Source of the DNA: Aquisalimonas lutea
GTDB taxonomy: Bacteria; Pseudomonadota; Gammaproteobacteria; Nitrococcales; Aquisalimonadaceae
Assembly (NCBI RefSeq): GCF_030409225.1
Contig: NZ_JAUFPK010000007.1
Location: forward strand, 175,169-239,168
DNA: 64,000 bases
Direction of reading: 5' to 3'
Shown here one piece after another: positions 1 through 64,000 of this stretch. Made by a program: the position numbers and the translations under genes. The notes under the pieces were generated by a model. The model saw only the letters and a list, made by a program, of their open reading frames with translations. It searched no databases and was not told the DNA's origin. Every line of letters begins with the position of its first letter. Position 1 is the stretch's first letter.

Positions 1-517
1 GAACTTCCTGCCCGAACGCGCGGTGCGCCACATCGGTGCGGCGCCCAAGATCATCGACGACTTCCAGACGCTGCTCGAGGTGCGCGACACGGGCTTCCGC
101 GAGGGGTTCTTCATCCATGCGGCGAACCACCTGCGGCAGATGCTCGGCATGTTCGGGCTGATGATCTCCACGCACCTGCGGCCCGCCGCGGAAGACGGCT
201 TCGATCTGGAATCCATCCACGCGGTGATGCACGAGAAGCTCCACGGCCGCCTGGACCTGGCGACCCTGGCGGAGGTGGCGGGCATGTCCCGGCACGGCTT
301 CTGCCGCCGCTACAAGGCGGAGACCGGGAACTCCCCCTACCAGCACTTCCTGCACCTGAAGATGGAGCGTGCCTGCTACCTGCTGGACATCAGCCAGCAG
401 ACGGTGGCCGACATCGCGGAAAGCCTGGGCTACGACGACGCCTACTACTTCTCGCGGTTGTTCCGCAAGGTCATGGGCGTCTCGCCGTCGGGCTACCGCG
501 CCTCGCGGCACGGGTGA
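1..517 (+). CDS. AraC-family transcriptional regulator, C-terminal part (5' truncated by window edge)
   Basis: The reading frame is open from the first bases of the window, so the true start lies upstream and only the C-terminal ~170 residues are seen. The last ~100 residues form the double helix-turn-helix of the AraC/XylS family: a first helix pair around LATLAEVAGMSRHGFCRRYK, then a second containing VADIAESLGYDDAYYFSRLF and a final GVSPSGYR, the typical family ending. The upstream portion would be the effector-binding or dimerisation half, but too little is visible to name a ligand. It converges on the chemoreceptor gene, 13 bases away. DNA binding is secure; target genes are unknown. Confidence 0.85.
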   Translation, partial: NFLPERAVRHIGAAPKIIDDFQTLLEVRDTGFREGFFIHAANHLRQMLGMFGLMISTHLRPAAEDGFDLESIHAVMHEKLHGRLDLATLAEVAGMSRHGFCRRYKAETGNSPYQHFLHLKMERACYLLDISQQTVADIAESLGYDDAYYFSRLFRKVMGVSPSGYRASRHG

Positions 518-530
518 CGCTCTCGCCGGC

Positions 531-2231
531 CTAGTCGTCGCGATCCATGGCCACCTCGGGCCGGAATCCGCAGATCACCGCGCCCCAGTGCTGCCCGCCG
601 ACGAACAGCGGCAGCGAGAGATCGTTGAGCACCTCGCCGGTGTCGCGCAGGTAGGTCTGCAGCAGAAGCGGGTCGGTGTTGCGGGCGCGCCGGATCTCCG
701 TGTCGTTGTCGGCGAAGATGCGCTGGTGGCGGCTCCGGGGCCGGTCGTGCTCCGGATCGCCGGTGGGCGGCTCGGAGACGTCGCCGTGGTGGACGGCGAT
801 GTAGCCCTGCGTGTCGGTGAGCAGCAGGTAGGCGCCTCCGGGGATCTCGTCCCGGGCCCGGTCGATGGCCTGCTGGAACCGTTCCTGGAACGCCTCGGTA
901 TAGTCGGTGGTGTACTTGCGCGGGTCGCCGTCGAACACGCACTGGTAGTCCCGGTCCCAGATGTCGATGCCCTGTTGCCGCATGGCTTCCAGCTCGTCCC
1001 GGAAGCGATCGCGGTAGGCGGTGACCGTCTCGAGAATCGTCTCGAACGTGCCCTGGCCGGTCCGGTAGCCGGCCAGGCGCGCCATGGACGCCTCCGTCGC
1101 CTCCCGCAGCGTCGCCGAGTAGCCCGCCGACTCGCGCATGGCCTCGTTGACCTGCTGGCCCAGGTTGCGGATCTCGGTACTGCGGCTGTGGATTTCCTGG
1201 TTCGTCACGGTGAGCTCCTCGATGGAGGTGCCGATGGCGAGCAGCTCGCCGTGGGCCTTCTCCAGGGCGTCCACCATGCCCGCGAAGGTCTCCGCGGCGC
1301 CGCTCACCGCCTGGCGGCTGTCAGCGGCGTACTGGCGCATCTGCTCGCTGCCGCTGACGGTCTCCTGCACCTGCGTGTCCATGCCCGTGACGATGTCGTT
1401 GATCTCGTCGGTGGCGCTGTGCACCTTGCCGGCGAGGTCCCGCACCTCCTCGGCCACCACGGCGAAGCCGCGGCCCGCCTCGCCGGCGCGGGAGGCCTCG
1501 ATGGCGGCGTTGAGGGCCAGCAGGTTGGTCTGCCGGGAGAAGCCCTGGACCATCTCCATGATCGAGCTGATGCGCCGGGCGCTCTCGGTGAGACGGCCGA
1601 CGGTCTCGGCGAACTGCTCGAAGCGCTGGTTCATCTCGGTGATCTGGTCCGTCGCCCGGCCCAGCTCCTCCCGGGACCGGCGCACGCTGTCCAGGTTCTC
1701 CGCGTTGCTGGAGGACATGGCGTTGGTGCGCGTGGAGATGTCCTCCAGGGCCCGGGTGGTTTCCTCGCTGGACTGGAAGACCAGCTGCGAGTAGTTCTCC
1801 TGCTCCGCTGTGCGGTCCGCCGCCCCGCCGGTGGTCTTGCGCAGGCGGGCGGCTTCCACGGCGATGTCCAGGGCCCGGTGGCGCAGGTCCGCCATGGTCC
1901 CGCGGAAGTCGCCGAGCAGCCGTGCCAGACCCTGGTCCAGGCCCGACAGCGCCGGCTCATGGGTCTCCACCCGGGCCGACAGGTCGCCGTGACCGTCGCG
2001 GACCCGCTCCAGTATGACGCGCAGCTCCTCCATCGCCCGGTCCGCGCGGCGTCCCCAGAAGACGACGGCTGCGGCGGCGAGGGCAGCGCTCGCGGCGAGG
2101 CACGCCGCCGCGGCGAGCTCGCCCCCGGGCAGGGCCAGGGTCAGGGCGGCGAGCCCGGCGAGCTGGAGCAGCGTCAGGCTGCCCCCGAGGATCAGCAGTC
2201 TCTGTGTCATGGGTTGGTTCTTGATTGCCAC
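531..2231 (-). CDS. Membrane methyl-accepting chemotaxis protein with C-terminal sensor module
   Basis: 566-residue chemoreceptor. Two hydrophobic segments (about residues 11-33 and 36-58) anchor it with almost no periplasmic loop, so sensing is probably cytoplasmic. A long coiled coil carries the conserved signalling tip at about 233-260 ([20 protein letters not shown] and on), which contacts CheA/CheW. Beyond the coiled coil, residues ~415-566 form an extra globular module with the landmarks [35 protein letters not shown] and GGQHWGA. The second receptor in this window has the same module. Translation starts at GTG 2231 behind a strong GGAGGTGA site. A FliA-type promoter lies just upstream, so it should be expressed with late flagellar genes. 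The ligand is unknown. Confidence 0.93.
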
Positions 2232-2259
2232 GAGTTCACCTCCAGGCCTCCTGCAGGGC

Positions 2260-2286
2260 CTATCGGCGAAGGCGCGGCAAACATGA
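2260..2286 (-). promoter_or_regulatory. Sigma-28 (FliA) promoter for the chemoreceptor gene
   Basis: On the minus strand the sequence reads TCATGTTT, 11 bases, GCCGATAG. The flagellar sigma-28 consensus is TAAAGTTT-N11-GCCGATAA, so 6 of 8 and 7 of 8 positions match with exact spacing. The -10 element ends 29 bases before the GTG start. Confidence 0.75.
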
Positions 2287-2492
2287 GAATTCCGGCTGAC
2301 GTGCCGGCCTTCCCGGCGGCGTCGCGGGTGGTCCGTCCAGCGGAACGTGCGCTTGCGTTTGGTGGCGATCCCTGTAATGGTTCAGTGTTAGCCCAGCAAC
2401 CCGGTAGAGAATCGCGCGGGTGATGGTTTGCTGGAGGTTTCAGGGAGCTCGTGCTGGCCGCCCTGGTCGGCGAGCCGGACAGGGTCGCGTCC

Positions 2493-4442
2493 ATGCGCAT
2501 TTCGTTTCCCCTGCAGATCGGTTTGCTCTGGGGCCTGGCGGCTGCCGTGGTCGGCGTGCCGTTCTGGCTGATCCACGAGCGCGAGGTCGACGCCTACCTG
2601 GAACGGGAGCGCGTCCAGCTGCAGGCGGCGTTGCGCAGCACCGATCGCCTGCTGCGGACCATGACCAACCAGGCGTTTGCCGATGTACTGGGCCGCGGCC
2701 GGTTGCGCGAGGTGCTGACACGGCCGTTCGACGGCCGGCCCGGCCAGGCAAGCGCCTTCTACCGCGACGCAATACTGGAGGTGGGCCGGGAGGCGCACCG
2801 CAGCCTGCGTACCTGCTGCGGGGCGAGCCTGCACGTGCTCGACGCCAGCGGGGCCTCGCTGGTGCACTTCGACGCCCGTCTCCGCGAAGGGCAGGCCGGC
2901 CGCTTTCCGGAGCGTGCGGTCGCTCCCGAGCTGATGGCGACACGGTTCGGCGCCCAGGGCTTCGAGGTGCGCCGCACCGGCCTGGCCTATCGCCGGATTC
3001 TGCCGATCTGGGACGAGCAGCAGCTGGTGGGGGGCGTGGAGGCGGTGCTCCAGCCGGGGGACCTGGTGACCCTGCTGCGCCGCATCGGCAGCCAGGCGCT
3101 GCTGTACCACATTCTGCTGCGCCGCGACGCCCTGCCGCCCGCCCTGGAGACGGAGGGCGGGTCCCAGCGCTTCCAGGACACGGAGCTGCACCCGGGGCTC
3201 GTGGAGCCGATCCAGACCGGCAGCCTCGGCTCGCGGCTTCCGCACTGGTTCCAGAAGTCCCGGTCCCTGCGCCACGCCCTGGCGGATGGCTATGCCGACA
3301 ACGATCCCGTCGGCGCCCTGGTGCGCGATGCCTACGGGCGTCACGTGGCCGTCGCCATGGTGCCCGTGGAGGACATGGCCGGGCGCCCCCTGGGATACGC
3401 GGTCTCGGAAAGCGGGGCCGGCCCGATCATCGCATGGCGCAACCAGATGGCCGTCTCGGCGGGCGTGGTGTTCCTCCTGGTGGGCGCCCTGAGCAACGTC
3501 GCCGTGCTCATGGTGCGCTGGCGGCGGGGTGCCCGGGCGCTGCGCGAGCAGATGCATGCCATCACCGAGAGCATGGGCGAGGGCGTCTACGTGCTCGATG
3601 CCACGGGCCGGGTGGGCTACGTCAACCAGGCGGCGAGCGCCATGCTGGGTTATCGCCCGGACGAGATCACCGGGGCCAAGGCGAACGCCCTGTTCTACGA
3701 CTCCTCCGGGGCGCAGGGACGGCCGACGCGGATCCCGGGCTGGGACGTGCTGCGCACCGGGGGCACGTACCGCAGTGATCGCCACGAGCTGCGGCGCCGG
3801 GACGGCACCAGCCTGCCCGTATCGCTGACGGTGAGCCCGCTGCAGGGCGTGCGCCGGGGCGTGGTGGCGGTGTTCCACGACATCGCCGACCGTGCCCGGG
3901 AACTGTCCAGCCTCAAGGAGCAGGCGGCGCGGGATCCGCTTACCGGGCTCGGCAACCGGCGCATGCTCGACTCCAGCCTCCAGCGGGAGAGCGCGCGGGC
4001 GCGGCGCACCGGCAACCCCCTGTCCCTGCTCATGCTGGATGTCGACGAGTTCAAGCTGTTCAACGACACCTTCGGTCACCCCGCCGGCGACCATGCGCTG
4101 TGCCGGATTGCGGCCATTCTCGAGGCGAGCGTCAACCGCCCGTCGGATCTCATCTGCCGGTACGGCGGCGAGGAGTTCGCGGTGATCCTGCCCGTCGCCG
4201 ACGCCGAGGCGGCGGCCGTCGTGGCCGAGCGCATCCGTGTCGCCGTGGAGCGCGCCGGGATCCGGCACACGGAAACCGCCAGCAGGCGGATGATGACGGT
4301 CAGCGTCGGCTGCGCCACCGCCGTGGGCATGGGGGCCGAGCCTGCGCTGCTCATCGCCCGCGCCGATGCCGGCGTCTACCGCGCCAAGAACCGCGGCCGC
4401 AATCGCGTTGAAGGGGTGGCGGAACCGGGGATCTCCCTTTGA
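2493..4442 (+). CDS. Membrane PAS-GGDEF diguanylate cyclase
   Basis: 649-residue protein predicted to make the second messenger c-di-GMP from two GTP. A first membrane helix (about 8-27) and a second near 317-343 enclose a ~290-residue extracytoplasmic sensor region. A PAS domain follows (~355-470), then a GGDEF domain (~475-640). The active-site signature is intact as GGEEF (558-562), preceded by the allosteric inhibition motif RxxD (R549-P-S-D552), so product feedback is expected. I chose the ATG at 2493 because it puts the first helix at the N-terminus; an in-frame GTG at 2451 would add 14 polar residues. The ligand of the sensor region is not apparent. Confidence 0.92.
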
Positions 4443-4466
4443 TCCGGCGCGTCGGGCCGGTATACT
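4439..4466 (+). promoter_or_regulatory. Sigma-70 promoter for the thrS operon
   Basis: TTGATC, 16 bases, TATACT. The -35 box overlaps the stop codon of the diguanylate cyclase. This leaves an untranslated leader of roughly 85 bases before thrS, long enough for translational control as in the E. coli thrS operator, though I could not identify a tRNA-like fold with confidence. Confidence 0.65.
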
Positions 4467-4557
4467 CGCCGGCCTGTTGAGCGTGGCGGCCGTGCGGCCG
4501 CTGCGCCGGAATGCATGTGGCCTCTCGTATGGGTCACCACTGGCAGGAGATGTGTCC

Positions 4558-6483
4558 ATGCCCGTTATCACCCTTCCCGACGGCAGCCGCCGCGAGTACC
4601 CGGAACCCGTCCCCGTCTCCCGCGTGGCCGCGGATATCGGCAGCGGGCTTGCGCGGTCGACCCTGGCGGGCCGCGTCAACGGCGAGCTGCGCGACGCCTG
4701 CGACCTGATCGCCGACGACGCCGAGCTGCAGATCATCACCCCGCGGGATGACGAAGGGCTGGAGATCATCCGCCACTCCTGCGCCCACATGCTCGGGCAG
4801 GCGGTGAAGCAGCTCTACCCCGAGGCGCAGATGGCCATCGGCCCGGTGGTGGAGGACGGCTTCTACTACGACATCCGCTACGACCCGGGCTTCACGCCGG
4901 ACGACCTGGAGCGCATCGAGCAGCGCATGGCCGAGCTCATCGACCAGGAGTACGACGTCATCAAGGAGGTGACGCCGCGGGAGGAGGTCCTGCGCATCTT
5001 CCGCGAGCGCAACGAGCCGTACAAGGTGCAGCTGGTGGAGGACATGCCCGACGTGGCGTCGATGGCGCTGTACTACCACCAGGAGTACGTGGACATGTGC
5101 CTCGGCCCGCACGTGCCCAATACCCGCTTCTGCAAGGCGTTCAAGCTCACCAAGCTGGCCGGCGCCTACTGGCGCGGCGACGCCGCCAACGAGATGCTCC
5201 AGCGCGTCTACGGCACCGCCTGGGGCGAGCGCAAGGCGCTCAAGGCCTACCTCAAGCGCCTGGAGGAGGCCCAGAAGCGCGATCACCGGCGCATCGCCCG
5301 GGCCCAGGACCTGTTCCACGTCCAGGAAGAGTCCCCGGGCATGGTCTTCTGGCACGACCGCGGCTGGCGCATCTACCGCGTGCTGGAGGACTACATCCGG
5401 CGCCTGCTGCAGGAGCACGACTACCAGGAGGTACGCACGCCGCAGCTCGTCGACCGCAGCCTGTGGGAGCGCTCGGGGCACTGGGAGAAGTTCGGTGACG
5501 ACATGTTCTACACCGAATCCGAGAACCGCACCTACGCGGTCAAGCCCATGAACTGCCCCTGCCACGTGCAGATCTTCAACCAGGGCCTGAAGAGCTACCG
5601 CGATCTGCCCCTGCGCATGGCGGAGTTCGGCTCCTGCCACCGCAACGAGCCCTCGGGCACGCTGCACGGGCTCATGCGGGTGCGCAACTTCGTCCAGGAC
5701 GACGCCCACATCTTCTGCACCGAGGACCAGGTGCAGTCCGAGGTGGCCGCGTTCATCGACCTGGTGTTCCGCGCCTACCGGGAGCTGGGCTTCGACGAGA
5801 TCCTCATCGCCCTGTCCACGCGCCCGGAAAAGCGCGTGGGCTCCGACGCCGTCTGGGACAAGGCCGAGGCGGCCCTGGACACCGCGCTGCAGAACGCGGG
5901 CCTGGACTTTACCCTGCAGCCGGGCGAGGGGGCGTTCTACGGGCCCAAGGTGGAATTCTCGCTGAAGGACTGCCTCGGGCGCGTGTGGCAGTGCGGCACC
6001 ATCCAGGTGGACTTCGCGCTGCCCGGCCGCCTGGGGGCGTCGTACGTCGCCGAGGACGGCAGCCGCCGCGAGCCGGTGATGCTGCACCGGGCCATTCTCG
6101 GCTCGTTCGAGCGTTTCATCGGCATTCTCATCGAGGAGCACGCCGGCGCCCTGCCGCTGTGGCTGGCGCCGGAGCAGGCGGTGGTTCTCAATATCACCGA
6201 CCGCCAGGCGGAGGCGGCCCGCAGCCTCGAAAAAACCCTTCGCAGCCGGGGATTTCGCGCTTCAAGCGACTTGAGAAACGAGAAGATCGGCTTTAAAATC
6301 CGCGAGCACACTTTGCAGAAGGTCCCCTACATGCTCGTCATCGGGGACCGCGAAATGGAAACAGGATCCGTGGCCGTGCGGACGCGCTCCGGCGAAGATC
6401 TCGGCTCCATGCTCGTGGAGGCGCTGATCGAGAAGCTCGAGGCGGAGGCTGCACGGCCGAATAGTGGCACTGCGGAGGATTAA
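4558..6483 (+). CDS. thrS: Threonyl-tRNA synthetase
   Basis: 641 residues, against 642 in E. coli. It charges tRNA-Thr with threonine in the cytoplasm. An N-terminal TGS domain ([14 protein letters not shown]...) is followed by the editing domain ([16 protein letters not shown]), the class II catalytic core with motif 2 ([16 protein letters not shown]) and the zinc-binding region around [10 protein letters not shown], then the anticodon-binding domain. ATG 4558 has an AGGAGA ribosome site and gives the family N-terminus; longer upstream readings add unrelated sequence. It is first in the operon with infC, rpmI and rplT; the infC start lies only three bases beyond the thrS stop, implying translational coupling. 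Confidence 0.98.
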
Positions 6484-6486
6484 GGC

Positions 6487-7035
6487 ATCGCTCTGAAAAA
6501 CAAGCGAAAGCGTACTGGTTCCGCTGACGACAAGAACGTCAACGATCAGATCCAGACGCAACAGGTCCGTCTGATCGACCAGGAAGGTGAACAAGTGGGT
6601 ATCGTCTCTCTGGAGGACGCGCTCCAGCGTGCGGAGGATGCCGGCCTGGACCTGGTCGAGATGGTACCTCACCCGGAGACGGCCGTTTGCCGGATCATGG
6701 ATTACGGCAAACACAAGTTCGAGGCGAGCAAGAAGCAGCAGGCCGCCAAGAAGAAGCAGAAGCAGGTTCAGCTCAAGGAGGTCAAGTTCCGCCCGGGCAC
6801 GGACGAGGGCGACTACTCCGTGAAGGTGAGAAACCTGCGCCGGTTCCTGGAAGAGGGCGATCGGGGCAAGGTCACGCTGCGGTTCCGCGGCCGGGAGATG
6901 GCGCACCAGGACCTGGGTCTGAAGCTTCTGGAGCGTGTCGAGGCGGATCTCGAGGACATCGCGGTGGTGGAGCAGCGGCCCAAGATGGAGGGCCGCACCA
7001 TGGTGATGATGCTCGCGCCGCGCAAGAAGAGCTGA
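6487..7035 (+). CDS. infC: Translation initiation factor IF-3, started at a non-canonical ATC codon
   Basis: 182 residues if started at ATC 6487; E. coli IF-3 has 180 and uses ATT. The first in-frame standard start (GTG 6595) would remove 36 residues, including the conserved N-terminal stretch ending [10 protein letters not shown] perfect GGAGG (6474-6478) sits 8 bases before ATC 6487. Visible domains: N-domain ([32 protein letters not shown]), lysine-rich linker ([13 protein letters not shown]) and C-domain ([29 protein letters not shown]). IF-3 rejects non-AUG starts on the small subunit, so a rare start on its own mRNA gives the autorepression known in E. coli. Confidence 0.95.
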
Positions 7036-7106
7036 TTGACATTTCTGGAAACACTGCCCTGGCCAGCCCCGCGCTGGCCGGCTGTTTTTCTGACTGGAGA
7101 CTGGCA

Positions 7107-7304
7107 ATGCCCAAGTTGAAGACGAATCGCGGCGCGGCGAAGCGCTTTGCGAGAACGGGGTCGGGTCGTTTCAAGCGCAAGAAGGCGTTTGCCAACCACA
7201 TCCTGACCAAGAAGGCGCAGAAGCGGAAGCGCAACCTGCGCGGTTTCACGCTGGTCGCCAAGCAGGATCACGAGAGCGTGCGGCGCCTGCTGCCGTACAG
7301 CTGA
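7107..7304 (+). CDS. rpmI: 50S ribosomal protein L35
   Basis: 65 residues, very basic, beginning [20 protein letters not shown] and ending [10 protein letters not shown], the standard L35 pattern and length. It starts at ATG 7107 behind GGAGA and lies between infC and rplT. In E. coli its leader is the L20-binding autoregulatory site; the same control is plausible here but not shown. Confidence 0.97.
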
Positions 7305-7328
7305 CTGGTAATCGGGGAGTTCTGAGAC

Positions 7329-8857
<1,529 letters not shown>

Positions 8858-8889
8858 GGCCCGGGCGGTGACAGAGCTGAGGAGCTCGA

Positions 8890-11268
8890 ATGAGGATCAG
8901 TGAGCAGTGGCTGACCGAATGGGTGCCGGTGGAGCTGGCGACCGAGGATCTCGCCCATCGGCTGACCATGGCCGGCCTGGAGGTGGACGCCGTCGAGCCC
9001 GCCGCGCCGGCGTTCGACGGTGTGGTGGTCGCCGAGATCGTGGGCTGCCGGCCCCATCCCGGCGCCGACAAGCTGTCCCTGTGCGACGTCGACGACGGCA
9101 GCGGCGAGCGGCTGCAGGTGGTCTGCGGCGCGCCCAATGCCCGCGTCGGCCTGCGTGCGCCGCTGGCCCGCGTGGGCGGCGTGCTGCCGGGGGATGTCAC
9201 CATCCGCCGCGCCCGCATGCGCGGCGAGGCCTCCGCAGGCATGCTGTGCTCCGCCCGCGAGCTCGGCCTGAGCGACGACGCCGCCGGGCTCATGGAGCTG
9301 CCGGCGGACGCTCCGGTGGGCCGTGACCTGCGCGAGTGGCTGCAGCTCGACGACAGCGTCATCGAGGTGGACCTGACGCCCAACCGCGGCGACTGCCTGG
9401 GCATGATCGGCGTGGCGCGCGAGGTATCGGCGCTTACCGGCGTGAACCGCGTCGCCGGCGAGCCCGCCCCCGTGGCGCCGTCCATCGACGAGACCCTGCC
9501 CGTGGAGCTGCACGACCCGGCGGCCTGCCCCCGCTACGTGGGCCGGGTGCTGCGCGGCGTCGACGTCAGCGCCGCCACGCCCGTGTGGCTGCAGGAGCGT
9601 CTGCGCCGGGCCGGCGTGCGCAGCCTGGGGCCGGTGGTGGACGTGACCAACTACGTCATGCTGGAGCTGGGCCAGCCCATGCACGCCTTCGACCTGGAGC
9701 GCATCCGGGGCGGGATCATCGTTCGCCAGGCGGACCAGGGCGAACGGCTCCAGCTTCTTAACGACGAGACCGTGACCCTCCAGGCGGGTACGCTGGTCAT
9801 CGCCGACCACCAGGGGCCGGTGGCCATGGCCGGGGTCATGGGCGGCGCGGCCTCCGCCGTGACCGACGACACCACCGACATCTTCTTCGAGAGCGCGTTC
9901 TTCGCGCCGGAGGCGATGGCGGGGCGGGCACGGGCGTACGGCCTGCACACGGACTCGTCCCACCGCTTCGAGCGCGGCGTCGACCCCGCCGGCCAGGTGC
10001 GGGCGGTGGAGCGGGCCACGGCGCTGCTCCAGAGCATTGCCGGCGGGCAGCCGGGCCCGGTGGTCACCGAGGAGTCCGCGGCGCACGTGCCGCAGGCCCG
10101 GAGCGTGCGGCTGCGCGGCGAGCGCATCCGCCAGCTGCTCGGCATGGATATCCCCGCGGAGCGGGTGAGCGACATCCTCGGCCGGCTGGGCATGGACGCG
10201 CGGCCGGAGGACGGCGCCTGGCAGGTCACCGTGCCGGCGTATCGTTTCGACGTGGCCATCGAGGCGGATCTCGTCGAGGAGCTCGCGCGCATCTACGGCT
10301 ACGAGCACATCCCGAGCACGCGGCCGGCATCCCCCGCGCGGATCCTGCCGCACTCCGAGGAGCGGGTGCCGCTGCACCGCCTGCGCAGCGGGCTGATCGA
10401 CCGCGGCTACCAGGAAGCGGTCACCTACAGCTTCGTGGATGCGGCCATGCAGGAGCTGCTGGACCCGGAGCACACGCCGGTGCCGCTGGCCAACCCGCTG
10501 TCCGCGGAGATGGCGGTCATGCGCACGTCGCTGTGGCCGGGGCTCGTGCGGGCCGCGCTGTACAACCGGCACCGCCAGCAGCCGCGGGTGCGGCTGTTCG
10601 AGACCGGCCTGCGCTTCCGCGGCGGGCTGGACACGCTGGAACAGGACCCCATGGTGGCCGCCGTCGCCCTGGGGCCGGCCCGCCCCGAGCAATGGGGCGA
10701 GCCGCGCCGGGACCTGGACTTCTTCGACATCAAGGGCGACCTGGAGGCCCTGATCGCGCTGACGGGGCGCGCCCACGCCTTCCGCTTCACCGCCGAGCAG
10801 CATCCGGCGCTGCATCCCGGGCAGTCGGCGCGCATTCTCCTGGACGACCAGCCGGTGGGGTGGCTGGGCGCGCTGCACCCGGAGGTGCGCAAGCGCCTGG
10901 ACCTGGACGAGCCGGTGCTGGTCTTCGAGATCGCCCAGCAGGCACTGCAGGCGGCCCGGCTGCCCGGGTTCACGCCGCTGTCCCGGTATCCGTCCATCCG
11001 CCGCGACCTGGCCGTGGTGGTGGACGACGACGTCTCCGCCGCCGCCCTGGCCGAGTGCGTGCGCCGCACGGCGGGCGAGCTGCTCCAGGACGCGGTGCTG
11101 TTCGACGTCTACCAGGGCAAGGGCGTCCCCGAGGGCCGGAAGAGCATCGGTATTGGGTTGATTTTGCAGGATTTCTCGCGCACTCTAACGGATAGTGACG
11201 TAGACGGGCTGGTGGCCGCTGTCGTGACCGCGCTGCGCACCGAGCTGAATGCCGAATTGAGGGGTTGA
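8890..11268 (+). CDS. pheT: Phenylalanyl-tRNA synthetase beta subunit
   Basis: 792 residues, the expected length for bacterial PheT. The N-terminus carries the tRNA-binding fold ([20 protein letters not shown]) followed by the B3/B4 editing region ([15 protein letters not shown]), B5 domain and the C-terminal ferredoxin-fold anticodon-binding domain ([20 protein letters not shown]). It partners PheS. ihfA starts 4 bases after its stop, the same pheS-pheT-ihfA order as in E. coli. Confidence 0.98.
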
Positions 11269-11272
11269 ACGC

Positions 11273-11572
11273 ATGGCATTGACCAAGGCAGACATGGCGG
11301 AGCGATTGTTCGAGGAAGTCGGCTTGAACAAGCGCGAGGCCAAGGAACTGGTCGAGTGTTTCTTCGAGGAGATCCGTCAGGCCCTGGAGAACGGCACTGC
11401 CGTGAAGTTGTCCGGTTTCGGCAACTTCGATCTTCGGGACAAAGGGGAACGGCCCGGCCGCAACCCGAAGACCGGGGAGGAAATCCCCATCTCTGCCCGC
11501 CGCGTGGTCACCTTCCGGCCCGGGCAGAAACTCAAGGCGCGGGTGGAAGCATATGCTGGAACCGGGGAATAA
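11273..11572 (+). CDS. ihfA: Integration host factor alpha subunit
   Basis: 99 residues with the HU/IHF fold; the DNA-bending arm is visible as [23 protein letters not shown] bends DNA at specific sites and supports recombination, transcription and replication initiation. The position directly after pheT identifies the alpha rather than the beta subunit. The next gene starts inside the last codons of ihfA. Confidence 0.97.
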
Positions 11573-11909
11573 CGACGAGCTGCCGCCGATTCCGGCGAAG
11601 CGCTACTTCACCATCGGTGAAGTCAGCGAGCTGTGCGGCGTCAAGCCGCACGTGCTGCGCTACTGGGAGCAGGAATTCCCCCAGGTGAAGCCGGTCAAGC
11701 GCCGGGGCAACCGGCGCTACTACCAGCGCCAGGACGTGATCCTGATCCGCCAGATCCGCTCCCTGCTGTACCAGGAAGGCTTCACCATCGGCGGCGCCCG
11801 CCAGCGGCTCTCCGGCGAGGACGCCCGCGAGGACCTCAACCAGAGCCAGCAGGTCATCCACCAGATCCGCCTGGAGCTGGAAGAGGTGGTCCAGGCCCTG
11901 AAGCGGTGA
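11553..11909 (+). CDS. MerR-family regulator downstream of ihfA
   Basis: 118 residues. The N-terminal winged helix-turn-helix is clear ([23 protein letters not shown], residues ~17-40, then [13 protein letters not shown]), followed by a short helical dimerisation region. No metal- or drug-binding domain follows. It overlaps ihfA by 20 bases, so the two are translated together. A small MerR-like protein in this position is common in gammaproteobacteria, but its targets are not established as far as I know. Confidence 0.9.
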
Positions 11910-11911
11910 GC

Positions 11912-11940
11912 TTGGCCTCACCGCCGGTTTTGTGTAATAT
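11912..11940 (+). promoter_or_regulatory. Promoter of tRNA-Pro
   Basis: TTGGCC, 17 bases, TAATAT; the -10 box ends 11 bases before the mature tRNA 5' end. Confidence 0.55.
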
Positions 11941-11950
11941 CCCCAGTCGT

Positions 11951-12028
<78 letters not shown>

Positions 12029-12536
12029 TACAAAACAGCTGCTTACGGTTTCTGCCGAAAGGCTCACAAACCGACGAGTCACGCAATAGTCACAGTCTGG
12101 CCTTCCCTGTCCACTACAGCGACAGGAGAAGGCCATGTCAGTTCTTAATCAGTCCCATCGCCGCTGCTAGGCGCTCAACCGCGTCGGCTCACAGTGCCGC
12201 AATGCCGGCACCGCCTACCATCCACTAAACGCACACCATGAAGCGCTACTGTGCCCGGAGCACCAGCGACAGGCCCGCGAAAGTCGGGTGCGTGTTGCAG
12301 CCTTCCAGGCACGGGAGGTGGATCATGGCTGATACACGACTCTTGTGTGCGGAAAACGTCTTTCGACGAGGCCATGGGATGCCTGGAGCCGACGCGGGAT
12401 CTCGCCATGCTTCTGCATACCCGCGAGAGAGACCAACCGGAAGCGGTCGAAATACGCCACACGCTGCTCGACGCCCTCCTGAAGCAAATCACCACTCCAC
12501 CACCAGAGGAGGCCGAAGTGGTGAGTCCCGTCGCTA
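12029..12536. other. Island left end without a convincing gene
   Basis: Open frames of 90-139 codons on both strands show no recognisable domain and overlap one another. One plus-strand stretch near 12355-12520 (FDEAMGCLEPTRDLAMLLHT and on) looks protein-like but has no clear start and may be a remnant. This is where an integrase would be expected; none is seen. Confidence 0.5.
12098..12135. repeat. Long imperfect inverted repeat near the left attachment site
   Basis: TGGCCTTCCCTGTC, 9-base spacer, GACAGGAGAAGGCCA: 14 paired bases with one unpaired A. It lies 70 bases inside the island. GTCAC repeats precede it at 12079 and 12089. It could be a recombinase/excisionase arm site or a transcription terminator without a T-run. 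Confidence 0.5.
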
Positions 12537-12737
12537 CTACTCCCTGTCCTCCCGAACTGGAACGTGCCGATTGGCGTCTAGGTACGCATCGAGATCTTTC
12601 CTTCGATAGCGAACCTGGTGCCCGACATAGGTCCAGGCGGGTCCTTTACGTTGAACACGAAACCGGATGAGCGTCCGGCAGGAGACCGATAGATACTCTG
12701 CGGCCTGCGACGTCGTCAGTACAGCAATCTCTTGCAT
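12537..12737 (-). CDS. Small helix-turn-helix protein, excisionase/AlpA-like
   Basis: 66 residues, almost entirely one MerR-type (HTH_17) helix-turn-helix: LTTSQAAEYLSVSCRTLIRF, then VGHQVRYRRKDLDAYLDANR. This is the pattern of phage and island excisionases or AlpA-type activators. GGGG precedes the ATG by 8 bases. Its position near the left attachment repeat fits an excisionase that bends att DNA, although its integrase partner is missing. A regulatory role is an alternative. Confidence 0.7.
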   Translation of the reverse strand: MQEIAVLTTSQAAEYLSVSCRTLIRFRVQRKGPAWTYVGHQVRYRRKDLDAYLDANRHVPVREDRE

Positions 12738-13306
12738 GGGTTTATCCCCGTTTCAGCGATTCTCGTCGGGGGTAGGGCGCTTACTGACAACAATTTGGTG
12801 GGGCAGGCCGGTAGGCCGTCTGTAGAGCGTGAATCGCGGCAAGTTATACGGGGCCTGGTGGTCTCCACTTGGCGCGGCGTCATTGAATGCGTTCGCGATC
12901 GCACTGCCTACGCCACAGTCACTGGCGTGCATGCTGGGTGGTAGTGAACCGGTGACTCGCTGCGGAAATGTGCGGAGGCGCTGTTCGGTAAAACATAGGC
13001 CCGAGCGAATGCCGGGGAAGTCGCGATCCCACAACCATATGAGGGAAACCGGAGTAGTACGTATTCCGGCCCCCTCGTAACCGGGGATTCCGGCGCCAAG
13101 GCCGAAAACGGTCACGAGGGCCCGGGTAAAGCGTTCAGTTTCGCCGGAATACGCAAGTGTTTTCTCTTTGTGATCGGTTCATGCGGGCGTAGGGCTTTCC
13201 CCGCCAAAGGTGGGGCGACGACTTCGATCGTTGCGCAACGGGACGGCAAGCACCAATACAGCCCTTTCGCTCAGAGCGCATTCATGCTGATATCAGGCCC
13301 AAGCAC
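12738..13306. other. Gene-poor stretch in the island
   Basis: A 120-codon minus-strand open frame (12753-13115) exists but shows no domain, no clear ribosome site and no similarity I recognise. No RNA gene or repeat was found. Probably non-coding or decayed sequence. Confidence 0.4.
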
Positions 13307-13866
13307 ATGCCGCCGAGCGCTCCCATGCCCCTGCGAGCCGTCCTGGATGGAGAGCAAACCGAATCGTTTGCGTACGTGCCCGAGCGCTGGGCGGCGCTGA
13401 AGGCCTCCTATAAAAGCCGCTCGCTGGTGACTGCATGCTGTGGCGAGCGGGCGATTCCGAAAGTTAGCAAACGCGGAACGCAGTTCTTCGCACATGCCCG
13501 GCGTGGCTAGTGCACGTCTGCCGGAGAGACTCAGGAGCATCTCTACCTGAAGTGGGTGGTGGCCCAGGCGGCACACGCCGCCGGCTGGTCGGTGACAACG
13601 GAGTACGCCGGCACAACACCCGGTGGCGAGGAATGGATCGCCGATGTCTTCTGCCAGCGCGGAGAAGCGTGTTTCGCGGTAGAGATCCAGTGGTCGTCGC
13701 AAACGCTGGAGACGTACAAGGAGCGCCAGGCCCGCTACGCGGCCTCGGGTGTGCGGACCCTGTGGCTGTCCGAGTGCACGGAAATCGGTCGCTGTTTGAC
13801 GCGCTTTTGCCCACGTCGAAGGATCTACCGCTATTCGGTGTACGCAAGTTTGTCAATCTCGAACGG
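13307..13866 (+). pseudogene. CoiA-like competence/nuclease-family gene, broken by a TAG and a frameshift
   Basis: Reading straight through the TAG at 13508-13510 restores a continuous CoiA-like protein: MPLRAVLDGEQ, the CCG and RGTQFFAH segment, then after the stop CTSAGETQEHLYLKW, GGEEWIADVF and AVEIQWSSQT, where the E-x-Q pair belongs to the nuclease-like core. Near 13770-13795 the frame changes, and the C-terminal piece (SLFDALLPTSKDLPLFGVRK) continues in another frame. The gene therefore has at least two lesions and a shortened 3' end running into the next gene. CoiA-like proteins are linked to DNA uptake and are often found in mobile islands; the nuclease role is family inference. Confidence 0.7.
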
Positions 13867-13868
13867 CA

Positions 13869-14525
13869 TCAGTCGACGAGAGGTAGAGGCTGGCGTGGGT
13901 TCTGGCCTAGCCGTCCCGCGTCGGGCAGGTCAGTGCCCACCGACTCCCTCCACATTTGGTACGAATGACCGACTTCCAGATCACTCAGCATCAATAGGAC
14001 CTGCTCGTCCAGAACCTCAGCGATTCGGTTCTCCTCCACGCCTCTGAGATCGTTGACGGCCTCCTGCAGACCCATTCGTATCCGCTCCATTGCCAGCGCC
14101 GTGCGCGGCACTTCGCTCAAGGTCGTGGCCAGAAGATCGTTCATCACCCGCGGCATACTATAGGTGAACCAGGAACCGTTCCTGGCCAGTACATATGCGT
14201 CCCGGTTGCTTGGGTGTTCGGGGTCCCCACGCATGCTCGCGCATTCCGGAGTGACACCACCCGAAGGCACGGCGCGCAGGGAATCCAGAAGCTGCGGAGC
14301 AGTGATGGCCTTGATGACTTCTGCCTTGACCGTCTCTTCGGGCTGCGTCAACAGCAGAACGGTCGGGTAGGTCTTCAGCCTTTGCTCCAGCCACTCCGCA
14401 ATGTCGTAGTCGGCCATGAAGCCCTCGGGCTCGCGCCCCAGCCTCACAGCCAGCAGGCTGTACTCGAGATCTTCCAGGCTGACCCGAACGGTCTGGTATT
14501 CTGTGTTCACACTGATCGTCTTCAT
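13869..14525 (-). CDS. Protein of unknown function, divergent from the XRE regulator
   Basis: 218 residues, soluble, acidic, starting MKTISVNTEYQTVRVSLEDL. I recognise no domain. It seems mostly helical, with no membrane segment or signal peptide. AGAGGA lies 10 bases upstream of the ATG. It is divergent from the XRE-type gene at 14645 across a 119-base gap with two palindromes, so the pair may form a regulated unit, such as a toxin-antitoxin or immunity module. That is speculation from layout only. Confidence 0.6.
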   Translation of the reverse strand: MKTISVNTEYQTVRVSLEDLEYSLLAVRLGREPEGFMADYDIAEWLEQRLKTYPTVLLLTQPEETVKAEVIKAITAPQLLDSLRAVPSGGVTPECASMRGDPEHPSNRDAYVLARNGSWFTYSMPRVMNDLLATTLSEVPRTALAMERIRMGLQEAVNDLRGVEENRIAEVLDEQVLLMLSDLEVGHSYQMWRESVGTDLPDAGRLGQNPRQPLPLVD

Positions 14526-14592
14526 AGTTACTGAGTCCTCTTTGTGGCTCCTGGCATTGGGGTGCCGTGTGGAGCGTCGGGGTTGATAGTTC

Positions 14593-14606
14593 GCATCTTA
14601 CGATGC
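14593..14606. promoter_or_regulatory. Inverted repeat in the divergent intergenic region
   Basis: GCATC-TTAC-GATGC, a perfect 5-bp inverted repeat between the divergent genes; candidate operator. Confidence 0.4.
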
Positions 14607-14619
14607 AGAATCTACTGTA

Positions 14620-14646
14620 AAAGATAAAAAATGTATCTTTAAAGAT
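14620..14646. promoter_or_regulatory. Candidate autoregulatory operator of the XRE gene
   Basis: AAAGAT, 9 bases, then the perfect 12-bp palindrome ATCTTTAAAGAT, which overlaps the start codon at 14645. Three copies of the half-site suggest dimer binding and tight self-repression, as in many XRE-type antitoxins. Confidence 0.6.
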
Positions 14647-14941
14647 GTCAAAAGAATCTTCATTGGCGGTTGTGGCCGCACGCATCAGGGGGGCTCGCGC
14701 CATACTCAGGCTGAGTCAGAAGGATCTGGCGAGCCTGTCGGGCGTGAGCCACCCGCAGATCAATCGGATTGAGCGGCAGGAGGCATCGGCCCGAATGGTG
14801 ACCATTGAGGCGATTGAGCAGGCACTCACGGATCTAGGCATTCGTTTCGGGGCAGAAGACGAGCAGGGACAGCACGCAATCTACTTCGCGCAGCAGGTCG
14901 TGGACCGCCTCACGGATAACAAGCGTCCGGAGAAGCAGTGA
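14645..14941 (+). CDS. XRE-family helix-turn-helix regulator
   Basis: 98 residues. A classic Cro/CI-type helix-turn-helix spans about residues 10-70 (RIRGARAILRLSQKDLASLS, GVSHPQINRIERQEA), followed by a short C-terminal tail. It lies between the unknown divergent gene and the type I R-M operon. It could control either, acting as a restriction controller or as an antitoxin-like repressor. The palindrome over its own start codon supports autorepression. Confidence 0.88.
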   Translation: MSKESSLAVVAARIRGARAILRLSQKDLASLSGVSHPQINRIERQEASARMVTIEAIEQALTDLGIRFGAEDEQGQHAIYFAQQVVDRLTDNKRPEKQ

Positions 14942-15128
14942 CGGCATCGAGGATTTGAGCGAGTGACGAGGCGGGAAGAATCAACCTGACTGACGAAGCG
15001 ACCGATTGCTCACTGCCTCGATCATCTGCATTCAGCTCCGACACCGTTAGCGCTCGGAGCGAGTGAGCTTCGCCGCCTGCGCGTTTCCCAAAAAGTTCAC
15101 CCAGAACCTTAGGATTCTGTCATCGACG

Positions 15129-16838
15129 ATGAACACGACCGAACAGCAATTTCTCAGCGAACTGGATGCCAAGCTTTGGAACGCCGCTGACCGCCTGCGG
15201 AACAACCTGGACGCTGCCAACTACAAGCACATTGTCCTCGGGCTGATCTTCCTCAAGTACGTATCCGATGCCTTCGAGGAGCATCAGCGAAAGCTGCTCA
15301 GCCGATTCAAGGACGAGAACCACGAGTACTACCTGCCTCCGGAGGACTTCGAGGACGACGAGGAGTATCAGGAGGCCCTTGCGGAAGAGCTGGAGGACTT
15401 GGACTACTACCGGGAACAGAATGTGTTCTGGGTACCTCGTGAGGCCCGATGGCAGACGCTACGCGAGAAGGCCGCGCTGCCCACTGGCACTGTTCTCTGG
15501 CAAGACGAACGTGGCCAGGATGTGAAGCTCCGGTCCGTCTCCTGGCTCGTTGACAACGCCCTGGACGAGATCGAGAAGGCGAACTCCAAGCTCAAGGGCA
15601 TTCTCCCGCGCATCAGCCAGTACCAGCTGGACAACGAGAAGCTCATCGGGCTGATCAACTCCTTCTCGGACACCAGCTTCAGCAACCCCGAGTACAAGGG
15701 CGAGAAGCTCCATCTGCAGAGCAAGGACATACTCGGCCACGTCTACGAATACTTCCTCGGTCAGTTCGCCCTGGCCGAAGGCAAGCAGGGTGGGCAGTAC
15801 TACACGCCCAAGAGCATCGTCACCTTGATCGTGGAGATGCTCGAACCCTACAAGGGCCGCGTCTACGACCCGGCCATGGGGTCCGGTGGTTTCTTCGTCT
15901 CGAGCGACAAATTCATCGAGAACCACGCGGAAGAACAGCACTATGACCCCACTGAGCAGAAGAAGCAGATCTCTGTCTACGGTCAGGAATCCAACCCCAC
16001 CACCTGGCGCCTGGCCGCGATGAACATGGCCATCCGGGGCATCGACTTCAACTTCGGCAAGAAGAACGCGGACACCTTCCTGGACGACCAGCACCCGGAC
16101 CTGCGTGCGGATTACGTCATGGCCAACCCGCCGTTCAACATGAAGGAATGGTGGCACGCCAAGCTGGAAGGGGATGTGCGCTGGCAATACGGGGAGCCGC
16201 CGAAGAACAACGCGAACTTTGCCTGGCTCCAGCACATGCTGCATCACTTGGCGCCCGGCGGCTCGATGGCACTGCTTCTGGCCAATGGTTCCATGAGTTC
16301 GGACCAGAGCGGTGAAGGTGACATCCGGGAACGGCTGGTGGAGGCAGACCTGGTGGAATGCATGGTCGCCCTGCCGGGACAGCTTTTTACGAATACCCAG
16401 ATCCCGGCCTGCATTTGGTTTCTTACCAAGGACAAAGCGAACGGTCTGGTACTCGATGAACGCAAGCGTGACCGGCGCAGTGAAACCCTGTTCATCGACG
16501 CCCGCAACCTTGGGTACATGAAGGATCGGGTGCTCCGGGATTTCTCCAACGAAGACATACGGACTATCACCGACGCATTCCATCAATGGCAGAAGGGTGA
16601 GTGCTATGAGGACAAGGCGGGCTTCTGCTACTCGGCCAGCTTGGATGATATTCGCAAGCATGGTCATGTGCTGACGCCCGGGCGTTATGTGGGTGCGCCA
16701 GAGCAAGAAGATGACGGCGAGCAGTTCGCAGAGAAAATGGAGCGCTTAAATAGCGAGTTGCGCGACCAATTCGAGGAAAGTGAGCGATTGAAGAGAGCTA
16801 TTCAGAGGAGTTTGTGGAGTCTCGGCTATGAGTGCTAA
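15129..16838 (+). CDS. hsdM: Type I restriction-modification system, adenine methyltransferase subunit
   Basis: 569 residues from ATG 15129. An N-terminal helical HsdM domain (FLSELDAKLWNAADRLRNNL) precedes the N6-adenine methylase core. The SAM-binding motif is DPAMGSGG (247-254) and the catalytic motif NPPF (333-336). With HsdS it methylates the host recognition site; with HsdR added it restricts unmodified DNA. An in-frame GTG at 15063 would add 22 residues without conserved sequence, so I prefer 15129, although its ribosome site is weak. The gene overlaps hsdS by 11 bases, as usual for a coupled operon. Confidence 0.96.
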   Translation: MNTTEQQFLSELDAKLWNAADRLRNNLDAANYKHIVLGLIFLKYVSDAFEEHQRKLLSRFKDENHEYYLPPEDFEDDEEYQEALAEELEDLDYYREQNVFWVPREARWQTLREKAALPTGTVLWQDERGQDVKLRSVSWLVDNALDEIEKANSKLKGILPRISQYQLDNEKLIGLINSFSDTSFSNPEYKGEKLHLQSKDILGHVYEYFLGQFALAEGKQGGQYYTPKSIVTLIVEMLEPYKGRVYDPAMGSGGFFVSSDKFIENHAEEQHYDPTEQKKQISVYGQESNPTTWRLAAMNMAIRGIDFNFGKKNADTFLDDQHPDLRADYVMANPPFNMKEWWHAKLEGDVRWQYGEPPKNNANFAWLQHMLHHLAPGGSMALLLANGSMSSDQSGEGDIRERLVEADLVECMVALPGQLFTNTQIPACIWFLTKDKANGLVLDERKRDRRSETLFIDARNLGYMKDRVLRDFSNEDIRTITDAFHQWQKGECYEDKAGFCYSASLDDIRKHGHVLTPGRYVGAPEQEDDGEQFAEKMERLNSELRDQFEESERLKRAIQRSLWSLGYEC

Positions 16839-18237
16839 GAATTGGACCACTATTGATGATATAGCTGAGGTTTTTGATGGTCCCCATGCTACACCAAAGA
16901 AGACAGATATTGGCCCATTTTTTCTCGGTATTGCATCCCTGAGCTCTGGTAGTTTGAACCTGAGTCAGTCCGCGCATGTTTCAGAGAAAGATTTTAAGAA
17001 ATGGACTAGGCGGGTTACCCCGCAAGAGGGAGACGTTGTTTTCTCTTATGAAACACGTATTGGTGAAGCCGCCATTATCCCAAAGGGTGTTCGTTGTTGT
17101 CTTGGTCGTAGAATGGGGCTTCTCCGTCCGAAGCGAGATAAAGTGATTCCTGAGTATCTCTTGTACGCTTATCTCGCCCCGGCCTTTCAAAGCGTAATAA
17201 AAGCCAGAACTGTACATGGGAGTACGGTCGATCGCATTTCGCTTAAAGAGCTTCCTGATTTTCCAATTCAAGTTCCTCCGATTGAGGAGCAGAAATATGT
17301 AGTTAATGTTCTTTCTATCTTAGATGAGAAGGCCGAGATTAATCTGCAAATGAATAGAAACCTGGAACAAATCGCTCAAGCCCTCTTCAAAAGCTGGTTC
17401 GTTGAGTTCGAGCCAGTCAAAGCCAAGATGGCCGTACTGGAAGCTGGCAGTACCACCGAGGACGCGGAAAGGGCCGCCATGCAGGCCATCAGCGGCAAGA
17501 GCGACGCTGAGCTCGACAGCCTGAGAACCCAGAACCCCGAGCAGCACGACAACCTTGCACGCATCGCCGCGCTGTTTCCGTCGGCTATGATGGAGAGTGA
17601 GCTTGGGGAGATTCCAGAGGGGTGGAGCGTAGGCCAGATTTCGGACGTTGCCACCCTAAGAACGCGATCCATCAAGCCCTCCGACGCTTCGGATGAAGTG
17701 TGGGAGCATTACAGCATTCCTGCGTACGACGAGGGCAAGTATCCTAGTTTTGATCGTGGCGATGAAATCAAGAGTAACAAGTACCAGGTTCCAAATTCGG
17801 CAGTTCTTGTCTCCAAGCTGAATCCTCGATTTCCCCGGATTTGGTGGCCTCTTGTTTTCAACTCCAAGTTGTCTGTTTGTTCTACGGAATTTATGCCCTT
17901 TGTTCCTATGAGTACGGAGTGGCGAGGGTTCGTCGCCGGTCTGGTACTGTCAGAACCTTTTCAGCGCAGCATGCTGGAGCGAGTGAGTGGTTCAACTGGC
18001 AGTAGGCAGCGAGCCCAGCCCAAAGAAGTCATAAAAATGCCAGTCGTTTTGCCGGAAAGCGATCTCATTGAAGAATTTAGTCGTCGCGTAACGCCCCTTT
18101 TTCAAAAGAGCGCTGAGAACGTCAAAGAGTCAAGGATTCTATCAGAACTAAGGGACACATTGCTTCCCAAATTGCTTTCAGGCGAGTTGACGCTCTCGGA
18201 GGTAGAAAAAGAAGTGCCGGAAGCTGCCGATGTTTAA
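16828..18237 (+). CDS. hsdS: Type I restriction-modification specificity subunit
   Basis: 469 residues with the two-target-recognition-domain layout. TRD1 (about 1-180) ends in a conserved helix (NLEQIAQALFKSWFVEFEPV). A spacer with DNLARIAALFPSAMM links to TRD2 (about 255-430, beginning SELGEIPEGW), which closes with a second helix (LRDTLLPKLLSGELTLSEVE). Each TRD reads one half of a bipartite target. Both TRD-coding stretches, especially 16840-17380, are visibly AT-rich, whereas the central helix/spacer segment is GC-rich, as expected if TRDs were exchanged by recombination. Confidence 0.95.
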   Translation: MSAKNWTTIDDIAEVFDGPHATPKKTDIGPFFLGIASLSSGSLNLSQSAHVSEKDFKKWTRRVTPQEGDVVFSYETRIGEAAIIPKGVRCCLGRRMGLLRPKRDKVIPEYLLYAYLAPAFQSVIKARTVHGSTVDRISLKELPDFPIQVPPIEEQKYVVNVLSILDEKAEINLQMNRNLEQIAQALFKSWFVEFEPVKAKMAVLEAGSTTEDAERAAMQAISGKSDAELDSLRTQNPEQHDNLARIAALFPSAMMESELGEIPEGWSVGQISDVATLRTRSIKPSDASDEVWEHYSIPAYDEGKYPSFDRGDEIKSNKYQVPNSAVLVSKLNPRFPRIWWPLVFNSKLSVCSTEFMPFVPMSTEWRGFVAGLVLSEPFQRSMLERVSGSTGSRQRAQPKEVIKMPVVLPESDLIEEFSRRVTPLFQKSAENVKESRILSELRDTLLPKLLSGELTLSEVEKEVPEAADV

Positions 18238-19378
18238 GATCGACACCACCTCCAACCGCATAACCTCCTTGGAGCAAAGGCGCTTCGCGGATCTTGGTTT
18301 CTCGGAGCGGTATCACTTGCAGGAGTGGTTGGAGAATACGCCCGAGGCGTTTGGCGAGGAGCTTCTGATCATCCAGAAGGAGTTCGATGGCTTCGATGAC
18401 ACCCGCGAGCGCCTGGACCTGTTGGCGCTGGACACGTCCGGGAATCTGGTGGTGATCGAGAACAAGCTGGATGATTCCGGCCGGGACGTGGTGTGGCAAG
18501 GGCTCAAGTATGCGAGCTACTGCGCCAACCTCAGTCGACATCAGATTGTGGAGATCCATCAGCGGTACCTTAACGCCCGTGGCGCCGAGGAGGAGAACGC
18601 CGCCGAAAAGATCGCGGAGTTTCTGGGTGTTGAGGACCTGGCGGAGGCAGAAATCAATGGCAGCCGGTCCCAGCGGTTGATCTTCGTCGCGGCCAACTAC
18701 CGCAAGGAAGTAACAAATACCGTTCTCTGGCTGATCCAGTTCGGCATCCAGTGCCAGTGCTTCAAAGCCACGCCCTATCAATCGGGGGATGAGCTCTTTC
18801 TGAACATCGAGCAGATCATCCCGCCGCCAGAGTCCGAAGACTTTATGATTGGCATGGCGCGGAAGGAAGAAGAGAAGCAAAGCGCTAAGCAGGAGCTACG
18901 GCAGAGCCATCAGCTTCGGCCCGCGTTCTGGGAGCAATGCCTGGAAGCCTTACGAAACAGCGATTGCCGACTTTATGACAATATCAGCCCCAGTAAGGAC
19001 CATTGGCTGGCCGCGGGTTCTGGTGTGAGCGGCGTCCTTTACAACCTGATCTTCGGTAAAGGCCAGGTCCGCGTCGAACTGAGCCTCCAGCGCAGCCGTG
19101 CGGACGAGAACCAGTTCATTTACGATCAACTGGAGGCGGAGAGGGAGGCGCTGGAAGAGGCGTTCGGCGATCTCCTGGTCTGGCGTTCGCTGCCGGAGCG
19201 TAAGGCCTGCCGCATCCAGTACGCTTGTTCGGTGGACGGCTTCAATCAAGATAACTGGCCCTGGATGATTGACTGGCTTGTGATGCACGCACAGCGTTTG
19301 GAGCAGACAATGAGTGACCCTCTGAAGAGGGCGGCGGATTCGCTTCGAAAACAGGGTGCCAGCAAGGCGGGACCATGA
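18230..19378 (+). CDS. PD-(D/E)xK nuclease-like protein with DUF4268 domain, within the R-M operon
   Basis: 382 residues. The N-terminal half has a NucS/PD-(D/E)xK-like core: [20 protein letters not shown], giving D63, E77 and K79 as candidate metal-binding and catalytic residues. The C-terminal ~150 residues resemble DUF4268 ([14 protein letters not shown] to the end). The start overlaps hsdS by 8 bases, and its TGA overlaps the hsdR ATG, so it is an integral operon member. Genes of this type are found beside type I R-M systems, but their role is unclear. It could be an accessory nuclease, a DNA-end sensor or a modulator of restriction. Confidence 0.85.
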
Positions 19379-22300
19379 ATGAAGAACAACTCGAAAATCA
19401 ATGCCTCGAATGGTTCCGCGAGCAAAGGTGGGACGTGGCACATGGCCCAGACATCGCGCCCGATGGTGACAGCCCCGAACGCGAGGATTACCGCCAGGTC
19501 GCCCTTAAGGGTCAGCTCCGCGAAGCGGCGCGGCGCATCAACCCGCATCTGCCCGACGAGTGCGTGGAGCAGGTGGTGGGGCAAACTCTGAAGCCGGAGA
19601 GTCTGGACCCCATCGTCAGTAACAGAGCGTTTCACCGGATGCTGCTGGACGGCGTACCGGTCGAATACAAGCGCAACGGCGAGACAGTCTACGACCGCGC
19701 CTTTCTGATCGATTTTGAGGACGTCAGTCGCAACCGCTTCCTTGTGGTGAATCAGTTCACCATCACGGGCACTAAGCAACCTCGCCGACCGGATGTGGTC
19801 TGCTTCATCAACGGCCTGCCCGTGGCCGTGCTGGAGCTGAAGAATCCTCTTGATGAGAACGCTGACATCTGGGCCGCCTTCAACCAGATAGAGACCTACA
19901 AGAACGAGATCAGCGACCTGTTCGTATTCAACGAAGCCCTGGTCATCAGTGACGGGCTTCATGCCCGTGTAGGCTCAGTGACAGCGCCCCAGGAGCGTTT
20001 CATGCCGTGGCGCGTGATCCGGCACGAGGACGATAAGCCGCTGGTCGAGTGGCAGCTAGAGATCATGGTGCGGGGCTTCTTCGACCGGGAACTGCTGCTG
20101 GACTACCTCCGCCACTTCATCCTGTTCGAGACGGACGGTGAGCAGATCACCAAGAAAATCGCCGGTTATCATCAGTTTCATGCGGTGCGCGAGGCAGTAA
20201 AGGCCACGGTTGTCGCCGCGGGTGAGCCTGAAGGGGTTGCTGAGCGTCGTGCCGCCTATGGTGACAAGGTGGAACCGGGCAGCAAGAAGGGTGGTGTGGT
20301 CTGGCACACCCAAGGCTCTGGAAAGAGCATTTCGATGTGCTGCTACGCCGGCAAATTGCTCCAACACCCTGCCATGAACAATCCCACACTCGTGGTGGTT
20401 ACGGATCGCAACGACCTGGACGGTCAGCTCTATACCACCTTCAGCAACGCCCAGGAGCTGCTCAAGCAGGCGCCGGTGCAGGCAGACGACCGGGACGAAC
20501 TACGCCGCCTGCTGGCCGAGCGCGAGTCCGGCGGGATCATTTTCACCACGGTGCAGAAGTTTGCGTTGCTGGAAGACGAAAATCAGCACCCGGTTCTGAA
20601 CGACCGCCACAACATCGTGGTGATCTCCGATGAGGCGCACCGCAGCCAGTACGGACTCAAGGCGGTGCTGACGAGGGATGGTCGGTACAAGTACGGCTAT
20701 GCCAAACACATGCGTGATGCCATCCCCAACGCTGCCTTCATCGGTTTCACTGGCACGCCGATCTCCCAGGAAGACAAGGATACGCGTGCGGTCTTCGGTG
20801 AGTACGTTTCCATCTATGACATCCAGGACGCCGTGGACGATGGCGCTACGGTGCCGATTTACTATGAGTCCCGTCTCGCCAAGCTGGACCTGAACCACGA
20901 CGAGATCGACGCGCTTTCCATACAGGTGGATGAGGTCGTCGAGGATGAGGAGGACGTGGGCCTGCGCGAGCGAACCAAGGGAGAATGGAGCCGGTTGGAG
21001 AAGCTTGTGGGTGCCGAGCCGCGACTGCAGCAGGTGGCCGCAGACTTGGTGACTCACTTCGAGCAACGCAACGCTACGCTGGACGGTAAGGCCATGGTCG
21101 TGGCCATGAGCCGGGACATCTGCGCCCACCTGTACAACGAGATCGTGGCCCTGCGTCCGGCTTGGCACCACGTGGATCCGGAGCAGGGAGCCATCAAGGT
21201 AGTAATGACTGGCTCCGCCTCGGACAAATCGCTGCTGCAACCGCATATCTACAATATGGCGACCAAGAAGCGTCTGGAACAGCGCTTCAAGAACCCGGAC
21301 GACCCGCTGAGGCTGGTCATCGTGCGGGACATGTGGCTGACCGGCTTCGACGCTCCCTGCGTGCATACCATGTACGTCGACAAACCCATGAAGGGCCACA
21401 ACCTCATGCAGGCCATTGCCCGCGTGAACCGTGTATTCAGGGACAAGCCCGGTGGGCTGGTGGTGGACTACATCGGGATTGCCAATGAGCTGAAGCATGC
21501 GATGAAGATCTACACCGAGGCGCAGGGCCGAGGCCAGCCAACGGTAGACGCGCACGAGGCCTATGCAACGCTGCTGGAGAAGCTCGATGCGGTGCGCGCC
21601 ATGTTCGCCAAGGGACCGAAGAGCGAGGGCTTCGACTACTCTGGCTTCGCGGACAACCCCGACGCGCTGTTGCTACCTGCCGCCAACTACATCCTCGGCC
21701 TGGAAGACGGCAAGAAACGGTTCCTGGATGGCGTGCTGGCCATCAACAAGGCTTTTTCCCTGTGTAACACACTGGACCAGGCACAGGAACTGCGCACCGA
21801 GATTGCTTTCCTGAGCGCCGTCAAAGCGGCCATCTCCAAGGTCTCAAGCGTTGACCGGAAGCGCTCAGAGGAAGAGAAGAACACCACACTGAAGCAGATC
21901 CTAGACAACGCCGTTGTGGCTGAAGGCGTCTCCGACGTGTTCGCCCTGTGCGGTCTGGAGAAGCCCAATATCGGCCTGCTGGACGATGACTTTCTGGAAG
22001 ACGTCCGCCAGATGCCCCAGAAAAACGTGGCCGTGGAATTGCTGGAAAAGCTTCTCAAGGACGACATCAAGTCCAAGACCGCCAACAACGTGGTCCAAGA
22101 GAAGAAATACGGTGAACGTCTGCAAGAGACGCTACGCAAGTATAACAACCGCGCAATCGAGACTGCCCAGGTCATCGAAGAGCTGATCCAGATGGCGAAG
22201 GAGTTCCAGGAACAGATGTCCCGCGAGGAGGACTTGGGCCTGAACCCGGACGAAGTCGCCTTCTTTGATGCCCTGGCCAATAACGAAAGCGCCGTTCGAG

Positions 22301-22530
22301 AGCTGGGAGATGAGACGCTGAAGAAGCTCGCCCAGGAGATCACCCACAAGCTCCGCAACTCGACGACGGTCGACTGGCAGGTGCGCGAGAGCGTACGGGC
22401 GCGTTTGCGGATACTGGTGCGTCGCACCCTGCGGAAGTACAAGTATCCGCCGGATCGGGCGAGCGACGCTGTGGAGTTGGTTCTGGAGCAGGCAGAGGCG
22501 CTGTCGGAGCAGTGGAGTGCAGCGTCGTAA
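19375..22530 (+). CDS. hsdR: Type I restriction enzyme, motor/endonuclease subunit
   Basis: 1051 residues. The N-terminal nuclease domain has [20 protein letters not shown] (D140, E154, K156). The SF2 translocase core has Walker A GSGKS (314-318), DEAH (419-422) and the later motif GFTGTPIS. The C-terminal helical region (~850-1050) docks onto the HsdM2-S core. All catalytic motifs are intact, so the R-M system appears functional. The start overlaps the preceding gene (ATGA). Confidence 0.97.
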
Positions 22531-22837
22531 TCTTAGATTCCTGTCGATGCTTTGCCCATGGTCTGGGAGGATGGGGTTGTCAGATCGGAATTTTTTGCGG
22601 ATCTTGTTTAAACAATAAACTACCATCAGCTTTCCGACTGACGGCGGACAAACAAGCGGTTCAATGCTCGGCTGGCGTCGCCGTCGCCCGACCATCTGAC
22701 GCTAAGCGTTCTGTGAACTTGGTATCAAGGTTGGTTTTCTCCACTGACAGCCTGGTGCATATCTCGCCGTCGCGGTCAACGTATTCTGATGAGGATGGTT
22801 CATTCACTGTTGGTTACACAGCTAGGTTTAGGTTTAT
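22531..22837. other. Intergenic region between hsdR and the HEPN gene
   Basis: About 300 bases with no convincing gene. The T/A-rich part near 22585-22620 probably holds promoter elements for the following AT-rich gene; no clear terminator is visible. Confidence 0.4.
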
Positions 22838-24118
22838 ATGAACTATAGTATACATGCGGAAATTGAAACGTTCGCAAAGCATCTCGACGCACTGTATACC
22901 TCATTGCCACTTGTTATGGCGATGACAAGTATTGCAAGAAAGGATGCGTCAGATAACTTCACAAAGTTTCTAGAAGAACACGGTGAAGAAGTCGAAGAAG
23001 ACGGTGAGGGTGTGAGGACCTTTTCTATTCCTCCCGAGAAGAATAGAATGGCAGCGAGGAAAAAGAAGAAAATAGATACTACTCAGGCAGCAGCAAGTTT
23101 GCTACCAAGATCGTTTATCGTCTCTTTTGTTAGTGAGTACGATGCTTATATTGGTAGGTTGCTACGTGTATTTTTAAATAGGAAACCAGATTTACTCAAT
23201 GGATCCGATCGTAACATTACATATTCTCAGCTAGTTGAGTTTTCTTCTATAGAGGAAGCGAGAGAGAGTATCCTAGAAAAAGAAATAGAGACCCTTTTGC
23301 GTAAGAGCCATGAAGAACAATTTGGCTGGCTTGAGAACAGGTTCTCAGTGTCATTAAGGAAGGGGCTCGACACATGGGGGGCGTTCGTTGAGCTTACTGA
23401 GAGGCGAAATCTATTTGTCCACAATGAAGGTATCGTATCAGAACAATATATAGCGAAGTGTAGAAATAATGGTGCTTTACCAACTCCCATCCCGGATATT
23501 GGCAGCAATCTAGGCGCAAGCAGGCGTTACGTAAAAAACTCCTATGAAGTTCTGTACGAGATAGGAGTTAAGTTGGCGCACGTTCTCTGGAGAAAATTGT
23601 TTCCGGATGACTTAGAGAATGCAGATAATAGTCTGATCGAACTAACGTACGAACTCCTTGTCGCCGAACGGTGGAAGCTCGCGGAGAATTTATTGGGCTT
23701 CTCGCTTAATACGATAAAGAATCATTCTAACGATGTAAAGAAGAGGATTTTTGTTATTAATTATGCGATAGCGACAAAGCAAGGAGGCGATTCAGATAAA
23801 GCATTGAAATGCCTAGATCAGCATGATTGGACATCTTGCAGTAACGATTTCAAGCTCGCTGTTGCAGTGCTGAAAGAGGATTATGATTTAGCTAAAAATT
23901 ATATGATCGCTATTGGGATTAACGGGGGAATCGCTGAGCAAGACTACAGGGAGTGGCCCCTTTTTAGAGATTTCCGCGGGACCAAACAATTCCGGGGAGG
24001 ATTCGTGGAGGTATTTGGAATAGAGTATAGATCCATTGAGGAAATTGATTCAGAAAGAGGTGGAGAGGACGAAGAAGCGGGGGATGCGCCTCATGTTGAT
24101 CCGGAAGGCTCTGAGTGA
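22838..24118 (+). CDS. HEPN-motif protein, candidate RNase effector of the defence island
   Basis: 426 residues, unusually AT-rich for this genome. A region of charged residues (40-82) precedes a helical domain with the HEPN ribonuclease signature R-x4-H, seen as RRNLFVHNEG (R190, N191, H195). The surrounding pattern (IVSFVSEYDAYIGRLLRVFL, then FVELTERRNLFVH) is typical of HEPN-fold families. The C-terminal ~200 residues are helical with TPR-like spacing (ALKCLDQHDW, FKLAVAVLKEDYDLAKNY), and the tail is very acidic. HEPN RNases often act in abortive infection and toxin-antitoxin systems. RNase activity is inference. No partner gene is obvious apart from the R-M operon upstream. Confidence 0.7.
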   Translation: MNYSIHAEIETFAKHLDALYTSLPLVMAMTSIARKDASDNFTKFLEEHGEEVEEDGEGVRTFSIPPEKNRMAARKKKKIDTTQAAASLLPRSFIVSFVSEYDAYIGRLLRVFLNRKPDLLNGSDRNITYSQLVEFSSIEEARESILEKEIETLLRKSHEEQFGWLENRFSVSLRKGLDTWGAFVELTERRNLFVHNEGIVSEQYIAKCRNNGALPTPIPDIGSNLGASRRYVKNSYEVLYEIGVKLAHVLWRKLFPDDLENADNSLIELTYELLVAERWKLAENLLGFSLNTIKNHSNDVKKRIFVINYAIATKQGGDSDKALKCLDQHDWTSCSNDFKLAVAVLKEDYDLAKNYMIAIGINGGIAEQDYREWPLFRDFRGTKQFRGGFVEVFGIEYRSIEEIDSERGGEDEEAGDAPHVDPEGSE

Positions 24119-24317
24119 ACTTAACGGACACCGACCTGCACTAAGTCTACGATCTATTCGTCCAGCAGTGGTGATAGCACCCTGCTTACGGCGATGTGGT
24201 AATTATCCAGTATGCGGATGAGACTGTGCTTGGCGTCCATCATCGGTCAACGGTGCTGGCCTTCCGTTATTCAGTGACCAGGTAAACGGTGTTCCTGCCG
24301 CAACCTATCGCATGCCC

Positions 24318-25225
24318 TCACGCATCACCCCATTCCAAGATACGCTCGGCCATCGTTTCTTCTTCGTCCTCGACCTGAGCGTTGATTCGAGCGTCTTTGC
24401 GCAGCCGCCACACAACAAAGTCGATGTTGTTTTCGACCTCGTTGAGTGTACGTTCGTCGAAGCCGAGCATGTCCTTCCGAGGCCGCATAATAAAGAAGCC
24501 GGCGCTGTCTTTTTCATGCACGCGGAGTGCCGTTTCGATGTCCACGGCGCCCCGCAGCATGTGTAGTTCGCGTGTACTGCGGCTTCTGTAGACTGCGGAC
24601 AGCAGAGTTCCGAATCGTCCACGGCCGCGCAACGGCATGTCCAGCGTCCGCCGCCTTTGGATGTCTGCCGCCGTATCATCCGGGTCCATAAGCAACCAGT
24701 TCCAGTCCTCTGCGATCAGGGACGCGTCGACCCAGTCCGCTTTTTGGCGCATACGTGAGAACACCCGCTGCCGCGCCTGCTTGTTGGACAGGCTGCGAGG
24801 GCGCTGGTGTCAGCCGGCTCGGCTTCTGCCGGATGAACCGCAAGCGTCACGACGCCTTGAAATAGGCCGTTAACGGCAGCGTCGACGGTACTGTCCCTGG
24901 CTGGTTGGGAGGGTCCCAAGTATACGTGTGGGGAAGGTAGCTGGATCTCTTCTAAACTGTTGGCCTGCTCCGGCAAGGACTCCTCGACGGCCTGCATTAC
25001 CAAGGCTATGTCCTGCGTCGCTAGCCGGTTGCGGAACAGGCATTCCAGGCCGCTGAACTGACTGAGGACGTGATAGTGCACCCGATGGTGCTCGTCCAGC
25101 AGCACGACACCAGCGTTGAGCATCTCGCCTGTGGTCAATTCGGGCACAAGCCGGATTGGTGCCCACTGGCCCCTGACACCGATTTCACGCGGTTTGCTGC
25201 TGGCCACGGGGTCAAAGGCTTTCAT
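24318..25225 (-). pseudogene. DUF3037-like partner of the HipA-like kinase, apparently frameshifted
   Basis: The first ~145 residues (MKAFDPVASSKPREIGVRGQ, RLVPELTTGEMLNAGVVLLD) fit the DUF3037 pattern, and the ATG overlaps the kinase stop (ATGA). Near 24785-24815 the frame becomes nonsense (ACPTSRRGSGCSHV). A shift there restores RPRSLSNKQARQRVFSRMRQ and a protein-like C-terminal half, open to 24318 (FIMRPRKDMLGFDERTLNEV). Reading both frames together gives about 300 residues. A real gene split, programmed shift or sequencing error cannot be excluded. DUF3037 proteins are paired with HipA-like kinases in many genomes, but their function is unknown to me. Confidence 0.6.
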
Positions 25226-26022
25226 GTCATCACGCCTAGCTGCGGATGGTAGACGGCGGACGATGCACGTCGCTCCAAGAACGCGTAAGCGAACGCGACT
25301 TCGTCCTCACTCAGTATACTCGCTAGCCACTCGCGCAGGATAGAACGCACAGAGTCGAGCGCCATATGATGCTGATCGGCCGCCGCAACGGCCCGGTCCT
25401 GCATCTCACTGGGTTGCTGGAAAAGGTGAGCAAGCACCTCACGGAGGATGTTGCGGTAATCTGCATCGGGGTCGGGCCGGTCTTCTGGCCAGTCGCAGGC
25501 ACCGAATATCTGTCCATGGTCGATAAGCATGATCTTGCCTCTATGCACCTGAAGCAGGTTTCCCAGGTTGCGGTCTGTGTTTGCCAGCCAGTTGTCGAAC
25601 GCGATGATTGATGGGACTTGGTGGCTCGTGGTGAGCAACCTTTCGACGGCTCTTGTGTGTGCTGAACTGCGTTCGAACCAAACGGCGAACGAGGGCGCCT
25701 CCACGTACTCCGTGCACCAAGCCCACCTCCGCTGATCGTGTGCCAACCACGGGGGTTTATAATCGCCTAGATCGCATCCTTGGACCTCAAGTAGAGCCGC
25801 GTGTCCTGGTACCCACTGCTCTGCTGCAACGGCCAACACGTGTCCAATGATCTCATTGAGGATTAGTAGATCGCCCTTATAAAGCTATACGCACGCCTTG
25901 CGTTTGTTGCCGTCGCCAAAGTCGATAAATGCGAAATGAGTGTTCCCTATCAATCCCTCCGGCGCGGCTGCAAGTGGCTGCAGGTAGTGGGAGCTGTCGA
26001 GAACGGGGATGTGCGCGTCCAT
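25222..26022 (-). pseudogene. HipA-like kinase (HipA_2 type) interrupted by an in-frame TAG
   Basis: From ATG 26022 (AAGG site upstream) the frame encodes 266 residues with one internal TAG at codon 46 (25885-25887). Upstream is MDAHIPVLDSSHYLQPLAAA, then GNKRKACV, stop, LYKGDLLILNEIIG. Protein-like sequence on both sides in the same frame points to a single gene, perhaps with AAG (Lys) changed to TAG. The kinase signature is FDNWLANTDRNLGN followed by IMLIDHG, the catalytic and metal-binding segments of HipA-like kinases. HipA kinases phosphorylate translation factors and act as toxins. If translation restarts at TTG 25839 a shortened kinase could persist. Confidence 0.65.
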
Positions 26023-26452
26023 AGAGGCACCTTTTGCGTGAGGGTTGATAGCCGGCGCGTTTGTTCTGCTGGCAGCGCCTGTGATATCACCCCGGATAAT
26101 TCAGAAGGTGGGCAGAGTTGACATGACGAAGCACGTGTTGTCTTCCACAATAAGTAGCGTACAGGCAGGGCAGTGATCGGAAGGGAGAGGCCCGCAGTAT
26201 GAGTAAAACGCTATCGCTGATGCTGTCATCGTTCAATACCCCTGCACGAGATTTAGTCAGCTGCCGCTTGGAGCCGTAAGCCCTGCCATCGGGAGTCAGG
26301 TATCGAACGGTCGGCCTGAGCGAATCCACGCCATATATGACATGGGCAAGTCGCCAGCATGCTGGCACGTGCGATTGCCGTGGGTGCAACTCCGCAGGCA
26401 CGGTCACGTCAGGCGGCCATTGGCCGCATGCTGCTGCGATGTGTTACGTGTG
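26023..26452. other. Gene-less stretch upstream of the HipA-like gene
   Basis: A minus-strand open frame of 106 codons (26087-26407) has no recognisable domain or ribosome site. Nothing else supportable is seen; the promoter of the HipA-like operon should lie near 26030-26100. Confidence 0.35.
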
Positions 26453-26719
26453 CTAAAAGACGGCCGTGGCAACTACACTGCCAGCTGCGACAACTACTGC
26501 AACTACTCCAAGAATCCAGTTCCGCTGTGTCTTCCTTCTTTCGTACTCGAACACCAGCCAGTTATACGGCGAGGCTTTGTCATAACCAACAAACTGGGAC
26601 TCTCTTATTGCGTTTACTAGCCGCCTAGTCTCGATCTTTCGGATGATTTCGTGGTTTCGGGTCCCAAGATTGACGTACACGTCCTGCGCGTCGGACGTTA
26701 AACCCTCCCAGTTCGCCAT
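26453..26719 (-). CDS. Small tail-anchored membrane protein of unknown function
   Basis: 88 residues: a charged soluble N-terminal part (MANWEGLTSDAQDVYVNLGT, RNHEIIRKIETRRLVNAIRE) and a single hydrophobic C-terminal helix (WILGVVAVVVAAGSVVATAV), so it is probably anchored in the inner membrane facing the cytoplasm. GAGGGTG precedes the ATG by 5 bases. It is the last gene before the right attachment repeat. Small membrane proteins in defence islands can be effectors that depolarise the membrane, but nothing here proves that. Confidence 0.6.
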   Translation of the reverse strand: MANWEGLTSDAQDVYVNLGTRNHEIIRKIETRRLVNAIRESQFVGYDKASPYNWLVFEYERRKTQRNWILGVVAVVVAAGSVVATAVF

Positions 26720-27010
26720 AAAGCACCCTCGTAAATCATCGGCTAATCATGCACGTAACAGTGAAGGAAGCGCGTTCGCGATGATTCGATCATCGTAAAG
26801 GCTAGACATCAGCCACACTCTCGGAGAAGGGGAGCAGCTTTTCACCATGTTGACAGTAGGTTAGCGTGGAATGGCTGAGGGATGCCAACCAATGATTTGA
26901 CAGCGGTTTCCACGCTGGCAGCCGCGGAACGCAGGGTGGCCAACAGTGCGGGAAGGGTAAGGTCGGTTCCGGGTCGTCAGTGCCATTGATTTGCGCTAGC
27001 GCCTATCGGT
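26720..27010. other. Island right end, no gene seen
   Basis: 290 bases between the small membrane protein and the right repeat, with no gene, RNA or repeat I can support. Confidence 0.4.
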
Positions 27011-27055
27011 ATGGGGTGCAGGTGGTCGCAGGTTCAAATCCTGCCACCCCGACCA
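27011..27055 (+). repeat. attR-type direct repeat (duplicate of tRNA-Pro 3' half)
   Basis: Identical over 45 bases to 11984-12028, from the anticodon loop through CCA. The 5' half of a tRNA is absent, so this copy is not a functional gene. Confidence 0.93.
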
Positions 27056-27072
27056 ATCAAATTGCCTAATCG

Positions 27073-27107
27073 CCGCTCTGGTGAGCTCAATCAGAGCGGT
27101 GTTTTCT
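27073..27107 (+). terminator. Terminator probably belonging originally to tRNA-Pro
   Basis: CCGCTCTG, 11-base loop, CAGAGCGG followed by TGTTTTCT, starting 18 bases after the duplicated CCA. It has the position a tRNA-Pro terminator would have had before the island entered. Confidence 0.55.
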
Positions 27108-27389
27108 GCAGTCCGCCCGTCTCGGGTCTGGCGGTTCGAGAAATCTGTAGGTGCCCCGACAAAGACGTCATCATCGTAGATGAGAGTGATCCCTCCCGCA
27201 GGACTTTGAGCGTATCCTAGCCAAGCTTCGGGAATTTCGTGTCGAAACCCCGAAGATTCCGAGCCCGTTCGTGTCGCATGCGTCATTGTGCGTACGCCCT
27301 CGCTACTGAGACTCTCAAGTCAGTGCACGCCGAGGCGGCTGCGCGACTGCTGAACGGCGTCGCACTGAATACAGCACTGTGGGTTGCTG
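27108..27389. other. Intergenic region between attR and the LysR gene
   Basis: No gene is credible. Minus-strand frames reading GWQDLNLRPPAPHT are the usual antisense artefact over tRNA 3' sequences. Confidence 0.4.
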
Positions 27390-28304
27390 TCAGTGCGAAA
27401 CCCCGGTGGGAATATTCACTTCCTTGAGCACATCGATAAACGCACGCAATGGTGCCGGGACATGACGATGGCCGGGGTAATAGACGCAGAGTCCCTGCTC
27501 GGGCGGGCACCAGTCAGACAGCACCGGCACCAGGTCGTTGTTTTCCAAATAGGGCCGGGCAACCATGTCAGGAAGATAGGCGATGCCCATTCCGGCTGAC
27601 GCAGCTTCGGCCATTAGCTCCAGGTGATCGAGGGTCAACGGACCTTGAGCGTCGACTGAGAGTTCTTTCCCGTCTTTTTCAAACTCCCAGCGATAAAGCT
27701 TTCCACTGGGCATTCGATGACGGATGCAAGCGTGTCTCCGCAGCTCATCGGGGGTTTGGGGTGGCGGATGCAACGTGAGATAAGCGGGTGAAGCGACGGC
27801 CAAAAACCGGATTTCGGGACCGAACCGGACGGCAATCATGTCCTGAGGTACGGTTTCGCCCAAGCGAATACCGGCATCAAAGCCCTCTGCCACGATATCG
27901 ACCAACCGTCCTTCGGTTACCAGATCGATTTCAATCTCGGGGAATCGCTCTCGAAACACCGGAACGACATGGCGTAGCAGTATGCGTGCCGCGGTTTCAG
28001 TGGCGTTGAGCCGAACGACACCGCTCAGACGATTCTGCTGCAGTTCAATCTCCTCGAAGGCAGCGTCAAACTCGCGTAGCAGGGGTCGCACGCGCCCCAG
28101 CAGCCTGGCTCCGGCATCGGTCAGTGCCACGCTTCGGGTTGTACGGTTAAACAACCGAGCGTCCAGTCGCGTCTCCAGGGTGCGCATCATGTGGCTCAGT
28201 GTGGACGGCGGCATCCCAAGCTCATCCGCCGCCTTGCGAAAACTACCGTGTGAGGCAATCGCGGAGAAAGCGGCCAGCACATTGAGATCGGGCTTTTTAT
28301 TCAT
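27390..28304 (-). CDS. LysR-family transcriptional regulator
   Basis: 304 residues. The N-terminal winged helix-turn-helix (LNVLAAFSAIASHGSFRKAA, then LGMPPSTLSHMMRTLETRLD) is followed by the substrate-binding fold typical of LysR proteins in the subgroup acting on divergently transcribed reductases (GVVRLNATETAARILLRHVV; GIRLGETVPQDMIAVRFGPE). It is divergent from the short-chain dehydrogenase gene across 114 bases, the standard arrangement for LysR control of its neighbour. The gene is less GC-rich than the core chromosome, so the pair may also have been acquired. Confidence 0.95.
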   Translation of the reverse strand: MNKKPDLNVLAAFSAIASHGSFRKAADELGMPPSTLSHMMRTLETRLDARLFNRTTRSVALTDAGARLLGRVRPLLREFDAAFEEIELQQNRLSGVVRLNATETAARILLRHVVPVFRERFPEIEIDLVTEGRLVDIVAEGFDAGIRLGETVPQDMIAVRFGPEIRFLAVASPAYLTLHPPPQTPDELRRHACIRHRMPSGKLYRWEFEKDGKELSVDAQGPLTLDHLELMAEAASAGMGIAYLPDMVARPYLENNDLVPVLSDWCPPEQGLCVYYPGHRHVPAPLRAFIDVLKEVNIPTGVSH

Positions 28305-28317
28305 GCAAATAGTGCAT
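28303..28317. promoter_or_regulatory. LysR-type T-N11-A box
   Basis: ATGCA-AATAG-TGCAT, a perfect inverted repeat with T-N11-A spacing, overlapping the LysR start codon. Expected to mediate autorepression and control of the divergent dehydrogenase. Confidence 0.6.
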
Positions 28318-28418
28318 CTGTATATCCAATAAGGAACGGATTATCACATCAAAGAGGGGAGCTTACTATCGCACACCATGACTTGCGATACGTGATCCAC
28401 TCTCTAAGGAGACAACAG

Positions 28419-29249
28419 ATGACAAAGACGTGGTTTATAACCGGTACTTCTTCAGGGCTTGGCCGCCTGATGACAGAAAAGCTTTTGGCACGTGGCGACA
28501 GGGTCGCGGCGACACTGCGCAAACGCGGTAGCCTCGATGATCTCAAGGCGCGATATGGCGACCGTCTCTGGGTAGCTCAGCTCGATCTCACAGAGACGGA
28601 CCAAATACGGAAGGTGGTTGATGCCGCTTTCAGTGAACTGGGGCGCATCGACGTTATTGTGAGCAATGCTGGATACGGTCTGTTCGGTGCGGCTGAAGAG
28701 CTGAGCGACTCCCAGATCGAGCGACAGATTGCCACGAACCTCATGGGATCGATCCAGCTTATACGGGCGGCGCTTCCTCATTTACGGGAACAGGAGGGTG
28801 GCCGCCTTGTTCAGGTATCGTCGGAAGGTGGACAGATCACCTATCCCAATTTCAGTCTCTACCACGCGACCAAGTGGGGCATAGAGGGATTTGTCGAATC
28901 TGTCGCCAAGGAAGTTGCTCCGTTTGGAATCGATTGCCTGATCGTTGAGCCGGGCCCGACGAAAACCCATTTTGCTTCCGGACTGGATCATGCCCGGTCC
29001 ATGGCCTGCTATGACGACACTCCGGCGGGTGAGGTCCGGCGGGCATTAGCGTCTGGCGCCTTCGCCGTTAAGGGCGACGCAAGTCGGACAGCGGATGCCA
29101 TGGTGGCGGCGGTAGATGCTGAGAAGCCACCTTTCCGTCTCGCATTGGGGAGCACCGCTTATGCGTCCATCAGCCAGGCGCTAACCGAACGGCTTCGCTT
29201 GGTGGAGGAGCAAAAAGAAATATCGTTTTCTGCTGACCAGACTGCTTGA
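28419..29249 (+). CDS. Short-chain dehydrogenase/reductase
   Basis: 276 residues from ATG 28419, which has a perfect AAGGAG 7 bases upstream. It has the Rossmann NAD(P)-binding motif TGTSSGLG near the N-terminus, the NAG motif (SNAGYG), and the catalytic Tyr-Lys pair in YHATKWG with an upstream serine in VSSEGG. Classical SDR length. The substrate is not determinable. It is divergent from and probably regulated by the adjacent LysR protein. Confidence 0.93.
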   Translation: MTKTWFITGTSSGLGRLMTEKLLARGDRVAATLRKRGSLDDLKARYGDRLWVAQLDLTETDQIRKVVDAAFSELGRIDVIVSNAGYGLFGAAEELSDSQIERQIATNLMGSIQLIRAALPHLREQEGGRLVQVSSEGGQITYPNFSLYHATKWGIEGFVESVAKEVAPFGIDCLIVEPGPTKTHFASGLDHARSMACYDDTPAGEVRRALASGAFAVKGDASRTADAMVAAVDAEKPPFRLALGSTAYASISQALTERLRLVEEQKEISFSADQTA

Positions 29250-29269
29250 TCGCAGTTAGCGAACCCCAG

Positions 29270-29307
29270 CGGGGGCAAGCGGTGCGGAACCGCTTGCCCC
29301 CGTTTTC
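29270..29307 (+). terminator. Strong terminator after the dehydrogenase
   Basis: A 14-bp perfect stem (CGGGGGCAAGCGGT with ACCGCTTGCCCCCG) and 5-base loop, followed by TTTTCGTTT. Confidence 0.85.
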
Positions 29308-29325
29308 GTTTCAGAGTTTCCGAAA

Positions 29326-29373
29326 GGAGCGGGAGGGTTGCCGGGCGTCTGTGCTCCCGGACCCTCCCGCTCC
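29326..29373 (-). terminator. Long hairpin downstream of the formate/nitrite channel gene
   Basis: A 13-bp stem (GGAGCGGGAGGGT with ACCCTCCCGCTCC) and an inner 5-bp stem; read on the minus strand it is followed by TTTCGG. It probably terminates the channel transcript, back to back with the dehydrogenase terminator. Confidence 0.6.
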
Positions 29374-29399
29374 CTGACCCATTTCCCTTTCGTTACTGC

Positions 29400-30215
29400 T
29401 CAGGCGGCGAACTGGCGCTTGGGCTGGGTGCGCACGTGCGTGGTGTAGAGCGCCGCCCCCACGAGGATCAGGCCGCCGGCGAGGTTGCCGAGCACGGTCG
29501 GGATCTCGTTCCACATGATGTACTGGTACAGGGTGAAGTCGGCGCCCATCATGAGGCCGATGGGGAACAGGAACATGTTCACCACGGAGTGCTCGAAGCC
29601 GAGGTAGAAGAACACGATGATGGGCATCCACATGCCCATGATCTTGCCCGGCACCGAGGTGGAGATGGCGGCGCCGACGACGCCCATGGACACCATCCAG
29701 TTGCAGAACATGCCGCGCATGAACAGCGTGATCCAGCCGCCCAGCCCGGCGTCCTGGTAGCCCACGGTCCGGCTCTCGCCGGCGCTCATCATGGTCCGGC
29801 CGACGTCGCTGATCTCCTGGGTGAAGCCCATGGTGAAGTTCAGCGCGCCGAACACGGCGATGAACAGGGCGCCGGCCAGGTTGCCGAGGGCGACCAGACC
29901 CCAGCATTTCAGCATCCGGGGCAGGGTTACCCCGGGTCGGCCGTCGAGCCAGGCCATGGGCACGAGCGTGAACACGCCGGTGAGCAGGTCATAGCCCATG
30001 AGGTAGAGCATGGCGAAGCCGACGGGGAACAGGAGCGACCCCAGCAGGAATGAGCCGGTCTGCGTGGCGATGGTGATGGCGAAGATCACCGCCAGCGCCA
30101 GGGTGGCCCCGGCCATGAAGGCGCGGATCAGGGTATCCCGCGGCCCCATGTATACCTTGGACTCGCCCTGGTCGACGAGCTTCGTGACGAACTCGGATGG
30201 CTGAAGATAGGACAA
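29400..30215 (-). CDS. Formate/nitrite channel (FocA/NirC family)
   Basis: 271 residues from TTG 30215, which follows an AGGGGG ribosome site at 8 bases. Longer readings upstream (ATG 30314) add non-conserved sequence. Six membrane helices are visible with the family features: GATLALAVIFA near helix 1, the TLVPMAW region, GNLAGALFIAVFG, WMVSMGVV and the closing FFYLGFEHSVVNMFLFPIGL. It forms pentameric inner-membrane pores for formate, nitrite or hydrosulfide. The next gene upstream is a phosphatase-kinase fusion. Formate oxidation is encoded elsewhere in the window, so either substrate is reasonable. Confidence 0.92.
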   Translation of the reverse strand: MSYLQPSEFVTKLVDQGESKVYMGPRDTLIRAFMAGATLALAVIFAITIATQTGSFLLGSLLFPVGFAMLYLMGYDLLTGVFTLVPMAWLDGRPGVTLPRMLKCWGLVALGNLAGALFIAVFGALNFTMGFTQEISDVGRTMMSAGESRTVGYQDAGLGGWITLFMRGMFCNWMVSMGVVGAAISTSVPGKIMGMWMPIIVFFYLGFEHSVVNMFLFPIGLMMGADFTLYQYIMWNEIPTVLGNLAGGLILVGAALYTTHVRTQPKRQFAA

Positions 30216-30565
30216 GGTTGCATCCCCCTTTTCTGTGGATAATCCAGTTGCGTTGCAAAGGTTCACCGGGCCCGCGGCGCTGTCCCGCGGATCCCGCGAC
30301 GAAATCGCATGCATCCCGGTCGCTGCGCTGCATCACACGTGCCAGGGCGGCGAGCCGGCCGACGGCGCCGGCGCAAACGGCTGCTCGCGGCGTCCGGATG
30401 CGCCGGCGTTAGGCGCTTGACAGCGGAATCCCGCCGGGGGCGACGGGCTCGGTGCGCCGATGGCGGGTGACGGGTCAGGGCAGGGCGTTGCACAGCGCTG
30501 GTGCGCTGGCGCCCCGCATGCCCACGGGTGGGGCGCGGGCCGGTGCGCCGTTCCCGGCGTTGCGC
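30216..30565. other. Intergenic region upstream of the channel gene
   Basis: 350 GC-rich bases with no supportable gene. It should contain the promoter and any regulator site for the channel gene; no clear binding motif was found. Confidence 0.4.
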
Positions 30566-32305
30566 CTATGACGGGGCCTGGTTCAGCAGAAGGATGGCCA
30601 GGATGGCGACGATGACGGCGAGCACGAGGGAGGTGCCCTTCCAGAAGAGCTCCGGGTCCCGCTCGATCAGCGGCGGCCGCGTCTCGCTGATGAACTCCCT
30701 GCGCGGGTTGTGCAGGTCGAAGAGGAACTCCGAGACCTCGTCATGCCGCTTGGCGGGGTCCGGGTGCAGCGCCTTGCGCAGGGCGCCGTCGATCCAGGCA
30801 GGGCAGTCCCGGTTGTAGCGGCGGACGGACGTGTACTTGAGCTTGTTACGCGCCGCCCGCGTTCTGCACTGCGGGACCCGGGTGCCGTAGGGCAGGCTTC
30901 CGGTGAGCATCTGGTACGCGATGGTGGCCAGGGAAAAGAGATCCGAGCGGGACGAGCCTCCCTCGCCGAGGAAGTATTCCGGCGCCGTGTACTGCTCCGT
31001 GCCCAGGATCTCGCCGTCGTCGGCGCGGGCGGTTTCCGTGATGCCGGCGACGCGCACGGAACCAAAGTCGATAATCCTCGCCGTGCCGGTGTCGTCGATC
31101 AGGATGTTGTCGGGGCGGATGTCCTGGTGGAGCATCTCCTGCCTGTGGAATGCCCGCAGGCCCTTGCCGATCTGCTCGATGATGGCGCGCACCTTCTCCA
31201 CGTCGGGCTTGGGGTGGTCCTTCATCCACTGGGTCAGCGTCGTTCCCTCGATGAGCTCCATGACCACGTACAGGTAGCGGTTTTCGCGTGTCTTCTCGAA
31301 GGGCTTGAGCACGTGGGGGCTGTTGATCCGCCGCGCGATCCACTCCTCCATGAGAAACCGCTCCAGGGCCCTGGGGTCGTTGCGGATGTCGCTGGCCGGG
31401 GTCTTGAGGGCGACCCGCGCGCCGGTTTCCCGGTCCACGGCGAGGTAGACGCGGCTGCGGCTGCTGGCGTGCAGGGGGCGGACGATCTCGTAGCCGTCCA
31501 GAACCGCGCGCGCGTCCGGCTCCGGGGGGAACGGGAGGTCCGTCAGCCGCCGGTGGACGTCGGCCGCGGCCGGCTCGGGCAGCGCGTCGACCCGGAGGAT
31601 CTGTACCGTCAGGTTGTCCCCGCTGCCCCGGTCGAGCGCCTCATGGACCAGCGCGCGGGCGGCGGTATCCAGGTCGCCGTCGCCGTTGCCGACGGTCGCG
31701 GCGAGGAATGCGGTGCCGACGTGCTCGTAGACGCCGTCGGTGGCGAGGACGAAGACATCGCCCGGCTCCACGTGCAGCGACTGGTAGTCGATCTCGACGT
31801 GGTGGTCCACGCCCAGGGCGCGGGCCAGGTAGCTCCTGTCGCCGGCGACCCACTGCCGGTGGTCCTCGGTGAGCTGCTCCACGGCACGGCCGCGCACGCG
31901 GTAGATCCGGGCATCGCCCACGTGGAACAGGTGCGCGGTGGTGGACTTGATGACCAGGGCGCTCAGCGTGCAGACGTAGCCCCGGTCCATGTCGTCGCGG
32001 TACCGGCTCCTGCGCGTCTGCGCGTGGAGCCAGGAGTTGGTCGCCGCGAGCACGCGCTGGCAGGACTTCTTGACCGACCACGCCTCGGATGTGCAGTAGT
32101 AGTCTTCCAGGAAGCTCTTGACGGCGGTCTCGCTGGCGATGTGCGCCACGTCGCTGCTGCTGATGCCGTCCGCCACGGCGGCGGCGACGCCCTTGGCGCT
32201 CAGCCGCGGCTCATCGGGGACGCAGGCGCCGTGGAAATCCTGGTTCGCCTCCTTGCGGCCCTTGTCGGAGTGCTGCCCTATGGCTACCTGCAGTCCAGCG
32301 GTCAT
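30566..32305 (-). CDS. Bifunctional PP2C phosphatase / Ser-Thr protein kinase, membrane-anchored
   Basis: 579 residues combining opposing activities. Residues ~1-245 are a PP2C phosphatase with metal-site motifs SDKGRKEANQD, VADGISSS, VGDARIYR, ATDGVYEHV and GSGDNLTV. Residues ~270-530 are a Hanks-type kinase: VALK lysine, catalytic loop HQDIRPDN (HQD in place of HRD), DFG and APE. The glycine-rich loop is degenerate (LHASSRSRVYL). A C-terminal membrane helix (LVLAVIVAILAILLLN) anchors it. Such fusions occur beside nitrogen-oxide or nitrite transport genes in proteobacteria. Here it sits between a formate/nitrite channel and cyanase, so it may reversibly phosphorylate a nitrogen-metabolism protein; the substrate is unknown. 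Confidence 0.92.
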   Translation of the reverse strand: MTAGLQVAIGQHSDKGRKEANQDFHGACVPDEPRLSAKGVAAAVADGISSSDVAHIASETAVKSFLEDYYCTSEAWSVKKSCQRVLAATNSWLHAQTRRSRYRDDMDRGYVCTLSALVIKSTTAHLFHVGDARIYRVRGRAVEQLTEDHRQWVAGDRSYLARALGVDHHVEIDYQSLHVEPGDVFVLATDGVYEHVGTAFLAATVGNGDGDLDTAARALVHEALDRGSGDNLTVQILRVDALPEPAAADVHRRLTDLPFPPEPDARAVLDGYEIVRPLHASSRSRVYLAVDRETGARVALKTPASDIRNDPRALERFLMEEWIARRINSPHVLKPFEKTRENRYLYVVMELIEGTTLTQWMKDHPKPDVEKVRAIIEQIGKGLRAFHRQEMLHQDIRPDNILIDDTGTARIIDFGSVRVAGITETARADDGEILGTEQYTAPEYFLGEGGSSRSDLFSLATIAYQMLTGSLPYGTRVPQCRTRAARNKLKYTSVRRYNRDCPAWIDGALRKALHPDPAKRHDEVSEFLFDLHNPRREFISETRPPLIERDPELFWKGTSLVLAVIVAILAILLLNQAPS

Positions 32306-32508
32306 GGTCGCTTGTCCGTGGTGACGGGCGATGGGCGGGTACGTTGCCGGCGAAAGGCGTCCGCTTCAACGGGAGCGATCCGGCACTCGGTCGGCATCGG
32401 TGGCGGCCGGCACGGCATCACGCTGGATGCCGTGCCGGGGCCGGTTGCGCGCTTCGGGGACGACGCGGCAGGCCGGCGTCCCGCCGGGTATGGCGGAGTC
32501 CGCTCGCC

Positions 32509-32952
32509 CTACCAGCGCTTGTACGGGAGGAACTTGCCGTCGAGGGTGATCCTGACCCGGTCGCCCTTGGGGTCCTCGACCCGGTCGATGTCCATGGTGA
32601 AGTCGATGGCGCTCATGATGCCGTCACCGAACTTCTCGTGGACGATCTGCTTGATGGTCTCGCCGTAGACCAGGCCGATCTCCTTGAAGCGGTAGACCAG
32701 CGGGTCGTTCATCAGCGCCTCGCCCTGCTGCGCCTTGGTCGGGCACTGGGTCAGCGCCGGGACCACTTCCCTGCCCAGTCCCAGCGTGTCGGCTAGCTTC
32801 TCGGCCTGTTCCGAGGTCATGCTGTGCTCGCCGAGGCAGGTGGCGCAGACGAACACCGGCGAGCAGCCGATCCTGGCGGCAATATCCTCCCAGCTCATGT
32901 TCTTCGCTGCCTTGGCCTCGAGGACGGCTTCGCGCATCTCGTTCTTGGTCAT
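32509..32952 (-). CDS. cynS: Cyanate hydratase (cyanase)
   Basis: 147 residues, against 156 in E. coli. It converts cyanate and bicarbonate to ammonia and carbon dioxide, giving detoxification and nitrogen supply. The N-terminal helical domain (EAVLEAKAAKNMSWEDIAAR) is followed by the conserved decamer core. Catalytic residues are visible: Arg and Glu in YRFKEIG and Ser in GIMSAIDF. The gene is upstream of the phosphatase-kinase on the same strand, 203 bases apart. No cyanate transporter or carbonic anhydrase lies beside it, so the nearby anion channel is a candidate entry route (speculative). Confidence 0.97.
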   Translation of the reverse strand: MTKNEMREAVLEAKAAKNMSWEDIAARIGCSPVFVCATCLGEHSMTSEQAEKLADTLGLGREVVPALTQCPTKAQQGEALMNDPLVYRFKEIGLVYGETIKQIVHEKFGDGIMSAIDFTMDIDRVEDPKGDRVRITLDGKFLPYKRW

Positions 32953-33252
32953 GGACGACCTCCATCAGTCGGGTTTGCATGGACTTCCTGCAAGGTTGGT
33001 AAGGCGCGTCCGCCTGGTGCTGGCCGTGCGCGAACGCGGCTTTGCAGGGACTAGCGAAGACCGTGCCAGCGGGTGAATCGGCTCCAGGCGGGGCAGCGGC
33101 GGCACTTCGCCCCGGCCGGCGGTGCCGGGTCTGCACCGTCCCGGGGCGGAACCGTCGACAGTGGTGCACCGGCGGGGTGGTTTCCCGCGCCTCGCCGTGA
33201 TGGTCTACGCTGGCCCCATTCAGCTCGTCACCAGGGCGAGGGGAGGGCCGAG
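32953..33252. other. Divergent intergenic region between cynS and the PII-like gene
   Basis: 300 bases with no credible gene. It holds the two divergent promoters; I see no CynR-type or NtrC-type site with confidence. Confidence 0.35.
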
Positions 33253-33600
33253 ATGAAGTTCGCAGCGCTGGTGGCCATTCTGGCCGATGACCTGGAGGAG
33301 CAGGCGATCGAGTCCGCCAGGGAGGCGGGGGCAGGCGGCGTGACCATCCTGGACGCCCGCGGGATCGGCACCAGGGAGAAGGAGACGTTCTTCGGGCTGC
33401 CCTATGAGGACAGCCAGTCGGTGCTGCTGTTCGTGCTGGAGAAGGAGCTTTCCGCGCGGGTTGTCGAGCGCCTGACCCGGGACCTGGAGCTCGACACCCA
33501 CAGCAAGGGGGTGGTGTTCACCCTGCCGCTGGAGCATGTCGCGGGCATCGATCCGCAGCAGCTGGAGCGCTTCCAGTCCCGGCTCAACGACGAGGCCTGA
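33253..33600 (+). CDS. PII-like signalling protein
   Basis: 115 residues from ATG 33253 (GAGGGC site). It looks like a small ferredoxin-fold protein of the GlnB/PII superfamily: MKFAALVAILADDLEEQAIE, a T-loop-like segment (GIGTREKETFFGLPYEDSQ) and a C-terminal FTLPLEHVAG. The uridylylated tyrosine motif of classic GlnB is not evident, so it is a divergent PII-like protein. Its neighbours suggest a nitrogen- or bicarbonate-related role, but this is context only. Confidence 0.65.
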   Translation: MKFAALVAILADDLEEQAIESAREAGAGGVTILDARGIGTREKETFFGLPYEDSQSVLLFVLEKELSARVVERLTRDLELDTHSKGVVFTLPLEHVAGIDPQQLERFQSRLNDEA

Positions 33601-33708
33601 GCGCGCCGTGCCCCGGGCGATGGAAGCCGACGTCTGTACGCGGCGGGAATCGCTGCTGCAATACGTAGATTCCGCATTGTCTCCGGGCCGCCGAGCGTCG
33701 GCGGCCTC

Positions 33709-33737
33709 CCTTGCCGGACCACGCCGTCCCGGCAAGG
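33709..33737. promoter_or_regulatory. Hairpin after the PII-like gene
   Basis: CCTTGCCGG pairs with CCGGCAAGG across an 11-base loop; no T-run. A weak terminator or mRNA-stabilising structure. Confidence 0.35.
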
Positions 33738-33861
33738 GGCCCGGCCGCTGCTATGATGAAACCCGCTTCGCCCGCGCATCGTGGATTTCCCGTATGGGCG
33801 CCCGGTGGGCGGGATGCGTACAGTGCGGCGAACCGTTCAGCAGGCAACAACAGGGTGGCAC

Positions 33862-34506
33862 GTGCAGAGACGACTGGTGACGATTCTCGGGGCCGCCGGC
33901 CTCCTGCTGCCGCCGGCCCTGCCGGCGGAGCCGGTGGTCTATACGCCGGAGGACATCATCGACTGGGAGGGCCACTCGTTCTCGGGGGAGACCCGCTACG
34001 AGCTGGTGGAGGTGGACGGCCGGCAGGCCGTGCACGCCCGCTGCACCGACGCCAGCGCCTCGGGCCTGTTCCTCCAGGAGGAGGTCGACCTGGAGGCCAC
34101 GCCCATCGTCGAGTGGCGGTGGCGCGTGGACGAGGCCTTCAGCGGCATCGACGAGACCACCAAGGCCGGCGACGACTACCCCGCGCGCATCTACGCGGTG
34201 GACGAGCACAGCATTCTCCGTTGGCGCACCCGGGCGCTGAACTACGTCTGGAGCAGCGAGATGGAGCAGGGCGCGGACTGGCCCAATGCCTATGCCTCCC
34301 AGGCCCACATGATCGCGGTGCGCTCCGGCCCGCCGGAGCGCGAGGGCCAGTGGCACATCGAGCGGCGCAATCTGCGCGAGGACTTCCGTCGGTTCCACGA
34401 CCGCGACCTGGAGCGGATCAACGCCTTCGCCATCATGACCGACTGTGACGACGTCGGCGAGCCCGCCGAGGCGTGGTACGGGGAGATTCGCCTGCTGCCC
34501 GAGTAG
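33862..34506 (+). CDS. Exported DUF3047 protein
   Basis: 214 residues from GTG 33862, which has AGGGTGG 5 bases upstream. The N-terminus is a signal peptide (VQRRLVTILGAAGLLLPPAL, cleavage likely after PA), so it is periplasmic. The rest matches DUF3047: WEGHSFSGETRYELVEVDGR, VEWRWRVDEAF, the DYPARIYAV segment, and the late AIMTDCDDVGEPAEAWYGEI. The function of the family is not known to me. It stands alone upstream of the TVP38 operon. Confidence 0.85.
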   Translation: MQRRLVTILGAAGLLLPPALPAEPVVYTPEDIIDWEGHSFSGETRYELVEVDGRQAVHARCTDASASGLFLQEEVDLEATPIVEWRWRVDEAFSGIDETTKAGDDYPARIYAVDEHSILRWRTRALNYVWSSEMEQGADWPNAYASQAHMIAVRSGPPEREGQWHIERRNLREDFRRFHDRDLERINAFAIMTDCDDVGEPAEAWYGEIRLLPE

Positions 34507-34615
34507 CCACGCGCGCCGCGGGCGACTCAGCAAAACTACGCATGGCCGCCGGCCGGCGGCGACGGGCATACTGCAACCCGGTTGCATCGCTCGCAGTTCC
34601 GGAGGATACACGCGC

Positions 34616-35311
34616 ATGACCCTGCAATGGCGGACCATGGTGCGCATCGCGCTGGCCCTGGGCCTGGTCGCCGCGGTGGTCGCGGGCTACCAGTTCCGCG
34701 GCGAGCTCAGCCCGGACATGCTGCAGCGTCGCCTGGACGAGCTGGGCGCCCTGGCCCCGCTGGTCTTCATGGGCGCGTACGCGGTGGCGACGGTGGCCTT
34801 CGTCCCGGGACTGGTGTTCACCATTGCCGGGGGCGTGCTGTTCGGGCCGGTCCTGGGCACGGCGTACAGCCTCACCGGCGCCACCGTCGGCGCCCTGCTG
34901 GCGTTCCTGGTGGCGCGCTACCTGGCCTCGGACCTGGTGGCCCGCTATACCGGCGGCCGCCTGCGCAAGGTCATCGTCGGCGTGGAGCGCGAAGGCTGGC
35001 GGTTCGTGGCGTTCACCCGGCTGGTGCCGCTGTTCCCGTTCAACCTGCTCAACTACGCCCTGGGGCTGACCCGCATCGGCATCCTGCCCTACGCGCTGGC
35101 CACCTACATCTGCATGGCCCCGGGCGCGTTCGCCTACACCTGGGTGGGCCATGCCGGCGCCGAGACCGTCGCCGGGGGCCGCGGCGGCATCAACGCACTG
35201 CTCATCGCCCTGGGGCTGCTGGCGGCGGTGATCTTCCTGCCCCGGCTGGTCCGGCGGGTCAAGCGCGACCCCACCGCGGACGTGGCGGAAGCGGACGAGC
35301 CCACCCAGTGA
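34616..35311 (+). CDS. TVP38/TMEM64-family inner-membrane protein
   Basis: 231 residues from ATG 34616 with a GGAGG site. It is a DedA-like membrane protein: several helices with the signature FVPGLVFTIAGGVLFGPVLG, then the SNARE-associated motif region RLVPLFPFNLLNYALGLTRI. Members are thought to act as lipid or small-molecule transporters. It starts an apparent operon with a flavoprotein disulfide reductase (14-base gap), a pairing widely seen in bacteria. Confidence 0.92.
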   Translation: MTLQWRTMVRIALALGLVAAVVAGYQFRGELSPDMLQRRLDELGALAPLVFMGAYAVATVAFVPGLVFTIAGGVLFGPVLGTAYSLTGATVGALLAFLVARYLASDLVARYTGGRLRKVIVGVEREGWRFVAFTRLVPLFPFNLLNYALGLTRIGILPYALATYICMAPGAFAYTWVGHAGAETVAGGRGGINALLIALGLLAAVIFLPRLVRRVKRDPTADVAEADEPTQ

Positions 35312-35324
35312 CCCGGAGAGGCCC

Positions 35325-36749
35325 ATGACGCAGCGCTACGACCTGGTCATCCTCGGCGGCGGTGTCGGCGGTCTGGTGACCGCCAGTGTCGCCGGTCAGC
35401 TCGGCCTGGACGTGGCGCTGGTGGAGCGCACGGGCCGGCTCGGCGGCGACTGCCTGCACTACGGCTGCGTGCCCAGCAAGACGCTCATCCGCTCCGCCGA
35501 GGTCGCCCATCTCGCCCGCGATGCCGGCCGCTACGGGGTTGCCGCCACGGCCGCGGCCACGGACCTGGGCGCCGTCATGGACCGCGTGCGCGAGGTGGTC
35601 GCGCGCATCCAGGAACATGACGACCCCGAGCGCTTCCGCGGCTACGGCGTGGACGTGGTCTTCGGCGAGGGGCGCTTCGTCGACGCCCGCACCGTCGCCG
35701 TCGGCGATCGCCGGCTCCAGGGCAGGCGATTCCTCATCGCCACCGGCTCGCGGCCGGCGGTGCCGCCCGTGCCGGGGCTGGAGGAGGCGGGCTACTGGAC
35801 CAACGAGACGGTCTTCGACCAGCGCGAGCTGCCGCGCCGCCTGGCGGTGCTCGGCGGCGGCCCCATCGGCCTGGAGCTGGCCCAGGCGTTCGCGCGGCTG
35901 GGCAGCGAGGTGACGGTCATCGAGATGGCCGAGCGCATCCTCCCCCGGGAAGACCCCGAGATCACCGGGGAGCTGCAGCGCCTCCTGGCGGACGAGGGCA
36001 TCACGATCCGGGTCGGCACCACCGTCGAGGGGGTGGACGCCGGCTCGGAAGGGGCCCGGCTGTCGTGCCGCGACGGTGCCGAGGCGTTCGCGGTGGACGC
36101 CGACCGCATCCTGGTGGCGGCGGGGCGTCGCCCCAACGTCGAAAGCCTGGAGCCGGACAACGCCGGGGTCCGGGTGGAGGCGGGCGGCATACCGGTGGAT
36201 GCCCGCATGCACACCAGCGCGCGGCACATCTTCGCCTGCGGCGACGTCACCGGGCTCTACCCCTTCACCCACGTGGCCGAGTACCAGGCCGGCGTGGTCA
36301 TCGCCAACGTCGTGTTCAAGCTGCCGAAGAAGGCGGACTACCGGGTGGTTCCGTGGGTCACCTACACGGCGCCGGAGCTGGCGCACGTGGGCCTGACGGA
36401 GTCCACCGCCCGGGAGCACGGCTATACTGTGCAGGTGGCGCGGTTCCGGTTCGCCGACGTCGATCGCGCCCTGGCGGAAGGGACCACCGGCGGGCTGCTC
36501 AAGCTGGTGGTGCACAAGCAGCGCATCATCGGGGCCACGGTGCTGGGGCCGCACGCCGGCGAGCTGATCCACGAGCTCGTGCTCGCCATGCAGGCGGAGG
36601 TGAAGATCAAGCACCTGTCGGCAGCGGTCCACGCCTACCCGACCCTGGCACAGATTCACCGGCGGGCCGTGAACACGCTGTACGCCGACAAGCTCTACGC
36701 ACCGTCGACGCGGCGGCTGGTGCGCTGGCTGCACCGGTTGCTGCCATGA
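35325..36749 (+). CDS. FAD-dependent pyridine nucleotide-disulfide oxidoreductase (mercuric reductase/lipoamide dehydrogenase-like)
   Basis: 474 residues. The FAD-binding motif is LVILGGGVGGLVTASVAG at the N-terminus. The redox-active disulfide is in GGDCLHYGCVPSK, the NAD(P)-binding motif is GGGPIGLELAQAFARLGSEV, and the second FAD motif is FACGDVTG. The C-terminal dimerisation domain holds the usual HAYPTLAQIHRRA. There is no N-terminal metal-binding domain and no C-terminal Cys pair, so mercury reduction is doubtful. The pairing with a TVP38 protein and a sensor system suggests a membrane redox or stress role. Confidence 0.92.
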   Translation: MTQRYDLVILGGGVGGLVTASVAGQLGLDVALVERTGRLGGDCLHYGCVPSKTLIRSAEVAHLARDAGRYGVAATAAATDLGAVMDRVREVVARIQEHDDPERFRGYGVDVVFGEGRFVDARTVAVGDRRLQGRRFLIATGSRPAVPPVPGLEEAGYWTNETVFDQRELPRRLAVLGGGPIGLELAQAFARLGSEVTVIEMAERILPREDPEITGELQRLLADEGITIRVGTTVEGVDAGSEGARLSCRDGAEAFAVDADRILVAAGRRPNVESLEPDNAGVRVEAGGIPVDARMHTSARHIFACGDVTGLYPFTHVAEYQAGVVIANVVFKLPKKADYRVVPWVTYTAPELAHVGLTESTAREHGYTVQVARFRFADVDRALAEGTTGGLLKLVVHKQRIIGATVLGPHAGELIHELVLAMQAEVKIKHLSAAVHAYPTLAQIHRRAVNTLYADKLYAPSTRRLVRWLHRLLP

Positions 36750-38425
36750 GCGCGAGCGGGTCGCGGAGATCGATGATGGCGAATGCTGCCGACACCCGCG
36801 AAGCGCGCCTCCGGGGGTGGTCCGGCGTGCTTGCCCACGGGGCCACGTTCGCCCTTTACCTGGGCCTGGCCGTCTGGGCATCGAAGTTCATGTTCGCGGA
36901 CCCGGACGTGCCCCTGATCTGGCCGGCCACCGGCGTCGCCCTCGCGGCCATCTGGCGCTTCGGCTACCCGCTGACGCTGACGGTCTTCGCCGCCTCCACG
37001 CTGTCCTACGCGACGCTGGGCGTGCCCGCCCACGAGGCCACGCTTCTCGCCCTGGGCAATTCCGTCGCCGCCGTTATCGGCGCGGGATTGCTGCGGCGGC
37101 TGCACTTCCGCGGCGACCTGGCGCGCATGCCGGAGCTGTTCAAGCTCATCGCCGTGGGCATCGGTGCCACCGGCCTGCTCAGCGGCACCAGCGGCGCCCT
37201 GGTCCTCACCGGCATGGCGCCGGAGCTGACCAAGAGCATCCTGCTGTGCTGGCTGGCGGACGGCATGGGCGTGCTGCTGTTCGCTCCCCTGGCCGTGAGC
37301 CTGCGGCGCGAGCGCTTCCACGCCCCGCAGGCCCTGGCTCTGCTGGCCGCCCTGGTCGTCGTGCCGCTGCTGACCTTCGTCGTCTACTCCAGCTGGATCC
37401 CCGACGCGCTCGCGCTGCCCCTGTCCTACGCGGTGTTCCCCATGGTGATGCTGGTGGCCCTGCGCTTTCCGCCCTGGGCCGCGGCGGCGGTGACCCTTCT
37501 CGCGGCCATGGTGGCCATCCAGTGCACGGCCATGAACAAGGGGCCGTTCGCCCACGAGGGCATGGGACCGGACCTGCTGTCGCTGCACGCGCAGCTCGCG
37601 CTGCTGGCGGCGACCGGGCTGTTCCTGGCGGTGCTGCGCCAGGAGCGGCTGGCCGCGGAGGCCCGCGCCCGGGAGCATCTGCACATGCTCGCCCGCGCCG
37701 GGCGGATCAACGCCATGAGCGCCCTGGCCGCCGGCATCGCCCACGAGATCAACCAGCCGCTGTGCGCCCTGAGCAGCTATGCCCAGAGTGCCAACCGCAT
37801 GCTGGCCCGCGGCGCCTCGACGGACGAGCTGCGCGTTCCCCTGGAGCGCGTCGTGACCACGGCGGACCGGGCGTCGGACATCGTCCGCCGGACCCGCCGG
37901 TTCCTCGCCGGCGGCGAGGCCCGGAACGAGGCCGTGGATCTCAACGACCTCGCACGGGATGCCCGGGGCCTGCTGGAGCCGGAGTTCCGCCGCCGCAACG
38001 TGACCCTGGATCTCGTCCTGTGCGATGCCGCGGTGGTGGTGGAGGTCGAGCCGCTGGGCATGCAGCAGGTCCTGGTCAATCTCATGCAGAACGCCCTGGA
38101 GTCGGTGGATGCCGGCGGCAACGCCGCGCGGCGCTGGGTCCGGGTGCAGACGGCGCTGGCCCGCGAGGGCCGCGAGGTGGTCCTGTCCGTGGTCGATGGC
38201 GGGCCCGGTCTGCCCGACCCGGACGACGAGGGGCTGTTCGACCCGTTCACGACCACGCGCCAGTCCGGCACCGGCCTGGGCCTGGCCATCGCCCGCTCCA
38301 TCATCGAGGCCGAGGGCGGCCGCATCGACGCGGCGAACGAGCCGGGTGCCGGGGCGTGCTTTCGCATCCGCCTGCCCGTTCGCGACCAGCACCCGGGCCC
38401 GAACGAGGAGGCAAGCCATGGCTGA
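36746..38425 (+). CDS. MASE1-type membrane sensor histidine kinase
   Basis: 559 residues, overlapping the preceding stop (ATGA). The N-terminal ~290 residues hold about eight membrane helices in MASE1 style (DVPLIWPATGVALAAIWRFG near the start). A HisKA dimerisation domain follows with the phospho-acceptor histidine in GIAHEINQPLCALSSYAQ, then the HATPase with the N box (LVNLMQNALES), G1 (VDGGPGLP) and G2 (GTGLGLAI). The next gene encodes its response regulator, overlapping by 8 bases. The ligand is unknown. Confidence 0.92.
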   Translation: MSASGSRRSMMANAADTREARLRGWSGVLAHGATFALYLGLAVWASKFMFADPDVPLIWPATGVALAAIWRFGYPLTLTVFAASTLSYATLGVPAHEATLLALGNSVAAVIGAGLLRRLHFRGDLARMPELFKLIAVGIGATGLLSGTSGALVLTGMAPELTKSILLCWLADGMGVLLFAPLAVSLRRERFHAPQALALLAALVVVPLLTFVVYSSWIPDALALPLSYAVFPMVMLVALRFPPWAAAAVTLLAAMVAIQCTAMNKGPFAHEGMGPDLLSLHAQLALLAATGLFLAVLRQERLAAEARAREHLHMLARAGRINAMSALAAGIAHEINQPLCALSSYAQSANRMLARGASTDELRVPLERVVTTADRASDIVRRTRRFLAGGEARNEAVDLNDLARDARGLLEPEFRRRNVTLDLVLCDAAVVVEVEPLGMQQVLVNLMQNALESVDAGGNAARRWVRVQTALAREGREVVLSVVDGGPGLPDPDDEGLFDPFTTTRQSGTGLGLAIARSIIEAEGGRIDAANEPGAGACFRIRLPVRDQHPGPNEEASHG

Positions 38426-39038
38426 GCAGATCTACCTGGTGGATGACGATCCGGACGTCCGCGACGCCGTCGCGTTCCTGCTGGAGAGCGACGGGCTCGC
38501 CGTGGCGACGTTCGCCGAGCCGCAGGCCCTGCTGGACCGTGTCGACCCGGGCAGCCGGGGGTGCCTGGTGCTGGACGTGCGCCTGCCGCAGATGGACGGC
38601 CTGGAGCTGCTGGATGCCCTGCGTGCGCGCTCGGTGGACATGCCGGTGGTGTTCATCTCCGGGCACGGCGACATCCCCATGGCCGTACGCGCCGTCCAGG
38701 CCGGTGCCCTGGATTTCCTGGAGAAGCCGTTCCGCGATGAGGTGCTGCTGGAGAAGGTGCGCAACGGCCTGGAGCTGGACCGCTACCGGCGCGATCACCA
38801 CGCCGAGCGGGCGGAGGTGGAGCGGCGGCTCGACGAGCTGACGCCCCGCGAGACCGAGATCATGGAAGGCATGCTGCAGGGCAAGCTGAACAAGGTCATC
38901 GCCCACGACCTGGATATCAGCGCGCGCACGGTGGAGGTGCACCGGGCCAACGTCCTGGAGAAGCTGCATGCCCGCAACAGCTCCGACATGGTGCGCATGG
39001 TCCTGTCCACGGACCGCTACCGCGACTGGCTGCTGTAG
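38418..39038 (+). CDS. FixJ/TtrR-type response regulator
   Basis: 206 residues. The receiver domain has the acidic pair in LVDDDPD, phospho-acceptor Asp in LVLDVRLPQMDGLELL and the conserved Lys in LEKPFRDE. The C-terminal LuxR/NarL-type helix-turn-helix is TPRETEIMEGMLQGKLNKVI, then ISARTVEVHRANVLEKL. It is encoded with the MASE1 kinase, so it probably controls this operon or envelope stress genes; its regulon is not visible. Confidence 0.94.
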   Translation: MAEQIYLVDDDPDVRDAVAFLLESDGLAVATFAEPQALLDRVDPGSRGCLVLDVRLPQMDGLELLDALRARSVDMPVVFISGHGDIPMAVRAVQAGALDFLEKPFRDEVLLEKVRNGLELDRYRRDHHAERAEVERRLDELTPRETEIMEGMLQGKLNKVIAHDLDISARTVEVHRANVLEKLHARNSSDMVRMVLSTDRYRDWLL

Positions 39039-39055
39039 GGGGGCGGCCCGCGCGG

Positions 39056-39418
39056 CTACTCCATGCCCACCATCTCGCGGAGGGTCTCTTCCTGCAGGAT
39101 CAGGCTGCCGTGACCGTCCACCTCGTAGCAGGTGAGGGTGATGGTGTCCCCCGCCGTGGCCGGCGCCGGTGATACCCGGGCGGTGATGGTCCGGTAGCCG
39201 ATGCCGTCGTGGGCATCCTCCTCGACGCCGGAGCGTTCCTCGTCGAGGATGAGGTCGGCGTCGTACATCCGTCCCAGGGCGATATCCGGGCGCTCGCGGT
39301 GCGTGTCGACGCAGCCGGCGTAGGGCTCCGGCATGCGATGCAGGCCCGAGAGGATGACGGCGGCGACGGCCACGACAATGGCGGCGACGAAGACGATGAA
39401 TCCCGTCATGCGGGTCAT
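39056..39418 (-). CDS. Single-span membrane protein of unknown function
   Basis: 120 residues from ATG 39418, which has AGGGGG 6 bases upstream. One N-terminal membrane helix (GFIVFVAAIVVAVAAVILSG) is followed by a ~90-residue periplasmic domain with two cysteines (YAGCVDTHRERP and LTCYEVDG). No family recognised. It lies convergent with the response regulator and upstream of the SH3-domain gene on the same strand. Confidence 0.65.
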   Translation of the reverse strand: MTRMTGFIVFVAAIVVAVAAVILSGLHRMPEPYAGCVDTHRERPDIALGRMYDADLILDEERSGVEEDAHDGIGYRTITARVSPAPATAGDTITLTCYEVDGHGSLILQEETLREMVGME

Positions 39419-39485
39419 GCGAACCCCCTGCAGTTGCTGAAGACGCAACAGGATGGCGTGCGTCGCCGTGCGGGTCCAGCCCGAT

Positions 39486-40085
39486 TCAGCGCGCCTCCGG
39501 GGTCAGCGCGTGCTCGCCCCGGTAGGCACTGTGGATGTAGGGATGAGCGCCGGAGGCCGGGTCGCGGATGACGACGGTCGCCGGCACCCCCGAGTTGTCG
39601 GCGGTGGCCCACAGGCGCAGCAGGCTGTCCAGGTATTCCTTGCGGGTTTCGGCGGGCAACTCCAGGAAGCCGTTGTGCGCATCCACCTGCAGCACCCCGA
39701 AGCCCAGGTGCACCGGTGCCCGGAAGTAGGCCGGCGGGCCGAAGGGGTTGGCCGGGCTGGCGGGCTCGAACAGCGCCGCGAAGTTGTCGAAATCCGGCGA
39801 TGCCGGGGCCTCGTCCGGGGGCGAGGTCAGCCGCTCCAGCAGGTCGCGGTGGATCCAGGCGCGCCGGCCCTCGCCGTTGATCGCCACCTCCATCCAGTTC
39901 TCCTGCCGTTGCAGCTCCATGACCGCGGCGCCGCGGTTGCGCTGGGTCAGGACGCCGTGCTCGGTGCCCGGGCCGGCGCGGAGGTTGGAGGAGTGCTCCC
40001 GGATCTCCCAGAAATCCCCCGGCTGTGCCGGCAGCGACGAGCAGACAAGAAGGAGCGCGGCGGCGCCCAGGCGGTGCCTGTTCAT
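39486..40085 (-). CDS. Exported SH3-domain protein
   Basis: 199 residues from ATG 40085. It has a signal peptide (MNRHRLGAAALLLVCSSLPA) followed by a bacterial SH3 domain (~20-85: SSNLRAGPGTEHGVLTQRNR, WMEVAINGEGRRAWIHRDLL), then a uncharacterised C-terminal part (VHLGFGVLQVDAHNGFLELP). SH3b domains bind peptidoglycan or proteins in the periplasm. It is divergent from the SUF regulator, so the two share one promoter region. Confidence 0.8.
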   Translation of the reverse strand: MNRHRLGAAALLLVCSSLPAQPGDFWEIREHSSNLRAGPGTEHGVLTQRNRGAAVMELQRQENWMEVAINGEGRRAWIHRDLLERLTSPPDEAPASPDFDNFAALFEPASPANPFGPPAYFRAPVHLGFGVLQVDAHNGFLELPAETRKEYLDSLLRLWATADNSGVPATVVIRDPASGAHPYIHSAYRGEHALTPEAR

Positions 40086-40137
40086 GGGATTGCGTCCGTG
40101 AGAAACTGAATGTGTACCAAAATGGTCCGATTTGATG

Positions 40138-40150
40138 TAGACTGAGTCTA
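40138..40150. promoter_or_regulatory. Palindrome over the start of the SUF regulator
   Basis: TAGACT-G-AGTCTA, perfect 13-base palindrome ending on the first base of the regulator ATG. A second inverted repeat, ACCA-AAA-TGGT, lies about 15 bases upstream. A good candidate operator for autorepression. Confidence 0.6.
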
Positions 40151-40614
40151 TGATACGCATCAACCGGGAAACCGACTACGCGACAGCGATTCTCGGCGTC
40201 ATGGCCGAGGGCCCGGGAGAGCGCTTCAGCACGACCTGGCTTGCGGACCGGCGCGGCCTGCCGCCGGCGACGGTCAGCAAGATCCTCAAGCAGCTCGTGC
40301 ACGCCGGGCTGCTGGAGTCGCATCGCGGCTCCAAGGGCGGGTACAGTCTGGCACGGCCGGCGGAGGAAATCTCCATCGCCGAGGTGGTACGCGCCATCGA
40401 AGGGCCCATCGCCCTGACGGACTGCATCGAGGGAGGCGGCGAGGCATGTCAGTACAGCCCCTACTGCGTCATCAGCAGCAACTGGTCGCGCATCAACGAT
40501 GCCTTCCACCGCGCCCTCGAGGGAGTGAGCATCAAGGACATGAGTCAACCACTGTCGCCGGAGCACCCCAGTCTCCGGGGCATCGACATCCGGATTAAAA
40601 CCGCAGTGAGCTGA
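40150..40614 (+). CDS. Rrf2-family Fe-S cluster regulator of the SUF operon
   Basis: 154 residues. The Rrf2/IscR winged helix ([20 protein letters not shown], then [20 protein letters not shown] and [14 protein letters not shown]) is followed by three cysteines C92, C100 and C106 that would hold an Fe-S cluster. It resembles the SUF-associated regulators of gammaproteobacteria. There is no ribosome site and the operator touches the ATG, so the mRNA may be leaderless. It sits 13 bases before sufB and should sense cluster supply. Confidence 0.92.
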
Positions 40615-40627
40615 GCGGAGCGAGCCA

Positions 40628-42097
<1,470 letters not shown>

Positions 42098-42171
42098 ACC
42101 GGTATTCCCCTGAATCCGGCCCGACGCGGACGCCGGGCCACGACGAATCGAACTGAATCTGGAGTCTGGAA

Positions 42172-42930
<759 letters not shown>

Positions 42931-42956
42931 GCCAACGCCGATCAACGGGGTACATG

Positions 42957-44285
42957 ATGGAAGCTGTTGCAGAACCCAAAAGCGTCTACCTGCAGGATTT
43001 CCAGGCCCGGGATCGCTCGGCGGAGCCGGCCTGGTGGGAGACCCGGCGCGAGGCTGCCATGCAGCGCTTCGAGGCCGCCGGATTCCCCACGCGCAAGGTC
43101 GAGGCGTGGAAGCAGACACGCCTGGGCAACGTCACCCAGGAGCATTTCCGGCCTGCGCCGGCGCCGGGCAGCCTCGGCGGCGCCGCGGAACAGCGCCTCG
43201 CGGTGGTCGACGACGCCGTGCGCATCGTCCTGGTGGACGGCATCCTCGATACCGGCCGCTCCGATCTGGAGCGCCTGCCGGACGGCCTGCGGGTGCGGAC
43301 CCTGGCCGCGGCGCTGCAGGAAGACGGCGGCGTCGCCGAGCAGCACCTGGCCCGTCACGCCGACGCCGAGCCGCACCCGTTCCTGGCGCTGAATACCGCC
43401 TTCACCACGGAAGGCACGGTGATCGAGGTCACCAGCGGCGCCGCGCCCGAGCAGGCCATCGAGCTGGTGAACATCATGACCGCGGACAGCGCCGGCGTGG
43501 CGTCCTGGCCGCGGGTGCTGATCCACGGGGCGACCAGCTCCGAGTTCACCGTGGTGCAGCGCCATGAGGGCGCGGACGGGGCCGCCTACCTGACGGCCCC
43601 GGTGACGGAGGTCATCGCCGAGGCCAACTGCAATGTCCGCCTCTTCCACTACGTGGACGAGGGCGACAGCGGCTCGCACCTGGGCGTCATCCACGCCACC
43701 CTGGACCGGGATGCGCAGCTGTATGCGCATGCCATGCACGCCGGCGGCCAGCGGGTGCGCAACGACATCTACGTGAACCTGGACGGCCCGGGCGCATCGG
43801 CGACCCTGAACGGGCTGTACCTGGTGCACAACGGCCAGTTCTCGGACATCCACACGTGGGTGCGGCACAACGCCGATCACTGCTCCAGCCGGCAGCTGGT
43901 CAAGGGCGTGCTGGAAGGCAAGTCGGAGTCCGTCTTCGACGGCCTCATCCAGGTGGCCAAGGGCGCCCAGAAGACCGATGCCGAGCAGGAGAACCGCAAC
44001 CTGCTGCTCAGCCCCAAGGGCCTGGCGCACTCCAACCCGCGGCTGGAGATCTACGCGGACGACGTCAAGTGCGGCCACGGTTCCACGGTGGGGCAGCTGG
44101 ACGAGGCCGCGGTGTTCTACATGCGCACCCGCGGGGTCTCCGAGGAGGAGGCCCGGGGCGTGCTGACCTTCGCGTTCGCCAACGAGATGCTCGACGACAT
44201 GCCGCTGGCCTCCCTGCAGACCTACGAGCGGGAGGCGCTGATCTCGTTGCTGCCCGGCGAGGAGACGGTGAGGAAGCTGCTATGA
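42957..44285 (+). CDS. sufD: SUF scaffold partner SufD
   Basis: 442 residues from ATG 42957; an ATG three bases earlier is equally possible. It is a beta-helical paralogue of SufB, with the shared C-terminal landmarks CGHGSTVGQLDEAAVFYMRT and GVSEEEARGVLTFAFANEML. It pairs with SufB and SufC. The stop overlaps the sufS start (ATGA). Confidence 0.97.
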   Translation: MEAVAEPKSVYLQDFQARDRSAEPAWWETRREAAMQRFEAAGFPTRKVEAWKQTRLGNVTQEHFRPAPAPGSLGGAAEQRLAVVDDAVRIVLVDGILDTGRSDLERLPDGLRVRTLAAALQEDGGVAEQHLARHADAEPHPFLALNTAFTTEGTVIEVTSGAAPEQAIELVNIMTADSAGVASWPRVLIHGATSSEFTVVQRHEGADGAAYLTAPVTEVIAEANCNVRLFHYVDEGDSGSHLGVIHATLDRDAQLYAHAMHAGGQRVRNDIYVNLDGPGASATLNGLYLVHNGQFSDIHTWVRHNADHCSSRQLVKGVLEGKSESVFDGLIQVAKGAQKTDAEQENRNLLLSPKGLAHSNPRLEIYADDVKCGHGSTVGQLDEAAVFYMRTRGVSEEEARGVLTFAFANEMLDDMPLASLQTYEREALISLLPGEETVRKLL

Positions 44286-45538
44286 GTCAGGCGGATCCGG
44301 TGGTAGGCGGAGTCTCGGGGCTGGACCTGGAGCACATCCGGGCCCAGTTCCCGATCCTGCACCAGGAGATCAACGGCAAGCCCCTGGTCTATCTGGATAA
44401 CGGCGCCACGGCGCAGAAGCCCGAGGTGGTGATCGACGCCGTGAGCGACTGCTATCGCAGCTACTACGCCAACATCCACCGGGGCGTGCACGATCTCTCC
44501 CAGCGCTCCACCACGGCCTTCGAGGCCGTGCGCGGGACGGTGCAACGGTTCCTCAACGCCGCCTCCGAGGAGGAGGTGGTGTTCACCCGCGGAACCACCG
44601 AGGGCATCAACCTGGTGGCCAACAGCTTCGTCCGGCCGCGGCTCCAGGCCGGCGACGAGATTCTCGTCACCGGCATGGAGCATCACTCCAACATCGTCCC
44701 CTGGCAGCTGCTGTGCGAGGCCACCGGGGCGAAGCTGGTGGCGGTGCCGTTCTCCGACGCCGGCGAGCTGGACCTGGACGACGTGGCCGCGCGCATCAAC
44801 GAGCGCACGAAGCTGGTCAGCGTCATCCACGTCTCCAATGCCCTGGGCACGATCAACCCGGTGGAGGAGATCGTGCGCCTGGCCCACGAGCGCGACGTCC
44901 CGGTGCTGGTGGACGGGGCGCAGTCGGCGCCGCACATGCCGGTGGACGTCCAGGCCCTGGGCTGCGATTTCTACGTGTTCTCGGGGCACAAGACCTACGG
45001 GCCCAGCGGCGCCGGGGTGCTCTGGGGCCGGTACGCGCTGCTGGAGAGCATGCCCCCGTGGCACGGCGGCGGCGACATGATCAAGACGGTCTCCTTCGAG
45101 CGCTCCGAGTTCGCCGAGCCGCCCCAGCGCTTCGAGGCCGGGACCCCCAATATCGCCGGGGTCATCGGCATGGGCGCGGGACTGGAATGGCTCATGGACC
45201 TGGGCCGCGACCGGGTGGCCGCCCACGAGGCGGACGTGCTGGCCTACGCCCACGAGCAGGTGGGCGCCATGGACGGGGTGCGCATCATCGGCACCGCCCG
45301 CCGCAAGGCGGCAGCGCTGTCGTTCGTCATGGACGAGGCGCACCCTCACGACATCGGCACGATCCTGGACAACGACGGCGTGGCCATCCGTTCCGGGCAT
45401 CATTGCGCGCAGCCGGTCATGCAGCGCTACGGCATCCCGGCGACGGCGCGGGCGTCGTTCGGCGTGTACAATACCCGGGCCGACGTGGACCGCCTGGTTG
45501 CCTCCATCGACAAGGTCCGCCGGCTGTTCGCCCGCTGA
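44282..45538 (+). CDS. sufS: Cysteine desulfurase SufS
   Basis: 418 residues, PLP-dependent class II (SufS-type) desulfurase supplying sulfur from cysteine. The PLP lysine is in FSGHKTYGPSGAGVLWG, upstream are NGATAQKP and THHSNIVPWQ-type motifs, and the catalytic cysteine lies in SGHHCAQP. Translationally coupled to sufD and followed by sufU. Confidence 0.98.
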   Translation: MSQADPVVGGVSGLDLEHIRAQFPILHQEINGKPLVYLDNGATAQKPEVVIDAVSDCYRSYYANIHRGVHDLSQRSTTAFEAVRGTVQRFLNAASEEEVVFTRGTTEGINLVANSFVRPRLQAGDEILVTGMEHHSNIVPWQLLCEATGAKLVAVPFSDAGELDLDDVAARINERTKLVSVIHVSNALGTINPVEEIVRLAHERDVPVLVDGAQSAPHMPVDVQALGCDFYVFSGHKTYGPSGAGVLWGRYALLESMPPWHGGGDMIKTVSFERSEFAEPPQRFEAGTPNIAGVIGMGAGLEWLMDLGRDRVAAHEADVLAYAHEQVGAMDGVRIIGTARRKAAALSFVMDEAHPHDIGTILDNDGVAIRSGHHCAQPVMQRYGIPATARASFGVYNTRADVDRLVASIDKVRRLFAR

Positions 45539-45560
45539 GTTACTTCCTGAAAGGTTCGTA

Positions 45561-46022
45561 ATGGCCGACGAGCTGTTTCAGCTGTACCAGGACGTCGTGC
45601 TGGAGCACAACCGGCACCCGCGCAACTACGTTGTCCTGGAGGCCGCGACCCACCACGGCCGCGGCTACAATCCCCTGTGCGGCGACCGCATCGAGCTGAT
45701 GCTGGACGTCGACGACAGCGGTGTCATCCGCGCCGTCGGCTTCCAGGGGGACAGCTGCGCCATCGCCACCGCGTCGGCGTCCCTGCTCACGGAGGTGCTC
45801 CAGGACGCCACCCTGGCACGCGCCCGCGAGCTCATGGCGGCGTTCCGGAGCACGCTGGCGGGCGAGCCGCAACCGCTGCCCGAGGCGCTGGAGCCGCTGC
45901 GGGCGGTGCGGCAGTTCCCGTCGCGCATCAAGTGCGCAAATCTTCCCTGGGCCTCCCTGGAGGCCGCGCTGGCGGGCGACGAGGTAGCCAGCACCGAGGA
46001 GCCCTTCCGTCACGGCACGTAG
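45561..46022 (+). CDS. sufU: SufU-type scaffold/sulfur acceptor
   Basis: 153 residues of the IscU/SufU family. The ligand cysteines and partner residues are [20 protein letters not shown] and RIKCANLPW; the insert typical of SufU is present ([16 protein letters not shown]). It accepts sulfur from SufS and replaces SufE here, since no sufE or sufA is seen. The 3' end overlaps the convergent chemoreceptor gene by 13 bases. Confidence 0.95.
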
Positions 46023-48298
46023 ATGACCCGGCACGCGCCCCAGTGCCGCCCGTGGACGTAGATGGGCGCCGAGGCGTCCTTGGTGAGCACGAACTTCCCG
46101 CCCATGTTGCGCCGGTAGGCCTGCAGCAGGAACGGCCGCGTGTTGCGCGCGGCGCCGAGGCCGACCCGGTCGGTGTACATCTGCCGGTGCCGCGAGTTGG
46201 CGCGGTTCCAGTCCGGGTCGTCGCGCCGCTGCGGCTTGGACGTGTGCCGGTTGTGGGTGCCGATGTAGCCGTGGTCGTCGGTGCAACAGCACGAGATGAT
46301 CTTCTCGTGGGCCTCCAGGATCTCCTCCTGGAACGCCGGGAACAGCTCATCGGTGACGTCCACGTACCGGGTGGTGTACTGCTGTGGGTTGGTGCCCGGC
46401 ACGGGGGCGTGATCCCGGTCGAAGACGTCGGCCTCGCGGAGCCTGCCCTCGGCGACGGCCCGCTCCAGGGCGGCCCCGGCCTGGGCGGCGCCGTACCGGG
46501 CCTGCTCGATCATGGGGCGGTCCGGGGTGTCGGCATCGGTGCTGTTGCACAGGTTCAGCAGCGCCTCGCCCTTGCCCAGCAGCTCGTCCAGGTGCTCGCT
46601 GGCGCTGCCCAGGTCCCGTGCCGAGTGCTCCACTTCCTGGCGCAGCTGGTCCATGCCGGCGTCCACCTGGCTGCAGGTCTGGCCCATTTCCGTGGCGGCG
46701 TCGCGGATCCGCCCGGACTGGCTCGCCACGGAATCCATGGCGCCTTCCAGGGTGGCCAGGACGTCGCCGATGTTGCGGCTGTCCGCCCGCACCCGCCCGG
46801 CACGGTCGGCGCCGTCGCGCCCCTTGTCCATGAGGGCGCGGGCGCTGGTGGCGAGACCCTCGACGGTGCGCTGGATGTTGCGCGTGGCCTCACCGGTCTC
46901 TTCCGCCAGCGTGCCGATCTGCTCGGCGACGACGCCGAAGCCCTGGCCGGCGGAGCCGCTGCGCGCCGCCTCGATGCTGGCGTTCACGGCCAGAAGGTTG
47001 GTCTGCTTGGCGATGGCGGCGATGCTGGTGGAGGCCTTCTGGATGCGCTCCAGGGCGTCCTGGAAGCGGCCCAGCCCCGAGGTCATGTGATCGACCTGGG
47101 CGGTCATCTCCTGGAGGCCGCTGACCGCCTCCTGGACGTCGTCGCCGGACTCGCGCAGGCTGCCCGCGGCGCTCGCGGCGGTGGAGCGGGCCTCGTCCGC
47201 GGCGGCGTGGACGTCCTGGCCGGTGGCGGCCAGCTGGCCGGCGGTTCCGGCCAGCTGGCCCAGCACGTCCACTTCCTCGTTGACCCGGTCGCGCACCTGC
47301 GCGGCGTTGCCCGCGATGTCGGATACCTGCACCGTCAACGTTCCCGTTGCGGCGGCGGTGGACTCGATGATGCGGCCGTCGCCGGCATCGGGGGCCTCGA
47401 GGCCGGAGGCCAGGTCCGTGGCGGTCTGCTGCAGGCCGCGGGCATCGTCCCGCGCCTCCGCCAGCGTCCCCCGGGCGGTGCCCACGTCGTCGGCCATGCC
47501 CTGCAGGCCGTCGACGGTCTCCCGGCAATAGCCGTCGATATGCTCCACGGACGCATTGATGCGCTCGTAGATGCTGTCGAGAGAGGCCATGGCGGCGTCC
47601 ACGGTCTCCAGCAGGGTCTGCGTGGTGGCGGTGCCGGTGCTGACGGTCTCCTGGATGCGGCCGCATTCGCTGGCGGCCTCGATGAGCTGCCGGGCGCAGT
47701 CGCGGAGCTCGCCCAGGATGGTGCCGATGTCCTCGGTGGTGGTACTGGCCTGCTTGGCCAGCTCCTTGACGTGCTCGGCGACAACGGCGAAGCCGCGGCC
47801 GTGATCCCCGGCACGGGTGGCCTCGATGGTGGCGTTGAGCGCCAGCAGGTTGGTCTGCTTGGCGATGGTGGCAATGGTGTCGGCGGCGTTGTTGACCTCC
47901 TCCAGCGCGCCGTCCAGGTCCGCCATCTGCTGCTCGATGGCGGCGACCGCCCCGGTCAGGGCGCGGATGTCCTCCAGCGAGCGCGTCAGCGTCTCCCGGG
48001 ACTCCGCCACGGCCTGCCCGGCCCGGGTAGTGGCGTCGCCGGCCTCGCTGGCCGCTGCCTTGGTGGTGTCGTTGAGCCCGCCCAGCTGCTCGCCCAGACC
48101 CACCAGGGACTGGAACGCATCGGCCTCCTGGTCGACGCGGTTGCTGACCGCGTCGAGATCCTGCTGGATCCGCTCGATGGCGCCGTGCAGCGCGCCGGCG
48201 TGCTCGCGCAGCCCCCTCTTCAGCTCCGGGTCCACCGTGGCGGCGGCGTTCTCGTGGGCGGCGGAGTGGCTCCGCCCGGCTGGCAAGAGGAAACGCAT
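46010..48298 (-). CDS. Soluble chemoreceptor with two methyl-accepting signalling tips
   Basis: 762 residues with no membrane segment. Unusually it contains two signalling hairpin tips: [20 protein letters not shown] (from residue 146) and [20 protein letters not shown] (from residue 430), each followed by a [14 protein letters not shown]- or [14 protein letters not shown]-like return strand. The C-terminal ~150 residues are a globular module with [36 protein letters not shown] and GRHWGAC, matching the module of the first receptor in this window. ATG 48298 has AGGAG 6 bases upstream; a FliA-type promoter lies at 48387-48413. Three consecutive cysteines (SCCCTD) lie in the sensor module and may be redox- or metal-sensitive. 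Confidence 0.93.
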
Positions 48299-48386
48299 AG
48301 GCACTCCTGATATCCCGTGACCGCAGGCGGTTCGATGCGCCCTCGGGGGGCCGGGGCGCATGTCTCGAGTCGCGCTGTCCTCCGGG

Positions 48387-48413
48387 GTAGCGGCAGGCAT
48401 TGCAAAATCTTTA
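48387..48413 (-). promoter_or_regulatory. Sigma-28 (FliA) promoter for the double-tip chemoreceptor
   Basis: On the minus strand: TAAAGATT, 11 bases, GCCGCTAC, against consensus TAAAGTTT-N11-GCCGATAA (7 of 8 and 6 of 8). It lies 89 bases before the start codon. Confidence 0.65.
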
Positions 48414-48583
48414 CTGCCCGCGGTGCGGTGCGCCGGTGCCGAAGCCGGTGTCGCCGGACAGCGCCATCTGGACAGGTCGCGTCCCGTGCCCCAGGATTCG
48501 TGCCGAGTTGTGACGGGGCGCACCTGTTGCCGACGCGCGCGTCTGTTAGGCTATGCCGTCAACTGTGCAGCGCGAGCCCGGCC

Positions 48584-49102
48584 ATGCGTCCGATGTTTGT
48601 CACAGCCGAGACCCGAATGCGCCAGCGCCAGCGTCGCGGCCACGGGCTCGGGTTGCTGGTCAGCCTGCTGATTCTGGTTGCTGCCTACGGGCTCGAATGG
48701 ATCGGCGGCGTCGAGCCGTGCCCCCTGTGCATGGTTCAGCGCCTGGTGTTCGCGGCCCTGGCCGTGGTCTTCCTGCTGGGCTTCCTGCACGGGGCCACCG
48801 GCTGGGGACGCTTCGTCCACGGCGGCCTGGTGGCGCTCGTGGCCGCCCTCGGGGCGGGGGTGGCCGGGCGGCACCTGTGGCTGCAGAGCCTCCCGGCGGA
48901 CGAGGTGCCGGCCTGCGGGCCGGGCCTCGACTACATGCTGAGCGCTTTCGGGTTCATGGACACCGTGCCGATGCTGCTGGCGGGCTCCGGCGAGTGTGCC
49001 GAGGTGCACACGGTACTGGGCGTGACCCTGCCGGCCTGGACCCTTGGCGCCTATATCCTGCTCGGGCTCTGGGGACTGTGGATCGGCCGTCGGCCGCGGT
49101 GA
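48584..49102 (+). CDS. dsbB: Disulfide bond formation protein B
   Basis: 172 residues, four membrane helices. It re-oxidises DsbA and passes electrons to quinones. The first periplasmic redox pair is EPCPLCMVQR, the second lies in the ACGPGLDYM to SGECAEV loop. ATG 48584 is used; an in-frame ATG 33 bases later (MRQRQRRGHG) is an alternative start. Confidence 0.95.
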   Translation: MRPMFVTAETRMRQRQRRGHGLGLLVSLLILVAAYGLEWIGGVEPCPLCMVQRLVFAALAVVFLLGFLHGATGWGRFVHGGLVALVAALGAGVAGRHLWLQSLPADEVPACGPGLDYMLSAFGFMDTVPMLLAGSGECAEVHTVLGVTLPAWTLGAYILLGLWGLWIGRRPR

Positions 49103-49145
49103 ACACGGACAGGAACGGCCCCGCGGGGCGAACCCGGTCTTCGAG

Positions 49146-51452
49146 ATGGCGCGCAAGCAATCCCGGAAACGGTCCACATCACGGAAACGCACCTTCCCCC
49201 TCCGGCGCTGGCTGCTCATCGGGCTGGCGGCGGCCCTGGTCGCGGCTGCCGGCTACGTCGCCTGGCTCGACTACGAGGTCCGTACGCTGTTCGAGGGCAA
49301 GCGCTGGTCCGAGCCGGCGACGGTGTACGCCCGCCCGCTGGAGCTCTACACCGGGCGTGCGCTGACGCCCGACGAGCTGATCACCGAGCTCCGGGCGGCG
49401 GGCTACCGGCAGGCCGGGGACGGCGCCCGGCCCGGTACCTGGGCCCGGCACGGGTCTACCGTGGACCTGACCACGCGGGCGTTCGACTACTGGGACGGCA
49501 GCGAGCCGTCCCGCCGGCTGCGCGTCGGGTTCGCCGACGGGCGCGTGCAGACGATCCAGCGCCGCGCCTCCGGCGAGGCATTGCCGCTGGTCCGCGTGGA
49601 TCCGGCGGCCATCGGCGCCATCGCGCCGACGCGCCGCGAGGACCGTCTCCTGGTGCAGCTCGACGACGTCCCGGTGACCCTGATCGGCGGCCTTCTGGCC
49701 GTGGAGGACCGGGCGTTCCACCGCCATTTCGGCGTCTCGCCGACGGCGATCGCCCGGGCCGCCCTGGCCAACCTGCGCGCCGGGCGTATCGTCCAGGGCG
49801 GCAGCACGCTGACCCAGCAGCTGGTCAAGAACCTCTACCTCTCCAGCGAGCAGACGCTGGCCCGCAAGCTCAACGAGGCGGTCATGGCGGTGCTTCTGGA
49901 GATGCGCTACGACAAGCGCACGATCCTGGAGACCTACCTGAACGAGGTCTTCCTGGCCCAGGACGGCAACCGGGCCATCCACGGCTTCGGCCTGGCGGCG
50001 CCGTACTTCTTCGGCCGGCCGCTGGCGGAGCTGTCCGTGGACCAGCAGGCCCTGCTGGTGGCCATGGTCAAGGGCCCGAGCCGCTACAACCCGCGGCGCC
50101 ACCCGGAGCGGGCGAAGCGCCGCCGGGACGTGGTGCTGGGCATCATGGCGGACAATGGCGTGATCTCGCCGGAGGCGGCGCGTGAGGCCCGGGGCCGCCC
50201 GCTGGGGATGGTGGACGAAGGGGCCTCGACACGCCATGACTACCCGGCGTTCATGGATCTGGTGCAGCGCCACCTGCAGCGGGACTACCGCCGCGAGGAC
50301 CTGCAGACCGCCGGCCTGCGCGTGTTCTCCACCCTGTCGCCGCGGGCGCAGGATGCCGCGGAGCGCGCGGTACGGAGACAGCTGGAAGGGCGGCCCGACA
50401 GCCTGGAGGCCGCCGTGGTCACGGTGAACGCCGACTCCGGGGAGGTGACGGCGCTGATCGGGGGACGGAACCCGCGCTTCGCGGGCTTCAACCGGGCCCT
50501 GGACGCCCGTCGGCCCATCGGCTCGCTCATCAAGCCCGCCATCTACCTGGCGGCCCTGGAGCGCCCGTCGGGCTGGGGGCTGGGCAGTATCCTGGACGAC
50601 TCGCCCCTGCGGCTGGAAGATGCCCGGGGCGAGGTGTGGACGCCGCGGAACTTCGACCGCACGTTCCGCGGCGACGTGCTGCTGGTGGACGCGCTGACTC
50701 ACTCGTATAACATACCCGCCATCCGCCTGGGCATGGATGTCGGGGTGACGGCCGTCACCGACGTCATGCGCCGCCTGGGGCAGGACGCGCCGCGACGCGC
50801 CTATCCCTCGTACATGCTGGGGACCGCGGAGCGGTCGCCACTGGACGTGGCGCGGATGTACCAGGTGTTCGCCGGGGACGGCTTCCGTACGCCGTTGCGC
50901 TCGGTACGGGCGGTGAGCGACGACGACGGCGAGCGGCTGAAGCGCTATCCACTGGAGGCCGAGCGCGTGATCGACGACGCGCCGCTGTACCTGATCAATT
51001 ACGCCCTCCAGCGGGTCGTGCGCGAAGGCACCGGGCAGGGCGCCTATGACGTCATCTCCCGCGACATGGATCTCGCGGGCAAGACGGGTACCACCAGCGA
51101 CAACCGCGACAGCTGGTTCGCCGGGTTCAGCGGCGACGTGGTGGGCGTGGTCTGGATGGGCCGCGACGACAACGGCACCACCGGGCTGACGGGCAGCACC
51201 GGGGCGCTGCCGCTGTGGGCGCAGACCATGGACGCAGTGGCCCGGCGCGGCTTCCGCCAGGAGCGTCCCGACAACGTTGTGCCCGTCTGGGTGGATGCCG
51301 AGACCGGGCGAAGGACTCACGAGGCCTGCACGGGAGCGCGACAGCTGCCGTATCATCGCGGGCACGAACCGGAGCAGTGGACGGAATGCGGACGCCGGCG
51401 CGCGCAGCGGAACGACGACGGGGATGGCTGGTTGCGGGGCCTGTTCCGGTGA
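49146..51452 (+). CDS. mrcB: Penicillin-binding protein 1b, bifunctional peptidoglycan synthase
   Basis: 768 residues. A short basic cytoplasmic tail (MARKQSRKRSTSRKRTFPLR) and one membrane helix are followed by the glycosyltransferase domain (EDRAFHRHFGVS, QGGSTLTQQLVKNLYLS) and the transpeptidase domain with the three active-site motifs SLIK, SYN and KTGTT. It polymerises and cross-links peptidoglycan. The last codons overlap the next start (GTGA), coupling it to the TPR lipoprotein. Confidence 0.96.
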   Translation: MARKQSRKRSTSRKRTFPLRRWLLIGLAAALVAAAGYVAWLDYEVRTLFEGKRWSEPATVYARPLELYTGRALTPDELITELRAAGYRQAGDGARPGTWARHGSTVDLTTRAFDYWDGSEPSRRLRVGFADGRVQTIQRRASGEALPLVRVDPAAIGAIAPTRREDRLLVQLDDVPVTLIGGLLAVEDRAFHRHFGVSPTAIARAALANLRAGRIVQGGSTLTQQLVKNLYLSSEQTLARKLNEAVMAVLLEMRYDKRTILETYLNEVFLAQDGNRAIHGFGLAAPYFFGRPLAELSVDQQALLVAMVKGPSRYNPRRHPERAKRRRDVVLGIMADNGVISPEAAREARGRPLGMVDEGASTRHDYPAFMDLVQRHLQRDYRREDLQTAGLRVFSTLSPRAQDAAERAVRRQLEGRPDSLEAAVVTVNADSGEVTALIGGRNPRFAGFNRALDARRPIGSLIKPAIYLAALERPSGWGLGSILDDSPLRLEDARGEVWTPRNFDRTFRGDVLLVDALTHSYNIPAIRLGMDVGVTAVTDVMRRLGQDAPRRAYPSYMLGTAERSPLDVARMYQVFAGDGFRTPLRSVRAVSDDDGERLKRYPLEAERVIDDAPLYLINYALQRVVREGTGQGAYDVISRDMDLAGKTGTTSDNRDSWFAGFSGDVVGVVWMGRDDNGTTGLTGSTGALPLWAQTMDAVARRGFRQERPDNVVPVWVDAETGRRTHEACTGARQLPYHRGHEPEQWTECGRRRAQRNDDGDGWLRGLFR

Positions 51453-51958
51453 CCCCGGGCGGGCCGGGTGCGCTGCGGGCTGCGGCTGTCGCGCTGGCGC
51501 TGGTCCTGGTCCTCGCCCTCGCCGGTTGTGCGGTGGTGGAGCCGCCGTCCCGGGAGGATGACGGCGACGAGGCGCCGGCGGAGGCCCCCGAGCCGGACCG
51601 GGACGCCGACAGCGAGGCCGGCATGGCGGCTGTCCAGCGCCTGCTTGCCGACGCCCGCGCGGCCTCGGACAACGGCGACAACGACCGCGCCGGTGCGCTG
51701 CTGGAACGGGCGCTGCGCATCCGTCCGGACAGCGCCGTGCTCTGGCACAACCTGGCCATCGTGCGCTACCGGGAGGCAGCCTACGAGCAGGCGGCGGATC
51801 TCGCCGGGCGCTCCCTGAGCCACGCCGGCGACAACCGCGAGCTCAAGGCGCGCAACTGGCAGGTGATCGCCGCCAGCCGGCAGATGCTGGGCGACGAGGA
51901 CGGCGCCGCCCGGGCACGGGAGCGCGCCCGGGGTCTGCAGGAGGCCGGCGGTGACTGA
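51449..51958 (+). CDS. TPR-containing lipoprotein
   Basis: 169 residues from GTG 51449, overlapping the PBP stop. A signal sequence ends in a lipobox (LALAGC), so it is lipid-anchored. An acidic linker (EDDGDEAPAEAPEPDRDADS) is followed by two or three TPR repeats (NDRAGALLERALRIRPDSAV, LWHNLAIVRYREAAYEQAAD). Its place after PBP1b suggests an activator such as the LpoB type, although it is not an LpoB homologue that I recognise. Confidence 0.8.
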   Translation: MTPGGPGALRAAAVALALVLVLALAGCAVVEPPSREDDGDEAPAEAPEPDRDADSEAGMAAVQRLLADARAASDNGDNDRAGALLERALRIRPDSAVLWHNLAIVRYREAAYEQAADLAGRSLSHAGDNRELKARNWQVIAASRQMLGDEDGAARARERARGLQEAGGD

Positions 51959-53864
51959 GATCGATCACCACCTGGGGCCGGACGGCGCCCTGGCGGCCGC
52001 GCTGCCCGGCTTCCAGCCCCGGGAGGAGCAGAAGACCCTGGCCCACGGGGTGGCCGCCGCCATCGAGGACGGCGAGACCCTGATCGCCGAGGCCGGCACG
52101 GGCACCGGCAAGACCTTTGCCTATCTCCTGCCGGCGCTGCTGTCGGGGCGGCGGGTGATCGTCTCCACCGGCACCAAGACGCTGCAGGATCAGCTCTACG
52201 AGAAGGATCTGCCGCTGCTGCGCGATGCCCTGGACCTGCCGGTGCGCACGGCGCTGCTCAAGGGGCGGACGAACTACCTGTGCCTGTACCGCATGGAGCA
52301 GGCGGAAGCGGATGCCCGCTTCGATCGTCCCGGTACGGCGGAGCAGCTGCAGGCCATCCGCCAGTGGGCCGGGGTCACCCGCAGCGGGGATATCGCCGAG
52401 CTCGCCGACGTGCCCAACGACGCGCCGGTGTGGGCCCGCGCCACGTCCACCGCCGACAACTGTCTCGGCCAGGAATGCCCGCAATTCAACGACTGCTTTC
52501 TCATGGGCGCCCGCCGTCGCGCCCAGGAGGCGGATCTGCTGGTGGTGAACCATCACCTGCTCATGGCCGACATGGCGCTGAAGGAGGGCGGTTTCGGTGA
52601 GGTGCTGCCCACCGCCGATGCCTATATCCTGGACGAGGCGCACCAGCTGCCGGACGTCGCCTCCCAGTTCTTCGGCCTGTCCATCAGCAGCCGGCAGTTC
52701 CAGGATCTGCTGCGCGACACCCAGGCGGAGTACCTGCGCGAGGCGGGGGATCAGCCGGCGCTGCCGGACGGCCTGGAGCGCGTGCGCAAGGCGGTCATGG
52801 ACTTCCGCCTGGCGCTGGGCGAGCAGGGTCAGCGCGCGGCCTGGGCGCCCATGGCCGGCAACGAGCAGGTCACGGGGGCCCTGCAGGAGCTGCGCACGGC
52901 CACGGGGGAGCTGGCCGCGGTGCTGGAGACCCTGGCGGAGCGCGGCCGCGGCCTGGAGAACTGCCACCGCCGCGCGGTGGACATGGCGGGGCTGCTGGAG
53001 CGTTTCGCCGAAGGCGAATCCGACGAGTTCGTGCAGTGGTACGAGACCTACGCCCAGGCGTTCATCCTGCGCCTCACGCCCCTGGACGTGGGGCAGCAGT
53101 TCCAGGCGCGCATGCACAGGCACAAGGGGGCATGGATCTTTACCTCCGCCACCCTGTCGGTGAAAGGGCGCTTCGATCACTTCGCCCGGCGCCTGGGGCT
53201 CGACGACGAGGTGCGCACCCTGCGCGTGGACAGCCCGTTCGACTACCGCAACAATGCGCTTCTCTACGCCCCGGGGGGCATGCCGGAGCCGAACAGCCCG
53301 GCGTACGCCCGGGCGTTCCGCGACCGGGCGGAGGAGGTCATCCATGCCAGCGGCGGCCGCGCCTTCGTTCTGTTCACCAGCCATCGTGCCCTGCGGGAGG
53401 CGGCCGAGGCGTTCCGCGAGCACCTGCCGTACCCCGTGCTCGTCCAGGGGGATGCATCCCAGAACCAGCTGCTGGAGCGCTTCCGGCAGGAGGGCAACGC
53501 CGTGCTGCTGGGCACGGGCAGCTTCTGGGAGGGCGTCGACGTCAAGGGGGCGGCGCTGTCCGCGGTGCTCATCGACCGGCTGCCGTTCGCCGCGCCCACC
53601 GATCCGGTCACCGAGGCGCGCATCGATTTCCTGCGGCGCCACCAGGGCAATCCGTTCCGGGACTTCCAGCTGCCCCAGGCGGTCATCGCGCTGCGCCAGG
53701 GCGTGGGCCGGCTGATCCGGGACTCCACCGACTATGGCGTTCTCATGATCGGCGACCCCCGGCTGACCGGGCGCTCCTACGGCCGCCAGTTCCTCGACAG
53801 CCTGCCGCGCATGGGCCGCACCCGCGACATCAACGTCGTGCGGGCGTTCTTCGGCAACGATTAG
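51951..53864 (+). CDS. ATP-dependent DNA helicase, DinG/YoaA family
   Basis: 637 residues from GTG 51951, overlapping the lipoprotein by 8 bases. SF2 Fe-S helicase: Walker A GTGTGKT (49-55), DEAH (228-231), and four cysteines for a 4Fe-4S cluster (C111, C171, C176, C182). The later motif QGVGRLIRDSTDYGV is typical of XPD-like helicases. It unwinds 5'-3' and assists repair or R-loop removal. The cluster depends on the SUF system encoded in this window. Confidence 0.95.
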   Translation: MTEIDHHLGPDGALAAALPGFQPREEQKTLAHGVAAAIEDGETLIAEAGTGTGKTFAYLLPALLSGRRVIVSTGTKTLQDQLYEKDLPLLRDALDLPVRTALLKGRTNYLCLYRMEQAEADARFDRPGTAEQLQAIRQWAGVTRSGDIAELADVPNDAPVWARATSTADNCLGQECPQFNDCFLMGARRRAQEADLLVVNHHLLMADMALKEGGFGEVLPTADAYILDEAHQLPDVASQFFGLSISSRQFQDLLRDTQAEYLREAGDQPALPDGLERVRKAVMDFRLALGEQGQRAAWAPMAGNEQVTGALQELRTATGELAAVLETLAERGRGLENCHRRAVDMAGLLERFAEGESDEFVQWYETYAQAFILRLTPLDVGQQFQARMHRHKGAWIFTSATLSVKGRFDHFARRLGLDDEVRTLRVDSPFDYRNNALLYAPGGMPEPNSPAYARAFRDRAEEVIHASGGRAFVLFTSHRALREAAEAFREHLPYPVLVQGDASQNQLLERFRQEGNAVLLGTGSFWEGVDVKGAALSAVLIDRLPFAAPTDPVTEARIDFLRRHQGNPFRDFQLPQAVIALRQGVGRLIRDSTDYGVLMIGDPRLTGRSYGRQFLDSLPRMGRTRDINVVRAFFGND

Positions 53865-54038
53865 GTGCATATTCGGCGCGGAGGGACGGGCCCCCGGGGG
53901 TAGACAGGGCCCTCCCATATGGGACACTGAACGCGCGCCCCGGTTGATCGTTCAGTTCGGAGGGGCGCCGGCGGACCCGCACGACTCGCGTGCCGGAACG
54001 ACGAACACAACAACACCCACGGGTACGGGCCGCACGCA

Positions 54039-54887
54039 ATGTCAGTGTCAGTGTTTACAGCCGACCTGAACGCCCTGCGGGAGGACATCACGGAAGGCCG
54101 TGTGGCGCTGCCGGGGGTGCCCCGGATCCTGGCGCACGTGCGCGAGGAGCTGGCACGCCCGGAACCCGAGCCGCGCCGCCTGGCCGACTGCATCCGCCAG
54201 GACCCCGGGGTGTCCGCCTACGTCATCAAGATGGCGAACAGCGTCGCCGTGCGCGGCGACGTGGACACGGGCACCGTGTCCGGGGCGCTGCAGCGGCTGG
54301 GCCTGGACCTCACCGGCGTGCTGGTCACCAACTATTCGCTCATGCAGATGGTGCACCGGATCCGCGGTCCGTACCGCTCCAGCGTCCTGGAGCTCTACCG
54401 GCACAGCCGCGAGGTGGCGGTGCATTGCCACGCACTGGCGCGCTCCTGCGCGCGGCTGAACTCCGAGCGCGCGCTGCTGGCGGGGCTGCTCCACGATATC
54501 GGCAAGCTGGTCACGCTCCATTTCGCCAGCGGCAAGCCCGAGCTGCGCGAGGACTGGCGGCGCCTGGAGCAGCTGCTGGACGAGGGGCACCCGGACGTGG
54601 GTGCGGCATTGCTGCGGGTGTGGCGGTTTCCGGAGGCGGTGGTGGCCGCCGTGGAGGCCCACGAGAACTGGATCCGCGAGACCGACGACGGCGAGGTGGA
54701 CCTGGCGGATGTCGTCATCGCGGCCCAGCTCGACCTGCGCCGCGATAGCGATCATCCCATGGCGGAGCTCGCCGCGTGCCGGGTGCCCAGCCTGGAGCGC
54801 CTGGGATTGCCGCCGGACGTGGCGTTCGGCGACTGGCCGCCGTTCGCTCGCTGGCATGAACGCAGCCGTCAGCTGCTCGCTGTATAG
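54039..54887 (+). CDS. HDOD-domain signalling protein
   Basis: 282 residues. The HDOD fold covers residues ~15-220 (LPGVPRILAHVREELARPEP; CIRQDPGVSAYVIKMANSVA; LLAGLLHDIGKLVTLHF). HDOD proteins are non-enzymatic relatives of HD-GYP phosphodiesterases and act in c-di-GMP- and motility-linked regulation. The PilZ protein follows after 14 bases, strengthening a c-di-GMP role. The ribosome site is weak. Confidence 0.88.
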   Translation: MSVSVFTADLNALREDITEGRVALPGVPRILAHVREELARPEPEPRRLADCIRQDPGVSAYVIKMANSVAVRGDVDTGTVSGALQRLGLDLTGVLVTNYSLMQMVHRIRGPYRSSVLELYRHSREVAVHCHALARSCARLNSERALLAGLLHDIGKLVTLHFASGKPELREDWRRLEQLLDEGHPDVGAALLRVWRFPEAVVAAVEAHENWIRETDDGEVDLADVVIAAQLDLRRDSDHPMAELAACRVPSLERLGLPPDVAFGDWPPFARWHERSRQLLAV

Positions 54888-54901
54888 GGGGAAGGGGGAA
54901 T

Positions 54902-55594
54902 ATGGCAACGTCTTCGGGGGCCGGGCCCGAGCCGGTGGAGCAGGAGGACCGCGAGGCGGGCGCGAGCCGCTCGTCCCGCCGCCTGGATCTAAGGCCCGGG
55001 CACGAGATCCAGGTCCAGGCCCTGAACAGCCGGTCCCGGATCGTGGCCCGCTACGTCGGCCAGTGCGAGAACCGGTACCTGATCCTGCGCGGCGGTGCCC
55101 GTGCGGACGACCGGATCGAGCGCATGCGCTTCGTCCAGGACGAGATGGTCCTGGCGCGGTTCGTTCTCCACGGCATCGCCTTCGGCTTCCGGTCGCCGGT
55201 GCTGGCCGTGCACCGGGTTCCCGAGGCGCTGCTGTATCTCCAGTGGCCCGACGAGGTGGCCGAGCACGCCATCCGCTCGGCCATGCGGGTGCCTTGCTTT
55301 GCGGCGGCGCGGCTGGAAGTCGGCGACACCGTCCACCAGGCGGCCCTGACGGATGTCAGCGAGACCGGCTGCCGCGTGGATCTCATCCGCACCGACCCCG
55401 GCATTCTCGCCGAGGGGGCGCAGGTACGGGTGTGGGCGTATCTGCCGGGGCAGACCGGCGCCGCCGAGATCGACGCCACCGTGCGCCGCCACCAGCAGCC
55501 CGGCGGCGGGCGCCTGGTCCTGGGACTGGAGTTCATCCAGTCCCAGGAGGCACTGCTCGAGACCGTGCGGGCCTACCTGCCGGATGTGGACTAG
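54902..55594 (+). CDS. PilZ-domain c-di-GMP receptor, YcgR-like
   Basis: 230 residues. An N-terminal YcgR-like domain (DLRPGHEIQVQALNSRSRIV) precedes a PilZ domain at ~120-225. The binding signature RSAMR followed by DVSETG fits the RxxxR and (D/N)xSxxG c-di-GMP motifs. It is probably a brake or modulator of motility. The gene converges on the acyl-CoA synthetase, the two ends overlapping by 4 bases. Confidence 0.92.
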   Translation: MATSSGAGPEPVEQEDREAGASRSSRRLDLRPGHEIQVQALNSRSRIVARYVGQCENRYLILRGGARADDRIERMRFVQDEMVLARFVLHGIAFGFRSPVLAVHRVPEALLYLQWPDEVAEHAIRSAMRVPCFAAARLEVGDTVHQAALTDVSETGCRVDLIRTDPGILAEGAQVRVWAYLPGQTGAAEIDATVRRHQQPGGGRLVLGLEFIQSQEALLETVRAYLPDVD

Positions 55595-57234
55595 CGCACC
55601 ATGTCCGCGTCGGTCAGCCCGGCGGTCCGGTCCCGGAGCACGAACTTCTGGATCTTGCCCGTGGAGGTCTTCGGCAGCTCCTCGAAGACCACGTGCCGGG
55701 GGATCTTGAAGCCGGCCAGGTGCTCCCGGCAGAAGGCCAGCAGCTCTGCGGCGCCGGGCGGCTCGGCGTCCGGGCGCAGGGTGACGAACGCGCACGGGGT
55801 CTCGCCCCAGCGCTCGCTGGGCGCGGCCACCACCGCGCACTCCAGTACCGCGGGATGGCGGTAGAGGACATCCTCCACCTCGATGGTGGAGATGTTCTCG
55901 CCGCCGGAGATGATCACGTCCTTGGCCCGGTCGCGGATCTCCAGGTAGCCGTCCGGGTGCCACACGGCCAGGTCGCCGGTGTGGTACCAGCCGCCGCGGA
56001 AGGCCTCGTCGGTGGCGTCGGGGTTCTTCAGGTAGCCGCTCATGACCGAGTTGCCGCGCACCATGATCTCGCCCATGGTCGCGCCGTCCATGGGCACCGG
56101 CTCCAGGGTGTCGGTGTCCGCGACCATGCTCTCCTCGATGCTGAGGTAGCGCACGCCCTGGCGCGCCGTCCGCCGGGCCTTCTCCTCCGGCGACAGCGCG
56201 TCCCATTCCGCGCGCCAGGCGCAGTAGTGGGACGGCCCGTAGGTCTCGGTCAGGCCGTACAGGTGCACCACGTGGATGCCCATGGCCTCCATGGCCCCGA
56301 TGACCGCCGACGGCGGCGCCGCGCCCCCGGTGTACGCCGTGACCGGGTGCTCGAAGGTGGCCGTGCGCGCTTCCGGAGCGCTGGTGAGCATGTTCAGCAC
56401 CAGCGGCGCCCCGCAGAAGTGGCTCACCCGGTGGGCGCCGATGGCCGCGAAGATCGCCGCCGGCTCCACCCGCCGCAGGCACACGCTGGTGCCGGCCACC
56501 GCGGGGAGGGTCCAGGGGAAGCGCCAGCCGTTGCAGTGGAACATGGGCAGCGTCCACAGGTAGACCGGGTGGCGGCCCATGTCGCAGGCGATGATGTTGC
56601 TGAACGCCCCCTGGTGGGCGCCGCGGTGGTGGTAGAGGGCGCCCTTGGGGTTGCCGGTGGTGCCGGAGGTGTAGTTGAGGCTGATGCTGTCCCACTCGCT
56701 GGCGGGCCATTGCCAGCGGAACCCGGGGTCGCCCTCGGCGAGCAGGTCCTCGTACTCCAGTGCACCCAGGCGCTCGCCGCCCGGGCCTTCCGGGTCGGCC
56801 ACGTCGATGACCAGCGGGCGGCGCTCGCAGCGCTCCAGGGCCTCGCGGATGACCGGCGCGAACTCGGTATCGGTGATCAGCGCATCCGCCTCGCCGTGGT
56901 CGATAATGAAGGCGACGGTGCCGGCATCCAGGCGGATGTTGATGGTGTTGAGCAGCGCCCCGGCCATGGGGACGCCGAAGTGCGCCTCCAGCATGGCCGG
57001 GATGTTGGGCAGCATGACCGCGACGGTCTGGCCCGCGCCGATGCCGCGGCCGAGCAGGGCGGACGCGAGTCGCCGGCAGCGGGCGTCATACTCGGCGTAG
57101 CTGGTGGTCCGTGCCCCGTGGATGACAGCGGGATGGTCGGGGTAGACGCTGGCGGCCCAGTCCAGCAGCGACAGGGGCGTCAGCGGGACGTCGTTGGGCT
57201 GCGGCCGTGGGGGCGTTACCTCGGTACGGGCCAT
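55591..57234 (-). CDS. Acyl-CoA synthetase (AMP-forming, DmdB-like group)
   Basis: 547 residues from ATG 57234 with AGGAG upstream; a longer reading adds 21 unrelated residues. The ATP/AMP-binding motif is YTSGTTGNPKG, the A8 hinge is GWYHTGDLAVWHPDGYLEIR, then GGENIS, and the catalytic lysine near the end is in TSTGKIQKF. It activates a carboxylic acid to its CoA thioester. It resembles short/medium-chain and 3-methylmercaptopropionate ligases; the substrate cannot be fixed. Confidence 0.93.
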   Translation of the reverse strand: MARTEVTPPRPQPNDVPLTPLSLLDWAASVYPDHPAVIHGARTTSYAEYDARCRRLASALLGRGIGAGQTVAVMLPNIPAMLEAHFGVPMAGALLNTINIRLDAGTVAFIIDHGEADALITDTEFAPVIREALERCERRPLVIDVADPEGPGGERLGALEYEDLLAEGDPGFRWQWPASEWDSISLNYTSGTTGNPKGALYHHRGAHQGAFSNIIACDMGRHPVYLWTLPMFHCNGWRFPWTLPAVAGTSVCLRRVEPAAIFAAIGAHRVSHFCGAPLVLNMLTSAPEARTATFEHPVTAYTGGAAPPSAVIGAMEAMGIHVVHLYGLTETYGPSHYCAWRAEWDALSPEEKARRTARQGVRYLSIEESMVADTDTLEPVPMDGATMGEIMVRGNSVMSGYLKNPDATDEAFRGGWYHTGDLAVWHPDGYLEIRDRAKDVIISGGENISTIEVEDVLYRHPAVLECAVVAAPSERWGETPCAFVTLRPDAEPPGAAELLAFCREHLAGFKIPRHVVFEELPKTSTGKIQKFVLRDRTAGLTDADMVR

Positions 57235-57395
57235 GATCTCCTCCGGTGTCGTTCGTGGTGTCGTGCACGTAAGCGTATCACCTGTCGCAGATTGCATGAT
57301 CGGTGCCGTCCCGCGCTATTTACCCGGGTCGTGTGCCGTGGTTTTCTGGATGCATCCAGGCGGATGTGCCGTCCGCCCTCGCTTGAGGAGACGCC

Positions 57396-59015
57396 ATGGA
57401 GCTCCTGAACCGGCTCATGGCCCTGCAGCATCGGCACGGGGCCCTGACCGACGAAAGCCTGAACGCGCTGGCGCGGGAGTGGCGGCTGCCCCTCCATCGC
57501 CTGCAGGGGCTGCGCTCGTTCTATCCCGCCTTCCGCAGCGAGCCCGGTGCACCCCGCAAGCTGTCGGTGTGCCGCGACGTGGCCTGCCGCATGCGGGCCG
57601 GGCCCCGCTTTGCCGACGAGGTGGCGGAGGCCCTGCAGGGTGTCGGCGGCGTGGAGGTCGAGGCGGTCAGCTGCCTGGGGCTGTGCCACGCGGCGCCGGC
57701 GGCACTGGCCGGCGAGCTGCCCGTGTCCGGGGGCGCCGGCATGCTGCGCGACGGCATGGCCGGCGACCGGCCTCTGCCCCTGGTCGCCGAGCCGCCGGCG
57801 GAGACCTCCGCCGTGGACCCGTATGCCGGGGCGGACCAGCGCTTCGGAACCCTGGAGCGCGCGCTGTCGGAAGGCAGCCCGGAGGCGGTGATCGAGACCC
57901 TGGAGGCCTCGGGCCTCCGCGGCATGGGCGGCGCCGGGTTTCCCACCGGCCGCAAGTGGCGCTTTACCCGCGCGGCCGGGGGGACGCCGCGGACGGTGGT
58001 GTGCAACGCCGACGAGAGCGAGCCGGGGACGTTCAAGGACCGGCTGCTTCTCGAGCGCGTGCCGCACCTGATCATCGAGGCCATGGTGCTGGGCGGCTGG
58101 GTGATCGGCGCCTCCCGGGGCATCATCTACCTGCGCCACGAGTACGAGCCGGCGCGGCGGGCGCTGGAGGAGGCCGTGGAGCGCGCGCGGGAACGCGGTG
58201 TGCTCGGCGACAGCGTGCTCGGCAGCGGCTTCGCCTTCGACCTGGAGATCTTCGTCTCGCCCGGCGGCTACATCATGGGCGAGGAGACCGCCCTGCTGGA
58301 GGGCCTGGAGGACAAGCGCGGGGAGCCCCGCAACAAGCCGCCGTTCCCGACCCAGGTCGGCTACGACGGCGGCCCCACGCTCATGAACAACGTCGAGACC
58401 TTCGCCCTGATCCCCCGCATCCTCCAGGACGGCGTCGAGGGCTGGCAGGCCCGCGGCCGCGAGGGGTTCTCCGGGGTCAAGTTCCTGTCCGTCTCCGGGG
58501 ACGTGGCGGCGCCCGGCGTGTACTGCGTCCCCGCCGGCATGCCGATCACCGAGGTGATCGAGCGCGCCGGCGGCATGGCGGGCGGCCGTGCGCTCTACGC
58601 GTTCTCGCCGGGCGGCGCCTCGACGCCGTTCCTGCCGGCGGACCGGGCCGGTACACCGGTGGATTTCGACGCCCTGGCCCGGGCCGGCTCCGGGCTGGGC
58701 TCCGGGGCCCTGTTCGTGGTGGGGCAGGGGCGGGATCTGCTCGATCTGGCCATCCAGCAGGTGCGCTTCTTCAGCCGCGAGTCCTGCGGCAAGTGCGTGC
58801 CCTGCCGGACCGGCTCGGCCCAGGCGGTGCGCAAGCTCGAGGCGGCGCAGGAGGGGCGCCCGGAGGCGGGGCTCACCCGGTTGCTGGAGGAGCTCGACGA
58901 GACCCTTGCGCAGACGTCCATCTGCGGGCTCGGACAGGTCGCCCTGGCGCCGGTGATGAGCCTGCTGCGCCATTTCCCGGACGAGGCGGCACGACTGCGG
59001 GCGGAGGAAGCATGA
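57396..59015 (+). CDS. Formate dehydrogenase NADH-binding subunit, NuoE-NuoF fusion (HoxF-like)
   Basis: 539 residues. The N-terminal ~150 are a NuoE-like 2Fe-2S domain (VCRDVACRMRAGPRF, VSCLGLCHAAPA). The remainder is NuoF-like: NADH site GRGGAGFPT-type seen as GMGGAGFPTGRKWRF, FMN site NADESEPGTFKDRLLLE, and the 4Fe-4S site SCGKCVPCRTGSAQ. It transfers electrons between formate dehydrogenase and NAD. The fusion is the same as in HoxF and in some formate dehydrogenase beta subunits. It overlaps the next gene (ATGA). Confidence 0.93.
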   Translation: MELLNRLMALQHRHGALTDESLNALAREWRLPLHRLQGLRSFYPAFRSEPGAPRKLSVCRDVACRMRAGPRFADEVAEALQGVGGVEVEAVSCLGLCHAAPAALAGELPVSGGAGMLRDGMAGDRPLPLVAEPPAETSAVDPYAGADQRFGTLERALSEGSPEAVIETLEASGLRGMGGAGFPTGRKWRFTRAAGGTPRTVVCNADESEPGTFKDRLLLERVPHLIIEAMVLGGWVIGASRGIIYLRHEYEPARRALEEAVERARERGVLGDSVLGSGFAFDLEIFVSPGGYIMGEETALLEGLEDKRGEPRNKPPFPTQVGYDGGPTLMNNVETFALIPRILQDGVEGWQARGREGFSGVKFLSVSGDVAAPGVYCVPAGMPITEVIERAGGMAGGRALYAFSPGGASTPFLPADRAGTPVDFDALARAGSGLGSGALFVVGQGRDLLDLAIQQVRFFSRESCGKCVPCRTGSAQAVRKLEAAQEGRPEAGLTRLLEELDETLAQTSICGLGQVALAPVMSLLRHFPDEAARLRAEEA

Positions 59016-59686
59016 GCGACAGTGTCAGCGTGACCATCGACGGCCGGTCGGTGACGGTGCCGGCGGGCACCAGCCTGTGGGACGCCGCCCGGGAGCTGGG
59101 CATCGACATTCCCGTGCTGTGCCACAGCCCGCGCATGCGGCCCGTGGGGGTGTGCCGCATGTGCGTCGTGGACACCGGCGCGCGCAATCTCCAGGCCGCC
59201 TGCGTGCGGCCCTGCGAGGAGGGCATGGAGGTGCGCACCGATTCCGACCGGGTGGTGCGCAACCGCCGTATGCTGCTGGAGCTGCTCATGGCCGACTATC
59301 CCGACCCGAGTGCCCGGGAGGCCAGCACCGGCGACGACGAGCTGCTGGCCCTGGCGCGGGCGTACGGCGTCACCAGCAGCCGCTTCGAGGGCAGCCGCAC
59401 GCCGGAGGCGCCGCGCCGGGACGCCAGCTCGCCGGTGATCGCCGTGGATCACCAGGCGTGCATCCTGTGCGACCGCTGCATCCGCGGCTGCAACGAGCTG
59501 CAGCACAACCATGTCATGACCCGCAGCGGCAAGGGCGCCACCACGCGCATCGCCTTCGATCTGGACGTGCCCATGGGCGAGAGCACCTGCGTGTCCTGCG
59601 GCGAGTGCCAGGCCGTGTGTCCCACGGGGGCGCTGACCAACCGGGCGCTGGAAGGTCTGCATCTGGTGGAGGAAGAGACGCCATGA
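59012..59686 (+). CDS. Iron-sulfur electron-transfer subunit (HoxU/NuoG N-terminal-like)
   Basis: 224 residues. The N-terminal 2Fe-2S ferredoxin domain (CHSPRMRPVGVCRMC, then ACVRPC) is followed by two 4Fe-4S motifs (CILCDRCIRGCNE and CVSCGECQAVCPTGAL). In many NAD-linked formate dehydrogenases this portion is fused to the catalytic subunit; here it is separate, like HoxU. It overlaps both neighbours by 4 bases, so all three subunits should be made together. Confidence 0.93.
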   Translation: MSDSVSVTIDGRSVTVPAGTSLWDAARELGIDIPVLCHSPRMRPVGVCRMCVVDTGARNLQAACVRPCEEGMEVRTDSDRVVRNRRMLLELLMADYPDPSAREASTGDDELLALARAYGVTSSRFEGSRTPEAPRRDASSPVIAVDHQACILCDRCIRGCNELQHNHVMTRSGKGATTRIAFDLDVPMGESTCVSCGECQAVCPTGALTNRALEGLHLVEEETP

Positions 59687-61839
59687 CCGACACCAACGTT
59701 TCCGCACGGGTGGTCGAGTCCGTGTGCCCGTACTGCGGCGTGGGCTGCGCCCTGAGCTGGGTGGTGGACACCGGGCGCAACCGCATCGTCGAGGCCCGCG
59801 GCCGGGACGGCGCGGCGAACGCCGGGCGGCTGTGCGTCAAGGGCCGCTACGGGTTCGACTACACCACCCATGCCCACCGCCTGACGCGCCCGCTGATCCG
59901 GCGCGAGGACGCCTATCCCAAGGGCGCGCTGTCCTGGGACGATCGCGGGCCGCGGCGCCCCGGCGGCCCGGTGGACCCGGAGACCGTTCTGCCGCATTTC
60001 CGCGAGGCCACCTGGGAGGAGGCGCTGGAGCGCGTCGCCGGCAGCCTCGCCGGCATCCGGGACCGGGACGGCGGCGATGCCCTGGCCGGTTTCGGCTCCG
60101 CCAAGGGCTCCAACGAGGAGGCCTACCTGTTCCAGAAGCTGGTGCGCGCCGGCTTCGGGACCAACAACGTCGATCACTGTACCCGGCTCTGCCACGCGTC
60201 GTCGGTGGCGGCCCTGCTGGAGGGCATCGGCTCCGGCGGCGTGACCAATATCGTGCGCGACATCGCCCGGGCGGACGTGGCGCTGATCACCGGCTGCAAT
60301 CCCACGGAGAACCACCCGGTGGCGGCGACGTTCATGAAGCAGGCCGCCGCCGGGGGCACCGAGCTGCTGGTGGTGAACACCCGGCGACCGGCCATCGCCG
60401 ACCACGCGGCGATGTACGTGGAGATCCGCCCCGGGACCGACGTGGCCTTCTACAACGCCATGATGCACGTCATCATCCGCGAGGGCCTGGTCGACGAGGC
60501 GTTCATCGCCGAGCGCACGGAGGGCTACGAGGCGCTGCGCGACAACGTGGCGGCGTACCCGCCCGAGGCGGTGGCGGAGCTCTGCGGGGTGTCCGCCGAG
60601 CGCATCACGGAGGCGGCCCGGCTGTTCGGCCGGGCCCGCGCCGCCATGCTGTTCTGGGGCATGGGTATCTCCCAGCACACCCACGGGACGGACAATGCCC
60701 GCTGCCTCATCGCCCTGGCCATGATCACCGGCAACACGGGTCGCGCGGGTACCGGCCTGCATCCGCTGCGCGGGCAGAACAACGTCCAGGGCGCCTCGGA
60801 CGCCGGGCTCATCCCCATGATGTACCCGGACTACCAGAAGGTCGCCGACCCCGAGGCCCGGGCCCGCTTCGAGGCGTTCTGGGGGCGCCCCCTGTCGCCG
60901 TCGCCCGGGCGCACGGTGACGGAGATCACCGACGGCGCGCTGGAGGGCGCCATCCGCGGCATGTACATCCTGGGCGAGAACCCCTTCGTCTCCGATCCGG
61001 ACGTGGAGAAGGTGCGCAAGGCCCTGGCCCGGCTCGACTTCCTGGTGGTGCAGGACATCTTCCTCACCGAGACCGCCGAGTTCGCGGATGTCATCCTGCC
61101 GGGCAGCGCCTTCGCCGAGAAGACCGGCACCTTCACCAACACCGACCGCCGCGTGCAGGTCGGCCGCCAGGCCCTCCAGCCGCCGGGGGAGGCCCGCCAG
61201 GACTGGCACATCATCCGCGACATCGCCGAGCGCATGGGGCTGCCCATGGACTACCCGGACGTCGCCGCGGTGTTCGACGAGTTCGCCGGCTGCACCAACA
61301 GCTACGCGAGCCTGAGCCATGCGGTGCTCGGCTCCCGCGGGCGCTGGTATCCCTGTCCGGATCCGGAGCATTCCGAGGGCGAGCCCATCGTCTTCCAGGA
61401 GACCTTCCCGCGCGGGCGCGCGCTGCTGGTGCCGGCGCAGCCGTCGCCGCCGGTGGAGCCCACGGATCCGGAGTACCCCCTGGTGCTCAACACCGGCCGG
61501 GTCCTGGAGCACTGGCACACCGGTACCATGACGCGCCGCTCCCGGGCGCTGCACGCGATCAGCCCCGAGGGGTTCGTGGAGATGCACCCGGACGACGCCG
61601 CGGCCTACGGCATCGGCGACCGCGACTGGGCGGCGGTGACCTCCCGCCGCGGCACCATCCGCGTTCGCGCCCGCGTCGACGACCGGGTGGCGCGCGGCAG
61701 CGTGTTCATTCCCATGCACTTCCGCGAGGCCTGCGCCAACGTGCTCACCCACCCGGCGGTGGACCCCTACGGCAAGATCCCGGCGTTCAAGTACTGCGCC
61801 GTACGCGTCGAGCGGGTCGCCGTCGAGGCGAGCGCGTAG
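59683..61839 (+). CDS. Formate dehydrogenase catalytic subunit (Mo/W-bis-PGD)
   Basis: 718 residues. It oxidises formate to carbon dioxide. The 4Fe-4S cluster site is CPYCGVGC (C15, C18, C22) with C51 and K53 in LCVKG. The metal ligand is Cys170 followed by His171 in HCTRLCHASSV, where E. coli FdhF has selenocysteine-histidine. Then the molybdopterin domains (TGCNPTENHPV, NTRRPAIADHA) and the C-terminal dinucleotide-binding domain (NTGRVLEHWHTGTMTRRSRA). No Tat signal, so it is cytoplasmic. No fdhD is seen in the window. Confidence 0.95.
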   Translation: MTDTNVSARVVESVCPYCGVGCALSWVVDTGRNRIVEARGRDGAANAGRLCVKGRYGFDYTTHAHRLTRPLIRREDAYPKGALSWDDRGPRRPGGPVDPETVLPHFREATWEEALERVAGSLAGIRDRDGGDALAGFGSAKGSNEEAYLFQKLVRAGFGTNNVDHCTRLCHASSVAALLEGIGSGGVTNIVRDIARADVALITGCNPTENHPVAATFMKQAAAGGTELLVVNTRRPAIADHAAMYVEIRPGTDVAFYNAMMHVIIREGLVDEAFIAERTEGYEALRDNVAAYPPEAVAELCGVSAERITEAARLFGRARAAMLFWGMGISQHTHGTDNARCLIALAMITGNTGRAGTGLHPLRGQNNVQGASDAGLIPMMYPDYQKVADPEARARFEAFWGRPLSPSPGRTVTEITDGALEGAIRGMYILGENPFVSDPDVEKVRKALARLDFLVVQDIFLTETAEFADVILPGSAFAEKTGTFTNTDRRVQVGRQALQPPGEARQDWHIIRDIAERMGLPMDYPDVAAVFDEFAGCTNSYASLSHAVLGSRGRWYPCPDPEHSEGEPIVFQETFPRGRALLVPAQPSPPVEPTDPEYPLVLNTGRVLEHWHTGTMTRRSRALHAISPEGFVEMHPDDAAAYGIGDRDWAAVTSRRGTIRVRARVDDRVARGSVFIPMHFREACANVLTHPAVDPYGKIPAFKYCAVRVERVAVEASA

Positions 61840-61875
61840 GAGGGATGGCGGCGCGCGCCGAGCAGGCCACAGGAT

Positions 61876-61934
61876 ATGGGAGGGGCTTCAGCCCCGACCG
61901 GACGTGGTATCGCGACCCCCGCCCGAGGGCGGGG
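61876..61934. repeat. REP-like element and hairpin between convergent fdh and ectC
   Basis: GGGAGGGGCTTCAGCCCCGA contains a GGGGC-TTCA-GCCCC hairpin resembling the repetitive extragenic elements of gammaproteobacteria. It is followed by CCCCGCCC-GA-GGGCGGGG (61917-61934). Together they may act as a bidirectional terminator. Confidence 0.55.
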
Positions 61935-61947
61935 CGTCGCTTGTGGT

Positions 61948-62337
61948 TCAGTCCTCGACCAGGTTATACGAACCGTCCGCGTCGTGGGTTTCACGGCCGG
62001 TTACGGGAGGATTGAAGGCGCAGACCAGGCGCATGTCCGCGGTGCCGCCGCGCAGGATGTGCGCGTCGTGCTGGTCCAGCGCGTAGAGGACGCCGTCGTG
62101 GATCTGATGCACCTCGCCGGTGGCCTTGTTCTCGATGCTGCCGTTGCCGGCGACGCAGTACACCGCCTCCAGATGGTTCTTGTACCACAGGTGCAGCTCG
62201 GCGCCCGCCGGGATGATGGTCTCGTGAAAAGAGAATCCCATCCCGTCCTTTTTCAGCAGCATCCGATAGCTGGTCCAGCCCTCGCCCTGGACTTCCCGTT
62301 CGGTGCCCTTGATGTCTTCGATGTTGACGATCTTCAT
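61948..62337 (-). CDS. ectC: L-ectoine synthase
   Basis: 129 residues, cupin fold, the usual EctC length. It cyclises N-gamma-acetyl-diaminobutyrate to ectoine. Landmarks: [60 protein letters not shown] and [14 protein letters not shown], including the metal-binding Glu, Tyr and His residues. It is last in the ectABC order, 97 bases beyond ectB. Strong indicator of osmoadaptation. Confidence 0.98.
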
Positions 62338-62434
62338 TGGTCTCAGTCTCCTGGAATGGGAGTGAACGAGCGCATCCCCATGGTGCCCGACGGCGGCGCG
62401 GTTTGCACCACCGTCGGCTCGTGTCGCGGCGGTG

Positions 62435-63736
62435 CTACTCGCCGGCGGCCCGGTCGCGGCTGATCCCCAGCTCGTCCATGGCTTCCACCAGGCTCTTCTC
62501 GATGATGGCCAGGCCCTTCTCCAGGTCCGCGTCCTCCGTGGTGCACGGCGGCAGGAGCTTCAGGACCTGGTCGTCGGTGCCGGCGGTCTCGATGATGAGC
62601 CCGTGCCGGAAGCCGATCTCGGAGATCTTCTCCGCGAGCTCGACGTGGCCGAACTCGATGGCCTGCATCATGCCGCGGCCGCGCCGGCTGCCCTGGGCCT
62701 GGGGATAGCGCTGGGCGAGGCCTTCCAGGAACTCGGCCATGCGCTTGCCCCTGCGGGCGATCTCCTGCTCGAAGGCGTCATCGGACCAGAACAGCTCCAG
62801 GGTGCGCCGGGCGGTGACGAACGACGGATTCTGCCCGCGGAACGTGCCGTTGTGCTCACCGGGCGCCCAGATGTCGTACTCCGGCTTGATCAGGGTGACG
62901 GCCAGCGGCAGGCCGTAGCCGCTCAGGGATTTCGACAGCGTCACCATGTCCGGGCTGATGCCGGCCGCCTCGAAGCTGAAGAAGGAGCCGCAGCGGCCGA
63001 GCCCGGTCTGGATGTCATCGACGATGAGCAGCATGTCGTACTTGCGGCAGAGCTTCTCCAGCCCCCGCAGCCACTCCAGGTCGGCGACGTTGACGCCGCC
63101 CTCGGCCTGGACGGTCTCGGTGATCACCGCCGCCGGCCGGTCGATGCCCGAGGCGGAGTCGGCCAGCATGCGGTCGATGTAGTCCAGGGTGTTGGTTCCG
63201 GGCCCCATGTAGTGGTCGAAGGGCATGTGCGAGGCATTGTCCAGGGTGAGACCCGCGCCCTGGCGCTTGAAGCCGTTGCCGGTGACCGACAGCGAGCCCA
63301 GGGTCATGCCGTGGAAGGCATTGGTGAACGCCATGACGGTGTCCCGCCCCTTGACCTTGCGCGCCAGCTTGAGCGCCGTCTCGACGGCGTTGGTTCCCGT
63401 CGGCCCCGGGAACTGGACCTTGTAGCGCATGTTCCGGGGCTCGAGGATGAGGCGGTTGAACGCCTCCAGGAACTCCGCCCGGGCGACGCTGGCCATGTCC
63501 AGGCTGTGGGTGATGTTGTCCTCGCTCAGGTACTCGATCAGCGCCTTCTTGAGCTCCGGGTGGTTGTGCCCGTAGTTCATGACGCTGGCCCCGGCGAAGA
63601 AGTCCAGGTAGGCCCGGCCCTCGGTGTCGTACATGTACGAGCCGCTCGCCTTGGCGAACGTGGTGGGGAAGCCGCGCACGTAGCTGCGGACTTCCGATTC
63701 GTGCTGGCTGATAACGTCCATATAGTCCATGGTCAT
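62435..63736 (-). CDS. ectB: L-2,4-diaminobutyrate aminotransferase
   Basis: 433 residues, class III PLP aminotransferase making 2,4-diaminobutyrate from aspartate semialdehyde and glutamate. Landmarks: [73 protein letters not shown] and the PLP lysine in [13 protein letters not shown]. Ten bases separate it from ectA upstream. Confidence 0.98.
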
Positions 63737-63746
63737 GAGTCTTTCC

Positions 63747-64000
63747 TCACGGCTTGAGTTGACTGGGTGCGGAAGACGCGTAGGGGCCGATGAAGTACCA
63801 GTCCTCGGCCTCGTGATCGCCTTCCGGCGGAAACTGGTCGGCGCGGAATCCCTCGCCGGCGCGGATGTCCGTGCCGAGCTCGCGCGCGACCGCGGTGAAC
63901 AGGGCCCGGGACGCCTCGTTGGACGGCGAGATGGTCGTCTCCAGCATGCTGGCCCCCTGCGCCCCGGGACTTTGCAGGAAGGCCGTCAGGAGCCGCTTGC
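63747..64000 (-). CDS. ectA: L-2,4-diaminobutyrate acetyltransferase, C-terminal part (runs off window)
   Basis: The frame is open to the window edge, so the N-terminal GNAT half lies outside. The visible ~83 residues (LLTAFLQSPGAQGASMLETT, ISPSNEASRALFTAVARELG) match the C-terminal portion of EctA, including the PSNEASRALF acetyl-CoA-binding end. An internal ATG at 63947 is not the start. First gene of ectABC. Confidence 0.93.
   Translation of the reverse strand, partial: KRLLTAFLQSPGAQGASMLETTISPSNEASRALFTAVARELGTDIRAGEGFRADQFPPEGDHEAEDWYFIGPYASSAPSQLKP

Follow-up and report, generated by a model that had tools for sequence, protein, structure and literature searches.

We find that a type I restriction-modification (R-M) operon of Aquisalimonas lutea carries, between hsdS and hsdR, an accessory gene (here called X) that is moderately likely to encode a self-contained, portable and dispensable nuclease, an interchangeable cargo of the hsdS-hsdR gap that would act independently of the R-M enzyme on escaping phages. 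As a gene family X is already known, since its sequence places it in the PADLOC candidate family PDC-S11. New here are near-identical copies of X behind BREX, type III and type I systems, their DNA being homologous from the start codon onward; closely related E. coli R-M operons that have or lack X while hsdMSR is intact; and an hsdS-hsdR gap that is filled in nearly all operons of this HsdR clade, usually by cargo other than X. The analysis started from one stretch of 64,000 nucleotides (the window), to which all coordinates refer.

X encodes 382 amino acids (NucS-like PD-(D/E)XK nuclease plus DUF4268), and its open reading frame was confirmed, with an ATG start codon, at 18230..19378 on the forward strand. 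The operon is completed on the same strand by hsdM (15129..16838; the start is set where relatives align, while the frame opens at 15063; Pfam: N6_Mtase, HsdM_N), hsdS (16828..18237; Methylase_S) and hsdR (19375..22530; HSDR_N, SWI2_SNF2, T1RH-like_C). The first-pass annotation had described an extra gene inside the operon that overlaps both neighbors, and this is what we see: hsdS stops 8 nt inside X, and the start of hsdR overlaps the X stop by 4 nt (ATGA). Because X overlaps both neighboring genes, it is likely to be co-transcribed with them and coupled to both in translation. The annotation went further and had X made with the R-M complex; joint production holds up as likely, but membership of the complex does not, as discussed below. 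X is under purifying selection, judging from a dN/dS of 0.013–0.036 in three pairs of relatives (dS is near saturation in two of them).

The predicted nuclease domain covers residues 26–184 (18305..18781, +), and structural matches to EndoMS/NucS span residues 21–184. Its active-site stretch, D63 ... E77-N-K79 (18416..18466, +), has the three residues at the positions first proposed, and they are nearly invariant: D63 and E77 are found in 95/95 aligned relatives and K79 in 88/95, with Q90, Y94 and E26 each in 94/95. These counts are taken over the 95 rows longer than 300 amino acids, counting both the window itself and the copy from its genome (L001), and leave out one locus where no X was found (L018) and four shorter proteins (L014, L015, L016, L019). 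K79 is replaced by Q in six rows and by N in one; the seven are six divergent DUF4268 proteins and L093. Some relatives of X without K79 may be inactive. HsdR keeps a complete nuclease motif of its own (D140/E154/K156/Q171/Y175), and the plausible site in X is separate from it, as had been suggested.

A profile of 93 sequences, the window included, aligns residues 60–99 of X with residues 157–196 of Pyrococcus abyssi NucS (2vld) at an E-value of 0.037 (the sequence set, A1, leaves out L018, L014, L015, L016, L019, L001 and L043). In this alignment D63/E77/K79/Q90/Y94 of X pair with D160/E174/K176/Q187/Y191 of NucS, residues which, together with K44 and E127, make up a motif that RecB also has, according to the available part of a review (PMC7343888). 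We accept this modest E-value because motif and fold agree. The AlphaFold2 model of X (mean pLDDT 82.4, pTM 0.51) aligns best, in its N-terminal half, with EndoMS 5gke (Z 11.1, rmsd 2.9, 112 residues aligned), followed by NucS 2vld (Z 10.7). The conserved D...ExK and QxxxY in a matching fold are the marks of the PD-(D/E)XK superfamily, and X is probably a nuclease of this superfamily with a NucS/EndoMS-like domain, as predicted from sequence and model. Pfam PDDEXK_4 stays below threshold in X (E-value 0.072, 13.5 bits against a cut-off of 22.3). With X as the sole query, the PDB yielded three weak matches (E-values 0.11–0.13), which we took for chance.

The likeness to NucS/EndoMS extends to the fold of the nuclease domain and the D/E/K/Q/Y residues. 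It is limited to that domain, however, with DUF4268 at the other end of X, and neither NCBIfam equivalog cut-off for NucS/EndoMS is reached (scores of 15.9 against 216 and 12.9 against 252). Since the fold is common to a repair enzyme, one may ask whether X is a DNA-repair or end-processing enzyme that limits host damage from the double-strand breaks of R-M. We consider this most unlikely, given the low NucS model score and the fact that X also stands beside BREX, which is described as restriction without cleavage in the part of PMC12707154 at hand. The Shedu protein SduA, a single-protein nuclease defense (PMC12948488, in the part available), resembles X less: the match of the X model to it is weaker (Z 6.4–6.5, rmsd 6.2–7.5), as it is for other nucleases, and no Shedu- or SduA-named family matches X in Pfam or PADLOC at an E-value of 0.1.

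The C-terminal DUF4268 domain covers residues 229–363 (18914..19318, +; Pfam PF14088, E-value 8E-34, 117.1 bits against a gathering cut-off of 27). Modeled alone, it is predicted with a pLDDT of 89.3 and a pTM of 0.84. The model matches YbjN by Foldseek (E-value 5.1E-4) and, with borderline scores, DR_1245 and type III secretion chaperones (Z 8.0–8.5, rmsd 3.7–6.0 over 113–127 residues), and its top structural matches are largely of a single fold class. The domain probably has a YbjN/secretion-chaperone-like fold; that it serves dimerization or peptide binding is a guess from the model.

Residues 1–374 of X match residues 1–373 of the 375 in the PADLOC profile of PDC-S11 (PDLC04913; E-value 3.4E-171), nearly the full length, and we found no difference that would set X apart from the family. 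The PDC families are phage defense candidates named by "guilt by embedding" (Payne and colleagues 2024, as cited in the available parts of PMC12988326, PMC10855318 and PMC12255303). PDC-S11 was recorded in 10 strains of Pseudomonas aeruginosa, 90% of which were phage-resistant (PMC10855318, in part), and it appears in co-occurrence lists for Streptococcus suis (PMC12813430, in part). The literature searched yielded no functional test of the PDC-S11/DUF4268 family, and the available parts of PMC10855318, PMC12813430 and PMC12988326 contain no phage-protection assay of PDC-S11.

Where do the relatives of X occur? One genome per species was scanned for 84,980 species, and the best 80 of 185 relatives were kept; these are 51–65% identical to X (alignment with L043 left out). 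The co-occurrence with hsdR is mixed. An HsdR homolog lies on the same strand within the fetched flanks, some of them short, in 55 of the best 80; others accompany BREX, type III or further systems, or lack a recognized partner. Both S and R could be labeled at 51 loci, and the order is S-X-R in 41 of them and different in 10. In 15 of the 41 at most 200 bp separate X from R, and in 26 there is more between them. Ten further genes found between X and R were scanned (in one of them, L087, the gene sits between R and X instead), and eight match PADLOC at 1E-5, three of these by weak SIR2/pAgo-type matches alone.

Outside type I operons the neighbors are diverse. PglZ and BrxL of a BREX system lie just upstream of X in L071, and type III Mod/Res lie beside it in L073. 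Other loci have a type IIG/DrmMI-like protein (L097), a dCTPase-family match (L082), GajA downstream (L086), or a ZorD/DpdE-like helicase approximately 3 kb downstream (L057), and some relatives stand without a recognized partner system. PADLOC annotation of these neighbors is incomplete: 9 of 20 proteins scanned from non-type-I or odd loci have no match at 1E-10. In L024 a Cas9-like match is located 2.4 kb away from X. Of 397 genomes that sample the phylum evenly, 18 have DUF4268 (15 above the family cut-off) and 168 an HsdR like that of the window. Of 72,556 plasmid records, 366 match X. Plasmids of Raoultella and Shewanella have the order M-S-X-R, and on a Klebsiella pneumoniae plasmid X lies between insertion sequences, and the gene table there, which is incomplete, lists no R-M gene closer than 6 kb; this stand-alone copy may be a remnant.

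X moves between defense systems. Eight alphaproteobacterial copies group together on the tree with good support (SH-aLRT 97), although their contexts are variously BREX, type III and type I. X proteins that are 98–99% identical follow BREX (L071, L078), type III (L073, L076) and type I (L083, L087) genes; BREX was scanned in L071 only and type III in L073 only, and the contexts of L076, L078 and L094 follow from DNA homology. When L071 is compared with L073, L076, L083 and L087 in 30-nt bins, DNA identity is 0.10–0.37 upstream of the start codon and 0.83–1.00 downstream of it. The boundary of homology in these comparisons is the X start codon. L071 and L087 have a further 3.6 kb in common after X, so in this pair the gene is retained together with the DNA to its right, and a different system stands on its left.

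On the whole X tree (context labels assigned by hand; L067 is type I in the HsdR count and "other" on the tree), 18 context changes are needed, against a mean of 23.6 in shuffles, none of 200 of which was as low. The contexts are thus clustered beyond chance, yet have often changed. Among 281 pairs of X proteins at least 60% identical, 174 have HsdRs that are at least 50% identical, and 97 have HsdRs that are less than 30% identical or only partly aligned; in the top examples, X proteins of 75–84% identity stand beside HsdRs of 19–29% identity. For the 42 operons with full-length M, S and R (39 of 81 loci drop out), the patristic distances of HsdM and HsdR correlate strongly (Spearman 0.92), and those of X and HsdR less so (0.50, a value lowered in part by the narrower sampling range of X). 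Two of the sequence sets used are reduced: set A2 (79 relatives) leaves out L043 and the loci from genome searches, and set A4 drops 9 of the 79. The X-HsdR correlation of 0.50 does count against independence, and because HsdR lies near 55 of the best 80 relatives and contexts are clustered, a functional tie of X to type I enzymes may exist.

How closely X is bound to its host enzyme can be asked directly where related operons differ in it. E. coli PSS-08-1 (L234) has the order M-S-X-R and EC102 (L231) the order M-S-R, with all three EC102 genes annotated as intact. Their HsdR proteins are 97.7% and their HsdM proteins 97.0% identical, and the same gene follows downstream (WP_006809979.1); hsdS differs (42% identical over 358 amino acids), and so the pair is not isogenic. 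In genus g17, X occupies the gap in L137 and L138 while PDC-M72A/B occupies the same gap in L140, with HsdM 90–92% and HsdR 87–89% identical between them. The X-less form is not confined to EC102. A 400-bp query across its junction matches 66 of 5,426 E. coli genomes; among the 60 matches listed, 7 are whole, 5 more run S into R unbroken, DUF4268 adjoins R in 12, and the other 36 lie within S only. A Citrobacter plasmid also carries the X-less form. In strain B27, hsdM is frameshifted.

These comparisons bear on the idea that X is a dedicated fourth subunit of the type I enzyme, or a helper in its processivity or cleavage. The overlaps on both sides of X and the prevailing S-X-R order speak for it. 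An obligate subunit, however, would always be found with the R-M genes, and an intact E. coli operon does without X, while the S-R gap contains it in just 2 of the 35 operons whose HsdRs are closest to that of the window. The exchange of X between very dissimilar HsdRs and its BREX and type III neighbors tell against the idea as well. In view of this natural absence and exchange we reject the fourth-subunit reading as very unlikely. The earlier hint that X belongs to the R-M complex is not supported either, given the operons without X and an X tree that follows HsdR less than the HsdM tree does.

What fills the gap when X does not? We took the 40 operons with the HsdRs closest to that of the window, 35 of which have HsdS upstream (the 5 of 40 without S were dropped from each compared set). 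The S-R gap is at least 630 bp in 34 of the 35 and -4 in one, with a median of 1412 over all 35, while the median M-S gap is -8 (33 operons). A gap of at least 300 bp is found in 34/35 operons of this clade against 18/35 with more distant HsdRs (Fisher test, p-value 1.4E-5, ignoring kinship); the M-S gap, an imperfect control, reaches 300 bp in 9/33 and 4/33, respectively. The gaps hold 63 open reading frames of at least 80 amino acids in 49 sequence clusters, X being present in two operons. The shortest of these may not be genes, and the 57 of at least 130 amino acids were used for scans. Cargo of 25 of the 34 filled operons has a PADLOC match at 1E-5, and in the other nine the scanned cargo protein has none at that threshold; one or two proteins were read individually in 30 of the 34, and the remainder were placed by the SoFic cluster (L152, L163) or the X profile (L137, L138). 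As a control, 2 of 10 unrelated open reading frames of the window gave PADLOC matches, which we took for housekeeping homologs. The matched families include SIR2, TIR, Tmn, SoFic, AbiJ, AbiZ, DRT4 and the RhuM-type PDC-S05/S23, and further, in a list that is not full, PDC-S06, PDC-S14, PDC-S15, HEC-01A and HEC-05. In L136, a 525 amino acid protein upstream of hsdM has a weak match to the nuclease part only of the X profile (23.8 bits); it was not counted as X.

A precedent for this location is DarTG2, which lies between hsdS and hsdR in the RRDM island of E. coli E2348/69; the cargo is different, a toxin-antitoxin pair unlike X. In the accessible part of that work, this location is named as a potential hotspot of recombination for defense genes (PMC12255303). 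In the portions of the literature searched we found no statement that the gap is almost universally filled in this HsdR clade, and it may be a good place to seek new effectors. With 34 of 35 gaps occupied, mostly by unrelated genes, it could also be that content matters little: any gene there would delay HsdR after HsdM and HsdS, so that methylation comes first. Such a spacer role is highly unlikely for X, which is under purifying selection and has a conserved active site; many gaps hold defense-like cargo (25 of 34 filled operons with a PADLOC match, against 2 of 10 control frames), and E. coli operons exist without any filler.

The chief rival to an independent nuclease is a guard role. X is embedded in a type I operon, as is the anticodon nuclease PrrC, an effector whose gene lies within the type IC operon of EcoprrI and whose product is sequestered in the enzyme complex (PMC3874165 and PMC12707154, in the parts available). 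By analogy, an R-M, BREX or type III complex would silence X, and a phage anti-restriction protein would free it, whereupon DNA would be cut and the cell stopped. Several other gap cargoes match toxin or abortive-type profiles (SIR2, TIR, SoFic, AbiJ, AbiZ, DRT4, and a PDC-S06 protein that also matches the PrrC profile), as such a role would suggest. One cargo, PDC-S15, moreover, carries an HsdR-like C-terminal tail, and the PDC-S15 profile matches residues 914–1042 of the window HsdR. X itself differs. It has no HsdR-like or PrrC-like segment at an E-value of 0.1 in Pfam or PADLOC, and PrrC is absent from the 12 PADLOC families listed for it. Its domains are not those of PrrC; it is a predicted DNase and not a tRNase, and it is not tied to one R-M type but found with unrelated systems or with no recognized partner. 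We therefore favor X acting alone and regard the guard role as unlikely, if worth keeping in mind. It is tempting to extend the guard idea to the whole clade, whose HsdRs have a HindI-like C-terminus: the gap would be a near-obligatory socket for swapped unrelated effectors, some or all of which guard the R-M complex and fire on its inhibition, the PDC-S15 tail would be a docking decoy, and X would be the member that cuts DNA in a general set of exchangeable guards, one at the service of BREX and type III systems as well. This is a speculation that we think will probably not hold.

For an independently acting X, the closest working precedent by analogy is the type IV enzyme BrxU: located in a BREX island, it acts on modified phage DNA independently (PMC12707154, in the part available). 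BrxU and GmrSD, like X, are nucleases embedded in methylation-based defense islands. DUF4268 has been found fused in the GmrSD family (PMC4619093), an association that also points to an accessory nuclease; the GmrSD/BrxU domains DUF262 and DUF1524 themselves have no Pfam match in X. We propose that X would be translated in step with HsdS and HsdR, that its N-terminal NucS/EndoMS-like domain would cut DNA, and that the DUF4268 domain might serve dimerization or the binding of a ligand or partner. With a division of labor like that of BrxU, X would work alone, outside the assembly of HsdR, HsdM and HsdS, and provide a second line of attack, directed at the DNA of phages able to evade or inactivate its methylation-based host system. 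From its place in the operon it would gain common regulation and transfer. Read in this way, X no longer looks like a component of a single restriction enzyme but like a weapon that bacteria pass among systems in which methylation labels self DNA. The PSS-08-1 and EC102 operons with and without X, together with one gene found behind three systems, are natural test material, and such sets bear on whether embedded defense genes work independently, have additive effects, or stand guard over the system that hosts them.

The operon sits between direct repeats of 51 nt derived from the 3' half of a tRNA-Pro gene (11952–12028), and the whole block between them is therefore probably a genomic island. 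The left copy (11984..12034, +), a probable island border, and the right copy (27011..27061, +) are 96% identical and 15,027 bp apart. Among five genomes of the genus X is present in one, that of the window. The left flank with tRNA-Pro is present at length in three of four genus relatives (77–79% identity); the right flank of the window beyond the repeat was not found next to it in these relatives, so that no clean empty site was seen. A phage origin of X was considered and rejected: among 50,697 phage records one matches at an E-value of 1E-5 (a partial match, 32%) and two at an E-value of 1. Separately, 10 relatives of X were seen among 133 pattern-matched stretches of viral contigs.

The type I restriction-modification (R-M) operon of the window, in which the accessory gene X lies between hsdS and hsdR, is contained in a 15 kb block flanked by 51-nt direct repeats (11984-12034 and 27011-27061; 96% identical), which are derived from the 3' half of tRNA-Pro(GGG). 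The left flank of this block is found at length in three of four other genomes of the genus; among the genus relatives searched, the window's right flank was not found beside it.

Several other genes lie close to the operon. A small HTH regulator directly upstream of hsdM (14645-14941) is a candidate for its controller. The ORF directly 3' of hsdR (22838-24118) has a weak RiboL-PSP-HEPN match (E-value 2e-4, below the cut-off), and its product is perhaps another accessory effector. The repeat-bounded block also holds, on the reverse strand, a DUF3037 protein adjoining a HipA_2-like kinase (24318-25839; the kinase match is below the cut-off).

How might X enter or leave such operons? In E. coli EC102 (L231), whose operon lacks X, the terminal letters of hsdS (6034-6073) are those that close X in the X-bearing loci L234 (E. 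coli PSS-08-1) and L235, GAGGAAGCCTGATG. This identity of the two ends suggests an exchange at a short common sequence. A different junction is seen in L071, L073, L076 and L087, where the start codon of X (position 10001) is the joint between unrelated systems (BREX, type III and type I) and a nearly identical X.

Other proteins of note are encoded at related loci. In one related type I operon (L136), the hsdS-hsdR gap carries PDC-S15 (7450-8757; relative in L135 at 6215-7486), which contains a stretch resembling the T1RH-like_C tail of HsdR (residues 914-1042 of the window HsdR). The stretch could possibly act as a docking decoy for the R-M complex. Directly upstream of hsdM in L136 is a 525-amino-acid protein (2631-4208) that has only the nuclease stretch in common with X (23.8 bits) and is perhaps another accessory nuclease. 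In a planctomycete (L050:11297-15229), a single protein downstream of X matches both the HsdM and HsdR profiles.
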